Positions 1 to 64,000 of a stretch of DNA of 64,000 nt are shown piece by piece. Within the stretch, counting starts at the first letter, position 1. Every line of letters starts with the position of its first letter. The DNA comes from Pseudomonas morbosilactucae (lineage in GTDB: Bacteria; Pseudomonadota; Gammaproteobacteria; Pseudomonadales; Pseudomonadaceae). The stretch spans positions 62,001-126,000 of the forward strand of contig NZ_JALQCW010000036.1 of assembly GCF_023241715.1 (NCBI RefSeq), written 5' to 3'. The notes under the pieces were generated by a model. The model was not told the DNA's origin. It worked only from the letters and a program-made list of their open reading frames with translations, and did not search any database. The position numbers and the translations under genes are program-made.

Positions 1-60
1 GACCTTTGGGTCCCGACCCAACTGGTCACCCCGGAAAACTACGCACAATTCCAACACTGA
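1..60 (+). CDS. 3' end of an unidentified protein (partial)
   Basis: The first 60 bases read as an open frame of 19 residues (beginning DLWVPTQLVTPENYAQF) ending in TGA at 58-60. The tail resembles the C-terminus of periplasmic sugar-binding proteins of ABC importers, which often end with a VTPEN-like stretch. This is an impression from a very short fragment and the rest of the gene lies outside the window. It runs in the same direction as the Lrp-type regulator that follows. Confidence 0.4.
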   Translation, partial: DLWVPTQLVTPENYAQFQH

Positions 61-140
61 TCGACCCGCGCCCACAGCGCGCATCGGGCCGGGCGAGGCT
101 GTAACATGCTCGCTCCCCGATGCCCGCGCCGGAGCACCCT

Positions 141-602
141 TTGCCTGACAGCCGCCCCCCCGTCCTTGATGAAATCGACCGCCAGTTGATTGCCGCCCTG
201 CAGATCAACGCCCGCGAAAGCGTGGCCATGCTCGCTCGGCAACTGGGGATTGCCCGCACCACCGTAACCTCGCGCCTGGCCCGCCTGGAGAAAACCCGGG
301 TCATCACGGGTTACGGCGTACGCCTGGGCCAGCGCGTTATCGACGGCGGCCTGCAGGCCTATGTGGGAATCAAGGTGCAGCCACGCTCAGGCAAGGAGGT
401 GGTGCGCCGCCTGAGTGCCATGGCCCAGGTGCAGCAGCTGTGTGCAGTCAGCGGCGAGTTCGACTATGTGGCCTGGTTGCGCAGCGACTCCCCCGAGCAA
501 CTGGACCAGTTGCTGGATCAGATTGGCAGTGTCGACGGTGTCGATAAAACCACCACGTCGATCATCCTCAGCAACAAAATCGACCGCGGCCACCCGGTTT
601 AA
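141..602 (+). CDS. Lrp/AsnC family transcriptional regulator, probable regulator of davBA
   Basis: A 153-residue protein with an N-terminal AsnC-type helix-turn-helix (DEIDRQLIAALQINAR, then a recognition helix around LGIARTTVTSRLARLE) and a C-terminal Lrp/RAM ligand-binding domain (YVGIKVQPRSGKEV, then GEFDYVAWL). I chose the TTG at 141 because GGAG at 131-134 sits 6 bases upstream; an in-frame ATG at 120 has no ribosome site and would add seven residues. It lies directly upstream of and co-directional with davB, so an amino-acid-responsive regulator of lysine catabolism is the natural inference. The 176-base gap to davB carries an inverted repeat that could be its operator. The ligand cannot be read from the sequence. 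Confidence 0.88.
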   Translation: MPDSRPPVLDEIDRQLIAALQINARESVAMLARQLGIARTTVTSRLARLEKTRVITGYGVRLGQRVIDGGLQAYVGIKVQPRSGKEVVRRLSAMAQVQQLCAVSGEFDYVAWLRSDSPEQLDQLLDQIGSVDGVDKTTTSIILSNKIDRGHPV

Positions 603-632
603 CCCGGCGCTTGCTCGTGAACAACTACGTCA

Positions 633-676
633 ATATGAATCAATATTTCGTCACTTTGCCTAATAACAATTCATAT
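633..676. promoter_or_regulatory. Candidate Lrp-type operator upstream of davB
   Basis: An AT-rich patch in the regulator-davB gap contains the inverted arms ATATGAAT (633-640) and ATTCATAT (669-676), separated by 28 bases. Lrp/AsnC proteins bind AT-rich dyads, often more than one per promoter. Assignment to the neighbouring regulator is inference. Confidence 0.35.
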
Positions 677-778
677 CGACTACAGTTTGCGTCTTATTAA
701 CGTCTTCTACGCTCTCTAAAATGGCTGCCATCTTTTCCTATACTCAGCACTCTGCTGGGCCGCCAGCCAAGGTCAGCC

Positions 779-2461
779 ATGAACAAGAACAACCGCCACC
801 CTGCCGACGGAAAAAAGCCGATCACCATTTTCGGCCCGGACTTTCCTTTCGCCTTCGATGACTGGATCGAGCATCCCGCCGGCCTGGGCAGCATTCCACA
901 GGCCAATCATGGCGCCGAGGTGGCCATCGTCGGCGCCGGTATCGCCGGGCTGGTCGCCGCTTACGAGCTGATGAAGCTGGGCTTGAAGCCAGTGATTTAT
1001 GAAGCCTCGAAGATGGGCGGCCGCCTGCGCTCCCAGAGTTTCGAAGGCGCCGAAGGCATCATCGCCGAGCTGGGCGGCATGCGCTTCCCCGTCTCGTCCA
1101 CGGCCTTCTACCACTACGTGGACAAGCTGGGCCTGGAAACCAAGCCCTTCCCCAACCCGCTGACCCCGGCCTCGGGCAGCACCGTGATCGACCTGGAAGG
1201 CCAGACCCACTACGCACAAAAGCTCTCCGATCTGCCGGCGCTGTTCCAGGAAGTCGCCGACGCCTGGGCCGATGCCCTGGAAGACGGCTCACGCTTTGGC
1301 GACATCCAGCAGGCGATCCGCGACCGCGACGTGCCACGCCTCAAGGAGCTGTGGAACACCCTGGTTCCGCTCTGGGACGACCGCACCTTCTATGACTTTG
1401 TCGCCACTTCCAAGGCCTTCGCCAAGCTGTCTTTCCACCATCGCGAAGTGTTCGGCCAAGTAGGCTTCGGCACCGGCGGCTGGGACTCGGACTTCCCCAA
1501 CTCCATGCTGGAAATCTTCCGCGTAGTGATGACCAACTGCGACGACCACCAGCACCTGGTAGTCGGCGGCGTGGCCCAGGTGCCCATGGGCATCTGGCGC
1601 CACGTGCCCGAGCGCTGCGCCCACTGGCCGGCCGGCACCAGCCTCAGTTCCTTGCACAACGGCGCGCCACGCACCGGGGTCAAGCGCATCGCCCGCGCCG
1701 CCGATGGTCGCTTCAGCGTCACCGACAACTGGGGCGACACCCGGGAATACGCCGCGGTGCTGACCACCTGCCAGAGCTGGCTGCTGACCACTCAGATCGA
1801 GTGCGAAGAGTCGTTGTTCTCGCAAAAGATGTGGATGGCCCTGGACCGCACCCGCTACATGCAGTCGTCGAAAACCTTTGTCATGGTCGACCGGCCGTTC
1901 TGGAAGGACAAAGATCCGGAAACCGGGCGCGACCTGATGAGCATGACCCTCACCGATCGCCTGACCCGCGGCACCTACCTGTTCGACAACGGCGACGACC
2001 AGCCGGGGGTGATCTGCCTCTCCTACTCATGGATGAGCGACGCCCTGAAGATGCTGCCGCAACCGGTGGAGAAGCGGGTCAAGCTGGCCCTCGACGCCCT
2101 GAAGAAGATCTACCCGAAGGTGGACATCGCCAGCCGCATCATCGGCGACCCGATCACCGTGTCCTGGGAGGCCGACCCGCACTTCCTCGGTGCCTTCAAA
2201 GGCGCCCTGCCCGGCCACTACCGCTACAACCAGCGGATGTACGCGCACTTCATGCAGGACGAGATGCCCGCCGAACACCGTGGGATCTTTATCGCCGGCG
2301 ACGACGTGTCCTGGACCCCGGCCTGGGTCGAAGGCGCGGTGCAGACCTCGCTGAACGCCGTCTGGGGCATCATGAAACACTTTGGCGGCGCCACCCATGC
2401 CGCCAACCCGGGCCCGGGCGACGTGTTCCACGAGATCGGCCCCATCGCCCTGGCGGACTGA
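779..2461 (+). CDS. davB: L-lysine 2-monooxygenase DavB
   Basis: A 560-residue flavoprotein of the amine oxidase family. It oxidatively decarboxylates L-lysine to 5-aminovaleramide, the first step of the 5-aminovalerate route. The N-terminal FAD-binding Rossmann motif VAIVGAGIAGL lies near residues 48-58, followed by the flavin-contact element EASKMGGRLRS. A C-terminal flavin motif (GIFIAGDDVSWTPAWVEGA) lies near residue 501. Length and sequence match P. putida DavB almost residue for residue as I recall it, including the MNKNNRHPADGKKPITIFGP start. The adjacent davA supplies the next enzyme. Related tryptophan 2-monooxygenases (IaaM) share the fold, but the partner amidase here is DavA-like. 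Confidence 0.95.
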   Translation: MNKNNRHPADGKKPITIFGPDFPFAFDDWIEHPAGLGSIPQANHGAEVAIVGAGIAGLVAAYELMKLGLKPVIYEASKMGGRLRSQSFEGAEGIIAELGGMRFPVSSTAFYHYVDKLGLETKPFPNPLTPASGSTVIDLEGQTHYAQKLSDLPALFQEVADAWADALEDGSRFGDIQQAIRDRDVPRLKELWNTLVPLWDDRTFYDFVATSKAFAKLSFHHREVFGQVGFGTGGWDSDFPNSMLEIFRVVMTNCDDHQHLVVGGVAQVPMGIWRHVPERCAHWPAGTSLSSLHNGAPRTGVKRIARAADGRFSVTDNWGDTREYAAVLTTCQSWLLTTQIECEESLFSQKMWMALDRTRYMQSSKTFVMVDRPFWKDKDPETGRDLMSMTLTDRLTRGTYLFDNGDDQPGVICLSYSWMSDALKMLPQPVEKRVKLALDALKKIYPKVDIASRIIGDPITVSWEADPHFLGAFKGALPGHYRYNQRMYAHFMQDEMPAEHRGIFIAGDDVSWTPAWVEGAVQTSLNAVWGIMKHFGGATHAANPGPGDVFHEIGPIALAD

Positions 2462-2537
2462 CCCCGGCGCCCACCGCTAGCCGCTGCCTCGGGTGGCGGC
2501 TACAGTGGTCGCTGGCTATTTAACAGGAGTCATCGTC

Positions 2538-3332
2538 ATGCGCGTCGCGCTCTATCAATGTGCCCCGCAGCCCCTGGATGTCGCTGGCAACCTGCTGCGC
2601 CTGCAACAGGTGGCGATGGAAGCCACGGACGCCGACCTGCTGGTGCTGCCGGAGATGTTTCTCAGCGGCTACAACATTGGCCCGGAAGCCGTCGGCGCCC
2701 TGGCCGAAGCCCAGGACGGCCCATCGGCCCAGCGCATTGCCGGCATCGCCCAGGCAGCGGGCCTGGCCATTCTGTATGGCTACCCGGAGCGCGCCGACGA
2801 CGGGCAGATCTACAACGCCGTGCAGTTGATCGACGCCCAGGGCCGGCAGTTATGCAATTACCGCAAAACCCATCTGTTCGGCGACCTCGACCACGCGATG
2901 TTCAGCGCCGGGGCGGACGAGTTCCCACTGGTGGAGTTGAACGGCTGGATGCTCGGCTTCCTGATTTGCTACGACATCGAGTTCCCGGAGAACGCCCGAC
3001 GCCTGGCCCTGGCCGGTGCCGAACTGATCCTGGTGCCCACCGCCAACATGACTCCTTACGACTTCGTTGCCGATGTCACCGTGCGTTCCCGCGCCTTTGA
3101 AAACCAGTGCTATGTGGCCTACGCCAACTACTGCGGCCATGAGGAAGACATCCACTACTGCGGGCAAAGCAGCATTGCCGCCCCGGATGGCAGCCGCATC
3201 GCCCTGGCCGGCCTCGACGAAGCCCTGATCAGCGGCACCCTGGACCGGCAATTGATGCTCGACTCCCGCGCCATCAACCGCTATTTCCATGACCGACGCC
3301 CCGAGCTTTATGACGATCTGAACAAGCGCTGA
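2538..3332 (+). CDS. davA: 5-aminovaleramide amidohydrolase DavA (nitrilase superfamily)
   Basis: A 264-residue carbon-nitrogen hydrolase that converts 5-aminovaleramide to 5-aminovalerate and ammonia, the second step after DavB. The nitrilase catalytic triad is visible: Glu39 in LVLPEMFLSGYN, Lys110 in NYRKTHLFGD and Cys144 in LICYDIEFPENARR. The ATG at 2538 is preceded by AGGAG at 2525-2529; a longer frame from 2493 has no supporting homology. It follows davB by 76 bases in the same direction, so the two are probably cotranscribed. The enzyme has no signal peptide and is cytoplasmic. Confidence 0.94.
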   Translation: MRVALYQCAPQPLDVAGNLLRLQQVAMEATDADLLVLPEMFLSGYNIGPEAVGALAEAQDGPSAQRIAGIAQAAGLAILYGYPERADDGQIYNAVQLIDAQGRQLCNYRKTHLFGDLDHAMFSAGADEFPLVELNGWMLGFLICYDIEFPENARRLALAGAELILVPTANMTPYDFVADVTVRSRAFENQCYVAYANYCGHEEDIHYCGQSSIAAPDGSRIALAGLDEALISGTLDRQLMLDSRAINRYFHDRRPELYDDLNKR

Positions 3333-3381
3333 TCCCAACTTATCCGCTAGCATGAGCGCTTCTAATGTTGTGGAAGTGCTC

Positions 3382-5874
3382 ATGCCCGCGCCGAATCACC
3401 CTCGCCCCTCCTGTTCGACCCTGGCCAACGGCCTGCGGGTGTCACTGCGTCACGCGCCCCACCTGAAACGCTGCGCCGCCGCCTTGCGGGTGGCCGCGGG
3501 CAGTCATGACGCGCCATTGGCCTGGCCGGGGCTGGCGCACTTTCTTGAACACCTGTTTTTTCTCGGCAGCGAGCGCTTCAGCGGGCAAGACGGTTTGATG
3601 GCCTATGTCCAGGCGCAAGGTGGGCAGGTCAACGCCAGCACCCGCGAACGCACCACCGACTTTTTCTTTGAGCTGCCGCCCACGGCCTTTGCCGGAGGGC
3701 TGGAACGCCTGTGTGACATGCTCGCCCATCCGCGCATGGACAAGCAGGATCAGTTGCGTGAACGGGAAGTCCTGCACGCAGAATTTATCGCCTGGTCCCG
3801 GGACGCCGCCGCACAGCGTCAAGCGGCGGTGCTCGAGGGCGTATCCGCCAACCATCCCCTGCGGGCCTTCCACGCCGGCAATCGCTACAGCCTGAGCGTG
3901 CCCAACCCGGCCTTTCAGCAGGCGCTGGAAGCCTTCTACCGCGCCTACTATCACACCGGGCAAATGACCCTGAGCCTGGCCGGCCCGCAATCCCTGGAAG
4001 AACTGCAGGCCCTGGCCGAACAGTTCGGCGGCGCTTTCGCCAGCGGTCAAACCGTTGGGCAAAGCCCGGCACCGAGCTTGCTGCCCGGCGGGCCGGGGAT
4101 CTCGTCACAACTTCGCGGCCGGCGCCTGGACCTGCTGTTGGCCGGCGAAGACTTGCCCAGCGCCAACCCGGCGCCCCTGGAGTTTCTCTGCACCTGGCTG
4201 CAATCGAGCAAACCTGGCGGTCTAGTGGCCGAACTCAAGCAACGTCGATTGATCGTTGGGCTGCAAGCCAAGCCGCTGTATCAGTTTGCCGGCCAGGCCC
4301 TGCTGCACCTGGAGTTCAGCCTCAGCGCCGAAGGCGTGCAACAACAGTCGCTGATTCGCCAGCAACTGGAAGATTGGCTGGCCTTCTTCTGCGCCCAGGC
4401 CGAATGGGCCGATTTACGCGAAGAGTTTGCCCTGTTGCAGCAATGCCAATATCAGGTGGCTGGAGCCCTGGAGCTGGCTCGCCTGGACAGCCAGCAACGG
4501 GAGCGGCACCTGACGGACACAGACGTCAGCGCCCTCAAGGCACTGCTGGAACAACTGCGCCCCGTGGCGCTGGATAAGCCCATCGGCGATTGGCAACTCC
4601 CGGCCGCCAACCCCTTCCTGCGCCCCGCCGCGCCAGCGCGTAGCGCCGGCTTGATCCGCGGCCAGACCAGCGCCCATCGCGGGCTGCGCACTTTTGCCCA
4701 GGACCGCTCCCGGGGCCGCCGCGAGGCCTCGCCGCTGCTGTTCAGCCAGGAGGTGGCCGCTGACACCGGTTCTGCGGTGATCTACCTCCGGTGGCAACTG
4801 AACAGCACGGCTCCCCAAGACCTGCTGCCCAAGCTGCAACAGCACCTGGAGGAGCTGCAGGGCGATGCACGCCAAGCCGGGGTGGACCTGTCGCTGAACA
4901 ACGCCGGCCGGCACTGGATTCTGAAGCTGGCTGGGCTGCATGAGCCGCTGCCGGCGATCCTGCAACAGGCCCTGAAAACCCTGAGCCAACCTGCTGACGC
5001 GTTCTGGTTGAGCGAGCAGCCGCGGGTCGACGAACCGGCCCCAATGCCAATCCGCCAATTGCTCAAGGTGCTCGGCGAAGGCAGCCCCGACGCCACGCCA
5101 ACACCCGAACTGGAGCACGCCCAACAGTTGCGGGACTTCTGGGCCGGCACCCAATGGGACGGCGTCGCCGTGGGCGTACCCAGCAGCCTGCAGCCCGCGC
5201 TCAGTGCAGCGTTGAGCCAGATACCCGGCACCGTCAACCCTGGGCAACCGGCCACACTCGACACACCGACAGCCCTGCATCGCTGGCGTGAGGTGCCTAC
5301 CGGCTCCAGCGAACAGGCGGTGCTGCTGTTCTGCCCTGTGCCTTCATCTTCAATCACCGATGAAGCCGCCTGGCGCCTGCTGGCGCAGTGCAGCCAGACG
5401 CCGTTCTACCAGCGCCTGCGGGTGGAGCTGCAATTGGGCTATGGCGTGTTCAGTGGGGTCCGCCAGATCAACGGCCAGACCGGTTTGTTGTTCGGCGTGC
5501 AGTCGCCCCACGCCAGCGTGGTCGAAATTCTTGGGCACATCGAAGCCTTCCTCCAGCAACTGCCGGAGCGGATCAGCCAGACCGACGACGCCAGCCTGAG
5601 CCAACAGCAGCAAAACCTGGCGAGCCAATTCGATGCCGCCGAGCTGCCGCTGACCCAGGCCGCAGAGCTGCTCTGGCAGGGTCGGCTGGCCGGTCATCCG
5701 TCGGATTACCTGGCCCATTTGCAGACGGCGATCAGCACCTTGCCGCGCCCCGAACTGCTGGCCCAGGCCCAGCGCCTGCACCAGGCCGAAGGTAGCTGGT
5801 ATTGCCTGGCCAGCGCGGCCTGCCCGGGCTCACCCTGGCAAGAGGCCGTGGGATCATTACCGACGCTGCAATGA
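3382..5874 (+). CDS. pqqF: PQQ biosynthesis M16 zinc protease PqqF
   Basis: An 830-residue insulinase-type (M16) peptidase. The inverted zinc motif HFLEH is in WPGLAHFLEHLFFLG, and the downstream zinc-ligand region is EREVLHAEFIAWSRD. In Pseudomonas PqqF, working with PqqG-type partners where present, trims the cross-linked PqqA peptide to release the Glu-Tyr unit. I start at ATG 3382 (MPAPNHPRPS), which matches pseudomonad PqqF termini and has GGAAG at 3372-3376; an in-frame ATG at 3352 would add ten residues without a ribosome site. It precedes pqqA in the same direction, the usual fluorescent-pseudomonad pqqF-A-B-C-D-E order. The C-terminal half is more degenerate, as is typical of M16 proteins. 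Confidence 0.93.
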   Translation: MPAPNHPRPSCSTLANGLRVSLRHAPHLKRCAAALRVAAGSHDAPLAWPGLAHFLEHLFFLGSERFSGQDGLMAYVQAQGGQVNASTRERTTDFFFELPPTAFAGGLERLCDMLAHPRMDKQDQLREREVLHAEFIAWSRDAAAQRQAAVLEGVSANHPLRAFHAGNRYSLSVPNPAFQQALEAFYRAYYHTGQMTLSLAGPQSLEELQALAEQFGGAFASGQTVGQSPAPSLLPGGPGISSQLRGRRLDLLLAGEDLPSANPAPLEFLCTWLQSSKPGGLVAELKQRRLIVGLQAKPLYQFAGQALLHLEFSLSAEGVQQQSLIRQQLEDWLAFFCAQAEWADLREEFALLQQCQYQVAGALELARLDSQQRERHLTDTDVSALKALLEQLRPVALDKPIGDWQLPAANPFLRPAAPARSAGLIRGQTSAHRGLRTFAQDRSRGRREASPLLFSQEVAADTGSAVIYLRWQLNSTAPQDLLPKLQQHLEELQGDARQAGVDLSLNNAGRHWILKLAGLHEPLPAILQQALKTLSQPADAFWLSEQPRVDEPAPMPIRQLLKVLGEGSPDATPTPELEHAQQLRDFWAGTQWDGVAVGVPSSLQPALSAALSQIPGTVNPGQPATLDTPTALHRWREVPTGSSEQAVLLFCPVPSSSITDEAAWRLLAQCSQTPFYQRLRVELQLGYGVFSGVRQINGQTGLLFGVQSPHASVVEILGHIEAFLQQLPERISQTDDASLSQQQQNLASQFDAAELPLTQAAELLWQGRLAGHPSDYLAHLQTAISTLPRPELLAQAQRLHQAEGSWYCLASAACPGSPWQEAVGSLPTLQ

Positions 5875-6010
5875 GCTTTCTTCAATAATTACAGGCAAGC
5901 GCTAACTGAATCTTAGTAAGATAGCCCCCTAAGCATCTGAACATCTCCGGCCGGAGGTGGACTATATGTATAGAGAGCACCCGTCCCACCCACCTGAAAG
6001 GAGCACTTTT

Positions 6011-6085
6011 ATGTCTTGGTCCAAACCTGCTTACACCGACCTGCGTATCGGCTTCGAAGTCACCATGTACTTCGCCAGCCGCTGA
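6011..6085 (+). CDS. pqqA: PQQ precursor peptide PqqA
   Basis: A 24-residue ribosomal precursor of the redox cofactor PQQ. It starts [16 protein letters not shown] and ends VTMYFASR. The Glu and Tyr that become the PQQ backbone sit at positions 16 and 20 in the conserved E-V-T-M-Y spacing. AGGAG lies about 8 bases before the ATG. The gene sits between pqqF and pqqB and is followed within 45 bases by a terminator-like hairpin. Confidence 0.97.
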
Positions 6086-6128
6086 TTGCCGGCTCAGGGC
6101 CACCGCCCCGAGACAGCAAGCGCAGTGC

Positions 6129-6157
6129 AACGCCTCGGTTCGCCGGGGCGTTTTTAT
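6129..6157 (+). terminator. Terminator/attenuator hairpin between pqqA and pqqB
   Basis: The arms AACGCCTCGG and CCGGGGCGTT close on a TTCG tetraloop and are followed by TTTATTT, the form of an intrinsic terminator. Because pqqB-E follow in the same direction without an evident new promoter, it probably acts as a partial terminator that raises pqqA transcript above the downstream genes. Confidence 0.8.
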
Positions 6158-6184
6158 TTCCAGTTGCAACCTGATGGAGCACTC

Positions 6185-7096
6185 ATGTTCGTCCAGATTC
6201 TAGGGTCCGCCGCCGGCGGCGGTTTTCCGCAGTGGAACTGCAATTGCGCAAACTGCGCGAGTTTTCGCGACGGCAGCCTGCGGGCCCACGCGCGCACTCA
6301 ATCGTCCATCGCGATTTCCGATGACGGTGTGAACTGGGTGCTGTGCAACGCCTCGCCGGACATCCGCGCCCAGCTCCAGGGCTTTGCCCCGATGCAGCCG
6401 GGCCGTGCCCTGCGCGACACCGGGATCAGCGCGATCATTCTCATGGACAGCCAGATCGACCACACCACCGGCCTGCTCAGCCTGCGCGAAGGCTGCCCGC
6501 ACCAGGTCTGGTGCACCGACATGGTCCATGAAGACCTGAGCACCGGCTTCCCGCTGTTCACCATGCTCAAGCACTGGAATGGCGGCTTGAGCTGGAACCG
6601 CATCGAACTGGACCAGAGCTTCAGCATCCCGGCCTGCCCCAACTTGCGTTTCACCCCGCTGCCGCTGCGCAGCGCCGCACCGCCCTATTCGCCGCACCGC
6701 TTCGACCCGCACCCGGGCGACAACATCGGCCTGATCGTCGAAGACCTGCGCACCGGCGGCACCCTCTTCTACGCCCCGGGCCTGGGCAAAGTCGACGCGC
6801 CGTTGCTGGAGATCATGGCCGGCAGCGATTGCCTGCTGGTGGACGGCACCTTGTGGGACGACGATGAAATGCAGCGCCGCGGCGTCGGCACCCGCACCGG
6901 CCGGGAAATGGGCCACCTGGCGCAAAACGGCCCGGGCGGCATGCTGGAAGTCCTGGAGCAGTTGCCCACGCAGCGCAAAGTGCTGATTCACATTAACAAC
7001 ACCAACCCGATCCTCGACGAAGACTCGGCCGAACGTGCCGAGCTTGTACGCCGAAAGGTCGAGGTGGCCTACGACGGAATGAGTATTGAGCTGTAG
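6185..7096 (+). CDS. pqqB: PQQ biosynthesis protein PqqB
   Basis: A 303-residue metallo-beta-lactamase-fold protein. It begins [19 protein letters not shown] and has the family's Cys-rich loop [10 protein letters not shown] and the [10 protein letters not shown] segment in place of the usual HxHxDH metal motif. PqqB is implicated in hydroxylating the excised Glu-Tyr intermediate. The ATG at 6185 matches family N-termini; frame upstream of it runs through the attenuator hairpin and is not coding. It is separated from pqqC by 106 bases that contain a REP-like sequence. Confidence 0.96.
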
Positions 7097-7128
7097 GGCA
7101 AATCCCACGCAAGCTCGCGCCTACGGGT

Positions 7129-7172
7129 TGTAGGAGCGGGCTGGCCGGCGATGGCACCGCCACCGGCGATCG
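7129..7172. repeat. REP-like element between pqqB and pqqC
   Basis: The sequence TGTAGGAGCGGGCTGGCCGG starts at 7129 and is followed by GCGATGGCACC and a CACCGGCGATCG partner. This is a diverged copy of the GTAGGAGC...GGCGA REP family found at several other gene borders in this window. Confidence 0.65.
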
Positions 7173-7202
7173 ATTTCCCCAGCGGGCTCCCGGAGAACCG
7201 AA

Positions 7203-7955
7203 ATGACTGATACACCACTGTCCCCCGCCGAGTTCGAGCAGGCACTGCGGGCCAAGGGCGCCTACTACCACATCCATCACCCCTACCACGTGGCGATGTA
7301 CCAAGGCCGCGCCACCCGCGAGCAGATCCAGGGCTGGGTCGCCAACCGTTTCTATTACCAGGTGAACATTCCCCTGAAAGACGCGGCGATCCTCGCCAAC
7401 TGCCCGGACCGGGAAATCCGCCGCGAGTGGATCCAGCGCCTGCTGGACCACGACGGCGCCCCCGGCGAAGACGGCGGCATTGAAGCCTGGCTGCGCCTGG
7501 GCCAGGCCGTAGGCCTGGACCCGGACCAACTGCGTTCCCAGGAGCTGGTGTTGCCCGGCGTGCGTTTCGCCGTGGACGCCTACGTCAACTTCGCCCGCCG
7601 CGCCAGTTGGCAGGAAGCCGCCAGCAGTTCCCTGACTGAGTTGTTCGCCCCGCAGATCCACCAGTCGCGCCTGGACAGCTGGCCCCAGCATTACCCGTGG
7701 ATCGACCCCACCGGTTATGAATACTTCCGCACCCGCCTGGGCCAGGCCCGACGCGATGTGGAGCACGGCCTGGCGATCACCCTGGAGCACTACACCACCC
7801 GTGCCGGCCAGGACCGCATGCTGGAAATTCTCCAGTTCAAACTGGACATCCTTTGGAGCATGCTCGACGCCATGAGCATGGCCTATGAATTGAATCGACC
7901 GCCTTACCACAGCGTCACCGCACAACGGGTCTGGCACAAAGGAATCGCCTTATGA
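7203..7955 (+). CDS. pqqC: Pyrroloquinoline-quinone synthase PqqC
   Basis: A 250-residue cofactor-less oxidase that performs the final ring closure and eight-electron oxidation giving PQQ. The family signature [17 protein letters not shown] near the N-terminus holds active-site histidines; [20 protein letters not shown] follows. Length equals the family norm. Its last bases overlap the start of pqqD (ATGA at 7952-7955), so the two are translationally coupled. Confidence 0.97.
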
Positions 7956-8227
7956 GTTTCGATCGCAGCAAGACCCCGACCTGGCGCCCTGGCTACCGCT
8001 TCCAGTACGAGCCGGCGCAAAAAGGCCACGTGCTGCTGTACCCCGAAGGCATGATCAAGCTCAACGACAGCGCAGCGCTGATCGGCGGTCTGATCGACGG
8101 CCAGCGTGACGTCGCGGCGATCATTGCCGAGCTGGAGATACAGTTCCCCGGCGTGCCCGAGCTTGGCGAGGACATCGAGCAATTCATGGAGGTCGCCCGT
8201 GCTCAGCACTGGATCGAACTTGGCTGA
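7952..8227 (+). CDS. pqqD: PqqA-binding chaperone PqqD
   Basis: A 91-residue winged-helix RiPP recognition element that holds PqqA and delivers it to PqqE. Conserved elements include [13 protein letters not shown] and [17 protein letters not shown]. The start overlaps the stop of pqqC, and the end overlaps pqqE by 29 bases, so C-D-E form a tightly coupled translational unit. Confidence 0.97.
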
Positions 8228-9368
8228 TTCCCCGAGCCTGCCGGCCAAACCGGAAGTGGGCCTGCCGCTGTGGCTGCTGGCCGAGCTGACTTACCGCTGC
8301 CCGCTGCAATGCCCGTATTGTTCCAACCCCCTGGACTTTGCCGAACAGGGCAAGGAGCTGAGCACCGAGCAGTGGATCAAGGTGTTCCGCGAGGCCCGGG
8401 AGATGGGCGCTGCGCAGTTGGGTTTCTCCGGCGGCGAGCCCCTGGTGCGCCAGGACCTCGCCGAGCTGATCGGCGAGGCCCGCCAGTTGGGCTTCTACAC
8501 CAACCTGATCACGTCAGGCATCGGCCTCACCGAGCAGAAAATCAGCGACTTCAAAAAAGCCGGCCTGGACCATATCCAGATCAGCTTCCAGGCCAGCGAC
8601 GAACAAGTGAACAACCTGCTGGCCGGGTCGAAGAAAGCCTTCGCGCAAAAGTTGGAAATGGCCCGTGCGGTCAAGGCCCACGGCTACCCGATGGTGCTGA
8701 ACTTTGTGACCCACCGGCACAACATCGACAAGATCGACCGCATCATCGAACTGTGCATCGCCCTGGAAGCGGACTTCGTAGAACTTGCCACCTGCCAGTT
8801 CTATGGCTGGGCCCAGCTCAACCGTGTGGGGCTGCTGCCGACCAAGGAGCAACTGGTGAGGGCCGAGCTCATCACCAACGAGTACCGCGCCAAACTGGAA
8901 GCGCAAGGGCACCCTTGCAAGCTGATTTTCGTCACCCCGGATTACTACGAAGAGCGTCCCAAGGCCTGCATGAACGGCTGGGGCAGCATTTTCCTCACCG
9001 TGACCCCGGACGGCACCGCTCTGCCCTGCCACGGCGCGCGGCAAATGCCGGTGCAATTCCCCAATGTGCGCGACCACAGCATGCAGCACATCTGGTACGA
9101 CTCCTTCGGTTTCAACCGCTTCCGCGGCTACGACTGGATGCCCGAGCCCTGCCGCTCCTGCGATGAAAAGGAGAAGGACTTCGGCGGCTGCCGCTGCCAG
9201 GCCTTCATGCTCACGGGCGATGCCAGCAATGCCGACCCGGTGTGCAGCAAGTCAGAGCACCACGGCATGATCCTCAACGCTCGAGAAGAAGCCGAGCACG
9301 CCACCCAGACCATCGAACAACTGGCCTTCCGCAATGAACGAAACTCCCGCCTCATCGCCAAAGGCTGA
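8199..9368 (+). CDS. pqqE: PqqA peptide cyclase PqqE (radical SAM)
   Basis: A 389-residue radical SAM enzyme that forms the Glu-Tyr carbon-carbon bond in PqqA while it is bound to PqqD. The cluster-binding CxxxCxxC is Cys34-Cys38-Cys41 (RCPLQCPYC). A C-terminal SPASM region carries further cysteines in [24 protein letters not shown] and DPVCSK. I use the GTG at 8199, giving [15 protein letters not shown], which matches P. fluorescens PqqE as I recall it; the frame is open further upstream, but that part lies inside pqqD. GGAGG lies just upstream at 8188-8192. Confidence 0.95.
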
Positions 9369-11166
9369 CCTCTTCAGCGCCGACAAGGCCGTGGCCGCCG
9401 GTATCGACTTCGCCGAGCTGCGCGTCGGCGCCCAGGGCTTGTTCTGGAATGAATACCGCCCCGCCGACGCCGCCTGCCGCATCTGGCACTGGCATGAACA
9501 ACAGGCCCGCTGCCTGACGCCCCAAGGCTTCAGTGTGCGCAGCCGGGTCTACGAATACGGTGGCGGTGCCTTCTGCCTCAGCGACGAGGGCCTGGTGTTC
9601 GTCAACGAGGCAGACCAGCAGCTGTACCGCCAGTCCCTGCAAGGCGAAACACCCAGCGCCCTGACCCACGGCGAGTGCCGCTACGGCGATCTGCAGTACG
9701 CCAATGGCCAGGTACTGGCCGTGGAAGAGCACCTTGATCGGCACCGGCTGGTGAGCATTGCCCTACAGGATGGCGAACGCACCGTGCTGGTCGAAGGCGC
9801 GGACTTCTATGCCGCGCCCACCTTAAGCAGCGACGGCCAGCGCCTGGCGTGGATCGAGTGGGACCGCCCCCATCAACCCTGGACAGCCACGCGGCTGATG
9901 GTGACCGACTCCTTGGCCCCCGGCCGCTGGAGCCCCCCTCGTTGCGTGGCCGGCGATGCGTTCGAAGAGTCATTGCAGCAACCGCGCTTTGACCCGCAGG
10001 GGCGCCTGTGCTGCCTGAGCGATCGCGGTGGCTTCTGGCAGCCCTGGGCTGAGTCCCCGGCGGGCTTGCAAGCGTTGCCCTGCGCGCCTGCCGACCATGC
10101 CCCGGCACCTTGGCAATTGGGCGGTGGCACCTGGCTGCCCCTGGGCGGTCAGGCCTGGCTCGGGACCTGGACTGAAGACGGTTTCGGGCGCCTGGGCTGG
10201 CACCTTGAGGACGGTTCCAGCGCCACCTGCGGCGAGGAGTACAGCCGCTTCCGTAACCTGGCCGTGGATGAGCATCACCTGTATTGCATTGCCGCGTCGC
10301 CGGTCAGCCCATCTGCGGTGATCGCCATTGCCCGTGACACTCACCAGGTACACATCCTTGCAGGCGGCGTGGCCCCCCTGCCCGCCGCACAGATCAGTCG
10401 CCCGCAAACCCTGCGTTACCCCTCAGGCCCCGAGGAGGCCCACGGCTTCTTCTACCCGGCCATGGGCCAGGCCAGCAAACCGCCGCTGGTGGTGTTTATC
10501 CACGGCGGCCCGACATCGGCCTGCTACCCGATCCTCGACCCCAGGATTCAATACTGGACCCAGCGCGGTTTTGCCGTCGCCGACCTCAACTATCGCGGCA
10601 GCACCGGCTATGGGCGCGCCTATCGGCAAGCCCTGCACCTGGCCTGGGGCGAAGCGGATGTGCAAGACGCCTGTGCGGTGGTCGAGTACCTGGCCCGCCA
10701 GGGTCTGGTGGACGGCGAGCGGGCATTTATCCGCGGCGGTAGCGCCGGCGGCTACACCACGCTCTGCGCGCTGGTCTTCGCCAAGGTGTTCCGCGCCGGC
10801 GCCAGTCTGTACGGGGTCAGCGATCCCGTGGCACTGGGCCGGGCCACCCATAAGTTCGAAGGCGATTACCTGGACTGGTTGATTGGCGACCCCGAGCGGG
10901 ATACCGAACGCTACCGGGCGCGCACGCCGTTGCTGCATGCGGGGAACATCCAAGTGCCGGTGATTTTCTTCCAGGGCGAACTCGACGCGGTGGTCGTACC
11001 CCAGCAAACCCGCGACATGCTCAAGGCCCTGCAAGACCGAGGCATTGCCGCGCAAGCTCATTACTACCCCGATGAACGCCACGGCTTTCGCAAAGCCCAC
11101 AACCAGGCACACGCCTTGGAGCAGGAGTGGCGCTTCTATCAACAGGTGATGACATCGGGGGACTGA
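9334..11166 (+). CDS. S9 family prolyl-oligopeptidase-type peptidase of the pqq locus
   Basis: A 610-residue cytoplasmic serine peptidase. An N-terminal beta-propeller-like region (about 1-370) precedes an alpha/beta-hydrolase domain. The catalytic triad is Ser470 in [10 protein letters not shown], Asp551 in GELDAVVVP and His583 in DERHGF. It overlaps the 3' end of pqqE by 35 bases, so it is cotranscribed. In P. fluorescens B16 an S9-type peptidase in this position is called pqqM. A role in PqqA processing alongside PqqF, or in recycling peptide fragments, is inferred from position only. Confidence 0.9.
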
Positions 11167-11257
11167 AGGGGGGATTGAAAAGGCTGTTGCTCAAGGGCCA
11201 TGCCAGCGCCCTTGAGCACCTGCCCACGCAATGAAAGCGCAGGCAGGCTCGTCATTG

Positions 11258-11416
11258 TCAGCGTTTGGCGATGATATAGACCGCGTGCACAATGCCGGGG
11301 ATGTAGCCGCACAGGGTCAGCAGGATATTCAGCCAAAACGCGCCGCCGAAGCCCACCTGCAGGAACACGCCCAGTGGTGGCAACAAAATAGCGAAGATGA
11401 TGCGAATCAAGTCCAT
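11258..11416 (-). CDS. YqaE/Pmp3-family small membrane protein
   Basis: A 52-residue protein made almost entirely of two membrane helices: residues 4-20 (IRIIFAILLPPLGVFLQVG) and 28-50 (WLNILLTLCGYIPGIVHAVY). The LPPLGVFLQVG and LCGYIPGIVHA motifs are diagnostic of the Pmp3/YqaE family, which is linked to membrane potential and stress tolerance in yeast, plants and bacteria. It is encoded opposite to the pqq genes and convergent with the S9 peptidase. No partner is obvious and no physiological role can be read from the context. Confidence 0.88.
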   Translation of the reverse strand: MDLIRIIFAILLPPLGVFLQVGFGGAFWLNILLTLCGYIPGIVHAVYIIAKR

Positions 11417-11573
11417 GGGGCAGCTCCAGATAAAAGAGGGCTCTCATAAGCCTCACTCCTAATCGACCGACGGCGTGCACCAGGGTTCACTCGACTTTTG
11501 CGCGCCATTGTTGACCTGATGTGTCCTTGGGCTGCGGTTCAGGAAACATCGCGCTGCGCCAGAATCAGCGGAC

Positions 11574-11611
11574 AAAAAAAACGCCCCGTGCGAAAAATCG
11601 GACACGGGGCG
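11574..11611 (-). terminator. Intrinsic terminator after the class III aminotransferase
   Basis: The arms CGCCCCGTG (11582-11590) and CACGGGGCG (11603-11611) are followed, on the minus strand, by a run of eight T (read as A at 11574-11581). It lies 67 bases after the aminotransferase stop codon. Confidence 0.88.
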
Positions 11612-11677
11612 ATGCGTTATACCGCGAGACGGTTCTTGTGTTCAGTCGAGGTCAATCAAGACGGCAATCGGGCCTCA

Positions 11678-12961
11678 TCAGACCGCCAGCCCTTTACGGC
11701 ACTGCAACTGCGCCGTGCGTACCCGGGAAAATGCCCGGGCCAGGCGCAGCAGCATTTCGTCGATATTGGCTTTGCTGACGGTCAAGGCAGGGGTCAGGCG
11801 CAGGCAATTGGCTTGCGGCGCATTGAGCAGCAGACCCTCAGAACGAGCAGCGTTGACCACGGCCTGGGCGGAGTCGTCGGCCAGTGTCAGGCCCCACAAC
11901 AGCCCTTGCCCGCGCACTTCGCCATGGGCATAGCGCTGGGCCAGGCGCGCCAGCCCTGCGCCCAAGTGCTGCCCGGCGGCGCGCACCTGTTCCAGAAAGC
12001 CGTGCTCCTGGACCGCGTTGAGCACTGCCAGCCCGGCCGAAGTCATCAAGGCATTGCCGTGATGCGTGCCATCCAGTTCACCGACGTCGAAACAGCAGGC
12101 CGTGCCCCGGGCCAACAAGGCCGCCAGCGGCACACCGCCACCCAGGCCCTTGCCCAGGATGACGATATCGCCACGAATACCGTACGACTGCTCCGCAAGC
12201 AGGTGAGCACAACGCCCAATACCGGTCTGGACCTCGTCGAGGATCAGCAAGATGCCCAACTCGCGGCATAGACGCTCGACGCCCTTGAGGTAGTGCTCGG
12301 TCGCGGGGATCACTCCCGCCTCACTCTGGATCGGCTCCAGCATGATCGCCACGGTCTGCGCGTCCACCGCCGCGTGCAAGGCCGGCAAGTCATTGAACGG
12401 CACCTGGCTGAACCCCGGCAACTGTGGCTCGAAACGATTGCCAAGGTTGGCGCTGCCCGAGGCCGACATCGCGGCAAAACTGCGCCCGTGGCAACTGTTG
12501 CTGGCGGTGATAATTCCAGAGGCCCCGCCCCGATGACGCTGCCCCCATTTGCGCGCCAGCTTGACCGCTGCTTCACAGGCTTCACTGCCACTGCCGAGCA
12601 AGTACGTCTGGTCACTGCTGGTGGCCTTGCACAGCCCTTCCGCCAGCTTGAGCATGCCGCGGTTGTAAAAGGCCGAACCGGGGTTGATCAGGGATTGGGC
12701 TTGCGCCGTCAGCGCCTGGACCAGCACCGAAGGGCTGTGGCCCAGACTATTGGCCCCGCCGCCCTGGATGAAATCGAGGTAAGCGCGGTCGTCCTGGTCC
12801 CACAGCCAGGAACCCTGGCCACGGACGAACACCGGAAGGGGACGCTGCACACTGGGCATCAGGCACTCACTGGAAAAGTCATCGCCCAACGACGACGGAT
12901 AGGGCTCGACAGCCAGGTCGTCAAGGCTAGGCGGGGTACGCCGCAGACTGAACAGATTCAT
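11678..12961 (-). CDS. Class III PLP-dependent aminotransferase beside the pqq genes
   Basis: A 427-residue fold-type I aminotransferase of the acetylornithine/4-aminobutyrate group. Visible features are LDFIQGGGANSLGHSPS near the N-terminus, the cofactor-contact GSGSEACEAAVKLAR, the LILDEVQTGIGR Asp motif and the Schiff-base Lys271 in ILGKGLGGGVPL. The ATG at 12961 overlaps the stop of the MOSC gene (ATGA), fixing the start despite an open frame upstream. Its substrate is unknown. An aminotransferase in this position is named pqqI in some P. fluorescens descriptions, but PQQ synthesis does not need a transamination, so the link is positional. Confidence 0.88.
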   Translation of the reverse strand: MNLFSLRRTPPSLDDLAVEPYPSSLGDDFSSECLMPSVQRPLPVFVRGQGSWLWDQDDRAYLDFIQGGGANSLGHSPSVLVQALTAQAQSLINPGSAFYNRGMLKLAEGLCKATSSDQTYLLGSGSEACEAAVKLARKWGQRHRGGASGIITASNSCHGRSFAAMSASGSANLGNRFEPQLPGFSQVPFNDLPALHAAVDAQTVAIMLEPIQSEAGVIPATEHYLKGVERLCRELGILLILDEVQTGIGRCAHLLAEQSYGIRGDIVILGKGLGGGVPLAALLARGTACCFDVGELDGTHHGNALMTSAGLAVLNAVQEHGFLEQVRAAGQHLGAGLARLAQRYAHGEVRGQGLLWGLTLADDSAQAVVNAARSEGLLLNAPQANCLRLTPALTVSKANIDEMLLRLARAFSRVRTAQLQCRKGLAV

Positions 12962-13656
12962 GCCCGCAGTCCCTCCAGCGGCAGCCCCTGCAACCGCGAA
13001 GACCAGTCCTCCACCCGCCCGCTGCGCATGCGCTTGATGGCAATGTCGCGCCAGCGAGAGGCCAATGCCGGGCAATCCACCAGCTTTCTCAGCCCGGACT
13101 GCTCCAGTGGCTCCTGGTAAAAACAGCGCAGCGCCCAGGCCACCGTCAGCCCGGGGTAGCTGCGTTGGATCAGCTCGAACGGCTCTTCGGCGCAGACAAA
13201 CCCCGGCTTGAGTACGCGATAAAACCAGCCGCAACGCCCATTGTCCTGGGCTTGTTGCGGCAGGTTGGGCAGCCCCCAGTGGTGACTCAGGCGATAACAG
13301 GGCGAGCGCGGCTGACTGATCTGCAGCAAGGCGCCGCCCCAGCGAAAGAGGTCGCCGAGGCACACCTGTTCTTCAGTCAATCCATGGGTGGAGAGGTTTT
13401 CGCCGAACGCCGGCGCACGCCAGTCAATCTGCGGATAACGCTTGCGCCAATGGGCGTAGTGCTCGGCCGGGTAGTGATGCAGGGCCCGCTCGGGGCCGGT
13501 GTGAAAGCGCGGATCACCGTGCTCATCGCTGCCCAGGCCCTGTGGCCACAACCAGAGTCGATTGGCAACCCTGTGCTTATCGGTATCGCTGATCAAACCC
13601 TGCCCGAGATTTTTTGCCTTGCCTATGTAAACGCCATCCACGTAAACGGTGTTCAT
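12958..13656 (-). CDS. MOSC domain protein (YiiM-like)
   Basis: A 232-residue MOSC (molybdenum cofactor sulfurase C-terminal) protein. The segment FGENLSTHGLTEEQVCLGD and the conserved Cys in QPRSPCYRLSHHW are typical of the YiiM group, which in E. coli reduces N-hydroxylated substrates with molybdenum cofactor. It ends in a four-base overlap with the aminotransferase gene and is divergent from the LysR regulator 102 bases away. A shared operon with the aminotransferase is clear; its substrate is not. Confidence 0.87.
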   Translation of the reverse strand: MNTVYVDGVYIGKAKNLGQGLISDTDKHRVANRLWLWPQGLGSDEHGDPRFHTGPERALHHYPAEHYAHWRKRYPQIDWRAPAFGENLSTHGLTEEQVCLGDLFRWGGALLQISQPRSPCYRLSHHWGLPNLPQQAQDNGRCGWFYRVLKPGFVCAEEPFELIQRSYPGLTVAWALRCFYQEPLEQSGLRKLVDCPALASRWRDIAIKRMRSGRVEDWSSRLQGLPLEGLRA

Positions 13657-13758
13657 CGCGCTCTATGGCCCTGTAAGCCCTGTGAATAGGCGCTAGACTA
13701 GGCGCGCGTCGGGCTTCGGGCCATTTCGATTTTCCAGCTTTTTTGATAAGTAGAACTT

Positions 13759-14688
13759 ATGGATTTCAAGCAACTGCGTTATTTCGTCGCGGTCTACGAA
13801 GAAGGCCATGTGGGGCGTGCCGCAGAGCGCCTGTCGATCTCCCAACCCGCGCTCTCGCAGCAAATCCGCCAATTGGAACTGAACCTCGACGTCAGCCTGT
13901 TTGAACGCAGCAGTAAACGCCTGCTGCCGACCCTGGCGGCGCACACCTTGTACAACCACGCCCTGCCCCTGCTCGACGGCTTGCAGCAAGCCCGCGAAGC
14001 CTTGCGCAACTTCAAGGGCCAGGCCTTGCGAACCCTGGCCATCGGGGTGCTGCAGACGGTGCACACCAGCCTGGTGCCGCAAATGCTCGAGCGCGTGCGC
14101 AAGGCCCAGCCCCACCTGGTGGTTCAGATCTATGAATTGACCGGCCTGGAAATCGAACGCCGGCTGCTCAATGGCTCACTGGACATCGGTATCAGCTACT
14201 TGCCACCGCGCCAGCCGGGCTTGCACGGCGTCGCCTTGTACGAAGATGAGTTGACCCTGGTCATCCCGGCGGACCACCCGCTGCGCGAATTCAAGAAGGT
14301 TTCCATGAGCCAGGCCGCGGAGTTGCCGATGCTGCTGCTCGGCGAAGAATTCCAAGTGCGGCAGATCTGGCAGGCGCAACTGGCCAATCTGGGACGGCGG
14401 CCACACGTCCAGGCCGAACTCAACAATATGGCGGGGATTCTCGACAGCCTGCCTCACACGCACTTGGCAACAATACTGCCCGGTCGCTCGCGACAGGAAC
14501 ACAGCCATCAGGCACTGCTCTGGAAACCCCTGAGTGAACCACGGGTGCCGCTGAAGGTAGGCTTGGTCTGTCGTGATGTGCAGCGTCAACAGGGAACCCT
14601 AGAGTTACTGCGTACGTTGCTGGAAGACGTGATGAACGGTCCGGAAGGACGAGGTGGCGTTGCAGGAGCCCTGGAAGGGACTCATTGA
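13759..14688 (+). CDS. LysR-type transcriptional regulator
   Basis: A 309-residue LTTR. The N-terminal winged helix reads MDFKQLRYFVAVYEEGHVG with the recognition helix LSISQPALSQQIRQLE, followed by a periplasmic-binding-like effector domain. It diverges from the MOSC-aminotransferase pair across about 100 bases, the standard LTTR arrangement, so those genes are the first candidates for its regulon. The C-terminus is slightly extended (GRGGVAGALEGTH) beyond the conserved domain. The effector is unknown. Confidence 0.9.
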   Translation: MDFKQLRYFVAVYEEGHVGRAAERLSISQPALSQQIRQLELNLDVSLFERSSKRLLPTLAAHTLYNHALPLLDGLQQAREALRNFKGQALRTLAIGVLQTVHTSLVPQMLERVRKAQPHLVVQIYELTGLEIERRLLNGSLDIGISYLPPRQPGLHGVALYEDELTLVIPADHPLREFKKVSMSQAAELPMLLLGEEFQVRQIWQAQLANLGRRPHVQAELNNMAGILDSLPHTHLATILPGRSRQEHSHQALLWKPLSEPRVPLKVGLVCRDVQRQQGTLELLRTLLEDVMNGPEGRGGVAGALEGTH

Positions 14689-14717
14689 AGACCCGAAAAT
14701 AAAAAACCCGGGCAAAA

Positions 14718-14745
14718 GAAAACCCCGCCGAAGCGGGGTTTTGCA
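14718..14745 (+). terminator. Intrinsic terminator after the LysR gene
   Basis: A hairpin AAAACCCCGC-CGAA-GCGGGGTTTT occupies 14718-14741, 30 bases after the LysR stop codon. Its A and T flanks allow function in both directions. Confidence 0.85.
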
Positions 14746-14886
14746 GACTGTTTCCCTGACATCCATTTCACTCCGCCATCCTGGCAGAATCCTACGTGTC
14801 CCTGTTGTTACTTTTGCGCTTCCTGCGCGACGTCCATGAGCAGTAGATTATCCTTGGATCCAATTTTCTAAAAGGCGTAAACAGCA

Positions 14887-14920
14887 GCACGCAATGTAAG
14901 AGATTGCTTACATTGCGTGC
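14887..14920. repeat. Perfect 14-bp inverted repeat at the 3' end of an acyl-CoA dehydrogenase gene
   Basis: The arms GCACGCAATGTAAG and CTTACATTGCGTGC are fully complementary and separated by 6 bases (AGATTG). The repeat begins 7 bases past the stop of the minus-strand dehydrogenase. There is no clean T tract, so it may be a weak terminator, an mRNA 3'-stabilising stem or a protein site. Confidence 0.6.
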
Positions 14921-14926
14921 CCGCCG

Positions 14927-16705
14927 TCAGAACTGCGCAGCGTCCAGTAAAAACAGCGAATCGCTACCGGCCTTGACCGAGGCGCTCAACGAATGGATAC
15001 GGGGCAGCAGGCGCGCAAAGTAGAAGCGTGCGGTGCCCAGCTTGCTGGCGTAGAAATCCTCCTGCGCCTCCTTGCCCAGAGCCGCCCGAGCCATCAGCGC
15101 CCACATGTAGGCATAAGCGGTGTAGCCGAAAGCCTGCAGGTATTCCACCGAGGCTGCGCCGATTTCGTTGGGGTTGCTTTGCGCCCGGTCGAGCAACCAG
15201 GCGGTCAACTCGTCAAGGTTGTCCAAGGCTGCGTCCAGTGGCCGGGTGAATTCGGCCAGGCCGGCATCGGCGGTGGCCGTGAAGTGGCGGATTTCATCCG
15301 CGAACACTTTGTAGAGCTCGCCCCCGCTACCGACGATCTTGCGGCCCACCAAGTCCAGCGCCTGGATGCCGTTGGTGCCTTCGTAAATCTGCGTGATCCG
15401 CACGTCGCGCACCAACTGCTCCTGGCCCCACTCACGAATGTAGCCATGGCCGCCAAACACCTGCTGGCCGTGGATCGTGGTTTCCAAGCCCAGGTCCGTG
15501 AGGAACGCCTTGGCCACCGGAGTCAGCAGTGCCACCAGACCTTCAGCGCGCTGACGCACGCTGGCGTCTTCACTGAACTTGGCGGTGTCCAGTTGCATCG
15601 CCACGTACGTGGAAAACGCACGCCCGCCTTCGTTCGCCGCCTTCATGGTCAGCAGCATGCGCCGCACGTCGGGGTGCACGATGATCGGGTCCGCTACCTT
15701 GTCCTTGGCTTGCGGGCCGGTGGGTGAGCGGCTTTGCAAACGGTCGCGGGCGTACTCCACAGCGTTCTGGTAAGAACGCTCACCCGAGGCCAGGCCCTGA
15801 ATGCCTACGCCCAGACGCTCGTAGTTCATCATGGTGAACATCGCCGCCAGCCCTTTGTTCGGCTCACCCACGATGTAACCGACGGCCTCGTCGAAGTTCA
15901 TCACACAGGTCGCCGAGGCCTGGATCCCCATCTTGTGCTCGATCGAGCCGCAGCTCACCGGGTTGCGTGCACCCAGGCTGCCATCGGCATTGACCATGAA
16001 CTTGGGCACCAGGAACAGCGAGATCCCCTTGGGCCCGGCTGGCGCGTCCGGCAGTTTGGCCAGCACCAGGTGAATGATGTTCTCCGTCAGGTCGTGCTCG
16101 CCGCCGGTGATGAAAATCTTCGTGCCGCTGATGGTGTAGGAACCGTCCGCCTGGGGCTCGGCCTTGGTCCGGATGATCCCCAGGTCAGTCCCTGCGTGGG
16201 GTTCGGTCAGGCACATGGAGCCCGCCCAGACTCCGGCGTACATGTTCGGCAGGTACGTCTCTTTCAGCGCATCGCCGGCATGGGCGTTGATCGACAAGCA
16301 GGCGCCGGCAGTGAGCATCGGGTAGAGGCCGAACGACAGGCTGGCGGAGTTGACCATTTCCTCGACCTGGGCCGACACCGCCTTGGGCATGCCCATGCCG
16401 CCGTAGGCAGGATCACCGCCGACACCGACCCAGCCACCCTCGGCGTAAGTCTGGTAGGCCTGCGGAAAGCCTTGCGGCGTGGTAACCACACCGTCCTTCC
16501 AGTGGCAGCCTTCTTCATCGGCGCTGCGGCTCAGCGGAGCCACGCTTTTGCCCATGACCTTGCCGGCTTCCTCGAGAATCGCCTCGACGGTTTCGGCATC
16601 CACGGTGTCCGCCAAAGCAGGCAATTGGGCCCAGAGTTTGGAGACCTCGAAGACCTCATTGAGGACGAAGCGCATATCGCGCAGGGGCGCTTTGTAGTCA
16701 GCCAT
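14927..16705 (-). CDS. Acyl-CoA dehydrogenase (FadE-type, long form), paralogue 1
   Basis: A 592-residue flavoenzyme catalysing alpha,beta-dehydrogenation of acyl-CoA in beta-oxidation. It starts [19 protein letters not shown] and has the FAD/substrate signature MCLTEPHAGTDLG and the catalytic-base region IYEGTNGIQALDLVGRK. The extra C-terminal domain makes it about 200 residues longer than the short MCAD type. I start at ATG 16705, matching both paralogues; an upstream in-frame ATG would add 15 unrelated residues. By order it corresponds to P. aeruginosa PA0508 or PA0507. Chain-length preference cannot be read from sequence. Confidence 0.93.
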   Translation of the reverse strand: MADYKAPLRDMRFVLNEVFEVSKLWAQLPALADTVDAETVEAILEEAGKVMGKSVAPLSRSADEEGCHWKDGVVTTPQGFPQAYQTYAEGGWVGVGGDPAYGGMGMPKAVSAQVEEMVNSASLSFGLYPMLTAGACLSINAHAGDALKETYLPNMYAGVWAGSMCLTEPHAGTDLGIIRTKAEPQADGSYTISGTKIFITGGEHDLTENIIHLVLAKLPDAPAGPKGISLFLVPKFMVNADGSLGARNPVSCGSIEHKMGIQASATCVMNFDEAVGYIVGEPNKGLAAMFTMMNYERLGVGIQGLASGERSYQNAVEYARDRLQSRSPTGPQAKDKVADPIIVHPDVRRMLLTMKAANEGGRAFSTYVAMQLDTAKFSEDASVRQRAEGLVALLTPVAKAFLTDLGLETTIHGQQVFGGHGYIREWGQEQLVRDVRITQIYEGTNGIQALDLVGRKIVGSGGELYKVFADEIRHFTATADAGLAEFTRPLDAALDNLDELTAWLLDRAQSNPNEIGAASVEYLQAFGYTAYAYMWALMARAALGKEAQEDFYASKLGTARFYFARLLPRIHSLSASVKAGSDSLFLLDAAQF

Positions 16706-16845
16706 GGCAAACCTCGAAAGATCTAAACAAGCGGTCCACAACGGACCCATTTACGAAAAGCCGAGTGTACCCGAACAACTTTTGCGACACATAGGGTCGC
16801 TTAGTGACCTTTTTGTTATTTTTAGTCACAGAGACCCTCAAGCAA

Positions 16846-16871
16846 GAAAAAGCCCGAATCAGATTCGGGCT
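16846..16871 (-). terminator. Intrinsic terminator after acyl-CoA dehydrogenase paralogue 2
   Basis: A hairpin AGCCCGAATC-A-GATTCGGGCT at 16851-16871 reads into a T-rich tract on the minus strand (AAGAAAAA on the plus strand). It is 25 bases past the stop of the dehydrogenase that begins at 18693. Confidence 0.85.
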
Positions 16872-16896
16872 CAAGGGTTTCCGGGGCGACGCTGGA

Positions 16897-18693
16897 TCAG
16901 AGGGCAAACAACGACGCCGGGAGTTTCATCAGGCAGTCGCTACCTGCTTCGATGGCCGCCTGATGGGCGCGGGTACGGGGCAGCAAACGCTTGAAATAGA
17001 ACTCGCAGGTCGCCAGCTTACCGGCACAGTAATCGGCATCGCCCTCGCCGGCTTCCAGCTGTGCCTGGGCCTCCAGGGCCATGCGCAGCCACAGGTAGGC
17101 GAGAATGATGTAACCGCTGTACATCAGGTAATCCAGGGCCGCCGCGCCCACCTCGTCCGGGTTCTTCATGGCCGCCCTGCCAACCTGGGTGGTCAGTTCG
17201 CCCCATTGCTGGTTCAGGGTATTAAGTTGGGCCACATAGGCCTTGAGTTGCGGATGCTCACCATGGGCCATGCAGAATTTGTGGACGATCCGGGTGAAGC
17301 CCATCAGCAGCTTACCCTGGCTACCCAGGACTTTACGCCCCAACAAATCCAGGGCCTGAATGCCATTGGTGCCTTCGTAGATCGGCGCAATCCGGCAGTC
17401 GCGTACCAGTTGCTCCATGCCCCACTCACGGATGAAACCGTGGCCACCGAACACCTGCATGCCGTGGTTGGTCACTTCCAGCCCGGTCTCGGTCATGAAC
17501 GCTTTGCAGATCGGGGTCAGGAACGCCAATAGGTTCTCGGCCTCCTGGCGCTGGCCAGCATCCGCCGCCAAGTGAGCGCTGTCGAGCAACTGGGCGGTGA
17601 AATACGTCAGGGCGCGGTTGCCCTCGTTGAAGGCCTTCATGGTCAGCAACATGCGCCGTACATCGGGGTGCACGATAATCGGGTCCGCCACTTTATCCGG
17701 TGCCTTGGGGCCGGTCAGGGCACGCATCTGCAGACGATCGTTGGCGTACTGGATCGCCCCCTGGAAGCTCGCTTCCCCCAGACACAAGCCCTGCATCCCG
17801 GTGCCCAGGCGCGCGTGGTTCATCATGGTGAACATGCAGTTCAGGCCCTTGTTGGCCTCACCAATCAGAAAGCCCGTGGCGCCATCGAAGTTCAGTACGC
17901 AAGTGGCCGAGGCCTTGATCCCCATCTTGTGTTCGATGGAGCCGCAACTGACACCATTGCGCTCGCCCGCCTCGCCCTCGGCGTTGGGCAGGAACTTGGG
18001 CACGATAAACAGCGAGATGCCTTTGGTCCCGGCCGGCGCATCCGGCAGCTTGGCCAGCACCAGGTGGATGATGTTTTCACTCAGGTCATGCTCACCGGCG
18101 GAGATGAAAATCTTGCTCCCGCTCACGGCATAGCTGCCGTCGGCCTGAGGCACGGCGCGGGTCTTGATAATGCCCAGGTCGGTGCCGCAATGGGCTTCGG
18201 TCAGGCACATGGTGCCGGTCCACTGGCCAGCGGTGAGCTTGGTGAGGTAGGTGTTTTTCTGCGCTTCGGTGCCATGGGCGTGAATCGCCGACATGGCGCC
18301 GTGGGTGAGCCCCGGATACATGCCCCAGGACGTGTTGCTGGAGCCGACCATCTCGCTGATCACCAACCCCAAGGATTGGGGCAGGCCCTGGCCGCCATAG
18401 GTGGGATCGGCCGCCAACCCGTGCCAGCCGCCTTCAACGTACTGCGCGAATGCCTCTTTGAAACCTTTGGGCGTGGTGACTACGCCCTTGTCGAAGTGGC
18501 AGCCTTCCTCATCACCGGAACGGTTCAACGGCGCGAGAACGTTTTCACAGAACTTCGCGCCCTCTTCAAGGATTGCGCTGACCATGTCCGGGCTGGCATC
18601 GGTCGCCCCCAGGGCCGCGTAATGGCCGTGGAAGTCGAAGACGTGATCGATCAAAAAGCGCATGTCGCGCAGGGGAGCTTTGTACTCAGGCAT
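16897..18693 (-). CDS. Acyl-CoA dehydrogenase (FadE-type, long form), paralogue 2
   Basis: A 598-residue paralogue starting MPEYKAPLRDMRFLIDHVF, with MCLTEAHCGTDLG, SAGEHDLSENIIH and the catalytic-base segment [17 protein letters not shown]. Two ATG codons are possible; the one at 18693 has GGAG 8 bases upstream, whereas the one at 18699 is only 2 bases from it, so I use 18693. The N-terminus then aligns with the other paralogues. It has its own terminator and is separated from paralogue 1 by 191 bases, so the genes look like separate units that arose by tandem duplication. Confidence 0.93.
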   Translation of the reverse strand: MPEYKAPLRDMRFLIDHVFDFHGHYAALGATDASPDMVSAILEEGAKFCENVLAPLNRSGDEEGCHFDKGVVTTPKGFKEAFAQYVEGGWHGLAADPTYGGQGLPQSLGLVISEMVGSSNTSWGMYPGLTHGAMSAIHAHGTEAQKNTYLTKLTAGQWTGTMCLTEAHCGTDLGIIKTRAVPQADGSYAVSGSKIFISAGEHDLSENIIHLVLAKLPDAPAGTKGISLFIVPKFLPNAEGEAGERNGVSCGSIEHKMGIKASATCVLNFDGATGFLIGEANKGLNCMFTMMNHARLGTGMQGLCLGEASFQGAIQYANDRLQMRALTGPKAPDKVADPIIVHPDVRRMLLTMKAFNEGNRALTYFTAQLLDSAHLAADAGQRQEAENLLAFLTPICKAFMTETGLEVTNHGMQVFGGHGFIREWGMEQLVRDCRIAPIYEGTNGIQALDLLGRKVLGSQGKLLMGFTRIVHKFCMAHGEHPQLKAYVAQLNTLNQQWGELTTQVGRAAMKNPDEVGAAALDYLMYSGYIILAYLWLRMALEAQAQLEAGEGDADYCAGKLATCEFYFKRLLPRTRAHQAAIEAGSDCLMKLPASLFAL

Positions 18694-18783
18694 GGTCATT
18701 TCTCCGGCAGCAGATTGATTAACCTACTGCCCTGTCCGCTGACCTGCCAATCACTCTCCAGACGCTGAATGCGCCGTCATCAC

Positions 18784-20124
18784 TCAACCCGCAGCCGTGT
18801 CCATGCGCACCGCACCGCGACGAGTCTGGCCGAATGCAACGACACAATTTCGCCCTGCGCCCTTGGCGCTGTAGAGCGCCTGGTCAGCAGCTTTCAGCAC
18901 TTCCTCGGCGGTACGGTGCTCAATCAAGCGCTCGGAAACGCCGATGCTGACGGTTACCGAAACGCTGGAAGCACCGGCAGCGCCACGACGCTGGCGGCCC
19001 GTTTGATCGTCCTGGGGACGGTTGTCCTGGTTACGCAGCTGGATGCTGTAGTTGGCGATGGTCTCGCGGATCATCTCCAAGTGCGGCATGCATTCCTCCA
19101 GGGTCTTGCCAGCGAACACCACGGCAAACTCCTCACCGCCGTAACGGTAGGCACGGCCACCGCCCGTGACCTTGGCCAGTTTGCTCGCCACCAGGCGCAA
19201 CACTTGGTCACCCACATCGTGGCCGTGGGTGTCGTTGAATTTCTTGAAGTGGTCGACGTCGCTCATCGCCAACACGTAATTACGCCCCAGACGCTGCATG
19301 CGCTCGTTCAATGCGCGACGCCCCGGCAGGCCGGTCAACTCGTCACGGAAGGCCATCTGGTAAGCCTCGTGGGCGACCGCAGCGGCGATCATCAGCATCA
19401 CCTGGCTGCACATGATGTTCAGGGTGAAAGGCAGGATAAAGGTCTTGGGCAGCATCCAGAACAACCCCAGCAGGCCCACCAACTGCGCCGCGTGCAGCGG
19501 TCGCGGGCTGCGCCAGTACTGGATCGCCAGCAACAGGAAGGCCGCAATGAACACCGGATACGACAACTGGATCAGGCTCATCCAGGCGCCGTGCAACGCC
19601 GGCCAGCGGATCTCTGCAAGCCAGGCCAGCAGCGCCTGTGGGTAACTTTGCTCCAGGCCCAGGGCCACGCTGCCGAATGCCACCAGCACAGCGAAGCGCG
19701 CCACCATGTCCTGGAACAGATGGGTTCGTTCCTGCCAGGCGGCGAACAAACCGAACAACAGCGGCAACAGCAGGCAGCACAGGTGGAACACCACCGCCGC
19801 ATCTTCGCGGACCCGGCCATTGTCGCGGTAGAAGTCAGTCTGGGTATCGAGCAGGAAATACGCGGTGTACACGGTGACCATTAGAAACAGCTCACGCTGA
19901 CGCCGATACACCGCGCAGTAAGCCCCCCCCAGCAACAGCACCAAGGTCGGCAGCACATTGAACAGGGAGGTGAAGAAGACGTTGAGGTCCTTGACGTAGG
20001 CGGCCGCCAGCCCAGCAAGCAAAAGCAGTAACGACGGTAAAAAATGACTGAAACGTACAGCTGAAGAACGCGGCAAGGGTAAAACTCCGACCCGGCTGAT
20101 CAATAGATGGCATTGTGCCTTCAT
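18784..20124 (-). CDS. Membrane-bound GGDEF diguanylate cyclase
   Basis: A 446-residue protein with about six hydrophobic segments in the first 250 residues (for example LPSLLLLLAGLAAAYV and VVFHLCCLLLPLLFGLFAAW) and a C-terminal GGDEF domain. The active-site motif is GGEEF at about residues 329-333, preceded by DVDHFKKFNDTHGHDVGDQVL; substrate-binding residues look intact, so it probably makes cyclic di-GMP. The RxxD inhibitory site that normally ends five residues before GGEEF is replaced by TGGG, so product inhibition at that site is unlikely. It lies between two acyl-CoA dehydrogenase genes on the same strand. What the membrane part senses is unknown. Confidence 0.9.
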   Translation of the reverse strand: MKAQCHLLISRVGVLPLPRSSAVRFSHFLPSLLLLLAGLAAAYVKDLNVFFTSLFNVLPTLVLLLGGAYCAVYRRQRELFLMVTVYTAYFLLDTQTDFYRDNGRVREDAAVVFHLCCLLLPLLFGLFAAWQERTHLFQDMVARFAVLVAFGSVALGLEQSYPQALLAWLAEIRWPALHGAWMSLIQLSYPVFIAAFLLLAIQYWRSPRPLHAAQLVGLLGLFWMLPKTFILPFTLNIMCSQVMLMIAAAVAHEAYQMAFRDELTGLPGRRALNERMQRLGRNYVLAMSDVDHFKKFNDTHGHDVGDQVLRLVASKLAKVTGGGRAYRYGGEEFAVVFAGKTLEECMPHLEMIRETIANYSIQLRNQDNRPQDDQTGRQRRGAAGASSVSVTVSIGVSERLIEHRTAEEVLKAADQALYSAKGAGRNCVVAFGQTRRGAVRMDTAAG

Positions 20125-20241
20125 TTGACTGAGTTAAGCACAAACAATGTGACTGACATCACATAGCCACCTCTTTAACGGCAGCGCTGCGCTTCTTCTT
20201 AGCGTTTTAGTCGGGAATTTTTTATCAAAAGATAACGCCCA

Positions 20242-20273
20242 CAAAAAAGCCGCTCCCCCGAGGGCGAGCGGCT
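20242..20273 (-). terminator. Intrinsic terminator after acyl-CoA dehydrogenase paralogue 3
   Basis: The arms GCCGCTC and GAGCGGC (20249-20273) on the minus strand are followed by TTTTTT (AAAAAA at 20243-20248 on the plus strand). It lies about 25 bases past the gene's stop codon. Confidence 0.87.
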
Positions 20274-20295
20274 TCTTGGCGGGCGTCGGCGAGGC

Positions 20296-22101
20296 TTAGT
20301 AAGCCAGGCCGAAGTCCTCTTCTTTCATGTCCATTAGGTTGTTGGCACCCGAGAGCATGGTCGCAACGTGAGTGCGGGTACGCGGCAGGATGCGCTGGAA
20401 GTAGAAGCGCGCGGTCTGCAGCTTGGCGGTGTAGAACGCCTCTTCGCTGGTGCCGGCGGCGAGCTTTTCAGCCGCCAGCCGTGCCATGTCGGCCCAGAAG
20501 TAAGCCAGGCAGACGTAGCCGGAATACATCAGGTAGTCCACGGAGGCGGCACCCACTTCCTCGCGATCCTTCATCGCTGCCATGCCCACTTTCATGGTCA
20601 GCTCGCCCCATTCCTTGTTCAGTGCCGCCAAGGGTGCGACGAACTCTTTGACGGCTTCGTTGCCTTCGTTGTTCTGGCAGAACTTGTGGACGATCTTGGT
20701 AAAGCCTTTGAGGGCTTCGCCTTGGGTCATCAGCACTTTACGGCCCAGCAGGTCCAGGGCCTGGATGCCGGTGGTGCCTTCGTACAGCATCGAAATGCGG
20801 CTGTCGCGAACGTTCTGCTCCATGCCCCACTCGGCGATAAAGCCGTGGCCACCGTAAATCTGCACGCCGTGGTTGGCGGATTCAAAACCGACTTCGGTCA
20901 TGAATGCCTTGGCGATGGGCGTCATGAACGCCAACAGCGCATCGGCTTTTTTCTTCTCTTCTTCGTCTACGCCGTATTTGACGATGTCCACCTGCTTGGC
21001 GGTGAAGTACACCATCGCCCGGTTGCCCTCGGCGAAGGCTTTCATGGTCAGCAGCATGCGACGTACGTCCGGGTGGACGATGATCGGGTCAGCAGCCTTG
21101 TCCGGCGCTTTCGGGCCAGTCAGGGAGCGCATTTGCAGGCGATCGCGAGCGTATTTCAGGCCACCCTGGAAGCCGATCTCGGCGTGGGCCAGGCCCTGCA
21201 GAGCGGTGCCCAGGCGGGCGGTGTTCATAAAGGTGAACATGCAGTTCAGGCCTTTGTTCGCCGGGCCGATCAGGAAACCCGTGGCCGCGTCGAAGTTCAT
21301 CACGCAGGTGGCGTTGCCGTGGATGCCCATCTTGTGTTCCAGGGAACCGCAGCTCACTGCGTTGCGCTGGCCCACAGTGCCATCGGCGTTCGGCAGGAAC
21401 TTCGGCACGATGAACAGCGAGATACCCTTGGTGCCAGCCGGTGCATCCGGCAGGCGCGCCAGAACGATGTGGACGATGTTATCGGCCATGTCGTGCTCAC
21501 CGGCGGAGATGAAGATTTTGGTGCCGGTAACTTTGTAGGAACCGTCGGCCTGTGGTTCGGCCTTGGTGCGCAGCATGCCCAGGTCGGTGCCGCAATGCGG
21601 CTCGGTCAGGCACATGGTGCCGGTCCATTCGCCGGACACCAGCTTGGTCAAGTAGGCGTCTTGCTGCTCAGGCGTACCGTGCTCGGAAATGGTGTTCATC
21701 GCGCCATGGGACAGGCCTGGGTACATGCCCCACGACCAGTTGGACTCACCGACCATTTCGCTGATCGCCAAGCCCAGGGATTCAGGCAAGCCCTGACCGC
21801 CGTGCTCAACGTCGTGAGCCAGGCTTGGCCAGCCGCCTTCAACGAATTGTTTATAGGCTTCTTTAAAGCCCGTCGGGGTTTTAACGCCGGATTCACTCCA
21901 GGTACAACCTTCCAGGTCACCTACGCGGTTCAGCGGAGCCAGCACCTGCTCACAAAACTTCGCGCCTTCCTCAAGAATGGCGTCAACCATGTCTGGGGTC
22001 GCGTCCTGGCATGCCGGGAGGCTCTGATAGTGCGCTTCATAGCCGAGCAGTTCGTCACGAACGAAGCGAATATCACGCAAGGGGGCCTTGTAGTCAGGCA
22101 T
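20296..22101 (-). CDS. Acyl-CoA dehydrogenase (FadE-type, long form), paralogue 3 (PA0506-like)
   Basis: A 601-residue acyl-CoA dehydrogenase starting [19 protein letters not shown]. It carries [33 protein letters not shown] and the catalytic-base region [17 protein letters not shown], with Thr in place of the Asn found in the other two paralogues. Position next to the bio cluster and a small PA0505-like gene indicates the P. aeruginosa PA0506 equivalent. Two PsrA-type dyads upstream suggest control by the fatty-acid-responsive repressor PsrA. It acts in the cytoplasm on fatty acyl-CoA. Confidence 0.94.
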
Positions 22102-22406
22102 AGCGATAAACCTCTGCTGATGTAACCGGGAATGAACAACCGCGTTGAATTTTTATAGCGGTCAAACAGGTGTTTGAAACATACGTTTACGTCCAAACCT
22201 TGTCAAGCGTCGCGCACGCGCCTTTTGTCTGCACAGTTCTAGATGCCGCGCAGGCAAGCGCACACGGCATACGCCATGCAGTCTAGTGGGTAGAGAGAAG
22301 GTCGGAGCGGGATTGCCGGCGTTCAGCGGCGCCCAAAAACATGCAGCAACAATACAGCGCAGCGACCCGCCGCCATTCAAGGCACCGGGTCACCGATGAG
22401 AGGGGG
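22102..22406. other. Intergenic region between acyl-CoA dehydrogenase and the rod-like small gene
   Basis: This 305-base stretch holds the promoter region of the dehydrogenase (minus strand), including the paired dyads at 22163-22190. The remainder has no open frame with coding character and no hairpin terminator that I can recognise. Confidence 0.6.
22163..22190. promoter_or_regulatory. Tandem PsrA-type operators upstream of acyl-CoA dehydrogenase paralogue 3
   Basis: CAAACAGGTGTTTG (22163-22176) fits the PsrA consensus (G/C)AAAC-N2-4-GTTT(G/C) exactly with N4. It abuts a second, one-mismatch copy GAAACATACGTTTA (22176-22189). They lie about 62-90 bases before the start codon, where repressor binding would block transcription. 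PsrA identity is inferred from recalled consensus. Confidence 0.6.
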
Positions 22407-22703
22407 TCAAGCGTAGGTATCGATCAAGGTGCCGAGCATTTCATCGGAGGCCTTGGCCACCTTCACACCGAGTTCTGTCTGGACCTTGCCCATGGACATT
22501 TCCACCATGCTGGTGGCCACGTCGGATTCGCGGCTGCGGTCTACGGCGCGCAGGCGATCGGCTTGGATCTCGGAAGACTGGCTGGTGACAGAACGCTCAA
22601 CGGTGGTGTTGGCGATTTGGCTAGCCGCCTGATCGACACGGTTCTGCCCGGCCTGGATGCTGCTCAGGCCTGCGTAGTAAGCGGTGTTCCCTGAAATTTC
22701 CAT
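22407..22703 (-). CDS. Small flagellar-rod-like (putative motility) protein
   Basis: A 98-residue protein, PA0505-like by position. The N-terminus (YYAGLSSIQAGQNRVDQAAS followed by QIANTT) resembles the N-terminal helix of flagellar rod and hook proteins, and the C-terminus (KVAKASDEMLGTLIDTYA) resembles their closing helix, as in FlgC, FlgE and FlgG. The middle 40 residues are polar and there is no globular domain between the helices. It resembles the Bacillus YjfB 'putative motility protein' group. No flagellar gene lies nearby. The ATG at 22703 is the only good start. Real expression is likely but function is unassigned. Confidence 0.75.
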   Translation of the reverse strand: MEISGNTAYYAGLSSIQAGQNRVDQAASQIANTTVERSVTSQSSEIQADRLRAVDRSRESDVATSMVEMSMGKVQTELGVKVAKASDEMLGTLIDTYA

Positions 22704-22809
22704 GGGAGTACTCGACTTTGAAAATAATTAACTCGCGCATTGAAGCAGATGCGTCAACAAAACACCCGTCAAAAACACTAATGGCACAGTGCCTCGTCAT
22801 AGGCAAAAT

Positions 22810-23490
22810 CTAGTCCAGCAGGTCCAACTGCAGATACTCGGCGACTGCCTGCGCGCTCGGCGCCTTGAGCTTGGGCACCCGGCCCAGGCAAGGCGCCGGC
22901 AGACGCTCCGCCAGGGTGGCCAGGTTCTCTTCAAGGCGCGAGGTTTTCGGCTCGATGATATTGGCCACCCAACCCGCCAGCTGCAAACCGTCCTGGGCGA
23001 TGGCTTGCGCCGTCAGCAGCGCATGGTTGATGCACCCCAACCGCACGCCCACCACCAGGATCACCGGCAGGTCCAGGGCCATGGCCAGGTCCGAAAGGTT
23101 GTCCTGATCCGCCAGGGGCACCCGCCAGCCGCCAGCGCCCTCGATCAGGGTAAAGTCCGCGCCCTTGGCGAGAATATGCCGCATAGGCTTGAGCAGCGAT
23201 TGCACGGTCAAGGCCACGCCGGCTTCCCGGGCCGCCAAGTGCGGAGCGATGGCTGGCTCGAACGCCACCGGGTTGACCTCTTCGTAACGCAGCGGCAACG
23301 ACGATTCAGCCAGCAGCGCCAGGGCATCGGCGTTGCGCAGGCCTTTGGGCGTCAACTCACAACCGGAAGCCACGGGCTTGCCCGCTGCGGTGCTCAAACC
23401 CGCCAGGCGCGCTGCATGCAGCAGGCCAGCGGCAATAGTGGTCTTGCCCACATCGGTGTCGGTGCCAGTGATGAAATACGCGGGGCTCAT
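22810..23490 (-). CDS. bioD: Dethiobiotin synthetase BioD
   Basis: A 226-residue ATP-dependent carboxylase that closes the ureido ring of dethiobiotin from 7,8-diaminopelargonate. The P-loop is [10 protein letters not shown] at residues 8-17, and [13 protein letters not shown] supplies the second nucleotide-binding region. It overlaps bioC by four bases and is the last gene of the bioB-F-H-C-D series, all on the minus strand. Confidence 0.97.
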
Positions 23491-24299
23491 AGAGGCTTCT
23501 CCAAAACGGCATAGACCACCTGATACGTCGCCGGCAACCCCTGATCCTGACGGAACCCTTCGTAGGCGCCGATCAGGCCGCTGATCCGCGCCCGCCCGGT
23601 CAACCCACCAGGGCGCCCCGGGTTCAGGTTATGCGCGCCCAGCGCCTTGAGTTCATGGGTCAGGCTGCGCACATCGGGGTAGTGCAGCACGTGCGGGCAG
23701 TTTTCCAGGCTCCGCAGGCCCAGGCCGCTGCCCCCACAGAGTTGCTGATAACGCTCGAACTCACGAAACCGATTGACGTGCACCTGGCCATCGACCTGGC
23801 CCCAGCTCTCACGCAACTCGTACAAGGTACCCACGCACAGGCTGGCAAAAGCCAGCACGCCACCCGGCCTCAAGACCCGCTGCGCCTCCCTGAGTACCGA
23901 GGCAAAATCCGCGCACCATTGCACCGCCAGGCTGGAGAAAATCAAGTCGCAGCAGTTGTCCTGCAAGGGCAGGCGCTCGGCATCACCGGCCAGAAAGTAC
24001 TCGGCGCCGCCCTGGGGCCGGGCGTGGTTAAGCATGCCCTCGGCAATGTCCAGGGCCACCCCCTGGCTGCCCGGAAAATGCTCGCCCAGCACACGGCTGA
24101 AATACCCGGTGCCGCAGCCCATGTCCAGCCAGCGCTGTGGCACAAAGCCCTGGGGCAAACGATCGAGCAGCGCGTGCCCGACGGCTCGCTGCAACTCGGC
24201 AACACTGTCGTAGCTGGCCGCCGCACGGGAAAACGATGCCGCCACCTGGCGCTTGTCAGGCAAGCCGCCAGTCAGGGTAGGAAAAGACAAATCAGTCAT
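23487..24299 (-). CDS. bioC: Malonyl-ACP O-methyltransferase BioC
   Basis: A 270-residue SAM-dependent methyltransferase. It methylates malonyl-ACP so that fatty-acid synthase can build the pimeloyl chain. Motif I is [38 protein letters not shown] is a BioC hallmark. I start at ATG 24299 ([18 protein letters not shown]), which overlaps the end of bioH by 8 bases; in-frame ATG codons further upstream (24311 and beyond) lie deeper inside bioH. Confidence 0.96.
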
Positions 24300-25023
24300 C
24301 ACCGGACTCATGCAAAAAGGCCTGAATCGCCCCCGCCACAGCGTGGGGGTCTTCCAGAAGAAATCCGTGGCTGGCCTGTTCAATCAGACCAATCTCGACA
24401 TCCGGCAACAGGGCCAGCAACTCGGTGGCCGCTTCGGCCGGCACCAGGCCATCCAGCCCGGCGAACAGGTGCAACTGCGGCCCGCGGTAGTCTTGCAGGG
24501 CCCGTCGGGTGTCCAGCTGCGCCAACAGTTCCAAGCCCGCCATCAGCACCGCCGGCGGCGTGTTCGGCGCCCCACCCAGCAACAGTCGTGACAGGCCGCG
24601 CGGGTCTTCGGCGCCTTGGGCGCACAACAGGCTGAAACGCTTGAGGGTCAGCCGCGGATCGCTGCTGCAACCCGCCAGAAACCCATCGAAGGTGGCTTCC
24701 GGCATGCCACTCGACCACTCGCTGTGGGCGACAAAACTGGGGTTGCTGGCCAAGGTCAGCAAACCGCAGCAGCGCTCCCCCCGACGCGCCGCCAGCTCCG
24801 AGGCGAGCATGCCCCCCAGGGACCAGCCGCCCAGCCAGGCGTCATCGGCCAGGGTGGCATCCAACTCATCCAGCCAATCGCCCAGGTCGCTGGACTCCAA
24901 CTCCGGCAGCGGTTCGATCTCCACCCGCAGGTGTTCATCCAACCCCTGCAAGGCTGCCGCCAGAGGCTCCAGGGGCGAAACGCCCAGGCCCCAGCCGGGT
25001 AGCAGAATCAGTCGATCACGCAT
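24292..25023 (-). CDS. bioH: Pimeloyl-ACP methyl ester carboxylesterase BioH
   Basis: A 243-residue alpha/beta hydrolase that removes the methyl group installed by BioC once the chain reaches pimeloyl length. The oxyanion-hole region is LLPGWGLG, the nucleophile Ser68 is in LGGWSLGG, and the acid and histidine are in FAGLDGLVP and [12 protein letters not shown]. Overlaps with bioF upstream (8 bases) and bioC downstream imply one operon. Confidence 0.96.
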
Positions 25024-26194
25024 GGCTTGGCTCCGCTCCCAGTTCGCTGAAACACTCCGCCAGTGCGTCTAACAATAGCTGGACCTGCGCCTCGCTGTGG
25101 GCCGCCGAAAGGGTTACACGCAAGCGCGCGCTGCCGGCCGGCACCGTGGGTGGACGGATGGCCGTGACCATCACCCCGCGTTCACGCAGCCGCTGCGACA
25201 GCGCCATGGCCCGGGCACTGTCGCCCACCATGATGGGCTGGATCGGCGTGAAACTGTCCATCAGTTCCAGGCCAATCTGCTCGGCACCCTGGCGGAACTG
25301 GCGAATCAGCGTGTTCAGGTGCTCGCGCCGCCAATGCTCGCTGCGCAGCAACTCCAGGCTTTTCAGGGTCGCGCAGGCCAGGGCCGGCGGCTGGCTGGTG
25401 GTGTAGATGTAAGGCCGGGCGAACTGCACCAGGCTCTCGATCAGCTCTTCGCTACCGGCGACAAAGGCCCCGGCGGTCCCAAAAGCCTTACCCAGAGTGC
25501 CCACCAGCACCGGCACGTCCTCCTGGCTCAAACCGAAGTGTTCGACAATGCCGCCGCCATGGGCGCCCAAGGGCCCGAAACCGTGAGCATCGTCCACCAT
25601 CAACCAAGCGCCCTTGGCCCGGGTTTCACGGGCCAGCGCCGACAAGTCGGCGAGGTCGCCGTCCATGCTGAACACGCCGTCGGTGACCACCAGGGTATTA
25701 CCGGTGGCTTTCTCCAGGCGCTTGGCCAGGCTCTGGGCATCGTTGTGCAGGTAACGGTTGAAACGCGCCCCGGACAACAAGCCGGCATCCAGCAAGGACG
25801 CGTGGTTGAGGCGATCCTCCAGCACCGTGTCGCCCTGCCCGACCAAGGCCGTGACCGCACCGAGGTTGGCCATGTAGCCGGTGGTAAAAAGCAAGGCGCG
25901 GGGGCGCCCGGTGAGGTCCGCCAGGGCTTCTTCCAACGCGTGATGGGGAGTGCTGTGGCCGATGACCAGATGGGACGCCCCGCCGCCCACGCCCCAACGG
26001 CTGGCACCGGCGCGCCAGGCTTCAATCACCTGGGGGTGATTGGCCAGGCCCAGGTAATCGTTATTACAGAACGCCAGCAACGGCTGGCCATCCACCACCA
26101 CTTCCGGCCCTTGGGGGCTTTGCAGCAGGGGGCGTTGACGATAAAGGTTGTCGGCACGACGGGCAGCCAGACGCGCGGCGAGATCAAAAGACAT
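25016..26194 (-). CDS. bioF: 8-amino-7-oxononanoate synthase BioF
   Basis: A 392-residue PLP enzyme that condenses pimeloyl-ACP with L-alanine. Family segments include [38 protein letters not shown] and the cofactor lysine Lys236 in [11 protein letters not shown]. It is separated from bioB by 135 bases occupied by a REP pair, and overlaps bioH. Confidence 0.97.
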
Positions 26195-26228
26195 GCTGGC
26201 CTCGATAGTGGCTCACAAACACATTACC

Positions 26229-26319
26229 TGTAGGCGCTGGCTTGCCAGCGCAGCAAGCGACGCGAACTCAGCCGGCTGGGCGGAGTTCGCGGGATTCGCC
26301 GGCAAGCCGGCTCCTACAA
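26229..26319. repeat. REP doublet between bioF and bioB
   Basis: TGTAGGCGCTGGCTTGCCAG (26229 on) and its inverted partner GCCGGCAAGCCGGCTCCTAC (26298 on) flank about 45 unique bases, the REPIN arrangement. It could form a long stem-loop in the bioB-bioF transcript. Confidence 0.85.
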
Positions 26320-26329
26320 TAGAAGGCGA

Positions 26330-27385
26330 TCAGACGGCGGCGTTGTAGAACTGCTCGCTGCTCTTCTGCTCGACCAGGGCTTGCTCGATGGCCGCCTGAT
26401 GTACTTCGTCAGCGTGCTCTTCACGGGCTTCCGGCTGGATGCCCAGACGTGCGAACAGTTGCATGTCCTTGTCAGCCTGGGGGTTGGCAGTGGTCAGCAG
26501 TTTGTCGCCGTAGAAAATCGAGTTGGCGCCGGCGAAGAAGGCCAGGGCCTGCATCTGCTCGTTCATGGCTTCACGGCCGGCCGACAGGCGTACATGGGAT
26601 TGCGGCATCAGGATGCGCGCCACGGCCAGCATGCGGATAAAGTCGAACGGGTCGACATCGTCAGCGTTTTCCAGGGGCGTACCGGCGACTTTCACCAGCA
26701 TGTTGATCGGCACCGACTCAGGGTGCTCCGGCAGGTTGGCCAGTTGGATCAGCAGGTTGGCGCGGTCGTCCAGGGACTCGCCCATGCCGAGAATGCCGCC
26801 GGAGCAGATTTTCATTCCGGCATCGCGCACATACGCCAGGGTCTGCAGGCGCTCGCTGTAAGTGCGGGTGGTGATGATGCTGCCGTAGAACTCCGGCGAG
26901 GTGTCGAGGTTGTGGTTGTAGTAGTCGAGGCCGGCCTGGGCCAGGGCTTCGGTCTGATCCTGGTCCAGGCGGCCCAGGGTCATGCAGGTTTCCAGGCCCA
27001 TGGCCTTCACGCCTTTGACCATCTGCAGCACGTAGGGCATGTCTTTGGCCGACGGGTGCTTCCAGGCGGCGCCCATGCAGAAGCGGGTCGAACCAATGGC
27101 CTTGGCACGAGCGGCTTCTTCCAGGACCTTCTGCACTTCCATGAGCTTTTCTTTTTCCAGCCCGGTGTTGTAGTGGCCGGACTGCGGACAATATTTGCAA
27201 TCTTCCGGGCAGGCGCCGGTCTTGATCGACAACAGGGTGGAAACCTGGACGCGATTGGCGTCGAAATGCGCGCGGTGCACCGTCTGCGCCTGGAACAACA
27301 AATCGTTGAATGGCTGAACGAACAAGGCTTTGACTTCAGCCAAAGACCAGTCATGACGCAGGTTGGCGGTGGTGCTGGCGCTCAT
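26330..27385 (-). CDS. bioB: Biotin synthase BioB (radical SAM)
   Basis: A 351-residue radical SAM enzyme that inserts sulfur into dethiobiotin. The 4Fe-4S motif is Cys59-Cys63-Cys66 in [12 protein letters not shown], and residues of the second cluster lie in FCMGAAW, TCMTLG and SAGREAM. It is the first gene of the biotin cluster. Its promoter overlaps a BirA-type inverted repeat at 27483-27513, which would give biotin-dependent repression. Confidence 0.98.
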
Positions 27386-27460
27386 GGGCGATTCCTTGAT
27401 TATGCTTGGCTAACGACTGCGGGCAGGCAATACCCACAACCGCGACACGGATGTTCGGCA

Positions 27461-27513
27461 TATTTAAGGAAGCGCCATGCACTGTCAACCAGAATACAAA
27501 GGACCGGTTTACA
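27461..27513 (-). promoter_or_regulatory. bioB promoter with overlapping BirA-type operator
   Basis: On the minus strand TTGACA (27483-27488) and TAAATA (27461-27466) form a sigma-70 promoter with a 16-base spacer. The -35 hexamer lies inside the left arm of an inverted repeat TGTCAACC (27483-27490) / GGTTTACA (27506-27513) with a 15-base spacer, close to the TTGTAAACC...GGTTTACAA biotin operator. The repeat also lies in the first codons of comF. Confidence 0.65.
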
Positions 27514-28217
27514 TCTGGTTAAATAACAACCAACCCTGCTTACTCTGTGATCTCCCCAGCCAGACCGCCGCGCCCATTTGCCAAGCCTGCAAGAGCGAGC
27601 TGCCCTGGTTGGGCGATCAGTGCCGGATCTGCGCCCTGCCCCTGCCCGACAGCGGGCTGATCTGCGGCCAGTGCCTGAAACAGCCCCCCGATTTCAAGCA
27701 GGTGGTGGTGCCTTGGGCCTACGGGTTCCCCATCGACAGCCTTATCCTGCGCTTCAAGCACAACGGGAAATGGCCTTTTGGCAACCTGATGGCCGGTCTT
27801 CTCGGCCACTCGCTGCACTTTCGCTTCAACGAGGGTTTGCCCCGACCCGACGCGCTGGTCCCCGTGCCCCTGGCCACCAAGCGCCTGCGACAGCGCGGCT
27901 ACAACCAGGCGGCGATGCTTGCCCACTGGCTCAGCCAACAGCTGGGCATCGCCAGCGAGGAACACCTGCTGCTGCGCACCCAAGACACCCAGGCGCAACA
28001 GACACTGGATGCCCGTGCCCGGCAACGCAACCTGCGCCAGGCCTTTGCCCTGGCACCCGGCGCGCAAGTGCAGGGCCGTCACCTGGCCTTGGTGGACGAC
28101 GTGCTGACCACCGGCGCCACCGCTCAAACCCTCGCCCGCCTGCTGCTCCGGGCCGGCGCCCGGCGAGTGGATGTGTATTGCCTGGCACGCACCCCGAAAC
28201 CCGGGGAGGCTGACTGA
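27477..28217 (+). CDS. ComF family phosphoribosyltransferase-like protein
   Basis: A 246-residue ComF protein, needed for DNA uptake in naturally competent species. The N-terminal zinc-finger region has four CxxC pairs (CLLC, CQAC, CRIC, CGQC). The C-terminal type I PRTase domain has VPVPLATKRLRQRGYNQA and the PRPP loop LVDDVLTTGAT. It is divergent from bioB. AAGGAAGCGCC precedes the ATG at 27477. The first codons coincide with the biotin-operator-like repeat, so its expression may also respond to that site. Confidence 0.9.
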   Translation: MHCQPEYKGPVYIWLNNNQPCLLCDLPSQTAAPICQACKSELPWLGDQCRICALPLPDSGLICGQCLKQPPDFKQVVVPWAYGFPIDSLILRFKHNGKWPFGNLMAGLLGHSLHFRFNEGLPRPDALVPVPLATKRLRQRGYNQAAMLAHWLSQQLGIASEEHLLLRTQDTQAQQTLDARARQRNLRQAFALAPGAQVQGRHLALVDDVLTTGATAQTLARLLLRAGARRVDVYCLARTPKPGEAD

Positions 28218-28278
28218 CTTGACAGCCACCCCCCAAGCCGCAAACTCGCCCCACTCCCAGCCTGCAAAGCACCTCGTC

Positions 28279-29043
28279 ATGCCCATGCCCAGTTTGTTGA
28301 CCCAGCACATCGTCCGTCGCCCGCAGCGCATCGCCCTGCTGCAACACATCGCCGAGCAGGGCTCCATCACCCGCGCCGCGAAAAGTGCTGGCCTCAGCTA
28401 CAAGGCCGCCTGGGACGCCATCGACGAGTTGAACAACCTGGCGCAAAAGCCCCTGGTGGAACGCAGCATCGGCGGCAAGGGCGGCGGCGGCGCCAAACTG
28501 TCCAGCGAGGGCCAACGGGTGTTGCGCCTGTACCAGCGCCTGCAAGCCTTGCAGGCCCAGGTCCTTGAGGCCGCAGAAGACGCCAGCGACCTCGATCTGC
28601 TGGGGCGGCTGATGCTGCGGACCAGCGCCCGCAACCAATTGCACGGCACGGTGCAGGCGATCACCGCCCATGGCTGCAATGACCTGATCCGCCTGGAGCT
28701 GGCCGGCGGCCTGACCCTCCAGGCGCAGATCACCCACGACAGCACCCTGCGCCTGGAACTGGACCTGGGCACCGAAGTGGTGGCGCTGATCAAGGCCGGC
28801 TGGCTGGAGCTGCTCGCCCCCGAGCAACCAGAAACACTTGGATACAATTGCCTGGAAGGTCGAATTGAGGGACTTCTCGACACCGAAGACGGCCCCAGTG
28901 AGGTGCGCATCAGCCTGCCCAGTGGCCAGACCTTGTGCGCCCTGGCCGAGCCTGCGCAGTTGCGTAGCCTCGCGCTGAGCCCGGGTCAGACGCTGCGGGT
29001 GCAGTTCACACCCGGCAACGTTCTGCTGGGCACGCCGCTGTAG
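28279..29043 (+). CDS. modE: Molybdate-responsive regulator ModE
   Basis: A 254-residue ModE-type regulator. An N-terminal LysR-like winged helix (RIALLQHIAEQGSITRAAKS, SYKAAWDAIDELN, then GGKGGGGAKLS) is followed by two TOBE/Mop molybdate-binding domains (SARNQLHGTVQAITAHG and GYNCLEGRIEGLL). I start at MPMPSLLTQ (28279); an earlier in-frame ATG at 28171 lies inside comF and would add 36 residues unlike the family. No modABC transport genes lie nearby, so it must act on distant targets. Confidence 0.9.
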   Translation: MPMPSLLTQHIVRRPQRIALLQHIAEQGSITRAAKSAGLSYKAAWDAIDELNNLAQKPLVERSIGGKGGGGAKLSSEGQRVLRLYQRLQALQAQVLEAAEDASDLDLLGRLMLRTSARNQLHGTVQAITAHGCNDLIRLELAGGLTLQAQITHDSTLRLELDLGTEVVALIKAGWLELLAPEQPETLGYNCLEGRIEGLLDTEDGPSEVRISLPSGQTLCALAEPAQLRSLALSPGQTLRVQFTPGNVLLGTPL

Positions 29044-29114
29044 TCGCAACAACTGCAACATTTCCGTCATGGAGGCTGATTAAGGTGGCTGCAAAAACCT
29101 GCAGGAAGCCTGAA

Positions 29115-31019
29115 ATGAGCCTATTAGAAGAAGACCAACCCACCGACCTGGAACGCATCGTCGGCCTCAGCCGTCGCAGCTTCATCAGTGCCGGCGCCCT
29201 GTGCGGCGCCGCCATGTTTCTCGGTGGCAACCTCTTGAGCCGCAGCGCCCTGGCCGCCAGTGTCAGCGCCGGGGCCAGCCGGTTGCTGGGCTTCGAAGGC
29301 ATCGCTGCCGCCACCACCGACCGCATCAGCCTGCCACCGGGCTACGCCGCGTCCGTGCTCATCAGTTGGGGCCAGCCGCTGAACCAGGACGGCCCGGCCT
29401 TCGACCCCAGCGGTAACGGCAGCGCCCAGGCCCAGGAAGTGCAGTTCGGCGACAACAATGACGGCATGAGCCTGTTTGCCTTCCCGGACGACCCGCACCG
29501 CGCCCTGATGGCCATCAACAACGAATACACCAACTACCGCTACCTCTATGCCCACGGCGGCATGCCGCAGTCGGCGGAAGAAGTACGCAAGGCCCTGGCC
29601 TGCGAAGGTGTCTCGGTGATTGAAGTGCGACGCCAGAACAACGGCCAATGGCAGTTCGTCCAGGGCTCGCGCTACAACCGACGTATCCACGGCAACACGC
29701 CGATCAATCTGAGCGGGCCCGCCGCAGGCCACGCCCTGCTGAAAACCAATGCCGACCCTCACGGCAAACAGGTATTGGGCACCTTCCAGAACTGCGCCAA
29801 CGGCATGACGCCTTGGGGCACCTACCTGACGTGCGAAGAAAACTTCACCGACTGTTTCGGCAGCAGCAACCCCGAGCAGGCATTCGACCCGGCGCAAAAA
29901 CGCTACGGTGCCGTGGCCGCCAGCAAAGACATCAACTGGCATCAGCACGACCCGCGCTTCGACCTGGCCCATAACCCCAACGAACTCAACCGTCACGGCT
30001 GGGTGGTGGAGATCGATCCCTTCGACCCTCAGTCCACCCCGGTCAAGCGCACCGCCCTGGGCCGCTTCAAGCATGAGAACGCGGCCCTGGCGCAAACCAA
30101 GGACGGCCGCGCCGTGGTCTACATGGGCGACGACGAGCGTGGCGAGTTCATCTACAAATTCATCAGCCGCGACAAGATCAACCATCAGAACCCCAAGGCC
30201 AATCGCGACCTGCTGGACCACGGCACCTTGTACGTGGCCCGCTTCGACGCTGGCGACGGCAACCCGGACCACCCCAAGGGCCAAGGCCAATGGCTGGAAC
30301 TGAGCCACGGCAAACAGGGCATCGACGCCAGCAGCGGCTTTGCCGACCAGGCCGAAGTGCTGATCCACGCGCGCCTGGCGGCCAGCGTGGTCAAGGCCAC
30401 ACGCATGGACCGCCCGGAGTGGATCGTGGTCAGCCCCTCGGACGGCCAGGTCTATTGCACCCTGACCAACAACGTCAAACGCGGCGAAGACGGCCAGCCA
30501 GTAGGCGGCCCCAACCCACGGGAGAAGAACGTCTACGGGCAGATCCTGCGCTGGCGCACCGGCGGTGACGACCACGGCGCCATGGACTTCACCTGGGACC
30601 TGTTTGTGGTCGCCGGCAACCCCGGCGTGCACGCCGGCCAGGCCAAGGGTGGCTCGTCCAACATCACCCCGCAGAACATGTTCAACAGCCCGGACGGTTT
30701 GGGTTTCGATCAGGCTGGGCGCCTGTGGATCCTCACCGACGGCGACGTCAGCAACAGCGGCGACTTCGCCGGCATGGGCAACAACCAGATGCTCTGCGCC
30801 GATCCGGCCAGCGGCGAAATCCGTCGTTTCATGGTGGGCCCGGTGGGTTGCGAAGTGACGGGTATCACCTTCTCTCCGGATCAGAAAACCCTGTTCGTCG
30901 GCATCCAGCACCCGGGTGAAAACGGAGGCTCGACCTTCCCCGAGCACCTGCCCAACGGCAAACCCCGCTCCTCGGTGATGGCCATCACCCGGGAAGACGG
31001 CGGCATCATCGGCGCCTGA
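29115..31019 (+). CDS. PhoX-family (DUF839) Tat-exported phosphatase-like protein
   Basis: A 634-residue protein with a twin-arginine signal (LSRRSFISAGALCGAAMFLGG) near residues 19-39 and a PhoX/DUF839 beta-propeller. Recognisable elements include NDGMSLFAFP, NNEYTNYRYLYAHGG, TYLTCEENFTDCFG, HGWVVEIDPFDP, VVYMGDDERGEFIYKF and PDGLGFDQAGRLWI. PhoX enzymes are periplasmic, Ca/Fe-dependent alkaline phosphatases. I use ATG 29115 with AGGAAG 6-8 bases upstream; a GTG at 29085 behind GGAGG is an alternative adding ten residues. No Pho box is obvious in the 71-base gap after modE. Substrate is not proved by sequence. Confidence 0.85.
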   Translation: MSLLEEDQPTDLERIVGLSRRSFISAGALCGAAMFLGGNLLSRSALAASVSAGASRLLGFEGIAAATTDRISLPPGYAASVLISWGQPLNQDGPAFDPSGNGSAQAQEVQFGDNNDGMSLFAFPDDPHRALMAINNEYTNYRYLYAHGGMPQSAEEVRKALACEGVSVIEVRRQNNGQWQFVQGSRYNRRIHGNTPINLSGPAAGHALLKTNADPHGKQVLGTFQNCANGMTPWGTYLTCEENFTDCFGSSNPEQAFDPAQKRYGAVAASKDINWHQHDPRFDLAHNPNELNRHGWVVEIDPFDPQSTPVKRTALGRFKHENAALAQTKDGRAVVYMGDDERGEFIYKFISRDKINHQNPKANRDLLDHGTLYVARFDAGDGNPDHPKGQGQWLELSHGKQGIDASSGFADQAEVLIHARLAASVVKATRMDRPEWIVVSPSDGQVYCTLTNNVKRGEDGQPVGGPNPREKNVYGQILRWRTGGDDHGAMDFTWDLFVVAGNPGVHAGQAKGGSSNITPQNMFNSPDGLGFDQAGRLWILTDGDVSNSGDFAGMGNNQMLCADPASGEIRRFMVGPVGCEVTGITFSPDQKTLFVGIQHPGENGGSTFPEHLPNGKPRSSVMAITREDGGIIGA

Positions 31020-31022
31020 CCG

Positions 31023-31078
31023 CTATCGCCGGCGAGCCGGCGTCTGCCACGCTCAAGGCAGGCGCCGACTGGCCGGCA
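31023..31078. repeat. Degenerate REP doublet after the PhoX-like gene
   Basis: TATCGCCGGCGAGCCGGCGT and an inverted GGCGCCGACTGGCCGGCAAT lie within 60 bases after the stop codon. Both are diverged copies of the local REP family and can fold on each other. Confidence 0.5.
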
Positions 31079-31164
31079 ATAACCGCGGCAAAGCCCCCGG
31101 ATAACACCCGTCTGCGCTAACATGCCTGGCCGGACGCAGCCGCCTGCTGCGCGCAGGAGTCAGC

Positions 31165-32139
31165 ATGTCTCACCCGTTCGCAACACTCACACCCGACCTG
31201 GTCCTCGATGCCGTTGAAAGCATTGGTTTTCTCAGTGACGCCCGGGTCCTGGCGCTCAACAGCTATGAAAACCGTGTCTACCAAGTGGGCATCGAAGACG
31301 GCGAGCCGCTGATCGCCAAGTTCTACCGGCCCCAGCGCTGGAGCAACGAGGCCATCCTCGAAGAACACCGCTTTACCTTCGAACTGGCCGAGTGCGATGT
31401 GCCGGTGGTCGCGCCGCTCATCCACAACGGCGCCAGTCTGTTCGAACACGCCGGCTTTCGCTTCACCCTGTTTCCACGTCGTGGCGGCCGTGCGCCGGAG
31501 CCCGGCAACCTCGACCAGCTCTACCGCCTGGGCCAGTTGCTGGGGCGCTTGCATGGCGTGGGTGCCACCCGCCCCTTCGAACACCGCGAAGCCTTGGGGG
31601 TGAAGAATTTCGGCCACGACTCCCTGGCCACCCTGTTGGAAGGCAACTTCATTCCCAAGAGCCTGCTGCCGGCCTACGAGTCCGTGGCCCGTGACCTGCT
31701 CAAGCGCGTGGAAGACGTGTACCAGGCCACGCCGCACCAGAACATCCGCATGCACGGCGATTGCCACCCCGGCAACATGATGTGCCGCGACGAGATGTTC
31801 CACATCGTCGACCTCGACGACTGCCGCATGGGGCCAGCGGTCCAGGACCTGTGGATGATGCTCGCCGGCGACCGCCAGGAATGCCTCGGCCAACTCTCGG
31901 AACTGATGGACGGCTACAGCGAATTCCACGACTTCAACCCTCGGGAGCTGGCCCTGATCGAGCCCCTGCGCGCCCTGCGCCTGATGCACTACAGCGCGTG
32001 GCTGGCGCGACGCTGGGATGACCCGGCCTTCCCTCACAGCTTCCCCTGGTTTGGTACCGAGCGTTACTGGGGCGACCAGATCCTGGCGCTGCGCGAGCAA
32101 TTGTCGGCGCTCAACGAAGAGCCCCTGAAATTGTTCTAA
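31165..32139 (+). CDS. srkA: Stress response kinase SrkA (RdoA/YihE)
   Basis: A 324-residue protein kinase-like enzyme of the RdoA/YihE family, related to aminoglycoside and choline kinases. The ATP-binding lysine is in EPLIAKFYRPQRW, the catalytic loop is MHGDCHPGNMM and the metal-binding motif is HIVDLDDC. The E. coli protein protects against stress-induced cell death. CAGGAG lies a few bases before the ATG. It is followed by a REP array and rarD, matching P. aeruginosa PA0486-PA0485 order. Confidence 0.93.
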   Translation: MSHPFATLTPDLVLDAVESIGFLSDARVLALNSYENRVYQVGIEDGEPLIAKFYRPQRWSNEAILEEHRFTFELAECDVPVVAPLIHNGASLFEHAGFRFTLFPRRGGRAPEPGNLDQLYRLGQLLGRLHGVGATRPFEHREALGVKNFGHDSLATLLEGNFIPKSLLPAYESVARDLLKRVEDVYQATPHQNIRMHGDCHPGNMMCRDEMFHIVDLDDCRMGPAVQDLWMMLAGDRQECLGQLSELMDGYSEFHDFNPRELALIEPLRALRLMHYSAWLARRWDDPAFPHSFPWFGTERYWGDQILALREQLSALNEEPLKLF

Positions 32140-32147
32140 CCCCACCC

Positions 32148-32361
32148 GTAGGACCTGGCTTGCCAGCGATAGCAATCTTGCGAACGCCTCGCCAGCAAGC
32201 CGGCTCCTACAGAAAAGCCCCCCTCCGTAGGAGCTGGCTTGCCAGCGATAGCGGTCTTGCGGACGCCTCGCCAGCAAGCCGGCTCCTACAGAAACCCGCC
32301 CCCTCCGTAGGAGCTGGCTTGCCAGCGATAGCGGTCTTGCGAACACCATCGCCGGCACGCG
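32148..32361. repeat. Tandem array of three REP doublets
   Basis: Three head-to-tail units begin with GTAGGA(C/G)CTGGCTTGCCAG at 32148, 32227 and 32307, a period of 79-80 bases. The first two end in the inverted partner GCCAGCAAGCCGGCTCCTAC; the third decays after GCCGGCACGC. Each doublet can form a long stem-loop. It fills the srkA-rarD gap. Confidence 0.93.
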
Positions 32362-32449
32362 GCCTCAACCGCGAGCGCAAAAGCCAGGACAGGTATAGAC
32401 ATTTCTCCTTACAATCGTCGTTTGTTAGCTGCCTAAGCAAGGACTCTGC

Positions 32450-33337
32450 ATGCAAGCCGCCAACCCGCGCCACGGGTACATCCTAGGCCTGAGTGCCTAC
32501 ATCATCTGGGGCCTGTTCCCGCTCTACTTCAAAGCCATCGCCAGCGTGCCCGCCGTGGAAATCATCATCCACCGGGTGCTGTGGTCGGCGTTGTTCGGCG
32601 CATTGCTGTTGCTGGTATGGAAACACCCAGGCTGGTGGCGCGAACTGCGGGACAACCCCAAGCGCCTGGCGATCCTGGCCTTGAGCGGCACCCTGATTGC
32701 GGCCAACTGGCTGACCTATGTCTGGTCGGTGAACAATGGGCGCATGCTCGAAGCCAGCCTCGGCTACTACATCAACCCCCTGGTCAACGTATTGCTGGGC
32801 ATGCTGATCCTCGGCGAACGCCTGCGGCGCCTGCAGTGGCTGGCGGTGGGGTTGGCGACGGTGGGTGTGCTGCAGCAAGTGTGGCAAGTGGGCAGCCTGC
32901 CCTGGGTGTCCCTGGTGCTGGCGCTGACCTTCGGTTTCTATGGGCTGATCCGCAAACAGGCGCCGGTCAAGGCGCTACCCGGGCTGGTGGTGGAAACCTG
33001 GATGCTGGTGCCCATCGCTGCCGCCTGGCTGTTGCTGCACCCGGAGGCCAGCAGCGCCCAGGCCCATTTCTGGACCACTTCCGAAGCCTGGTGGCTGGTG
33101 GCGGCCGGCCCGGTAACGTTGGTGCCACTGGTGTGTTTCAACGCGGCTGCACGGCACCTGCCCTACACCACCCTGGGCTTCCTGCAGTACCTGGCACCGA
33201 CACTGGTGCTGTTGCAGGCCGTGCTGTTGTTTGATGAACACTTGTCGTCCAGCACCTTGCTGGCCTTCATGTTTATCTGGGCCGGGCTGGCGGTTTACAG
33301 CGTGGATGCCTGGATCAGCCTACGCGGCCGGCGCTGA
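32450..33337 (+). CDS. rarD: RarD-type EamA family transporter
   Basis: A 295-residue integral membrane protein with about ten hydrophobic helices and two EamA repeats. It begins with GYILGLSAYIIWGLFPLYFK, the RarD signature, followed by EIIIHRVLWSALF and LTYVWSVNNGRMLEASLGYY. RarD proteins belong to the drug/metabolite transporter superfamily; their physiological substrate is unknown. AAGGA lies shortly before the ATG at 32450. Confidence 0.92.
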   Translation: MQAANPRHGYILGLSAYIIWGLFPLYFKAIASVPAVEIIIHRVLWSALFGALLLLVWKHPGWWRELRDNPKRLAILALSGTLIAANWLTYVWSVNNGRMLEASLGYYINPLVNVLLGMLILGERLRRLQWLAVGLATVGVLQQVWQVGSLPWVSLVLALTFGFYGLIRKQAPVKALPGLVVETWMLVPIAAAWLLLHPEASSAQAHFWTTSEAWWLVAAGPVTLVPLVCFNAAARHLPYTTLGFLQYLAPTLVLLQAVLLFDEHLSSSTLLAFMFIWAGLAVYSVDAWISLRGRR

Positions 33338-33400
33338 TCAAAAAACGCTCAAAGCCTTGCAGGCCATGATATCCGTGGCCTGCAGGCATCCTTCCCAAGG

Positions 33401-33548
33401 TTATCCACAACGTGATCCCCGCCGTTTGTGCACAAGCCCTTGAAACTGCTGGTTTTTTGATCAGATCCTGAAGAGCCACGGCCCGCCTGGGCTGGCGCTC
33501 AGTCTCTACAGGTTATCCACAGGCGCATGCACCTTAAACTTGGATAAC
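33401..33548. promoter_or_regulatory. Cluster of DnaA-box-like sequences
   Basis: Two perfect DnaA boxes TTATCCACA occur at 33401-33409 and 33513-33521. TTGTGCACA at 33426-33434 has one mismatch to TTATNCACA, and TTGGATAAC at 33540-33548 is a weaker box in the opposite orientation. All lie in the 223-base convergent gap between rarD and the gcvR-like gene. No AT-rich unwinding element is evident. Confidence 0.6.
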
Positions 33549-33560
33549 CCGCAGCACCGG

Positions 33561-34079
33561 TCACCCCTCGCTGCGCAGCACCAACTCCACCATCAGATCG
33601 TCCGCCAGGGTTTCCAGGCGTGATTGCAAGACATCCAGGGACAACGTCAGGGGCACCGCCAGAATGGCCTCGGCATGAAACAGCGGCTCGCTGCTCATGG
33701 GCGCCGGCCGCACTTCGGTGACCAGGCTTTCCAGGTTGACCCCCTGCTCGCTCAGCAAACGGGTGATGTCGCGCACGATGCCCGGCCGGTCGTTACCCAC
33801 CAACTCCATGGCGATCGGCTTCCAGGTGCAGGACTGCTCGATCCCGCTGTCGGCAAGCAGCACGCGAATGCCCTGGGCCGCCAGCCCCTGCAGGGCCTCC
33901 ACCAACTCGTCGTAGGCTTCGGCCGGAACACCCACCCGCAAGATCCCGGCAAACTGCCCGGCCATGCGCGACATGCGGCTCTCCAGCCAATTGCCGCCGT
34001 GCTCAGCGATGCACTGGGCGATGCGCTCGACCTGTCCGGGTTTGTCCGGGGCAAATACGGTGAGTACGAGGTGGTCCAT
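33561..34079 (-). CDS. GcvR-like tandem ACT domain protein
   Basis: A 172-residue protein of two ACT domains (about 1-80, starting DHLVLTVFAPDKPGQVERIA; and 88-170, starting WKPIAMELVGNDRPGIVRDI). This matches the glycine cleavage system repressor family; in E. coli GcvR works by binding GcvA. No gcv operon or GcvA is present in the window, so the role is by family only. It corresponds in position to P. aeruginosa PA0484. Confidence 0.85.
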   Translation of the reverse strand: MDHLVLTVFAPDKPGQVERIAQCIAEHGGNWLESRMSRMAGQFAGILRVGVPAEAYDELVEALQGLAAQGIRVLLADSGIEQSCTWKPIAMELVGNDRPGIVRDITRLLSEQGVNLESLVTEVRPAPMSSEPLFHAEAILAVPLTLSLDVLQSRLETLADDLMVELVLRSEG

Positions 34080-34150
34080 GGCGCAGCCCTCTGTTCAGGA
34101 TGAAAGAGCAATTATAGGCAGCCTGGAATCCAACAGCTTCCGCTCCACCT

Positions 34151-34235
34151 TGTAGGCGCTGGCTTGCCAGCGATCGACACCCTCAAGCCCTGCGCAAAGC
34201 CTCAATCTTCAATCGCCGGCAGCCGGCTCATACAG
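34151..34235. repeat. REP doublet upstream of glcB
   Basis: TGTAGGCGCTGGCTTGCCAG at 34151 and the inverted GCCGGCAGCCGGCTCATACA near 34215 flank about 40 unique bases. It belongs to the same family as the other REP doublets. Confidence 0.8.
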
Positions 34236-34624
34236 AGGGCCGAAGGGAAGGAAAATACAAATCGTGTACAACTCTTTAGATTTATCTGGAACAATCAATC
34301 GTTTTTTTGAGAACATCCGACTCCCCGGCGTGACCGCGATGCTTTTCTGAGTCGCGGAACGACGTATTTAGTCTAATTTTCACAAGCGCAATTCATCATG
34401 TAGTATGCCGCAGCGCGCACTACATAACGTTGGATCGATGTCTGCCAAGGCGCAGTCGCAACCTTTGAAAGCCCCCGTCAGCAAGGCTCAGCCGTTGATT
34501 GGAAGCACCCAGCCGCCGGCAATGGCATGTACTGGAAACAGGGGTTGTGCTTTAAATGGCCCGAGGCTTCATTGTTAATTTGAAGAGCTGAAAAGCGAAA
34601 TAGCTGAGCAGAGTGAGGCAAGCA
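34236..34624. other. Leader and promoter region of glcB
   Basis: The 545-base gap between the gcvR-like gene and glcB holds the REP doublet and then about 390 bases, AT-rich at first, without a credible gene. It contains a dyad at 34398-34425 and a second imperfect one (CCGCGA at 34338 / TCGCGG at 34353). The distance from the first dyad to the glcB start (about 200 bases) implies a long untranslated leader or a further promoter. Confidence 0.5.
34398..34425. promoter_or_regulatory. RccR-type dyad upstream of glcB
   Basis: The arms ATGTAGT (34398-34404) and ACTACAT (34419-34425) are perfectly complementary with 14 bases between. RccR, which controls glyoxylate-shunt and gluconeogenic genes including glcB in P. 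fluorescens, is described as binding TGTAGT/ACTACA dyads. Site identity is inferred from recall of that consensus. Confidence 0.55.
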
Positions 34625-36801
34625 ATGACTGAACACGTTCAAGTCGGTGGCCTGCAGGTCGCCAAAGTCCTGTTCGACTTCGTGAACAACGAAGCCATTC
34701 CCGGTACCGGCCTCACCGCCGAGGCATTCTGGGGCGGCGCCGACAAGGTCATTCACGACCTGGCGCCGAAGAACAAAGCCCTACTCGCCAAACGCGACGA
34801 TTTCCAGGCGCGTATCGATGCCTGGCACCAATCCCGTGCCGGTCAAGCACACGACGCCGTGGCCTACAAAGCCTTCTTGCAAGACATCGGTTACCTGCTG
34901 CCAGAAGCAGCGGACTTCCAGGCGACGACACAAAACGTCGACGAAGAAATTGCCCACATGGCCGGCCCGCAACTGGTGGTGCCGGTGATGAACGCGCGCT
35001 TTGCCCTGAACGCCTCCAACGCCCGCTGGGGCTCGCTGTACGACGCGCTGTACGGCACTGACGCCATCAGCGAAGCCGACGGCGCAGAGAAAGGCAAAGG
35101 CTACAACAAGGTCCGCGGCGACAAGGTCATTGCCTTCGCCCGTGCCTTCCTCGATGAATCCGCGCCATTGACCGCCGGTTCCCATGTCGACTCCGTGAGC
35201 TACAAGATCGTCGGCGGCAAGCTGGTGGTCGGCCTCAAGGGCGGCAGCAACAACGGCCTGCGCGATGACGCGCAACTGATCGGTTACCACGGCGACGCCG
35301 CTGCACCGAGCGCCATCCTGCTCAAGCACAACGGCCTGCACTTCGAAATCCAGATCGATGCCAGCAGCCCGGTCGGCCAGACGACGCCGCCGGGGTCAAG
35401 GACCTGCTGATGGAAGCGGCCCTGACCACCATCATGGACTGCGAAGACTCGGTCGCCGCCGTCGATGCCGACGACAAAGTGGTGATCTACCGCAACTGGC
35501 TCGGCCTGATGAAGGGCGACCTGTCCGAAGAAGTCGTCAAGGGCGGTAAATCTTTCACCCGCACCATGAACGCCGACCGTGAATACACCGGCGTCGATGG
35601 CTCGACAGTGAAACTGCACGGCCGCTCGCTGCTGTTCGTACGCAACGTTGGCCACCTGATGACCATCGACGCGATCCTCGACAAAGACGGCAACGAAGTA
35701 CCGGAAGGCATCCTCGATGGCCTGGTCACCAGCCTCGCCGCCATCCACAACATCAACGGCGGCACCTCGCGCACCAACAGCCGGACCGGCTCGGTGTACA
35801 TCGTCAAGCCGAAGATGCACGGCCCCGAAGAAGCCGCCTTCACCAACGAGCTGTTCGGTCGTATCGAAGACGTCCTGAACCTGCCGCGCAATACCCTGAA
35901 GGTCGGGATCATGGACGAGGAGCGCCGCACCACGGTCAACCTCAAGGCCTGCATCAAGGCCGCCAGCGAGCGCGTGGTGTTTATCAACACCGGCTTCCTC
36001 GACCGCACCGGCGACGAGATCCACACCTCCATGGAAGCCGGCGCCATGGTGCGCAAGTCCGCCATGAAGGGCGAGAAATGGATCGGCGCCTACGAGAACT
36101 GGAACGTCGACATCGGCCTGTCCACCGGCCTGCAAGGCCGTGCGCAGATCGGCAAAGGCATGTGGGCCATGCCGGACCTGATGGCCGCCATGCTCGAGCA
36201 GAAAATCGCTCACCCACTGGCCGGTGCCAACACCGCCTGGGTACCGTCGCCGACTGCCGCCGCCCTGCACGTGCTGCACTATCACAAGGTCGACGTATTC
36301 GCCCGCCAGGCCGAACTGGCCAAGCGCGAGCGCGCTTCGGTGGACGATATCCTGACCATTCCCCTGGCCAGCAATACCGACTGGTCCGCCGAAGAAGTGC
36401 GCAACGAACTGGATAACAACGCCCAGGGCATCCTCGGTTACGTGGTGCGCTGGATCGACCAGGGCGTGGGCTGTTCGAAAGTGCCGGACATCAACGATGT
36501 CGGCCTGATGGAAGACCGCGCCACCCTGCGTATCTCCAGCCAGCACATCGCCAACTGGCTGCGCCATGGCATCGTCACCGAAGCCCAGGTGCTGGAAAGC
36601 CTCAAGCGCATGGCGCCGGTGGTGGATCGGCAGAACGCCGGTGACGCGCTGTACCGTCCATTGGCCCCCGACTTCGACAGCAACATCGCCTTCCAGGCGG
36701 CGCTGGAGTTGGTGATCGAAGGCACCAAGCAGCCCAACGGCTACACCGAGCCGGTACTGCACCGTCGTCGTCGCGAGTTCAAGGCCAAGAACGGCCTGTA
36801 A
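34625..36801 (+). pseudogene. glcB: Malate synthase G, interrupted by a -1 frameshift
   Basis: Malate synthase G condenses glyoxylate and acetyl-CoA in the glyoxylate shunt. The coding sequence starts MTEHVQVGGLQVAKVLFDFV at 34625 and is in frame to about codon 252, ending normally in [12 protein letters not shown]. The frame then shifts: the reading continues as TPPGSRTC and stops at 35410. Restoring one base near 35382 gives [20 protein letters not shown] and a complete 725-residue protein, the normal MSG length. The second part carries the acetyl-CoA and Mg-binding regions (for example [30 protein letters not shown]). The flanking codons are conserved, so this is either a sequencing error or a very recent mutation. 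Confidence 0.93.
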
Positions 36802-36822
36802 ACCCGCGCGATAGCCCCAACG

Positions 36823-36855
36823 AAAAAGCCCCGGTCCGCAAGGCCGGGGCTTTTT
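36823..36855. terminator. Bidirectional terminator between glcB and the response regulator
   Basis: The arms AAAAAGCCCCGG (36823-36834) and CCGGGGCTTTTT (36844-36855) form a strong stem with T tracts on both strands. It lies between convergent genes and can serve both. Confidence 0.9.
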
Positions 36856-36897
36856 CATGGGCAGGTATTGGCAGCGTCCGGGCCGCCAGGCTCAACC

Positions 36898-37344
36898 CTA
36901 AGGAACAACCCCCAGCTCATGCTTGACCAGGGCCAGCAGCTTGCTGGTGTCCACCGGCTTGAGCAGAAAGTCCACCACACTCAAGTGCATGGCCTCGATG
37001 GCATCACGCACGTCGGCGTCCCCGGAAATGATGATGATCGGCAACGCCGCCCGCTCCGACTCGCGCACTTGGCGTATCAGGTCGAGGCCGCCACAGGGCG
37101 CCATGCGCAAATCGGTGATCAGCAAACCAATCGATTTGCTGGACTGGAGCAACTCCAGGGCCGCCACACCACTGGCGGCGGTCATGCAGCGAATACCGTC
37201 CAGAGCAAGGATTTCCGAGAGCAACTCCCGCGCATCCTTGTCGTCATCGGCGATCAGCACACGCTGGGGCGGCAGATCAGGCTCCAGCATCACGGCACTC
37301 AGCGCCTCGCGCTCGGCATCGCTCAAAATATCGTGGTCAGACAT
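36898..37344 (-). CDS. Stand-alone response regulator receiver protein
   Basis: A 148-residue protein with a short N-terminal extension and one receiver domain. The acidic pocket is IADDDKD (residues 31-37), the phospho-acceptor is Asp78 in LLITDLRMAP, and the conserved lysine is Lys129 in FLLKPVD. There is no output domain and no kinase gene next to it, so it must work through protein contact with an unlinked partner. Convergent with glcB. Confidence 0.9.
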   Translation of the reverse strand: MSDHDILSDAEREALSAVMLEPDLPPQRVLIADDDKDARELLSEILALDGIRCMTAASGVAALELLQSSKSIGLLITDLRMAPCGGLDLIRQVRESERAALPIIIISGDADVRDAIEAMHLSVVDFLLKPVDTSKLLALVKHELGVVP

Positions 37345-37604
37345 ATGTTTCTCTGAATAGACAGATCAATCCCCTAGCACAGTGGTCAGACATCGCCAGG
37401 CAGGCCTTCAATGTGCACTTCGTCGGAAAAATTTCCAATCCCTTTGATCAGCACCTTTGTGCATGGATCAGCGGGGTTTCAATGCCAAATGTTGCGCCTG
37501 ACGGCGGCTACCTAGACTTACGTCCAATGGGCACCCTGCGCCGACCGGCCGACCATGGCGCTTGATCCGACCACAATAAATCCAAAAAGACTGCGGTAAT
37601 CGTT

Positions 37605-39539
37605 ATGAGTAAAGCGGATGCCTTCACCCAGGCCGGGAAGACCGCGGTGTTGCAGAACATCCACGGGACCATGCAGTTCCTACAGCGCTTCCCGCCTTTC
37701 AACCAAATGGAAAACGCCCACCTGGCGTACCTGGTAGAACAATGCCAGCTGCGTTTCTATGGCCCCGGCGAGAGCATCATCAAGCCCGCCGACGGCCCGG
37801 TTGAACACTTCTACATCGTCAAGCAGGGCCGGGTGGTGGGCGAGCGCCCCCACAGTGCCAAGGGCGGCACCGAAACCACCTTCGAAATCACCACCGGCGA
37901 GTGCTTCCCCCTGGCGGCATTGCTGGGCGAGCGGGCCACCCGCACCGAACACTTGGCGGCCGAGGACACCTTCTGCCTGCAACTAAACAAGCTGGCCTTT
38001 ATCAAGCTGTTCGCCCTCTCTGGGGAATTCCGCGACTTCGCCCTGCGCGGGGTCAGCAGCCTGCTGGACCAGGTCAACCAGCAAGTCCAGCAAAAGGCCG
38101 TGGAAACCCTCGGCACCCAGTATTCCCTGAACACCCGTCTCGGCGAGTTGGCCATGCGCCACCCAGTGACCTGCAACCCCTCCACGCCCCTGCGCGAAGC
38201 CGTGACTCTGATGCACGAGCAGCAAGTGGGCAGCATCGTGGTGGTGGATGCCCACAAGGCGCCGATCGGCATCTTCACCCTGCGCGACCTGCGCCAAGTG
38301 GTGGCGGACGGCACCCAGGACTTCAACCAGCCCATCGAACGGCACATGACCCAAGCGCCGTTCTTCCTCAGCCCGGACCACAGCGCCTTCGATGCGGCGA
38401 TCGCCATGACCCAGCGGCACATCGCCCACGTCTGTCTGGTCAAGGATCAGCGCCTGTGCGGCGTGGTTTCGGAGCGTGATCTGTTTTCCCTGCAACGTGT
38501 GGACCTGGTGCACCTGGCCCGGACCATTCGCCATGCGCCACGCATCGACAACCTGGTGGCCCTGCGCGGCGAGATTGGCCAACTGGTGGAGCGCATGCTG
38601 GCCCACGGTGCGTCCTCGACCCAGATCACCCACATCATCACCCTGCTCAACGACCACACCGTGTGCCGGGTGATCGAACTGACCCTGGCCGACAAGGGTG
38701 ACCCCGGGGTGCCCTTCAGTTGGTTGTGCTTTGGCAGCGAAGGCCGCCGCGAGCAGACCCTGCACACCGACCAGGACAACGGCATCCTCTTCGACGCCCG
38801 GGACGCTGCCCATGCAGCCGAAATCCGCGGCAAGCTGCTGCCCCTGGCCCAGCAGATCAACCAGAGCCTGGCGCTGTGCGGCTTCACCCTGTGCAAGGGC
38901 AATATCATGGCCAGCAACCCCGAGCTGTGCCTGTCTCGCGCCGAATGGGCCCGACGCTTTGCCGCCTTTATTCGCGAGGCCACCCCGGAAAACCTGTTGG
39001 GCTCGAGCATCTATTTCGACCTGCGGGTGGTCTGGGGCGACGAGCGCGGCTGTGAACAACTGCGCCAGGGCATCCTCGATCAGGTCGCCGACAACCGCTT
39101 GTTCCAACGCATGCTGGCCGAGAACGCCTTGCGTCAGCGCCCGCCGGTGGGGCGCTTCCGCGATTTCGTCCTGGAGAAGAAAAATGGTGGGAAAGCCACG
39201 CTGGACCTGAAAGTCCAGGGCCTGACCCCCTTCGTCGACGGCGCCCGGCTGCTGGCCCTGGCCAACGGCATCGGTGCCAACAACACCCTGGAGCGCCTGC
39301 GCCAACTGGTGGCCAAGGAAGTGATCGAGGCCCTGGACGGCGCGGCGTATGAAGAGGCTTACCACTTTATCCAGCAGACCCGCATGCAACAGCATCAGCG
39401 CCAGACGCGGGAGAACCTGCCGTACTCCAACCGCGTCGACCCGGACAGCCTCAACCACCTGGACCGGCGCATCCTGCGCGAATCCCTGCGCCAGGCCCAG
39501 CGCCTGCAAAGCAGCCTGGCCCTGCGGTACCAGTTATGA
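37605..39539 (+). CDS. cNMP-binding / CBS / DUF294 nucleotidyltransferase protein
   Basis: A 644-residue cytoplasmic signalling protein. An N-terminal cyclic-nucleotide-binding domain spans about 20-150 (LRFYGPGESIIKPADGPVEH), two CBS domains about 175-290 (MHEQQVGSIVVVD, HIAHVCLVKDQRLCGVVSERD), and a DUF294 nucleotidyltransferase domain follows. The latter has the polymerase-beta motif GSEGRREQTLHTDQDNGI, with Gly-Ser near residue 375 and the paired aspartates Asp-x-Asp intact, and a C-terminal helical domain. This architecture resembles GlnD-type regulators. The substrate is unknown. Its stop overlaps the start of the exonuclease gene by four bases, so the two are translationally coupled. 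Confidence 0.88.
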   Translation: MSKADAFTQAGKTAVLQNIHGTMQFLQRFPPFNQMENAHLAYLVEQCQLRFYGPGESIIKPADGPVEHFYIVKQGRVVGERPHSAKGGTETTFEITTGECFPLAALLGERATRTEHLAAEDTFCLQLNKLAFIKLFALSGEFRDFALRGVSSLLDQVNQQVQQKAVETLGTQYSLNTRLGELAMRHPVTCNPSTPLREAVTLMHEQQVGSIVVVDAHKAPIGIFTLRDLRQVVADGTQDFNQPIERHMTQAPFFLSPDHSAFDAAIAMTQRHIAHVCLVKDQRLCGVVSERDLFSLQRVDLVHLARTIRHAPRIDNLVALRGEIGQLVERMLAHGASSTQITHIITLLNDHTVCRVIELTLADKGDPGVPFSWLCFGSEGRREQTLHTDQDNGILFDARDAAHAAEIRGKLLPLAQQINQSLALCGFTLCKGNIMASNPELCLSRAEWARRFAAFIREATPENLLGSSIYFDLRVVWGDERGCEQLRQGILDQVADNRLFQRMLAENALRQRPPVGRFRDFVLEKKNGGKATLDLKVQGLTPFVDGARLLALANGIGANNTLERLRQLVAKEVIEALDGAAYEEAYHFIQQTRMQQHQRQTRENLPYSNRVDPDSLNHLDRRILRESLRQAQRLQSSLALRYQL

Positions 39540-40243
39540 GCCTGTTTACCTGGCTACGCCCCGCCGGCGCACTGCTGACCGCCGAGCAGCAACAGCGCCG
39601 CGAACGCCTGCGTGAAGCCGCGCCCCTGGGCGAGTGCAGCCTGCGCGAACAACGCTGGGTGGTGGTGGACGTGGAAACCACCGGCCTGAACCTCAATCGC
39701 GACCTGGTGCTGTCCATCGGCGCGGTGGTGATCGAGGATGGCGCCATCGACTTCAGCCAGCAGTTTGAACGCACCTTGCAGCGCAACGGCCAAAAACTGA
39801 GCCCCAGCGTGCTGATCCACGGCCTGGGGCCCAGCGCCATCGCCGCCGGTTGCGACCCCGCCCAGGCCTTGCTGGACTTCATGGAGTTCGTCGGCGACAG
39901 CCCGTTGCTGGCCTTCCACGCGCCCTTCGACCAACACATGCTCGGCCGGGCGCTCAAGGACAGCCTGGGCTATCGCTTGCAGCACCCCTTCCTCGACGTT
40001 GCCGACATGGCGCCGCTGCTCTGCCCCCAGGCGAACATTCGCGAAGCCGGCCTGGATGACTGGATCGGCTGGTTCAAACTGCAGGTGGGCGAGCGCCATC
40101 ACGCCGCTGCCGACGCCCTGGCCACCGCAGAACTGGCGCTGATTCTGTTCAGCCGCGCCCGCCAGCAGCAGATCCACAGCCCGCTGAACCTGCAACAGCG
40201 CCTCAGCCAGTGGAAACGCCGCCAACACGCCCCCACGTTCTAA
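39536..40243 (+). CDS. DnaQ-like DEDDh 3'-5' exonuclease
   Basis: A 235-residue DEDDh-family exonuclease, similar to the epsilon proofreading subunit. Exo I is VVVDVETTGL (Asp45, Glu47), Exo II includes FHAPFDQHML, and Exo III is HHAAADALATAEL (His near 188, Asp near 192). It begins within the last codon of the cNMP/CBS/DUF294 gene. The pairing suggests function in the same process, possibly trimming a nucleic acid or nucleotide product; no published role is known to me. Confidence 0.9.
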   Translation: MSLFTWLRPAGALLTAEQQQRRERLREAAPLGECSLREQRWVVVDVETTGLNLNRDLVLSIGAVVIEDGAIDFSQQFERTLQRNGQKLSPSVLIHGLGPSAIAAGCDPAQALLDFMEFVGDSPLLAFHAPFDQHMLGRALKDSLGYRLQHPFLDVADMAPLLCPQANIREAGLDDWIGWFKLQVGERHHAAADALATAELALILFSRARQQQIHSPLNLQQRLSQWKRRQHAPTF

Positions 40244-40312
40244 CCCCGAACGCCGCGCCGCCTGGGCAACCGACCAGCGTCAATTGCGCGGCTGTTTCGC
40301 CTCTGCCACAAT

Positions 40313-40331
40313 CGCGAATAATTCTCGTTAG
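40313..40331. promoter_or_regulatory. Candidate Fur box upstream of the ECF sigma gene
   Basis: The stretch GCGAATAATTCTCGTTAGT beginning near 40314 matches about 11 of 19 positions of the Fur consensus. It lies about 28 bases before the sigma factor start, as expected for an iron-starvation sigma gene. Confidence 0.4.
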
Positions 40332-40358
40332 TTTCAACTTCCTCATTGGTGATACCCG

Positions 40359-40877
40359 TTGCCGTCAGCCCAAAGCCCACACAACGAACTAGTTGGTGCG
40401 TTGTATCGCGACCATCGTGGTTGGCTATTGGCCTGGCTGCGCCGCAACATGGCGTGCCCGCAACGGGCCGAAGACCTGAGCCAGGACACTTTCGTGCGCT
40501 TGCTGAACCGCGAGCAGGCACCCAGCCCGCGCGAGCCGCGGGCGTTCTTGCTGGCCATCGCCAAGGGCTTGTTGTTCGACCACTTCCGCCGCGCCGCCCT
40601 GGAGCAGGCCTACCTCAATGAACTGCTGCTAATTCCCGAGCACCAGCATCCGTCGCCGGAAGAGCAGCAACTGATCCTCGAAGACCTCAAGGCCATCGAC
40701 CGCCTGCTGGGCAAGCTCTCGAGCAAAGCCCGGGCGGCCTTCCTGTACAACCGTCTGGACGGCCTGAGCCACGCCGAAATCGCCGAGCGCCTGGGCGTCT
40801 CGGTGCCCCGGGTGCGCCAGTACCTGGCCCAGGGCATCCGCCAGTGCTACATCGCGCTGTATGGCGAGCCGCTATGA
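40359..40877 (+). CDS. fiuI: Iron-starvation ECF sigma factor (FiuI/FecI type)
   Basis: A 172-residue ECF sigma factor. Region 2 includes YRDHRGWLLAWLRRN and AEDLSQDTFVRLL; region 4 includes LSSKARAAFLYNRLDGLSHAEIAERLGVSVPRVRQYL. The TTG at 40359 has GGTGAT 5 bases upstream; the first in-frame ATG (40448) would cut into region 2, so TTG is preferred. The stop overlaps the FecR-type anti-sigma gene (ATGA). The three-gene order sigma, FecR, TonB receptor equals P. aeruginosa fiuI-fiuR-fiuA (PA0472-PA0470), which responds to ferrichrome; the name rests on this. Confidence 0.85.
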   Translation: MPSAQSPHNELVGALYRDHRGWLLAWLRRNMACPQRAEDLSQDTFVRLLNREQAPSPREPRAFLLAIAKGLLFDHFRRAALEQAYLNELLLIPEHQHPSPEEQQLILEDLKAIDRLLGKLSSKARAAFLYNRLDGLSHAEIAERLGVSVPRVRQYLAQGIRQCYIALYGEPL

Positions 40878-41854
40878 AGCCCATCAGTTCCAAGCCGGTG
40901 TCGGCCCGGGTGCTGGACGCGGCAATTGCCTGGCAACTGTCCCTGGATTCCGGCGACGGCAGCAGCGTGGAGCGCGAAGAGTTCGCCAAGTGGCACGCTG
41001 CCGATGAGGAACACGCCCGCGCCTGGCGCCAATTGGGCATGCTCGACCAGCGTTTCAGCGTGGCTTCGGGGCCGGCCCGCGCCGCACTGCTGCAATCGCG
41101 CGAAGGCATTCGCCGCCAAGTGCGCAAGCTCGGCAGCGGCCTGGCCAGCGTGGTCGTGGTGCTCGGGCTGGCGCTGATGGTCGGCGACCGCTACCTGCCA
41201 CTGGATTACTGGCTGGCCGACCAGCGCACCGCCACCGGCGAGCAACGCACCCTGCGCCTGAGCGACGGCACCGTGGTCAACCTCAACACCCACAGTGCCC
41301 TGGATGTGCGCTTCGATGACAAACAGCGACGCATCGTGCTCCAGGAGGGGGAAATCCTCATCGAGACCGGGCACAACGATGCGCGGCCATTTATCGTCGA
41401 AACCCGCGAAGGACGGATGCGCGCCCTGGGCACGCGATTCCTGGTCAAACGCGAAGACCAGGGCACCCGCCTCAGCGTGATCAAATCCGCTGTCGCCGCG
41501 CAGCCGCACACCCCGGCACAGGAACAGATCGTCAAGGAAGGCCAGCAGGTGCTGATTCACAGCGACGGCCTGGGCCCGCTATTGGCCCTCAACGCCGACG
41601 CCGACGCCTGGACCCGCGGCATGCTGGTGGTGGACAACGCCCGCCTCGGCGATCTGATCCAGGAACTGGGCCGCTACCGCCGCGGCTACCTGGGCGTGGC
41701 CCCGGAAATCGCCGACCTGCGTATCACCGGCAGCTTCCCGCTGCACGACACCGACCTGGCCTTGAGCGCGCTGCTGCCGACCTTGCCAGTGCGCCTGGAA
41801 CAGCACACGCCGTGGTGGGTCACCGTGCAGGCCAAGGCCCCCGCCCAGCCCTGA
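40874..41854 (+). CDS. fiuR: FecR-type anti-sigma regulator (FiuR)
   Basis: A 326-residue inner membrane regulator. The cytoplasmic N-terminus carries the DUF4880/FecR_N pattern (AAIAWQLSLDSGDGSS, FAKWHAADEEHARAWRQL), one membrane helix spans about 89-108 (ASVVVVLGLALMVGD), and the periplasmic FecR domain has LRLSDGTVVNLNTHSALDV and GTRFLVKRE. A C-terminal STN-like segment (AWTRGMLVVDNARLGDLIQE) would contact the receptor's signalling domain. It transmits receptor occupancy to the overlapping sigma factor gene product. Confidence 0.9.
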   Translation: MKPISSKPVSARVLDAAIAWQLSLDSGDGSSVEREEFAKWHAADEEHARAWRQLGMLDQRFSVASGPARAALLQSREGIRRQVRKLGSGLASVVVVLGLALMVGDRYLPLDYWLADQRTATGEQRTLRLSDGTVVNLNTHSALDVRFDDKQRRIVLQEGEILIETGHNDARPFIVETREGRMRALGTRFLVKREDQGTRLSVIKSAVAAQPHTPAQEQIVKEGQQVLIHSDGLGPLLALNADADAWTRGMLVVDNARLGDLIQELGRYRRGYLGVAPEIADLRITGSFPLHDTDLALSALLPTLPVRLEQHTPWWVTVQAKAPAQP

Positions 41855-41930
41855 ATGCATCGCCCAGCCGGCGCCTCTCGCAGGCGCTGGCAGGGCGCCG
41901 GGCTCGGCAGATACAACCCGCCAGCGGGCT

Positions 41931-41950
41931 GATAAAAATTATTTTCATTC
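41931..41950. promoter_or_regulatory. Candidate Fur box upstream of the TonB receptor
   Basis: GATAAAAATTATTTTCATT matches about 12 of 19 Fur consensus positions and lies about 75 bases before the receptor start. The GC-rich surroundings make this AT-rich block conspicuous. Confidence 0.5.
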
Positions 41951-42021
41951 AGCCCTATCACTTTCTCGATCTCGTACGGCATGGAGGCAATTGCGAAACA
42001 TTTCCATTCAGGAGCCGCCGT

Positions 42022-44459
42022 ATGTCCCGCCCGCTTGACACCCTGCTGCGCCCCAGCCTGCTGGCCGTAGCCATTGCCCTGTGCGCCCCCTTGGCCAGTT
42101 CCCCGCTGCTGGCGCCGAGCAGGCTTCCAGCGTGCGCGCCTACAACCTGCCGGCGGCGCCCCTGGCCAGCACCCTCAACCGTATCGCCAGCCAGGCCGGC
42201 GTGGCCCTGAGCCTCAACCCGTCCCTCGCGGCCGGCAAGACCTCGGCCCCGGTCAACGGCCAGTTCGACGCCATCGGCGCCCTGCACGAAGCCCTGCGCG
42301 GCTCGGGTCTGCAACTGGAACAAGGCAGCGCCGGCACCTACACCCTGGCGCCGATCCCGGAGGGCGTGATGGCCCTGCCAGAAACCAGCATCACCGGGCA
42401 ACAGGCGTTCGAAAGCGCCTGGGGACCGGCGGATGGCTACCTCGCCACCCGCACCGCCGCCGGGACCAAGACCGATACGCCCATCGCCGAACTGCCACGC
42501 TCGGTCTCGGTCATCACCCGCGAACAAATGGACGATCGCCCGGTGCTCAGCCTCAACGACGCACTGCGCTACACCGCCGGTGTGCAAAGCAGTGGCTACG
42601 GCTCCGACTCGCGCAACGACTGGTTGCTGGTACGAGGCTTCGTGCCGACGCAATTCCTCGATGGTTTGCCATTGCCCCGAGGCACTTACGTCACGCCGAA
42701 GATCGAGCCCTGGAACCTTGAACGCATCGCGGTACTGCGCGGTCCGGCCTCTTCGGTTTATGGCCAGACCCCGCCAGGCGGCCTGCTGGACATGGTCAGC
42801 CGCCGCCCCCAGGAACAAAGCAGCCATGAAATCGAAGTCCAGGCCGGCAGCAACGAACACAAGCAGATCAACTTCGACAGCACCGGCAAGATCGATGATG
42901 AAGGCCAGCTCCTGTACCGCGTCAGCGGCACCGTACGCGACAGCAATGCGCCGGTGGACCACATCCCGGACAAGCGCTACAACATCGCTCCCAGCCTGAC
43001 CTGGAACATCAACGACGACACCAAGCTGACGTTTCTCTCGCAGTACACCCGCGACGATACCGGCATCACCGGGCAGTTCCTGCCGCTGCAAGGCACCAAA
43101 CTGAGCAGCCCGGCCGGCAAGATCTCCCATCACAAAAATCTCGGCGATCCGGATTGGGAGTTCTACGATCGGACCTACTACTCCCTGGGCTACGCCTTCG
43201 AAACCCGCCTGAACGACACCTGGCAGTTCCACCAGAACCTGCGCTACACCAAGAACGAACTGAACTTCCAGGGCATCACCGCCGGTGGCCAAATCTGGCC
43301 GGCAGGTCCTGATCAGGCCGTCAGCGCCGACGGCACCGTGCAACGTACCGCCGGCAAGGTCGACGAGAACATCGGCCAGATCGCTGTCGACAACAACTTC
43401 CAGGCCGACTTCCAGACCGGCGCAGTGAGCCATACCGTGCTGCTGGGCCTGGACCACCAGCGCTCCGACAATGACTCTCGCTGGCTCTGGGGCTCGGCCG
43501 GGGTACCGGCCAGCAACATCAACAACCCGGTGTATGGCCAGGACTTCTCCAAGGTCCAGTACTTCACCATGTATGACTACAACCAGAAAATTCAGCAAAC
43601 CGGGCTCTATGCCCAGGATCAGATGTCCCTGGACAACTGGCGCCTGACCCTCGGCGGTCGTGAAGACTGGGTGCATGCCGCTACCACCTTCCACAACTTG
43701 CAGGACGCCACCAGCACCCAGCGCAACAAGCAGTTCAGCGGCAATGCCGCCCTGAGCTACGTCTTTGACAGCGGCGTAACGCCCTACCTCTCCTACGCGG
43801 AGTCCTTCCAACCCACCAATGGCGCCCCCACCAACAAGCTCGATGCCTTCAAACCCACCACCGGCCAACAGTACGAAGTGGGGGTCAAGTACCAGCCACC
43901 TGGAAGCAAAACCCTGCTCAGCGCGGCCGTGTTCGACCTGACCCAGGAAAACATGTCGGTCACCGAAGCCAACATCACCCGTCAAGTGGGTGAGGTACGC
44001 GTACGCGGCCTGGAACTGGAAGCCACTGCGGACGTGACCAACAACCTCAAGCTGGTGAGCTCCTACACCTACAACGACAGCGAGATTGTCAAAGGCACTG
44101 CTGCCGAGAAAGGCAAGCGCATGGCCCAAGTACCGCGCAACCAGGCCACCACCTGGGCCGACTACACCTGGCACGAGGGGGCACTGGACGGTTTCGGTGT
44201 GGGTGCGGGCGTACGCTATGTCGGCGACACCTACGGCAACACCACCAACACCGACTGGGGGCATGTGGGCTCCTACACCGTGTATGACGCCTCGGCGCAT
44301 TACGACCTGGGTCGCGTGAACAGCACGCTCAAAGGCGTCACGGTGGCACTGGATGCGAAGAACATCTTCAACAAGGATTACCTCTCCACCTGCGACGGCT
44401 TTTACTGCTACTACGGCGATCAGCGCAACGTTGTCGCCAGCGTCAAATACAAATTCTAA
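42022..44459 (+). pseudogene. fiuA: TonB-dependent siderophore receptor (FiuA type), frameshifted in its signal peptide
   Basis: An outer membrane receptor with a signalling STN domain (VRAYNLPAAPLASTLNRIAS), TonB box region (LPETSITGQQ), plug (ELPRSVSVITREQMDDRPVL, ending GPASSVYGQTPPGG) and a 22-strand barrel ending ASVKYKF. The CYYGDQRNVVASVKYKF terminus and FiuI/FiuR context point to a ferrichrome-type receptor. The start MSRPLDTLLRPSLLAVAIAL at 42022 (GGAG upstream) runs into SPLLAPSRLP; the mature protein is in the next frame. One base restored near 42113 gives SPLLAAEQASSVRAYNLP, a signal peptidase site and a product of about 812 residues. As written the start and the mature sequence are out of frame. 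Confidence 0.92.
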
Positions 44460-44475
44460 GAAGGGATAACCCTCG

Positions 44476-44506
44476 CCAAAGGGCCGCCTCAAACGCGGCC
44501 CTTTGG
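44476..44506. terminator. Strong stem-loop between the receptor and the PepSY gene
   Basis: The arms CCAAAGGGCCGC (44476-44487) and GCGGCCCTTTGG (44495-44506) are perfectly complementary over 12 bases with a 7-base loop, 17 bases after the receptor stop. There is no T tract, so it may attenuate or stabilise rather than fully terminate. Confidence 0.6.
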
Positions 44507-44520
44507 CCTTTGGAGCCGTG

Positions 44521-45645
44521 ATGAGAAGCACCACTATCCGCCGCTGGTCCCTGGTCCACACCTGGAGCAGCCTGATCTGTACGGTCTTTCTGTTGATGCT
44601 GGCCCTGACCGGCCTGCCGCTGATTTTCCACCATGAAATCGACCATCTGCTGGGCGATGCCGCCGAGCTCAAGGTACTGCCCGCCGACACCCCGCACCTG
44701 GACCTGCAACAGCTGGTGCGCGCCGCCGAGGCCCATCGTCCGGGTGAGGTCATGCAGTACTTCGGCTGGGACGCAGACGAGCCCAACGGCGTGGTGGCGA
44801 TCATGGCCAAGACTGCCGGCACCGAGCCCAATTCGTCCCACACCTTCATGCTCGACGCCCGCACCGGCGAGGCCGTGGCCATGCCTTCGGCCAACGGCGG
44901 CCTGATGATGGTCATGCTGCGCCTGCACGTGGACCTGTTCGCCGGGCTGCCGGGCAAGCTGCTGCTGGCCTTCATGGGGCTTCTGTTTGTACTGGCGATT
45001 GTCTCCGGCACAGTGCTCTACCTGCCGTTTATGCGCCGCCTGGATTTCGCCACCGTGCGCCGGGACAAATCCACCCGCCTGCGCTGGCTCGACCTACACA
45101 ACCTGATCGGCGTGGTGACCCTGACTTGGGCCCTGGTGGTGGGCGTGACCGGGGTCGTCAGCGCCTGCGCCGACCTGCTGATCGCTGCCTGGCGCAACGA
45201 TGCCCTCAGCGCCATGATCGCGCCCTACCAGGATGCCCCGCCCCTGACCCGGCTGGCCCCCGCCAGCCGCCTACTGGAAATTGCCGAAGCGACGACGCCA
45301 GGCATGCAGGCGGACTTTATCGCCTTCCCCGGCACGCGCTTTTCCAGCGAGCACCACTACGCGGTGTTCATGAAAGGCAGCACCCACCTGACGTCGCACC
45401 TGCTGACCCCGGTGCTGATCGACGCCAGCACCCTGGAGATCACCGCCGTGGCCGAGCGCCCTTGGTACATGGACGCCATGGGCCTGTCCCAGCCCCTGCA
45501 CTTTGGCGACTACGGCGGCCTGCCGATGCAGGTGCTGTGGGCGGCGCTGGATGTGTTGACCATCATCGTCCTGGGCAGCGGTCTGTACCTGTGGGTCGTC
45601 CGCCGGCGTGGGGCCAAACCGGCCGCAGCACAGGTGCTGCCATGA
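44521..45645 (+). CDS. PepSY-associated TM protein, candidate ferrisiderophore reductase
   Basis: A 374-residue inner membrane protein of the PepSY_TM family. Four main hydrophobic segments are visible: about 13-36 (LICTVFLLMLALTGLPLIF), 145-170 (LLLAFMGLLFVLAIVSGTVLY), 195-215 (GVVTLTWALVVGVTGVVSA) and 340-362. ATG 44521 has GGAG 5 bases upstream. Related proteins beside siderophore receptors (FoxB, FpvG) take part in reductive iron release from siderophores in the periplasm; that role fits the position after the receptor but is inferred. The last four bases overlap the next small gene (ATGA). Confidence 0.85.
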   Translation: MRSTTIRRWSLVHTWSSLICTVFLLMLALTGLPLIFHHEIDHLLGDAAELKVLPADTPHLDLQQLVRAAEAHRPGEVMQYFGWDADEPNGVVAIMAKTAGTEPNSSHTFMLDARTGEAVAMPSANGGLMMVMLRLHVDLFAGLPGKLLLAFMGLLFVLAIVSGTVLYLPFMRRLDFATVRRDKSTRLRWLDLHNLIGVVTLTWALVVGVTGVVSACADLLIAAWRNDALSAMIAPYQDAPPLTRLAPASRLLEIAEATTPGMQADFIAFPGTRFSSEHHYAVFMKGSTHLTSHLLTPVLIDASTLEITAVAERPWYMDAMGLSQPLHFGDYGGLPMQVLWAALDVLTIIVLGSGLYLWVVRRRGAKPAAAQVLP

Positions 45646-45830
45646 AGCCCCGGGCCTCGAATTTCTGGAAGGTCTTCGGCACCCCGGCCTGGTTGGCGTT
45701 GCTCACCGCAGCCGGGTTGTTTGCCGCACTGCTAGGGGACGGGATCTGGGACAGCCTGAGCTGGATCGGCCTCGGGCTGCCGACCCTGATCGCCTTGCGC
45801 GGGCTACTCAGCGGTTACCGGGGACGCTAG
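45642..45830 (+). CDS. Small membrane protein coupled to the PepSY gene
   Basis: A 62-residue protein with two short hydrophobic segments (AWLALLTAAGLFAALLGDG and WIGLGLPTLIALRGLL) joined by a tryptophan-containing turn. Its ATG overlaps the PepSY stop, which implies translational coupling and a shared role, perhaps as a small subunit. The 3' end overlaps the convergent 140-residue gene by 23 bases. I do not recognise a named family. Confidence 0.75.
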   Translation: MKPRASNFWKVFGTPAWLALLTAAGLFAALLGDGIWDSLSWIGLGLPTLIALRGLLSGYRGR

Positions 45831-46230
45831 CGCAACGTCGGGGAAAGCGCAGCAGCATATGAAATGACAGCCCCAGGCCCAGCAGGATGGCCGGGGCGAA
45901 CCTGAGGTTCTCCAGCACCGCGCCGGCGGCGATCAACACGCCAACGCCGACCAACAACAGCAATGGCAGGTAACTCAGCGCCAACCCCCAATGCAGGCCA
46001 CGGCTCACCCCATGGCGGGCACGCAGCCATAACGCCAGGGCCCCGGCCGCCAACACCAGCCACGCCAGAGGCAGCCAGGTACGGGCCAGCCAGGTGAAGA
46101 CCATCAGGTACTCCGGCGTACCCTCGCCATGACGCCGCCATTCCACTTGCAACGCCAGATACACCGCAGCACTGCCCAAGGCCAGCAAGACCTGGGTGAC
46201 CCACACATGTTGCATATAACGCCTGCGCAT
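45808..46230 (-). CDS. Hypothetical four-helix membrane protein
   Basis: A 140-residue protein with four probable membrane helices (VLLALGSAAVYLALQV, WLPLAWLVLAAGALALWL, LALSYLPLLLLVGVGVLI and LRFAPAILLGLGLSFHML). ATG 46230 has GGAG 6 bases upstream; longer in-frame starts run into the GST promoter area. It converges on the PepSY operon with a 23-base overlap. No family is recognised. Confidence 0.7.
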   Translation of the reverse strand: MRRRYMQHVWVTQVLLALGSAAVYLALQVEWRRHGEGTPEYLMVFTWLARTWLPLAWLVLAAGALALWLRARHGVSRGLHWGLALSYLPLLLLVGVGVLIAAGAVLENLRFAPAILLGLGLSFHMLLRFPRRCASVPGNR

Positions 46231-46349
46231 CCTGCTCTCCTTGAAGCCTCGTTGAGGGGCGGCAGCAGGATACTGAATCCGCCGCTGTGGCGTCGGCCCG
46301 GCTCTGGGATAAGATCCCCGGGTGCCCCCGCCCCCTTCGAGGAATGTCC

Positions 46350-46979
46350 ATGTCCACCCCCAGCATGACGCTGTTCCACAACCCCGCCTCACCCTATGTG
46401 CGCAAAGTCATGGTGCTGCTGCACGAGACCGGGCAATTGAATCGCGTGGCCCTGGTCAACAGCCAACTGAGCCCGGTCAGCCCGGACGCCGAACTGATCA
46501 AGGACAACCCCCTGGGCAAGATTCCCGCCCTGCGCCTGGCCGACGGCAACGTACTTTACGACAGCCGGGTGATTGTCGAGTACCTGGACCAGCAACACGT
46601 GGGTAACCCGCTGATCCCCCGTGAGGGCTCGTCCCGCTGGCGGCGCCTGACCCTGGCGGCACTGGCCGACGGCATTCTCGACTCGGCGGTGCTGATCCGT
46701 TACGAAGTGGCCCTGCGTGCCCCGGAGAAACACTGGGACCTGTGGCTCGACGGTCAGCGCGACAAGATCCGTCGCGCCCTGGCCGAGCTTGAGGCCGAGG
46801 CCATTGCCGAACTGGCCTGCCACTTCGATGTGGCCTCCATTGGCGTGGCCAGCGCCCTGGGTTACCTGGACTTCCGCCACCCGGACCTGAACTGGCGCGA
46901 GGCCCAGCCGCAACTGGCCGCCTGGTACGCCGAAGTCAGTCAACGCCCCTCGATGCTCGCCACCCAGCCTGCGGTGTGA
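46350..46979 (+). CDS. Glutathione S-transferase family protein
   Basis: A 209-residue GST. The N-terminal thioredoxin-fold domain contains MTLFHNPASPYVRKVMVLLHE, the cis-proline segment NPLGKIPAL and the glutathione-contact VLYDSRVIVEYLD; an all-helical C-terminal domain follows. I use ATG 46350 with GAGGA 6 bases upstream rather than the ATG at 46344 that abuts it. It corresponds to P. aeruginosa PA0473 by position and family. Substrate unknown; a Ser in the active-site NPASPYVRK stretch is typical of beta/zeta-like bacterial GSTs. Confidence 0.92.
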   Translation: MSTPSMTLFHNPASPYVRKVMVLLHETGQLNRVALVNSQLSPVSPDAELIKDNPLGKIPALRLADGNVLYDSRVIVEYLDQQHVGNPLIPREGSSRWRRLTLAALADGILDSAVLIRYEVALRAPEKHWDLWLDGQRDKIRRALAELEAEAIAELACHFDVASIGVASALGYLDFRHPDLNWREAQPQLAAWYAEVSQRPSMLATQPAV

Positions 46980-47124
46980 CGCCGTTGGTCGCCGGCCGCC
47001 GCTGCCCGTCAGGGGCCGGCCGGCGATCAAGCCACAACAGGTCCACCGGGAACAAGCCGCCAATCCGTTGCGCCAATACCTCGCCCAGCCGTTGATCCTC
47101 ACGCAAGCCCAGTGACCGGCTCAT
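46936..47124 (-). CDS. Possible small gene coupled to creD
   Basis: A 62-residue frame (starting MSRSLGLREDQRLGEVLAQR) opens in the ATGA overlap with the creD stop and ends inside the 3' end of the GST gene on the other strand. The first 30 residues look protein-like (IGGLFPVDLLWLD); the remainder is Arg/Pro-rich and resembles noncoding GC-rich frame. It could be a truncated relic or a genuine coupled gene. No family is recognised. Confidence 0.3.
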   Translation of the reverse strand: MSRSLGLREDQRLGEVLAQRIGGLFPVDLLWLDRRPAPDGQRRPATNGVTPQAGWRASRGVD

Positions 47125-48497
47125 TGCACCGCCCCCAGCTCGAATTGCAGCGGTTTCTCGCCCTTGTCCTGGCCAATGCCGTACCAGTCCAGCTTACGGG
47201 TCAGCACCATAAACACCCCGAGCAGGCCAAACAGCAGCAGCGAGCCCATCAGCAGCGCGTAATCCTCGGCACTGAGCAAGCCATACAGCAGGCCGTACAA
47301 GGCCGCCAACGCCAGCGCAAACCCGGTGCCTTTCCCGGCGCTGTGCAACACATGGCTGACGTAGAAGCCGATCAGCACCACACAGCCGCTGGCGGACAAC
47401 AGGTAGGCCAGGGCAAAGCCCAGGTGCTCCGACAACGACAGCAGCAACAGGTAGAAGAACGCCAGGGCCACCCCCACCAGAGCGTATTGCACCGGGTGCA
47501 CCGCCAGGCTCTTGAGCACTTCGAACAGGAAGAAGCCGGCGAAGGTCAGGCCGATAAACAGTAGGGCGTATTTGATCGCACGGTCGCTTTTCAGGTACTG
47601 GTCCACAGGGTCGATAAAGCTCACGCCAAAGCTGCGGCCATGGAAGTCGCCGCACTTCTGGCTGGTGACGCAGCGGTCCATCGCCTGTTCCAGGTTGGTG
47701 GAGAAAAACGAGGTCTGCCAAGTCGCCGAAAAGCCGCGGTCGGTGACTTCACGCTCGGTCGGCAGGTAGTTGCCGATAAAGCTCGGGTGCGGCCAGTTGG
47801 CGCCCAGTTGCACCTTGCTGGTCTTGCCCACCGGGACCACCTCCAGTTGACCGGTGCCTTGCAGGCGCAGGTCGAAACCGAAGTCCAACTGGGTCACCTT
47901 CTTCACATCCAGGGGCGGCAACATGGCGTGCACGCCTTCGTCCAGCCAACTGACGTAAGTGCCCGGGGCAAAATCCAGGGTCTGGCCATTGAGTTGCAGC
48001 TTGAGGGCGTTCTCGATGCCGCGGATGTCGCTGATGCCCACTGCCAGGAAGGGCGGGTCGAACTGGTAATCAGCAAAGTCTTCCTTGATGCCGTACTGCT
48101 CGGGAACAGCGAAGTAACCGCTGATATGGCTGTCGGCGTGGAACAGCCGCGCCTCGTAGATGCCCCGCGCCCGCAGTTCGGTCTGGGCCTGGCCATTGAG
48201 TTCGAAATGCTCGGGCAGGAAAAACAGGCGCCCTTCCACCTCAGTATTTTCCTGGTAGCGTTTATTGGTTTTTTCGTTGGTCTTCCAGACGCGCACGGTC
48301 TTGCGATAGTCCACCACCAGCACCGGGCCGGTGAGTTGCTGGCTACCGCTGGAGCTGCGGGCGATGTCTTCCAGCACGCCGTCACGCAGTTGCTGACGCT
48401 CCTGGATCAGCCCGCCGATCATCAGCAGCGGCACCAGCAACAACAGGATCAAAAGGGCAATAGCCCCGAGTTTCAAGGCCAGACTGCGGTGGTTCAT
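47121..48497 (-). CDS. creD: Inner membrane protein CreD
   Basis: A 458-residue CreD protein: one N-terminal membrane helix (AIALLILLLLVPLLMIGGLI), a large periplasmic domain with FFLPEHFELNGQAQTELRAR and GISDIRGIENALKLQLNG, then five or six C-terminal helices from about residue 300 (YALLFIGLTFAGFFLFEVLK). CreD is the CreBC regulon member linked in Pseudomonas and Aeromonas to beta-lactam response and envelope stress. It lies downstream of creB and creC on the same strand. I saw no perfect TTCAC-N6-TTCAC Cre tag in the upstream gap. Confidence 0.94.
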   Translation of the reverse strand: MNHRSLALKLGAIALLILLLLVPLLMIGGLIQERQQLRDGVLEDIARSSSGSQQLTGPVLVVDYRKTVRVWKTNEKTNKRYQENTEVEGRLFFLPEHFELNGQAQTELRARGIYEARLFHADSHISGYFAVPEQYGIKEDFADYQFDPPFLAVGISDIRGIENALKLQLNGQTLDFAPGTYVSWLDEGVHAMLPPLDVKKVTQLDFGFDLRLQGTGQLEVVPVGKTSKVQLGANWPHPSFIGNYLPTEREVTDRGFSATWQTSFFSTNLEQAMDRCVTSQKCGDFHGRSFGVSFIDPVDQYLKSDRAIKYALLFIGLTFAGFFLFEVLKSLAVHPVQYALVGVALAFFYLLLLSLSEHLGFALAYLLSASGCVVLIGFYVSHVLHSAGKGTGFALALAALYGLLYGLLSAEDYALLMGSLLLFGLLGVFMVLTRKLDWYGIGQDKGEKPLQFELGAVQ

Positions 48498-48593
48498 GGG
48501 GTTCTCTCCCTGTTCTGATGGGAGAAAGTCTGGGGCGTCGCTGTGGGGGTTTTATGAGGGCTGTGTGGAGACTCTGTGGAGAACGCCCACCGA

Positions 48594-50012
48594 TCAAGGT
48601 AGGCGCAAGGTCACCAGCACCCCATCCGGCACATTGCCGATGCTCATCTGGCCGCCGTGCAACTGCACCACCTCGGCAACGAAATTGAGCCCCAACCCGG
48701 TGCTTTTGCGTCCACTGTCGGGCCGTGGCAGGGAGTAGAAACGCTCGCACAGGCGCGGCAGGGCGTAGTCGGGAATAGCCTCGGCCTGGTTGAACAGGGA
48801 GAACACCCGCTCATCGCCCTCACGCTCGGCGCCGATGCGCAGCAGGCCGTGCTGCGGGGTGAAATCCAGGGCGTTCTCCAGCAGGTTGCCCAGGGCCTGG
48901 CGCAGCAGGAACGGCTCGCCGTTGAGCGCCAGGTCCGGGGCGATCTGCTGCTCGATGCGCAACTGCTTGCGCTGGATGCGCGCGGCCTGGCCATCGAGCA
49001 GCTCTTTGAGCAGGGGCGCCAAGGGCACCGCCACCCGTTCTTCCAGGCCCTGGCGCTGCTCGACCTGGGCCAGGTTCAACAGACGCTCGATCAACTGCTG
49101 CATGCGCGCACTTTCGCTGTCGATATTGCCGACAAAGCGCTGCCGCTGTTCCACCGGCATCTCGCTTTGCAGCAGCTCGGCCGCGCCGCGAATCGCCGCC
49201 AGCGGGCTCTTCAATTCATGGGTCAGGGTGTGTACGTAGCGCTCCACATAGGCCTTGCCCTCCAACTGGGTACGCATGTGCTCCACCGCCGTGGACAACT
49301 GCTCCAACTCGCCGCCGCGATAATGGGGCAACTCGGCGCGCCGACCTTCGCTGACCGCCTGGGCATAGGCCGTCAGGCGCCGCAAGGCTGCGCTGAGCCA
49401 CCAGGACAACAGGCCGCCGAACAGCAGGCCGAGGCCGATCACCCCGGCGCCGTACCAGATCAAGCGCCGCTGGGTGCGGTCCACATAGGGCTGCAACGAG
49501 CTGTTGGGCTTGGCCACGGTGACCACGCCAATGATCTTGCCGTTGTCACGGATCGGCGCACCGACGTGCATCACCGACGAGTCCGGGTCTTCGGCCACGG
49601 CCCGGGTAGAACGGGCGCCGTACTGGCCGCGCAAAGTCAGGTACACATCGTTCCAGCGCGAATAGTCCTGGCCCACGGCGACGCCGCTGGAATCCAGCAC
49701 CACCTTGCCTTGGGCGTCGGTCACGTAAATACGGTGGTTGACCTGGTTCTTCGGCAACCCCCAGATGGTCGCCGCCGGCTGGCGCTCGCCATAGGCATGC
49801 AGCAACTGGGGCCAGCGGTTTTCGTTGAGGGTCCCGGCCTTGAAGTCGTCCCGCAGGATCTCCGCCATCAGGTTGGCGGTGTCCACCAGGGTTTCTTCGG
49901 TGGACTGGCGCACCCCTGGGCGGATTTCCTCCATCACCGTGTTGAGCACGAAGTAGCTGGTCAGGCCGACAAACAGCACATAGACCAGGAAAATCCGTAC
50001 GCCCAATGGCAT
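48594..50012 (-). CDS. creC: Sensor histidine kinase CreC
   Basis: A 472-residue membrane sensor kinase. Two membrane helices (about 5-27 and 185-207) bracket a periplasmic sensor, followed by HAMP, a dimerisation domain with His265 in THELKSPLAAIRGAAELL, and an ATPase domain (LGNLLENALDFTP for the N box, GLGLNFVAEVVQLHGG for G2). It is cotranscribed with creB: the creB stop and creC start share one base (TGATG). Confidence 0.95.
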   Translation of the reverse strand: MPLGVRIFLVYVLFVGLTSYFVLNTVMEEIRPGVRQSTEETLVDTANLMAEILRDDFKAGTLNENRWPQLLHAYGERQPAATIWGLPKNQVNHRIYVTDAQGKVVLDSSGVAVGQDYSRWNDVYLTLRGQYGARSTRAVAEDPDSSVMHVGAPIRDNGKIIGVVTVAKPNSSLQPYVDRTQRRLIWYGAGVIGLGLLFGGLLSWWLSAALRRLTAYAQAVSEGRRAELPHYRGGELEQLSTAVEHMRTQLEGKAYVERYVHTLTHELKSPLAAIRGAAELLQSEMPVEQRQRFVGNIDSESARMQQLIERLLNLAQVEQRQGLEERVAVPLAPLLKELLDGQAARIQRKQLRIEQQIAPDLALNGEPFLLRQALGNLLENALDFTPQHGLLRIGAEREGDERVFSLFNQAEAIPDYALPRLCERFYSLPRPDSGRKSTGLGLNFVAEVVQLHGGQMSIGNVPDGVLVTLRLP

Positions 50013-50686
50013 CAGCTGTTCACCGGACTGTAGCTGTAGCCCAGGCCTCGATGGGTCTGGATCGGCTCGGCGCTGGCCGCCACTGCCCGCAGCTTGGCCC
50101 GCAGGCTCTTGATGTGGCTGTCGATATTGCGCTCGTAACCGACGTCGGCGGCCACCCCCAGGGCGTCCAGCAACTGCTCGCGACTGAACACCCGTTCGGG
50201 CTGCTCCAGCAGGCTCTGCAACAAACGAAATTCGTGACGGGTCAGGCTCAGGGGCTGGCCGCGGTAGCTGATCTGCACCCGCTCCGGGTCGATGACAAAC
50301 AAGGGCGCAGCCTCGCTGGTCCGCGGGCCCATGCGCTTGAGGATGGCCTTGACCCGTGCCGCCACTTCCCGGGGGCTGAAGGGCTTGACCACATAATCGT
50401 CAGCGCCGATCTCCAGGCCGACCACGCGGTCGATCTCGCCATCCCGGGCACTGAGGAACATCACCGGCACTTCGCTGAAGCGCCGCAACTGCTTGCAGGT
50501 CTCGAAGCCGCTGATGTCCGGCAAGCCGATGTCGAGAATGATCAGGTCCGCCGGCGTCGCCCGCTGGTGGTCCAACGCCGCCTGGCCCAGGCTCAGCCAG
50601 GTGGTGCTGAAACCCTCACCCTGCAGGGCAAAAATCAGCGTATCGGCAATCGCCGCTTCGTCTTCGACAATCAGGATATGGGGCAT
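50012..50686 (-). CDS. creB: Response regulator CreB
   Basis: A 224-residue OmpR-family regulator. The receiver domain has the acidic pair in VEDEAAIADT, phospho-acceptor Asp52 in LIILDIGLPD and Lys in YVVKPFSPRE. The C-terminal winged helix has LTRHEFRLLQSLLEQPERVF and YERNIDSHIKSLRAKL. Paired with creC and creD as in other gamma-proteobacteria. In P. aeruginosa CreBC is activated when PBP4 is inhibited. Confidence 0.95.
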   Translation of the reverse strand: MPHILIVEDEAAIADTLIFALQGEGFSTTWLSLGQAALDHQRATPADLIILDIGLPDISGFETCKQLRRFSEVPVMFLSARDGEIDRVVGLEIGADDYVVKPFSPREVAARVKAILKRMGPRTSEAAPLFVIDPERVQISYRGQPLSLTRHEFRLLQSLLEQPERVFSREQLLDALGVAADVGYERNIDSHIKSLRAKLRAVAASAEPIQTHRGLGYSYSPVNS

Positions 50687-50745
50687 GGCATCCGAGCACA
50701 GAGGTTAAGTGCGGGAAAGGTGCCGGATGCCTCAGGCGCCGTCAA

Positions 50746-51246
50746 TCAGCAGTCGGGCTTGTCCGCCGTATAGCGTCGAGCCGGGTTCACCGCGGCGCCA
50801 AACTCGCGCAGGGCCTTGGCGCCGATCAGCAACGGGTAGTTGAAGCCGCTGCGGTCGGTGAGGTTGACCTCCACAGTGCGCTTGACGTTGCCCAGGCACA
50901 TTTCCAGGTCCACCACCGGGCGTTTGGCCGCCTGCGGTTCTTCGCTGTCTTCGTCTTCATCGGCGCGGCTCTTGATCTTGCTGATGCGCGCCACTTTGTG
51001 TTCGTAGACCTTGTTGTCGGCCCCCTTGGTGGCCAGGCGGAAACGCACCCAATCCTCACCGTCGCGGGTAAAGGTCTCGATGTCCTTGGCCGACAGCGAC
51101 GCGGTCAGGGCGCCGGTGTCCATCTTGGCCTTGAGGGTTTCGCCGATTTCCGGCAACTGAATGTATTCGTAGCGCCCGTACAGCGTGGGCTCGGCGGCCA
51201 TGACCGGCAGCGCGAGAAGGGACAGCAAAGCCAGGACGGATTTCAC
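50746..51246 (-). CDS. Periplasmic retropepsin-like 'ATP-dependent zinc protease' family protein
   Basis: A 166-residue protein with a signal peptide (VKSVLALLSLLALPVMAA, probable cleavage after MAA) and a pepsin/retropepsin-like fold. The putative active-site triplet is Asp43-Thr-Gly in KAKMDTGALTAS, and PLLIGAKALREFG matches the family's C-terminal loop. The family name in databases (RimK/LysX-like, PF05618) does not reflect proved ATP or zinc dependence. A GTG at 51246 preceded by AAGGAA is the best start; the frame is open upstream without coding character. It is downstream-independent of creB, 59 bases away. Confidence 0.85.
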   Translation of the reverse strand: MKSVLALLSLLALPVMAAEPTLYGRYEYIQLPEIGETLKAKMDTGALTASLSAKDIETFTRDGEDWVRFRLATKGADNKVYEHKVARISKIKSRADEDEDSEEPQAAKRPVVDLEMCLGNVKRTVEVNLTDRSGFNYPLLIGAKALREFGAAVNPARRYTADKPDC

Positions 51247-51430
51247 GTGAGGGGGTTCCTTGGAAAGTGGGCAGCGGTTTTTTAGACCGCTTCCGGGCAA
51301 TGGGTTCAACGTACAGAGTGGGCAAAAGCATAACTGTATATAAGTGAAACATTCGTCAGCACTTGGGCATTTGGCCTCTGCACCCAAGCTGCTTATGATT
51401 GCCCGTCCAAACGTTTGCCAAGAGTTGCTT

Positions 51431-52318
51431 ATGCGCCGCCTGCTCACCGGCTGTTTCGTCACCCTGCTGCTCCTGCTCAACACCCTGGTGCTGTTCGGCC
51501 CACTGATGGTGTTTGCCCTGCTCAAGCTGGTCCTGCCCGGGCGCTGGCGCGATAACGCCTCAAGGGCTGTGATGTGGATCGCCGAAACCTGGGCCGAGAT
51601 CGACAAACTGATCTTCGCCCGGTGCATCCCCACGCAATGGGACATTCGTGGCGGCGAAGGCCTGCGGGTCAACACTTCGTACCTGGTGGTCAGCAACCAC
51701 CAATCCTGGGTGGACATCCCGGCGCTGATCCAGGCCCTCAACCGGCGCACCCCGTTCTTCAAGTTCTTCCTCAAGCGCGAGCTGATCTGGGTGCCGTTCC
51801 TGGGCCTGGCCTGGTGGGCCCTGGACTACCCCTTCATGAAGCGCTACAGCAAGGCCTTCCTGGCCAGGCACCCGGAGCTGCGCGGCAAGGACCTGGAAAT
51901 CACCCAGGCCGCCTGCGAGCTGTTCAAGCGCCAGCCAGTGACCGTGGTCAACTACCTGGAAGGCACCCGTTTCACCCCGATAAAACGCCAGCAACAGGGC
52001 TCCCCCTTCAGCTACCTGCTCAAGCCCAAGGCGGGCGGCGTAGCCTTTGTATTGGCCGCCATGGGCCAACAGCTGGACGCGATTCTCGACGTCACCGTGG
52101 TCTATCCGCAGCAGAAGATTCCGGGGTTCTGGGACCTGATCAGCGGCGCGGTGCCCAAGGTGATCATCGACATTCACACCCGTGAACTGGACCCGGCGTT
52201 GTGGCAGGGGGATTACGAAAACGATCCGGCGTTTCGCCAACACGTCCAGAACTGGGTCAACCAGCTCTGGACCGAGAAGGACCGACGCATTGCCCATCTG
52301 CGTGGCGAGCAGGGCTGA
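51431..52318 (+). CDS. PlsC-type acyltransferase (YihG-like)
   Basis: A 295-residue membrane acyltransferase. An N-terminal helix (LLTGCFVTLLLLLNTLVLFG and onward) anchors it; motif I is NHQSWVD (His90, Asp95), motif III NYLEGTRFTPIK and motif IV VTVVYPQ. E. coli YihG is a lysophosphatidate acyltransferase homologue that places specific fatty acids at the sn-2 position. ATG 51431 follows the context AGAGTTGCTT, a weak ribosome site. Its stop abuts the convergent DUF2780 gene with no gap. Confidence 0.92.
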   Translation: MRRLLTGCFVTLLLLLNTLVLFGPLMVFALLKLVLPGRWRDNASRAVMWIAETWAEIDKLIFARCIPTQWDIRGGEGLRVNTSYLVVSNHQSWVDIPALIQALNRRTPFFKFFLKRELIWVPFLGLAWWALDYPFMKRYSKAFLARHPELRGKDLEITQAACELFKRQPVTVVNYLEGTRFTPIKRQQQGSPFSYLLKPKAGGVAFVLAAMGQQLDAILDVTVVYPQQKIPGFWDLISGAVPKVIIDIHTRELDPALWQGDYENDPAFRQHVQNWVNQLWTEKDRRIAHLRGEQG

Positions 52319-52876
52319 TCAGCTGCCGGTGCCCCAGATACCGCCCAGGCTTTGCAGCAACGAACCACCAACACCCTGCTGCCCCAGGTACTGCAGGATC
52401 AACGGAGCGAATTGGCCGATCATGCCGCTGTCCATGCCCAAGGCGCCGAAGGTGTTGTTCAGGTCGCTGGTGGTTTTCACATTGCCCAGCAAACCGTCGA
52501 GGGCCGGGGACTTGGCGGAATCACCCAACAACCCTCCCAAACCGCCAAGCCCGCTCAGGGCATTGTTGCCCGCCAACTGGTCCAACCCCGGCACGCTCTT
52601 GGCCAACTGCGCGTAGTCGGTGGAGCTCAACTGGTTCTTCGCCAGGCCCAACATGGCACCGGCACCGCCGACCGCCTGCTCGGGGCTGATCTTCAATTGC
52701 GACCCCAGGCTATCCAGCAGGCCGGCCGTTTCAGGGGTGGTGGCGGCCTCCCCGGCCTTGTTGCCCTGGGCACCGGCAATGGCCCCGGCCACGTCCCCCA
52801 GGCTGAACCCGGCCAACACTGGGCCCGCGGCCAAGGTCATCAGTGAAGCCAGTAGCAAACCGCGTGAAATCTTCAT
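52319..52876 (-). CDS. DUF2780 family exported protein
   Basis: A 185-residue secreted or periplasmic protein. A signal peptide (KISRGLLLASLMTLAAGPVLA) precedes a Gly/Ala/Leu-rich body with LLDSLGSQLKISPEQAVGGA, GLAKNQLSSTDYAQLAKSVP and the glycine-rich loop SGLGGLGGLLGD. These match the DUF2780 (VcgC/VcgE) family of unknown function. It is divergent from the ECF sigma gene at 53031, so the two could share a regulatory region. Confidence 0.85.
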   Translation of the reverse strand: MKISRGLLLASLMTLAAGPVLAGFSLGDVAGAIAGAQGNKAGEAATTPETAGLLDSLGSQLKISPEQAVGGAGAMLGLAKNQLSSTDYAQLAKSVPGLDQLAGNNALSGLGGLGGLLGDSAKSPALDGLLGNVKTTSDLNNTFGALGMDSGMIGQFAPLILQYLGQQGVGGSLLQSLGGIWGTGS

Positions 52877-53030
52877 CGAAGCAACCTCAGTGGACCTGTC
52901 GCCATCCTCGACAGTGGGATGGAAAACAGCGTTTTGACTGATCGGCCCGGTGAATGTTCCGGTCGTCCGTCGGCGCTGCATCCAGAGGCCCGAGGGCAAC
53001 GTATAGGCCATGCCCTGGAGGATATTCCCG

Positions 53031-53672
53031 ATGAATGGAACAACCGCGCACCCTGAACTAATCTCTGCCAGCCGGCCTTGCAAACCGGTGCCTTGCGCTC
53101 ACCGCTGGTTTGTTTGGAGAACGCTTATTTCCGCCCTCGATCCCGATCATCTCAGGCAACTGCTGGCCCAATGTGCCCTGGGCGACCGCCGCGCCTTCGA
53201 GAGCCTGTACCGCAGCGTCGCCCCACGCCTGCACGGCGTGGCCTTGCGCTTCATGGGCCGCCACGACCTGGCCGAAGACGTGCTGCAGGAAAGCTTCATA
53301 CGGATCTGGAACAACGCCTCGCGCTACCAGGCCCACCTCTCGGCACCGCTGACCTGGATGACCCACATCCTGCGCAATCAAGCCATCGACCAGTTGCGCA
53401 AACACCGCGAGCGACCCTTGACCGAGCGGGAAGAACAACTGCCCGACGAGGGCCCCTCCGCCCACGAACTGCTGGACAGCGCCCGCCAGGCCCAGGCCCT
53501 GAACCGTTGCCTGGACAGCCTGGAGGGCATGCAACGCCAGTCGATCAGCGTCGCCTACTTCCAGGGCCTGTCCTGCTCGGAGCTGGCCGACCACCTGGCG
53601 TCGCCCCTGGGCTCGGTCAAGTCGTGGATCCGCCGGGGCATGGAACGCCTGCGCAGGTGCCTTGAATCATGA
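53031..53672 (+). CDS. ECF sigma factor of a sigma/RskA pair
   Basis: An RpoE-like ECF sigma factor. Region 2 is YRSVAPRLHGVALRFMG, LAEDVLQESFIRIWNN; region 4 is MQRQSISVAYFQGLSCSELA and GSVKSWIRRGMERLRR. The start is ambiguous. ATG 53031 has GGAGG 9 bases upstream but adds 32 residues (MNGTTAHPELISASRPCK onward) not seen in family members. Homologues as I recall begin MSALDP; here that position is ATT-TCC-GCC (53127), with GGAGA exactly 6 bases upstream. The stop overlaps the anti-sigma gene (ATGA). What signal it answers is unknown. Confidence 0.85.
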   Translation: MNGTTAHPELISASRPCKPVPCAHRWFVWRTLISALDPDHLRQLLAQCALGDRRAFESLYRSVAPRLHGVALRFMGRHDLAEDVLQESFIRIWNNASRYQAHLSAPLTWMTHILRNQAIDQLRKHRERPLTEREEQLPDEGPSAHELLDSARQAQALNRCLDSLEGMQRQSISVAYFQGLSCSELADHLASPLGSVKSWIRRGMERLRRCLES

Positions 53673-54343
53673 ACTACCAGACGCCCAGCCGACGCCGCGC
53701 CCTCGCTGCCGATTACGCCATCGGCCTGATGCAGGGGGCCGCGCGCCGACGCTTCGAACAGCTGCTGCTGGACGACGGGGCCCTGCGTGAAGAACTGGCG
53801 AAATGGCAGGAGAGCCTCGCCAGCCTGACCGAAACCCTGCCGGAGCAGGACGTGCCGGGCCATGTGTGGGACGGCATCCAGGCTCGTATTGAGCCTCAGG
53901 TCCTGCACTTGCCGAAAAAGAATCCGCTGTGGATGCGCCTGCGCCTGGCGATTGCCGCCTGCGCCGTGCTGGCGACCCTGTACATCGGTTTTATCCAGCA
54001 GAGCGACCAGGTGCGCTACAGCGCCACCCTACTCAGCGCCAGCCAGGAACCGGCGCTGCGCATCCAGGCCCATGCCCAATACCTGCAAGTCGAGCCATTG
54101 ACCCTGGCGACAGTGGGCCTGGACCGCAGCCTGGAGCTGTGGGCGATCCCGGCCGATGGCCAACCGATTTCCCTGGGCGTGGTGCCCATGGGCGGCAAGG
54201 GCCGGATCAACCTGAGCCAGGCCCAGCGCGACCTGCTGGGCACCCCCATCGCCCTCGCCGTGAGCCTCGAACCCCATGGCGGCTCACCCAGCGGCCAGCC
54301 CACCGGGCCGGTGTTGTACCAAGGGCAATTGGCGGCGCTGTAA
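53669..54343 (+). CDS. RskA-type anti-sigma factor
   Basis: A 224-residue membrane anti-sigma factor. The cytoplasmic N-terminus has the ADYAIGLMQGAARRRFEQLL zinc-less anti-sigma pattern, one membrane helix spans about 87-109 (LRLAIAACAVLATLYIGFI), and the periplasmic RskA domain contains LELWAIPADGQPISLGVVP and GTPIALAVSLEPHGGSP. Coupled by overlap to the ECF gene upstream. Confidence 0.92.
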   Translation: MNYQTPSRRRALAADYAIGLMQGAARRRFEQLLLDDGALREELAKWQESLASLTETLPEQDVPGHVWDGIQARIEPQVLHLPKKNPLWMRLRLAIAACAVLATLYIGFIQQSDQVRYSATLLSASQEPALRIQAHAQYLQVEPLTLATVGLDRSLELWAIPADGQPISLGVVPMGGKGRINLSQAQRDLLGTPIALAVSLEPHGGSPSGQPTGPVLYQGQLAAL

Positions 54344-54356
54344 CCGCCGCCTGCGC

Positions 54357-54380
54357 CTGTAGGCGCTGGCTTGCCAGCGA
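54357..54380. repeat. Single REP element
   Basis: CTGTAGGCGCTGGCTTGCCA followed by GCGA is a solitary copy of the REP family, 14 bases after the anti-sigma stop codon. No inverted partner is nearby. Confidence 0.75.
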
Positions 54381-54475
54381 AGCAACCCACGCTAAACTCC
54401 CCTGCCCACTCACAAACAGGGTCTGCGTCAGCCTCAAGCGGCCGAACCAGCCCCCTGCATTTTCCGGCGTTTCAA

Positions 54476-55060
54476 GTGAATCGATCCCCTACAAGAACAG
54501 CCCTCTACGGCTGCATCGCCCTGGCCTTGGCCGTCTCTATCGCCATCTGGACCATCGGCCGCCCCATCGACAGCAACCTGTGCTCAGGTGCAGACCGTGC
54601 CCCTGGCCCACTGACCGAAGTCATCAGCCAATACTTCAAGGACACCCACGGCGCCGACTGGCAAGAGGAGATCAGCTCACTGATCATTCTCGGCGTGCCG
54701 TCAGCCCAGGCGCTGGCCCGCCAGCCCCAGGCCCACTACTGCGAAGCCCTGGGCCTGCTGGAGAGCCCGCAACGAGCGCCCAGCGAAAAGTTTCACACCG
54801 CCGTCCTGATGCTCTCACTGCCCATCGACTACTACCTCGACTTCATGGACCGCAGTCACGAGCTGTATCAGCGTGGGCTCATTGATCGATCAGTCCTGAG
54901 CATGGTGCTTCTCCCCAGAAGCACGGCGCTGAATTACTGGTGGCTGCCTCAGTGGCGGTCGCGCTTCCAACGGGATGCGCCAGGCATTTTCAGCGAGGCC
55001 CATGTGAAGGAGATCCTGAGTGGAGAACACTGGTTCGACTACCCGGGCCGAGGCTACTGA
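54476..55060 (+). CDS. Hypothetical exported or membrane-anchored protein
   Basis: A roughly 194-residue protein from the GTG at 54476. A hydrophobic helix (ALYGCIALALAVSIAIWTIG) lies at about residues 9-28, followed by a polar domain with no recognised motif (ISQYFKDTHGADWQEEISSL; YCEALGLLESPQRAP; EHWFDYPGRGY). I prefer this start because the longer frame from ATG 54371 begins inside a REP element and its first 35 residues look noncoding. Ribosome site is weak. It follows the ECF/RskA genes and could be a target, but no evidence is visible. Confidence 0.65.
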   Translation: MNRSPTRTALYGCIALALAVSIAIWTIGRPIDSNLCSGADRAPGPLTEVISQYFKDTHGADWQEEISSLIILGVPSAQALARQPQAHYCEALGLLESPQRAPSEKFHTAVLMLSLPIDYYLDFMDRSHELYQRGLIDRSVLSMVLLPRSTALNYWWLPQWRSRFQRDAPGIFSEAHVKEILSGEHWFDYPGRGY

Positions 55061-55116
55061 CGGCCCCTCGTCAGCCGCTACCCTCTGATCGCCTGACACT
55101 GCACATTGCAACAATG

Positions 55117-55146
55117 AAAAAGGGCGACCCGTGGGTCGCCCTTTCC
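55117..55146. terminator. Bidirectional terminator between the hypothetical gene and fdhA
   Basis: AAAGGGCGACCC-GT-GGGTCGCCCTTT (55119-55144) is a perfect 12-base stem with A and T flanks on both sides, between convergent genes. Confidence 0.9.
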
Positions 55147-55163
55147 TTCTATCGCCTCAAGCC

Positions 55164-56363
55164 TCAGGCGGCGCTGAACAGTTTGTGCGGGTCGATGACG
55201 AATTTCTTCGGTACACCGGCATCGAACTCACCGTAACCACGCGGCGCGTCGTCCAGGCTGATGACCTGCACCCCGACCACTTCGGCGATGTTGATGCGGT
55301 CCCACATGATCGCCTGCATCAACTGGCGGTTGTACTTCATCACCGGGGTCTGGCCGGTATGGAAGCTGTGGGATTTGGCCCAACCCAGGCCGAAACGAAT
55401 GCTCAGGCTGCCGATCTTCGCCGCGGCATCCACGGCGCCCGGGTCTTCGGTGACGTACAGGCCGGGAATACCGATCTTGCCCGCCACCCGCACCACGCCC
55501 ATCAGGGAGTTGAGCACCGTGGCCGGGGCTTCGTGCTGGGCACCGGAATGGCCATGGCCGCGGGCTTCGAAGCCCACCGCATCCACCGCGCAATCGACTT
55601 CCGGCTCGCCCAGCAGGGCGGCGATCTGTTCGTGCAGCGGAGTGTCCTGGGACAGGTCGGCGATTTCAAAGCCCTGGGCCTTGGCATGGGCCAGGCGCAC
55701 CGGGTTGACGTCACCAATGATCACCACCGCCGCCCCCAGCAGACGCGCCGAGGCCGCAGCCGCCAGGCCCACCGGGCCGGCACCGGCCACATACACCGTG
55801 CTGCCCGGCCCGACGCCGGCCGTCACTGCGCCGTGATAACCCGTAGGCAGGATGTCGGAGAGGCACGTCAGGTCGCGGATTTTCTCCATGGCCTTGTCGC
55901 GGTCCGGCAGTTTCAGCAGGTTGAAGTCGGCATAGGGCACCAGCACGTATTCGGCCTGGCCACCGGTCCAGTCGCCCATGTCGACATAACCGTAGGCACC
56001 ACCGGCGCGGGCCGGGTTGACGGTCAGGCAGACCCCGGTGTGCTGCTCCTTGCAGGAACGGCAGCGCCCGCACGCCACGTTGAACGGCACCGAAACCAGG
56101 TCGCCGATCTTCAGGTTCTCGACGTCGCTGCCCTTCTCGACCACTTCGCCGGTGATTTCATGACCCAGGACCAAGCCGACCTGGGCAGTGGTACGGCCGC
56201 GCACCATGTGTTGGTCCGAGCCGCAGATGTTGGTGGAAACCACACGCAGGATCACGCCGTGCTCGATCTTCCGGCCGCGCGGGTCCTGCATTTTTGGATA
56301 GTCGATTTTCTGGACTTCGACCTTGCCATTGCCCAGATACACGACGCCACGATTACCAGACAT
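55164..56363 (-). CDS. fdhA: Glutathione-independent formaldehyde dehydrogenase FdhA
   Basis: A 399-residue zinc-dependent medium-chain dehydrogenase that oxidises formaldehyde with tightly bound NAD, as in P. putida. Catalytic zinc ligands are Cys47 (NICGSDQH) and His68/Glu69 (GHEITGE); the structural zinc cysteines are 98, 101, 104 and 112 (CGRCRSCKEQHTGVC). The nucleotide-binding loop is VYVAGAGPVGLAAAASARLL. ATG 56363 (MSGNRGVVYLGNGKVEVQKI) matches the family start and 399-residue length. It lies after the sox genes and purU, consistent with removing formaldehyde released by sarcosine oxidase. Confidence 0.96.
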   Translation of the reverse strand: MSGNRGVVYLGNGKVEVQKIDYPKMQDPRGRKIEHGVILRVVSTNICGSDQHMVRGRTTAQVGLVLGHEITGEVVEKGSDVENLKIGDLVSVPFNVACGRCRSCKEQHTGVCLTVNPARAGGAYGYVDMGDWTGGQAEYVLVPYADFNLLKLPDRDKAMEKIRDLTCLSDILPTGYHGAVTAGVGPGSTVYVAGAGPVGLAAAASARLLGAAVVIIGDVNPVRLAHAKAQGFEIADLSQDTPLHEQIAALLGEPEVDCAVDAVGFEARGHGHSGAQHEAPATVLNSLMGVVRVAGKIGIPGLYVTEDPGAVDAAAKIGSLSIRFGLGWAKSHSFHTGQTPVMKYNRQLMQAIMWDRINIAEVVGVQVISLDDAPRGYGEFDAGVPKKFVIDPHKLFSAA

Positions 56364-56411
56364 GTCAGTCACCTCTGTAGTTGTTGTTGTGAAGAGAGTG
56401 GAAGGAGCGTC

Positions 56412-56486
56412 AAGCTTCAAGCGGCACGCTATGAGCCGCAAGAAGAGTGAAAACCGCTGTTACTTGTCGCTTACCGCTTGGAGCTT
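56412..56486. repeat. Long imperfect inverted repeat between purU and fdhA
   Basis: AAGCTTCAAGCGG (56412-56424) pairs with CCGCTTGGAGCTT (56474-56486), 12 of 13 positions. This resembles an intergenic repeat family rich in AAGCTTCAAGC found in Pseudomonas genomes. It lies in the 159 bases between the two genes. Confidence 0.55.
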
Positions 56487-56522
56487 GCTGCTGCTCTTAA
56501 AGAACAACGGTCCTATTGGCGT

Positions 56523-57353
56523 TCAAGAACACCCGCCTTTCAATGTGATAACCCACGGCCCGGGCAACGTCAGGCCTTCGATATCCCGACCCTTGGCAAT
56601 CAAGTCCTCGGGGTAGTGGCTGTGGTCCACCACTTCCACGCCCTGGGCGATGATCGGGCCTTCGTCCAGGTCGTTGTTGATGTAGTGAGCAGTCGCCCCC
56701 ACCAGTTTCACGCCCTTGTTGTAGGCCTGGTGATAAGGCTTGGCGCCCTTGAAGCCCGGCAACAGCGAGTGATGGATATTGATCGCCTTGCCATCGAGCT
56801 TGCGGCACAGCTCCGGCGACAGCACTTGCATGTAGCGCGCAAGGATCACCAATTCCGCACCGGACTCTTCAATCACCTGCCACACCTGGCGCTCCTGGGA
56901 CGGCTTGTCGTTGGGGTCGAGGGGGAAATGGTAGTAGGGAATCTGGTGCCAGTCGGCCAAAGGTTTCAAATCAGGGTGATTGGACACCACTGCCACTACG
57001 TCCATGGACAGCTGGCCGATGCGCTGGCGGTACAGCAGGTCGTTGAGGCAGTGATCGGCCTTGGATACCATGATCACTACTTTTGGCCGGTAGTTCGGTG
57101 CCGTCAGCTCGAAGTTCATGTCGAAGGCTTTGGCCCGTTCGGCCAGGCCGGTACTGAAACCCTGCTCGTCGAGGCCGTCCGGCTGGCGGAATTCCACACG
57201 AATAAAAAAACGGCCCGAGAGCCGGTCGTCGAAGGAATGGTGCTCAGTGACGTAGCAGCCCTGCTCGAACAGAAAGCGGGTCACCGCGTCCACCGTGCCG
57301 AGCACGCTGGGGCAGTCGGCGGTCAAAATCCATGTGTCGGGTGCGCGGCTCAT
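56523..57353 (-). CDS. purU: Formyltetrahydrofolate deformylase PurU
   Basis: A 276-residue enzyme that hydrolyses 10-formyl-THF to formate and THF. An N-terminal ACT domain (TADCPSVLGTVDAVTRFLFE) is followed by a formyltransferase-fold hydrolase domain with the catalytic INIHHSLLPGF and GATAHYINNDLDEGPIIAQ. ATG 57353 has GAGGAG 9 bases upstream. In the sarcosine cluster it recycles THF loaded with one-carbon units during betaine breakdown. Confidence 0.96.
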   Translation of the reverse strand: MSRAPDTWILTADCPSVLGTVDAVTRFLFEQGCYVTEHHSFDDRLSGRFFIRVEFRQPDGLDEQGFSTGLAERAKAFDMNFELTAPNYRPKVVIMVSKADHCLNDLLYRQRIGQLSMDVVAVVSNHPDLKPLADWHQIPYYHFPLDPNDKPSQERQVWQVIEESGAELVILARYMQVLSPELCRKLDGKAINIHHSLLPGFKGAKPYHQAYNKGVKLVGATAHYINNDLDEGPIIAQGVEVVDHSHYPEDLIAKGRDIEGLTLPGPWVITLKGGCS

Positions 57354-57394
57354 TACGGTTAACTCCTCAAGCAACTTCAGGTGGTGCGCCCCCT

Positions 57395-57471
57395 GCAGGA
57401 GCTGGGCTGGTCGACGATAGCGGCCTTGAGGGCGCCATCGCCGGCAAGCCGGCTCCTACAGAGAAGCGTCA
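57395..57471. repeat. REP doublet between soxG and purU
   Basis: GCAGGAGCTGGGCTGGTCGA and the inverted GCCGGCAAGCCGGCTCCTAC are separated by about 30 bases. The left arm is diverged; the right arm is a standard copy of the family. Confidence 0.8.
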
Positions 57472-57478
57472 CCTCATG

Positions 57479-58111
57479 TCAGGCTTCTACGCGCAGGCCG
57501 TATTCGGCAGCGGCGTCCTGCAACCACAACCACCAGTAATCGGAGAAGCTGCGGCGCACCAGCAGCTCCCAGGTCTCCTCGCCTGTACGGCGGATCACCA
57601 GTTGCGACTTGGCGAACACCGTGCCGATCGCCTTGCCCACCGGGAAGTTGTTGGGGTGCACGTCGTAGCTGGTGGACTTCATCAGCACCTGGCGCACGTT
57701 GGGACCGGACAGCTCAAGAATCTGCTGGCCGCCGCTGACGTTGACGATCTGAATGTGCAGGTCGCCCAGCGCCTCACGCAGTTGTTGCTCGGCAGCGAAC
57801 TCGTCACCGCTCGGCACAATCAGCAGCCATTCATCCGGACCCAGCCATTGCAGGCTGGTTTCGCCTTTGACGATCACGCTCAGCGCCGCTGGCAATTCGA
57901 TGCCCAGGGCCTTGTGCACGCCGGCGGCGAACGCCGGGTCATGACCGTCGCCACGGAGGGTCAGGTGGCCGAGGAGTTTCTTCTCACGCAGGGTGACACC
58001 GGCGTTCTTGCGGCCCTTGCCCACCAGGCTCGGCAGGTCGGCGTGGTGCAGCGACGACTCGGCCTTGGCCCCAGTGGTCGGGCGTTGTTGGTAAACATTG
58101 GCTGCGGTCAT
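57479..58111 (-). CDS. soxG: Sarcosine oxidase gamma subunit SoxG
   Basis: A 210-residue gamma subunit of heterotetrameric sarcosine oxidase. Family features include SLVGKGRKNAGVTLREKKLL, WLGPDEWLLIVPSGDE and YDVHPNNFPVGKAIGT. ATG 58111 gives the usual length. It is last of soxB-D-A-G on the minus strand, after a 66-base gap from soxA that carries a palindromic repeat. Confidence 0.95.
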   Translation of the reverse strand: MTAANVYQQRPTTGAKAESSLHHADLPSLVGKGRKNAGVTLREKKLLGHLTLRGDGHDPAFAAGVHKALGIELPAALSVIVKGETSLQWLGPDEWLLIVPSGDEFAAEQQLREALGDLHIQIVNVSGGQQILELSGPNVRQVLMKSTSYDVHPNNFPVGKAIGTVFAKSQLVIRRTGEETWELLVRRSFSDYWWLWLQDAAAEYGLRVEA

Positions 58112-58138
58112 AAAGCACCTGTCTTGAATTCTGTGATC

Positions 58139-58161
58139 GTTCCCACGCTCTGCGTGGGAAC
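58139..58161. repeat. Palindromic intergenic repeat between soxA and soxG
   Basis: GTTCCCACGC-TCT-GCGTGGGAAC is a perfect 10-base hairpin. This GTTCCCACGC family is a recurrent Pseudomonas intergenic palindrome distinct from the GTAGGAGC type. It could attenuate soxG relative to soxA. Confidence 0.8.
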
Positions 58162-58177
58162 GCCGCACTGGACGCTA

Positions 58178-61100
58178 TCAAATGTTCTGGCGGTCGCCTT
58201 TCGGGTCGAAGAACACCGAGGACACAATCTCCGCCTCGATCACGCTGCCATCCGCCTGGGGCGAAAACACCCGTTCGCCGATGCGCTTCAAGCCGCCTTT
58301 GACCACACCCATGGCAAACGAATAACCCAGGGAGTTGTGCGCGTAGCTGGAGGTGACGTGGCCGACCATCTTCATCGGGATCGCCTGCTTGGCGTCGAAC
58401 ACCAACTGCGCGCCTTCCGGCAACCACACGGTCGGGTCGATCGGCTTCAAGCCCACCAGTTGCTTGCGTTCTTCACGCACGCAGTCTTCACGGTTCATCC
58501 CGCGCCAGCCGATCCACGAGAACGGCTTGGTACGGCCCACGCACCAGCCCATGTTCAAGTCGTCCGGGGTCATGGAACCGTCGGTGTCTTGGCCGACGAT
58601 GATGAAGCCCTTCTCGGCCCGCAGTACGTGCATGGTCTCGGTGCCGTACGGCGTCAGGTTGTACTTCTTGCCGGCCTCGACGATCTGCTCCAACACGCCC
58701 ATGGCGTAGTCGGCCTGGACGTTGACTTCGTACGACAGCTCGCCGGTAAACGAGATACGGAACACCCGCGCCGGCACACCGCCGACCAGGCCTTCTTTCC
58801 AGGTCATGAACGGGAAGCCGTCCTTGTCCAGGTCGATGTCGGTGACTTCACTCAGCAGCTTGCGGCTGTTAGGGCCCGACAGGGTCATGGTGGCCCAGTG
58901 GTCGGTGACCGAGGTGAAGTACACCTTGAGCTCCGGCCATTCGGTCTGCTGGTAGATCTCCAGCCACTGCAGCACGCGAGCCGCGCCGCCGGTGGTGGTG
59001 GTCATCAGGAAGTGGTTGTCGGCGAGGCAGGCGGTGACGCCGTCGTCGAAGACCATGCCGTCTTCCTTGCACATCAGGCCGTAACGGGCCTTGCCCACGT
59101 CGAGCTTGGTCCAGGCGTTGGTGTAGATGCGGTTGAGGAATTCACGGGCGTCCGGGCCCTGGATATCGATCTTGCCCAGGGTCGAGGCGTCCAGCAGGCC
59201 GACGCTGTCGCGCACCGCCAGGCATTCGCGCTTGACCGCGGCGTGCAGGTCTTCACCGTGTTTCGGGAAGTACCAAGGACGCTTCCATTGCCCGACGTCT
59301 TCGAATTCGGCGCCGTTTTTCAGGTGCCACGAATGCAGCGCGGTGAAACGTACCGGCTCGAAGATATGCCCACAGTGACGGCCAGCCACCGCGCCGAAGG
59401 TCACCGGCGTGTAGTTCGGGCGGAACATGGTGGTGCCCATCTGCGGGATGGTCACGTTCAGCGAACGGGCGGCAATCGCCAGGCCGTTGACGTTGCCGAG
59501 CTTGCCCTGATCGGTACCAAAACCCAGGGCGGTGTAGCGTTTGACGTGCTCGACCGACTCAAAACCTTCCCGGGTCGCCAGTTCGATGGCGGCGGCGGTG
59601 ACATCGTTCTGCAGGTCGACAAATTGCTTGGGCGCCCGCGCCGTGCCTTTTTCGTGGGGCACCTGGAACAGCGCCAGGGTCGGCTCTTCAAGGCGGCTCA
59701 GGGCTTTGGGCAACACACCCTCTACCGCTTGGAACCCGGCTTCGCTGGCAGCGCGTACGCCCCCTTCAAAACCGTCGGCAAGGGAGTCGCCCAGGCTGTA
59801 GACACCGTTGATGCCACCGACGCACACACGTTTCTGCGGCGCCTCACCCGGTACAAAACCGAGAATGTCTTCACGCCAGACCGGCTTGCCGCCCAAGTGC
59901 GAAGCCAGGTGCACCACCGGGCTGTAGCCGCCGGAACTGGCGACCAGGTCGCAATCGAGCCATTCGCCGGGGCTGGTGACTTTATGGGCCTTGACGTCAA
60001 TCGCCGCGATGCGCGCGGCGGTGACGTGCTTGCTGCCACGGGCTTCGATCACCGCACTGGAGGTGAGGATCCGGATGCCCTTGGCCCGAGCTTCTTCCAC
60101 CAGGGCGCCGCGCGGGTTACTGCGGGCGTCGGCGATGGCCACCACTTGCAGGCTGGCATCGAGCCAGTCCAGGGCCACGCGGTAGGCGTGATCGTTGTTG
60201 GTGCTCAGCACCAGCTTCTTGCCCGGCGCCACGCCGTAGCGGCGCACGTAGGTGGAGACTGCGCCAGCCAGCATGTTGCCCGGCACGTCGTTGTTGCCGT
60301 AGACCAGTGGCCGCTCGTGGGTGCCGGTGGCCAGGACCACGCGCTTGGCCCGTACCCGGTGGATACGCTGGCGCACCTGGCCGATCGGGGCACGGTCACC
60401 CAGGTGGTCGGTGAGGCGCTCGTGGATGGTCAGGAAATTGTGGTCGTGGTAGCCGTTGACCGTGGCCCGAGGCAGCAGGAGCACGTCGGGCAGGGCCTGG
60501 AGTTCAGCGATCACGCTGGCCACCCATTCCGCCGCCGGCTTGCCGTCCAGGCTCTCGCGACTGTCCAGCAGGCTGCCGCCGAACTCTTCCTGTTCGTCCG
60601 CCAGGATCACCCGGGCACCGCTGCGCGCCGCGGCCAAGGCGGCGGCCAGGCCGGCAGGGCCGGCACCGACAATCAGCACGTCGCAGTGCTGGTTCATGTT
60701 GTCGTAGGTGTCCGGATCATTCTCGGTCGGCGAACGGCCGAGGCCCGCCGCCTTGCGGATGTACTTCTCGTAGGTCATCCAGAACGATTGCGGGTACATG
60801 AAGGTTTTGTAGTAGAAACCCGGCGGCATCAGCTTGCCGCCGACCTTGCCGAGGATGCCCATCATGTCGTTGTTGACGCTCGGCCAGCCGTTGGTGCTGG
60901 TGGCGACCAGACCTTGGTACAGCGCCTGTTGGGTGGCGCGCACGTTGGGGATCTGGGTGGCTTCGGTGGCGCCGATCTGCAGCACCGCGTTGGGCTCTTC
61001 ACAACCGGCGGCAAAGATGCCCCGAGGCCGGGAGTACTTGAAGCTGCGACCGATGATATCCACGCCGTTGGCCAGCAAGGCGGCGGCCAGGGTGTCGCCT

Positions 61101-61195
61101 TCAAAGCCTTTGTAGGTCTGGCCGTTGAAGGTGAAGGTCAGGACTTTATTGCGGTCGATCCGTCCACCGTTGGACAGGCGATTGGTCTGGCTCAT
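58178..61195 (-). CDS. soxA: Sarcosine oxidase alpha subunit SoxA
   Basis: A 1005-residue subunit. The N-terminal region has a ferredoxin-like fold (LTFTFNGQTYKGFEGDTLAA), followed by an NAD-binding Rossmann domain (DVLIVGAGPAGLAAALAAAR near residue 173). The C-terminal 400 residues are a glycine-cleavage T-protein-like, folate-binding domain (GLLDASTLGKIDIQGPDARE, GELSYEVNVQADYAMGVLEQ). The complex oxidises sarcosine to glycine, passing the methyl group to THF or releasing it as formaldehyde. It overlaps soxD by four bases. Confidence 0.97.
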   Translation of the reverse strand: MSQTNRLSNGGRIDRNKVLTFTFNGQTYKGFEGDTLAAALLANGVDIIGRSFKYSRPRGIFAAGCEEPNAVLQIGATEATQIPNVRATQQALYQGLVATSTNGWPSVNNDMMGILGKVGGKLMPPGFYYKTFMYPQSFWMTYEKYIRKAAGLGRSPTENDPDTYDNMNQHCDVLIVGAGPAGLAAALAAARSGARVILADEQEEFGGSLLDSRESLDGKPAAEWVASVIAELQALPDVLLLPRATVNGYHDHNFLTIHERLTDHLGDRAPIGQVRQRIHRVRAKRVVLATGTHERPLVYGNNDVPGNMLAGAVSTYVRRYGVAPGKKLVLSTNNDHAYRVALDWLDASLQVVAIADARSNPRGALVEEARAKGIRILTSSAVIEARGSKHVTAARIAAIDVKAHKVTSPGEWLDCDLVASSGGYSPVVHLASHLGGKPVWREDILGFVPGEAPQKRVCVGGINGVYSLGDSLADGFEGGVRAASEAGFQAVEGVLPKALSRLEEPTLALFQVPHEKGTARAPKQFVDLQNDVTAAAIELATREGFESVEHVKRYTALGFGTDQGKLGNVNGLAIAARSLNVTIPQMGTTMFRPNYTPVTFGAVAGRHCGHIFEPVRFTALHSWHLKNGAEFEDVGQWKRPWYFPKHGEDLHAAVKRECLAVRDSVGLLDASTLGKIDIQGPDAREFLNRIYTNAWTKLDVGKARYGLMCKEDGMVFDDGVTACLADNHFLMTTTTGGAARVLQWLEIYQQTEWPELKVYFTSVTDHWATMTLSGPNSRKLLSEVTDIDLDKDGFPFMTWKEGLVGGVPARVFRISFTGELSYEVNVQADYAMGVLEQIVEAGKKYNLTPYGTETMHVLRAEKGFIIVGQDTDGSMTPDDLNMGWCVGRTKPFSWIGWRGMNREDCVREERKQLVGLKPIDPTVWLPEGAQLVFDAKQAIPMKMVGHVTSSYAHNSLGYSFAMGVVKGGLKRIGERVFSPQADGSVIEAEIVSSVFFDPKGDRQNI

Positions 61196-61494
61196 ACCTT
61201 CTCTCCAGCAGCCTTGGCGGTGAATTGCGGCTTGCTGCCAATCTTGTAGGTTTCAAGAATTTCGTAGGTCACGGTGTCGCGGGTGGCGTTGAAATACTGA
61301 CGGCAACCGGCCGCATGGATCCACAGCTCGTGGTGCAGGCCGCGGGGGTTATCGCGGAAGAACATGTAGTCGCCCCACTGCTCGTCGGTGCAGGCATTCG
61401 GGTCGAGAGGGCGCGGAATATGCGCCTGGCCGGACGAATGGAATTCCTCTTCAGAGCGCAGTTCGCCGCAGTGAGGACAGAAGATATGCAACAT
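61192..61494 (-). CDS. soxD: Sarcosine oxidase delta subunit SoxD
   Basis: A 100-residue zinc-binding delta subunit. The probable zinc ligands are Cys6 and Cys9 (FCPHCGEL) with His60 and Cys64 (IHAAGCRQYF). RPLDPNACTDEQWGDYMFFR is a family hallmark. It sits between soxB (14-base gap) and soxA (four-base overlap). Confidence 0.97.
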   Translation of the reverse strand: MLHIFCPHCGELRSEEEFHSSGQAHIPRPLDPNACTDEQWGDYMFFRDNPRGLHHELWIHAAGCRQYFNATRDTVTYEILETYKIGSKPQFTAKAAGEKV

Positions 61495-61508
61495 AGGGAT
61501 TTGTCCTT

Positions 61509-62759
61509 TTAGTGGGCGACCGCAGCAGCGCCGTGTTCATCGATCAACGCACCGTTGTGGAAACGGTCGATGGAGAAAGGAGCGGCCAGCGGGTGCATTT
61601 CGCCCTTGGCCAGGCTCGCAGCGAATACGTTGCCCGAGCCCGGGGTGGCCTTAAAGCCGCCAGTGCCCCAACCGCAGTTGAAGAACATGTTCGGCACCGG
61701 CGTCTTGGAGATGATCGGGCAGGCGTCCGGGGTGGTGTCGACGATGCCGCCCCACTGGCGGTTCATGCGCACCCGGGACAGGACTGGGAACATCTCGACG
61801 ATGGCCTGGATGGTGTGCTCGATCACCGGGTACGAACCGCGCTGGCCGTAGCCAACCCAGCCGTCGATACCGGCGCCGATCACCAGGTCGCCCTTGTCGG
61901 ACTGGCTGATGTAGCCGTGCACGGCGTTGGACATGATCACGCTGTCGATAATCGGCTTGATCGGCTCCGACACCAGGGCCTGCAACGGGTGCGACTCGAT
62001 CGGCAGGCGGAAGCCCGCGAGCTTGGCCATGTGCCCGGAGTTACCGGCGGTGACCACGCCGACGCGCTTGGCGCCGATAAAACCCTTGTTGGTTTCAACG
62101 CCGATGCACACGCCGTTTTCCTTGCGGAAGCCGATGACTTCGGTTTGCTGGATCAGGTCCACGCCCAGGGCATCGGCCGCACGAGCAAAGCCCCAAGCCA
62201 CGGCATCGTGACGGGCCACGCCACCGCGACGTTGCACGGTAGCGCCGAGCACCGGGTAACGGGTGTTCTTCGAGCAATCCAGGTAGGGGATTTCGTCCGC
62301 CACTTGCTTGGCGTTGAGCAGTTCGCCGTCGACGCCGTTGAGGCGGTTGGCGCTGACCCGACGCTCGGAATCACGAATGTCCTGCAGGGTGTGGCACAGG
62401 TTGTAGACGCCGCGCTGGGAGAACATGACGTTGTAGTTCAGGTCCTGGGACAGACCTTCCCAGAGCTTCATCGCGTGTTCGTAGAGGTGCGCCGACTCGT
62501 CCCACAGGTAGTTGGAACGCACGATGGTGGTGTTGCGCGCGGTGTTGCCGCCGCCCAACCAGCCCTTCTCGACCACGGCGACGTTGGTGATGCCGTGCTC
62601 CTTGGCCAGGTAGTAGGCCGTGGCCAGGCCGTGCCCGCCGCCGCCGACGATGACCACGTCGTAGACTTTTTTCGGGGTCGGCGTGCGCCACATGCGCTGC
62701 CAGTTTTCATGGTGGCTGAGGGAGTGCTTGAAGAGGCCGAAGCCTGAGTAGCGTTGCAT
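61509..62759 (-). CDS. soxB: Sarcosine oxidase beta subunit SoxB
   Basis: A 416-residue flavoprotein of the DAO family that carries the sarcosine-oxidising FAD and the covalent FMN. The FAD motif is [20 protein letters not shown]; later elements include NTTIVRSNY and [17 protein letters not shown] 62759 ([20 protein letters not shown]) has GGAG 8 bases upstream; an ATG two codons earlier at 62765 lies only 2 bases from it. It follows glyA on the same strand, the conserved glyA-soxBDAG order. Confidence 0.97.
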
Positions 62760-62781
62760 AGTCATTACTCCAAAACGGCTC

Positions 62782-64000
62782 TCAGCGGTAAACCGGGAAA
62801 TCAGCGCACAGGGCGGCTACTTGCCGAGCGACATTGGCCTCGACATCGGCATCGCCGAGGTGGTCGAGGATGTCGCAGATCCAGCCGGCCAGCTCGGTGC
62901 ACTGGGTGACCTTGAAACCGCGGGTGGTGACTGCCGGGGTGCCGATGCGCAGGCCGGAAGTGACAAACGGCGACTGCGGGTCGTTGGGCACGGCGTTCTT
63001 GTTCACGGTGATGTGGGCGCGGCCCAGGGCGGCATCGGCTTCCTTGCCGGTCAGGCCTTGGCGAATCAGGCTGACCAGGAACAGGTGGTTGTCGGTGCCG
63101 CCGGACACTACATCGTAGCCACGTTTGATAAACACGCCGGCCATGGCCTGAGCGTTATCAATCACTTGTTGCTGGTACGCCTTGAAGCCGGGCTCCAGCG
63201 CTTCCTTGAAGCACACGGCCTTGCCGGCAATCACGTGCATCAACGGGCCGCCCTGGCCACCGGGGAATACCGCGGCATTGAATTTCTTTTCCAGCTCTTC
63301 GTTGGCCTTCGCCAGGATCAAGCCGCCGCGCGGGCCGCGCAGGGTCTTGTGGGTGGTGGTGGTGACCACGTCGGCGTAAGGCAGCGGGTTCGGGTACAGG
63401 CCGGCGGCGACCAGGCCGGCGACGTGGGCCATGTCGACAAACAGGTAGGCGCCCACTTTGTCGGCGATCTGGCGGAACCGCGGGAAATCCAGGGTTTTCG
63501 AATAAGCGGAAAAGCCGGCAATGATCATTTTCGGCTGATGCTCGACGGCCAGGCGCTCGACTTCGTCGTAGTCGATCAGCCCGGTGTCGGTGTCGATACC
63601 GTACTGCACCGCGTTGTAGAGCTTGCCGGAGAAGCTGACCTTGGCCCCGTGAGTCAGGTGGCCGCCGTGGGCCAGGCTCATGCCCAGCACGGTGTCGCCG
63701 GCTTGCAGCAAGGCGAGGAACACCGCGGCGTTGGCCTGGCTGCCGGAGTGCGGCTGGACGTTGGCGTAGTCGGCACCGAACAGCTGCTTGGCGCGTTCGA
63801 TGGCCAGGGCCTCGACCTTGTCCACGTGTTCGCAGCCACCGTAGTAGCGCTTGCCCGGGTAGCCTTCGGCGTATTTATTGGTCAGGCCGCTGCCCTGGGC
63901 CTGCATGACGCGCTTGCTGGTGTAGTTTTCCGACGCGATCAGCTCGATGTGATCTTCCTGACGTTGCTCCTCGGCATTCATCGCCGCCAGCAGTGCATCG
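62782..64000 (-). CDS. glyA: Serine hydroxymethyltransferase GlyA (5' end beyond the window)
   Basis: The visible 405 codons end at 62782 and stay open through the right edge; residues [20 protein letters not shown] show that about a dozen N-terminal codons lie outside. The enzyme converts glycine and 5,10-methylene-THF to serine. Signatures are [33 protein letters not shown] and the PLP lysine in [15 protein letters not shown]. As the first gene of the sox cluster it probably serves glycine and C1 units produced from sarcosine (GlyA1 type). Confidence 0.97.

Follow-up and report, generated by a model that had tools for sequence, protein, structure and literature searches.

Genes and features at the bioB-comF locus

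The window, which is the whole analysed stretch of 64,000 nucleotides from Pseudomonas morbosilactucae, carries bioB on the minus strand (26330..27385) and comF on the plus strand (27477..28217) in divergent orientation. Both were identified from their open reading frames and domain matches: bioB encodes 351 amino acids with Radical_SAM and BATS domains, and comF encodes 246 amino acids with a DZR_2 zinc ribbon and a PRTase domain. A four-cysteine zinc finger followed by the PRTase, with both domains scoring over their cut-offs (PF18912, 30.4 bits; PF00156, 26.6 bits), places the comF product in the ComFC family. The gene is preceded by a ribosome-binding site, AAGGAAG (27466..27472, plus strand). 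The minus-strand reading frames that follow bioB we take to be bioF, bioH, bioC and bioD, and the frame after comF (28171-29043) presumably encodes a ModE-type molybdate regulator.

Between positions 27483 and 27513 lies a BirA-type inverted repeat, TGTCAACC-N15-GGTTTACA, which is not assigned to a strand; it begins with codon 3 of comF and ends on the first base of codon 13 (in full TGTCAACC-AGAATACAAAGGACC-GGTTTACA, the middle part being the 15-base spacer). The left arm TGTCAACC (27483..27490, plus strand) encodes Cys3, Gln4 and the CC of Pro5, and the right arm GGTTTACA (27506..27513, plus strand) comprises the last base of codon 10, Val11, Tyr12 and the first base of codon 13; comF begins ATG(27477) CAC TGT CAA CC, and the right end of the repeat reads GTT TAC A. 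Against the published BirA consensus, TTGTAAACC-[N14/15]-GGTTTACAA (PMC545781), 15 of the 16 inner arm bases fit and the N15 spacer is allowed; the outermost consensus bases are mismatched, with a C preceding the left arm and a T following the right. The preliminary description of this DNA had placed the repeat near the biotin operator consensus, and the comparison bears this out. It had also equated the operator with ComF residues 3-12: the coding overlap stands, and the extent has to be corrected to include the first base of codon 13.

The operator is located at the promoter of the biotin operon. The -35 box of bioB, TTGACA on the minus strand (27483..27488), lies wholly within the left arm and takes up six of its eight bases. 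The -10 region (27460..27466, minus strand), which touches the comF ribosome-binding site on the opposite strand, is weak in the window genome: TAAATA at 16 bp and AAATAT at 17 bp each match TATAAT at 3/6 positions, the latter keeping A2 and T6. A generic promoter scan over 26200-28500 listed no promoter. Given the empty scan and the weak -10, a strong sigma-70 promoter in the window genome was rejected; of the promoter TTGACA-16-TAAATA, earlier called good, the -35 box in the left arm is upheld and the -10 box is the weak point. The best bioB -10 scores 3 in 106 of the 109 in-frame genomes of the genus (defined below). The promoter reads TTGACA-16-TATGAT in 8/8 genus genomes with a non-coding operator, and outside the genus a -10 matching at 5/6 or better occurs at 40/90 loci (0.444 against 0.014 in shuffles), with all 40 boxes at 16 bp when 16-18 bp were tried. 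These promoters of relatives, with a good -10 at 16 bp, support the identity of the -35 box of bioB with part of the left arm.

Conservation of the operator within the genus

Among 119 genomes of the genus, 110 carry the operator over the comF start, eight carry it separated from comF, and one (L106/G024), which with five mismatches falls outside the 110, has a degenerate right arm, AGTCAACA. One member of the 110 (L104/G106) has an N14 spacer and a comF frame shifted relative to the left arm, both arms being intact; it stands outside the 109 genomes in which operator and gene are in frame. A weakened right arm (GTCAACA) was noted in L105, L106 and L111, where BirA control is perhaps lost. In L121 (G080) the comF match is split into two pieces that lie in different frames, owing perhaps to a frameshift in the gene or to an assembly error.

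The arms are conserved at the level of DNA. TGTCAAC of the left arm is invariant in 109/109 in-frame genomes. Codon 3 is TGT in all 109, whereas Cys21 is encoded by 60 TGT and 49 TGC, and Cys24 by 23 and 86, respectively; codon 4 is CAA in all 109, compared with 60 CAA and 40 CAG at Gln19. At codon 2 the third base is C in 108/109 despite a variable residue, and at codon 13 the first base is A in 109/109 though the residue is Ile, Asn or Lys. Silent changes in the 109 genomes were counted on a bioB tree, which is independent of comF. Codons 3, 4 and 12 have none and are the sole zeros among 82 conserved degenerate comF codons; Phe93 has two, Leu236 three and Val11 five, the other Cys codons have 8-27, and most of the remainder 10-40. 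Under comF's own codon usage codons 3, 4, 11 and 12 would jointly occur with a probability of 0.0026 per genome. Conservation of the repeat beyond the constraint on the ComF protein, which the preliminary description had proposed as a check, is therefore borne out by the codons with zero silent changes.

Beyond the right arm, an AT-rich block (27514..27533, not assigned to a strand) contains a near-fixed rare codon, TTA at Leu15, and a similar block is found as non-coding DNA in the separated lineages. Where residue 15 is Leu (86 genomes), it is encoded by TTA in 82, compared with 65/3490 (1.9%) of the later comF Leu codons (31-230), and Lys16 and Lys18 are encoded by AAA only. The block may act in the bioB promoter as an upstream element, or it may provide flanking contacts for BirA. 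A second conserved element, CACGGAT (27446-27452), lies upstream of the comF ribosome-binding site; each of its bases is conserved in 90-95% of the overlap set but the element is not evident in the separated lineages, and it may belong to a comF promoter or a regulator site.

In the eight genomes with a separated operator, the repeat precedes the position equivalent to ComF residue 1 by 65-602 bp and is non-coding, with an N14 spacer and a distance of 88-99 bp from the bioB start; one arm base is changed in two of the eight (L117, L120). Six of them have a reading frame of 97-100 aa, membrane-protein-like in appearance, between operator and comF. Viewed more broadly, a membrane-like frame of about 97-128 aa in the orientation of comF occupies this place in L110, L114-L117, L119, L124 and L125, and it might itself be controlled by the operator. 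Past the right arm, the separated loci have a block that resembles the 5' end of comF but contains an in-frame stop: the comF frame reads VYI*SNNNQ* in L114 and VYIWLNNNQ in the window. At 7/8 loci no more than 4/2000 shuffles reach the likeness of the first 20 bases, the exception being L117 with 57; over bases 23-60 past the right arm these loci have no likeness to the comF 5' end. Retention of a comF-5'-like block beyond the right arm suggests that the overlap predates the separation of operator and comF.

In the genus, ComF has 20 residues ahead of the first zinc-ribbon cysteine, several of them dictated by the operator. The AlphaFold model is confidently folded from roughly residue 20 onwards; residues 1-6 and 8-16 have pLDDT values below 50. 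Residues 1-21 of Helicobacter pylori ComFC are already zinc finger (PMC9005727), so the N-terminus of the genus ComF has no counterpart there.

The putative repressor and the specificity of the site

The window genome encodes a biotin ligase with an N-terminal helix-turn-helix (group II) on a separate contig of 3.3 kb (G000:C141:2237-3193). Its HTH_11 domain scores 41.5 bits (PF08279, cut-off 25), a ligase domain and BPL_C are also present, and query residues 2-315 align to E. coli BirA (1BIA); TIGR00122 matches the N-terminus at 4.6e-13 with 51.8 bits, below the curated cut-off of 70 bits. The preliminary description had named a BirA devoid of a DNA-binding domain as a finding that would speak against its reading, and the strain has the opposite: PF08279 is above its cut-off and 1BIA aligns from residue 2 onwards.

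In the order, a BirA protein match was obtained in 118/145 genomes. In 12 the match begins at residue 70 or later, so that the HTH region would be missing, a count that leaves out the fragmentary matches of G163 and G209 and includes three weak ones. The exact operator occurs in 0/12 of these genomes; seven have a fetched comF locus, and all seven are without bioB beside comF, so that loss of the HTH is mostly inseparable from loss of the bioB-comF pair. Among the genomes without a BirA match, 20 were listed (seven more were not), and 14 of the 20 bear the operator: G138, G122, G126, G129, G130, G139, G147, G149, G169, G171, G184, G199, G200 and G230. A search of these 14 for the ligase with TIGR00121 gave 0/14, and TIGR00122 gave weak matches in 5/14 (E 3.4e-5 to 9.2e-4). 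The 14 genomes count against the BirA-operator reading. All are drafts of at least 30 contigs, birA is often close to contig ends across the order, and the birA of the window genome itself lies on a 3.3-kb contig; assembly gaps are therefore suspected and are the likely reason for the missing BirA.

The exact pattern TGTAAACCN{13,17}GGTTKACA has a single match in the 7.23 Mb of the window genome and 93 sites in 93 of the 119 genus genomes. Exact sites in the fetched bioB/comF loci number 87+6=93, so that all 93 are at the bio locus. The reversed pattern, taken as a control over the genus, gave two palindromic sites in two genomes. By these counts, the operator at bioB/comF is not a chance match. 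With up to three mismatches, and with N14 and N15 spacers included in the search, the window genome has 11 sites with N15 (the operator counted) and 15 with N14, compared with six each for the reversed pattern. The additional sites have three mismatches with N15 and two or three with N14, and since their number exceeds the control, weak additional BirA sites are possible. Four N14 sites have two mismatches, and the reading frames near three of these were inspected by eye; no biotin gene was recognised near them. One lies 57 bp before a TssA-like frame, one by an HNH-nuclease-like frame and one inside rplC. The frame downstream of the first of these (L378, G000:C38:2405-2434) we take to resemble the type VI secretion protein TssA.

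Occurrence outside the genus

Outside the genus, 108 loci of the order were compared, L122 having been dropped as a repeat of G028; 21 genomes outside the genus, among the 131 order genomes with a comF match, were not among the fetched loci. In 85 of the 108, bioB is divergent beside comF, and 75 of these 85 have the operator with at most two mismatches, the other ten having no site. At the 23 loci where bioB was not seen beside comF, no operator was found near comF (0/23). The comF starts were assigned by a simple rule, and their register against the operator varies: the start abuts the right arm in 31 loci, lies inside the spacer or right arm in 8, upstream of the left arm in 12, downstream in 20 and farther than 200 nt in 3, and none was found in 1. 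In-frame stops occur just past the right arm in L132, L137 and L150, which represent other families. This drift of the start between lineages would be expected of an operator whose first role is at bioB.

A scan across the class matched 24/229 genomes. Among 23 class loci outside the order (L366 and L367, the window and its family, being excluded), 18 have a comF hit next to the site, and at 15/18 the comF start codon borders directly on the right arm, though these loci were selected for having the site and the counts are not frequencies; the other five (L358, L360, L361, L369, L375) have no comF hit. Closer reading of six of the loci from other orders showed an additional gene of 129-154 aa upstream of bioB and co-directional with it, from which it follows that the operator heads the bio operon there. 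The frame in question, in L354, L356, L359, L363, L370 and L371, is membrane-protein-like by look. In a further scan with named matches (at least 120 stretches), 118 of the 119 stretches with a comF hit have the site at ComF residue 1; of the titles among the matches listed, 77/80 are Pseudomonas, the others being an Arenicellales MAG, Atopomonas and a 'Pantoea'. Records of P. putida (L249, L277, L309) are among those with the overlap. The overlap of comF and operator is, on the genomes compared, not peculiar to the window strain or to its genus.

Discussion

How is a repressor site in the first codons of a neighbouring gene to be understood? We consider the inverted repeat to be, very probably, a BirA operator of the ordinary kind, which serves bioB and is overprinted on the first codons of comF. 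Besides the 14 genomes with no ligase match, some observations weigh against this reading: the weak -10 in the window genome and genus, the TIGR00122 score below its cut-off, the two mismatched outermost bases, the degenerate right arm of L106/G024 and the ten order loci with bioB beside comF that have no site at two mismatches. Binding of BirA at 27483-27513, its need for biotinyl-AMP and the repression of bioB are carried over from E. coli BirA. By this analogy, a BirA dimer with biotinyl-AMP would occupy the site under biotin excess, mask the TTGACA -35 box and turn bioB transcription off. The first 13 codons of comF would be held by the needs of DNA binding, and the peptide CQP-x5-VY would be their by-product.

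The same operator might also control comF, as the preliminary description had suggested, with biotin-loaded BirA repressing bioB at its -35 box and comF by occlusion or as a roadblock inside its start. We regard this as conceivable but lean against it. The site spans comF codons 3-13, and an operator of 40 bp, the size given for E. coli (PMC4382993), would extend to the border of the start codon. The start codon abuts the right arm at 31/108 order loci and at 15/18 comF-side sites of other orders, and in such relatives transcription of comF would be expected to start close to or at the bound protein. There is also precedent in E. coli, where one operator serves two divergent transcripts (PMC5438404). 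On the other hand, a search for a comF promoter in the genus gave a best plus-strand -10 of 4/6 in 101/109 genomes, none of them convincing. Outside the genus a plus-strand -10 is present at 19/90 loci (0.211 against 0.086 shuffled), and 13/19 are near-mirrors of the bioB -10; this candidate comF promoter was dropped, as its peak mirrors the bioB box. Moreover, comF persists without the operator in the separated lineages, and none of the 23/23 loci lacking bioB beside comF has an operator. Hindrance of comF by bound BirA, as a block just inside the gene, gains plausibility from the predicted position of the protein, which would cover the first codons and, in many relatives, the start codon as well; it is only possible, and the balance tilts somewhat against it.

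That the comF start is misplaced, the operator really lying in the comF leader, is very improbable. Many relatives start comF inside or after the operator, and 13/109 genus genomes have another ATG, GTG or TTG in codons 2-20; against this, position 27477 is the only ATG, GTG or TTG before Cys21 in the window, the ribosome-binding site and start hardly vary across the 109 genomes (27468 G and 27470 A in 109/109, 27469 G in 108), and stops occur in codons 1-21 in 0/109. We can give hardly any credence to the remaining explanation, that the repeat is fixed by a need of the ComF protein or by start-of-gene codon preference and only incidentally resembles an operator: residues C3, Q4, V11 and Y12 are indeed conserved, and codons near gene starts are often AT-rich, but the reading is rejected by the silent-change count (zero at codons 3, 4 and 12), by the joint codon probability and by the survival of the arms in a shifted frame, next to stops and in non-coding DNA. 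The low-confidence N-terminus of the predicted structure, and the H. pylori ComFC in which the zinc finger already occupies residues 1-21 (PMC9005727), add to the case against it.

The system most similar to the present one is E. coli bioO (PMC5438404), situated between the divergent bioA and the bioB operon, with which it shares a BirA-type inverted repeat, a divergent bioB and a BirA with HTH; here, however, the partner is comF instead of bioA, the operator is coding and one arm contains the -35 hexamer. Predicted BirA regulons have the same consensus and spacer (PMC545781; PMC5343134), the variants TGTcAACC and GGTTgACA appear in Table 1 of PMC545781, and such regulons are stated for gamma- and deltaproteobacteria (PMC5343134). 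BirA has already been called a repressor of biotin synthesis in P. aeruginosa (PMC9894557). In the accessible parts of PMC545781 and PMC5343134, comF is not mentioned (0 occurrences in PMC5343134). A linkage of comFC with biotin genes is already in print, as bioH adjoins a divergent comFC or gntX (PMC5438404). In that neighbourhood, too, a comF-family gene is divergent to a biotin gene, but the latter is bioH, which is described as not BirA-regulated in E. coli, and the accessible text mentions no operator overlap (PMC5438404). The H. pylori ComFC has the same zinc finger and PRTase, to which the genus ComF adds 20 N-terminal residues (PMC9005727). A search of titles and abstract openings found no description of a BirA operator inside comF among the papers listed. 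The operator type is already known; judged by titles and abstract openings, what appears to be new is its overlap with the comF start.

Conclusions

The bioB-comF locus is a clear-cut natural example of a repressor site that overprints the start codons of a neighbouring gene, for which evolution has supplied the controls: operators that share the comF frame, that are shifted against it, that adjoin stops and that stand apart from comF. The overlap accounts for the odd conserved N-terminus of ComF and cautions against reading the peptide as functional. A possible link between biotin and comF becomes testable through silent mutations. A still more tentative proposal, which we think unlikely, is that the biotin regulon includes comF, so far unnoticed, across much of Gammaproteobacteria and that Pseudomonas recruited the operator as coding sequence. 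If it were true, one operator on or inside the comF start would let biotin status switch both biotin synthesis and a protein that handles single-stranded DNA.
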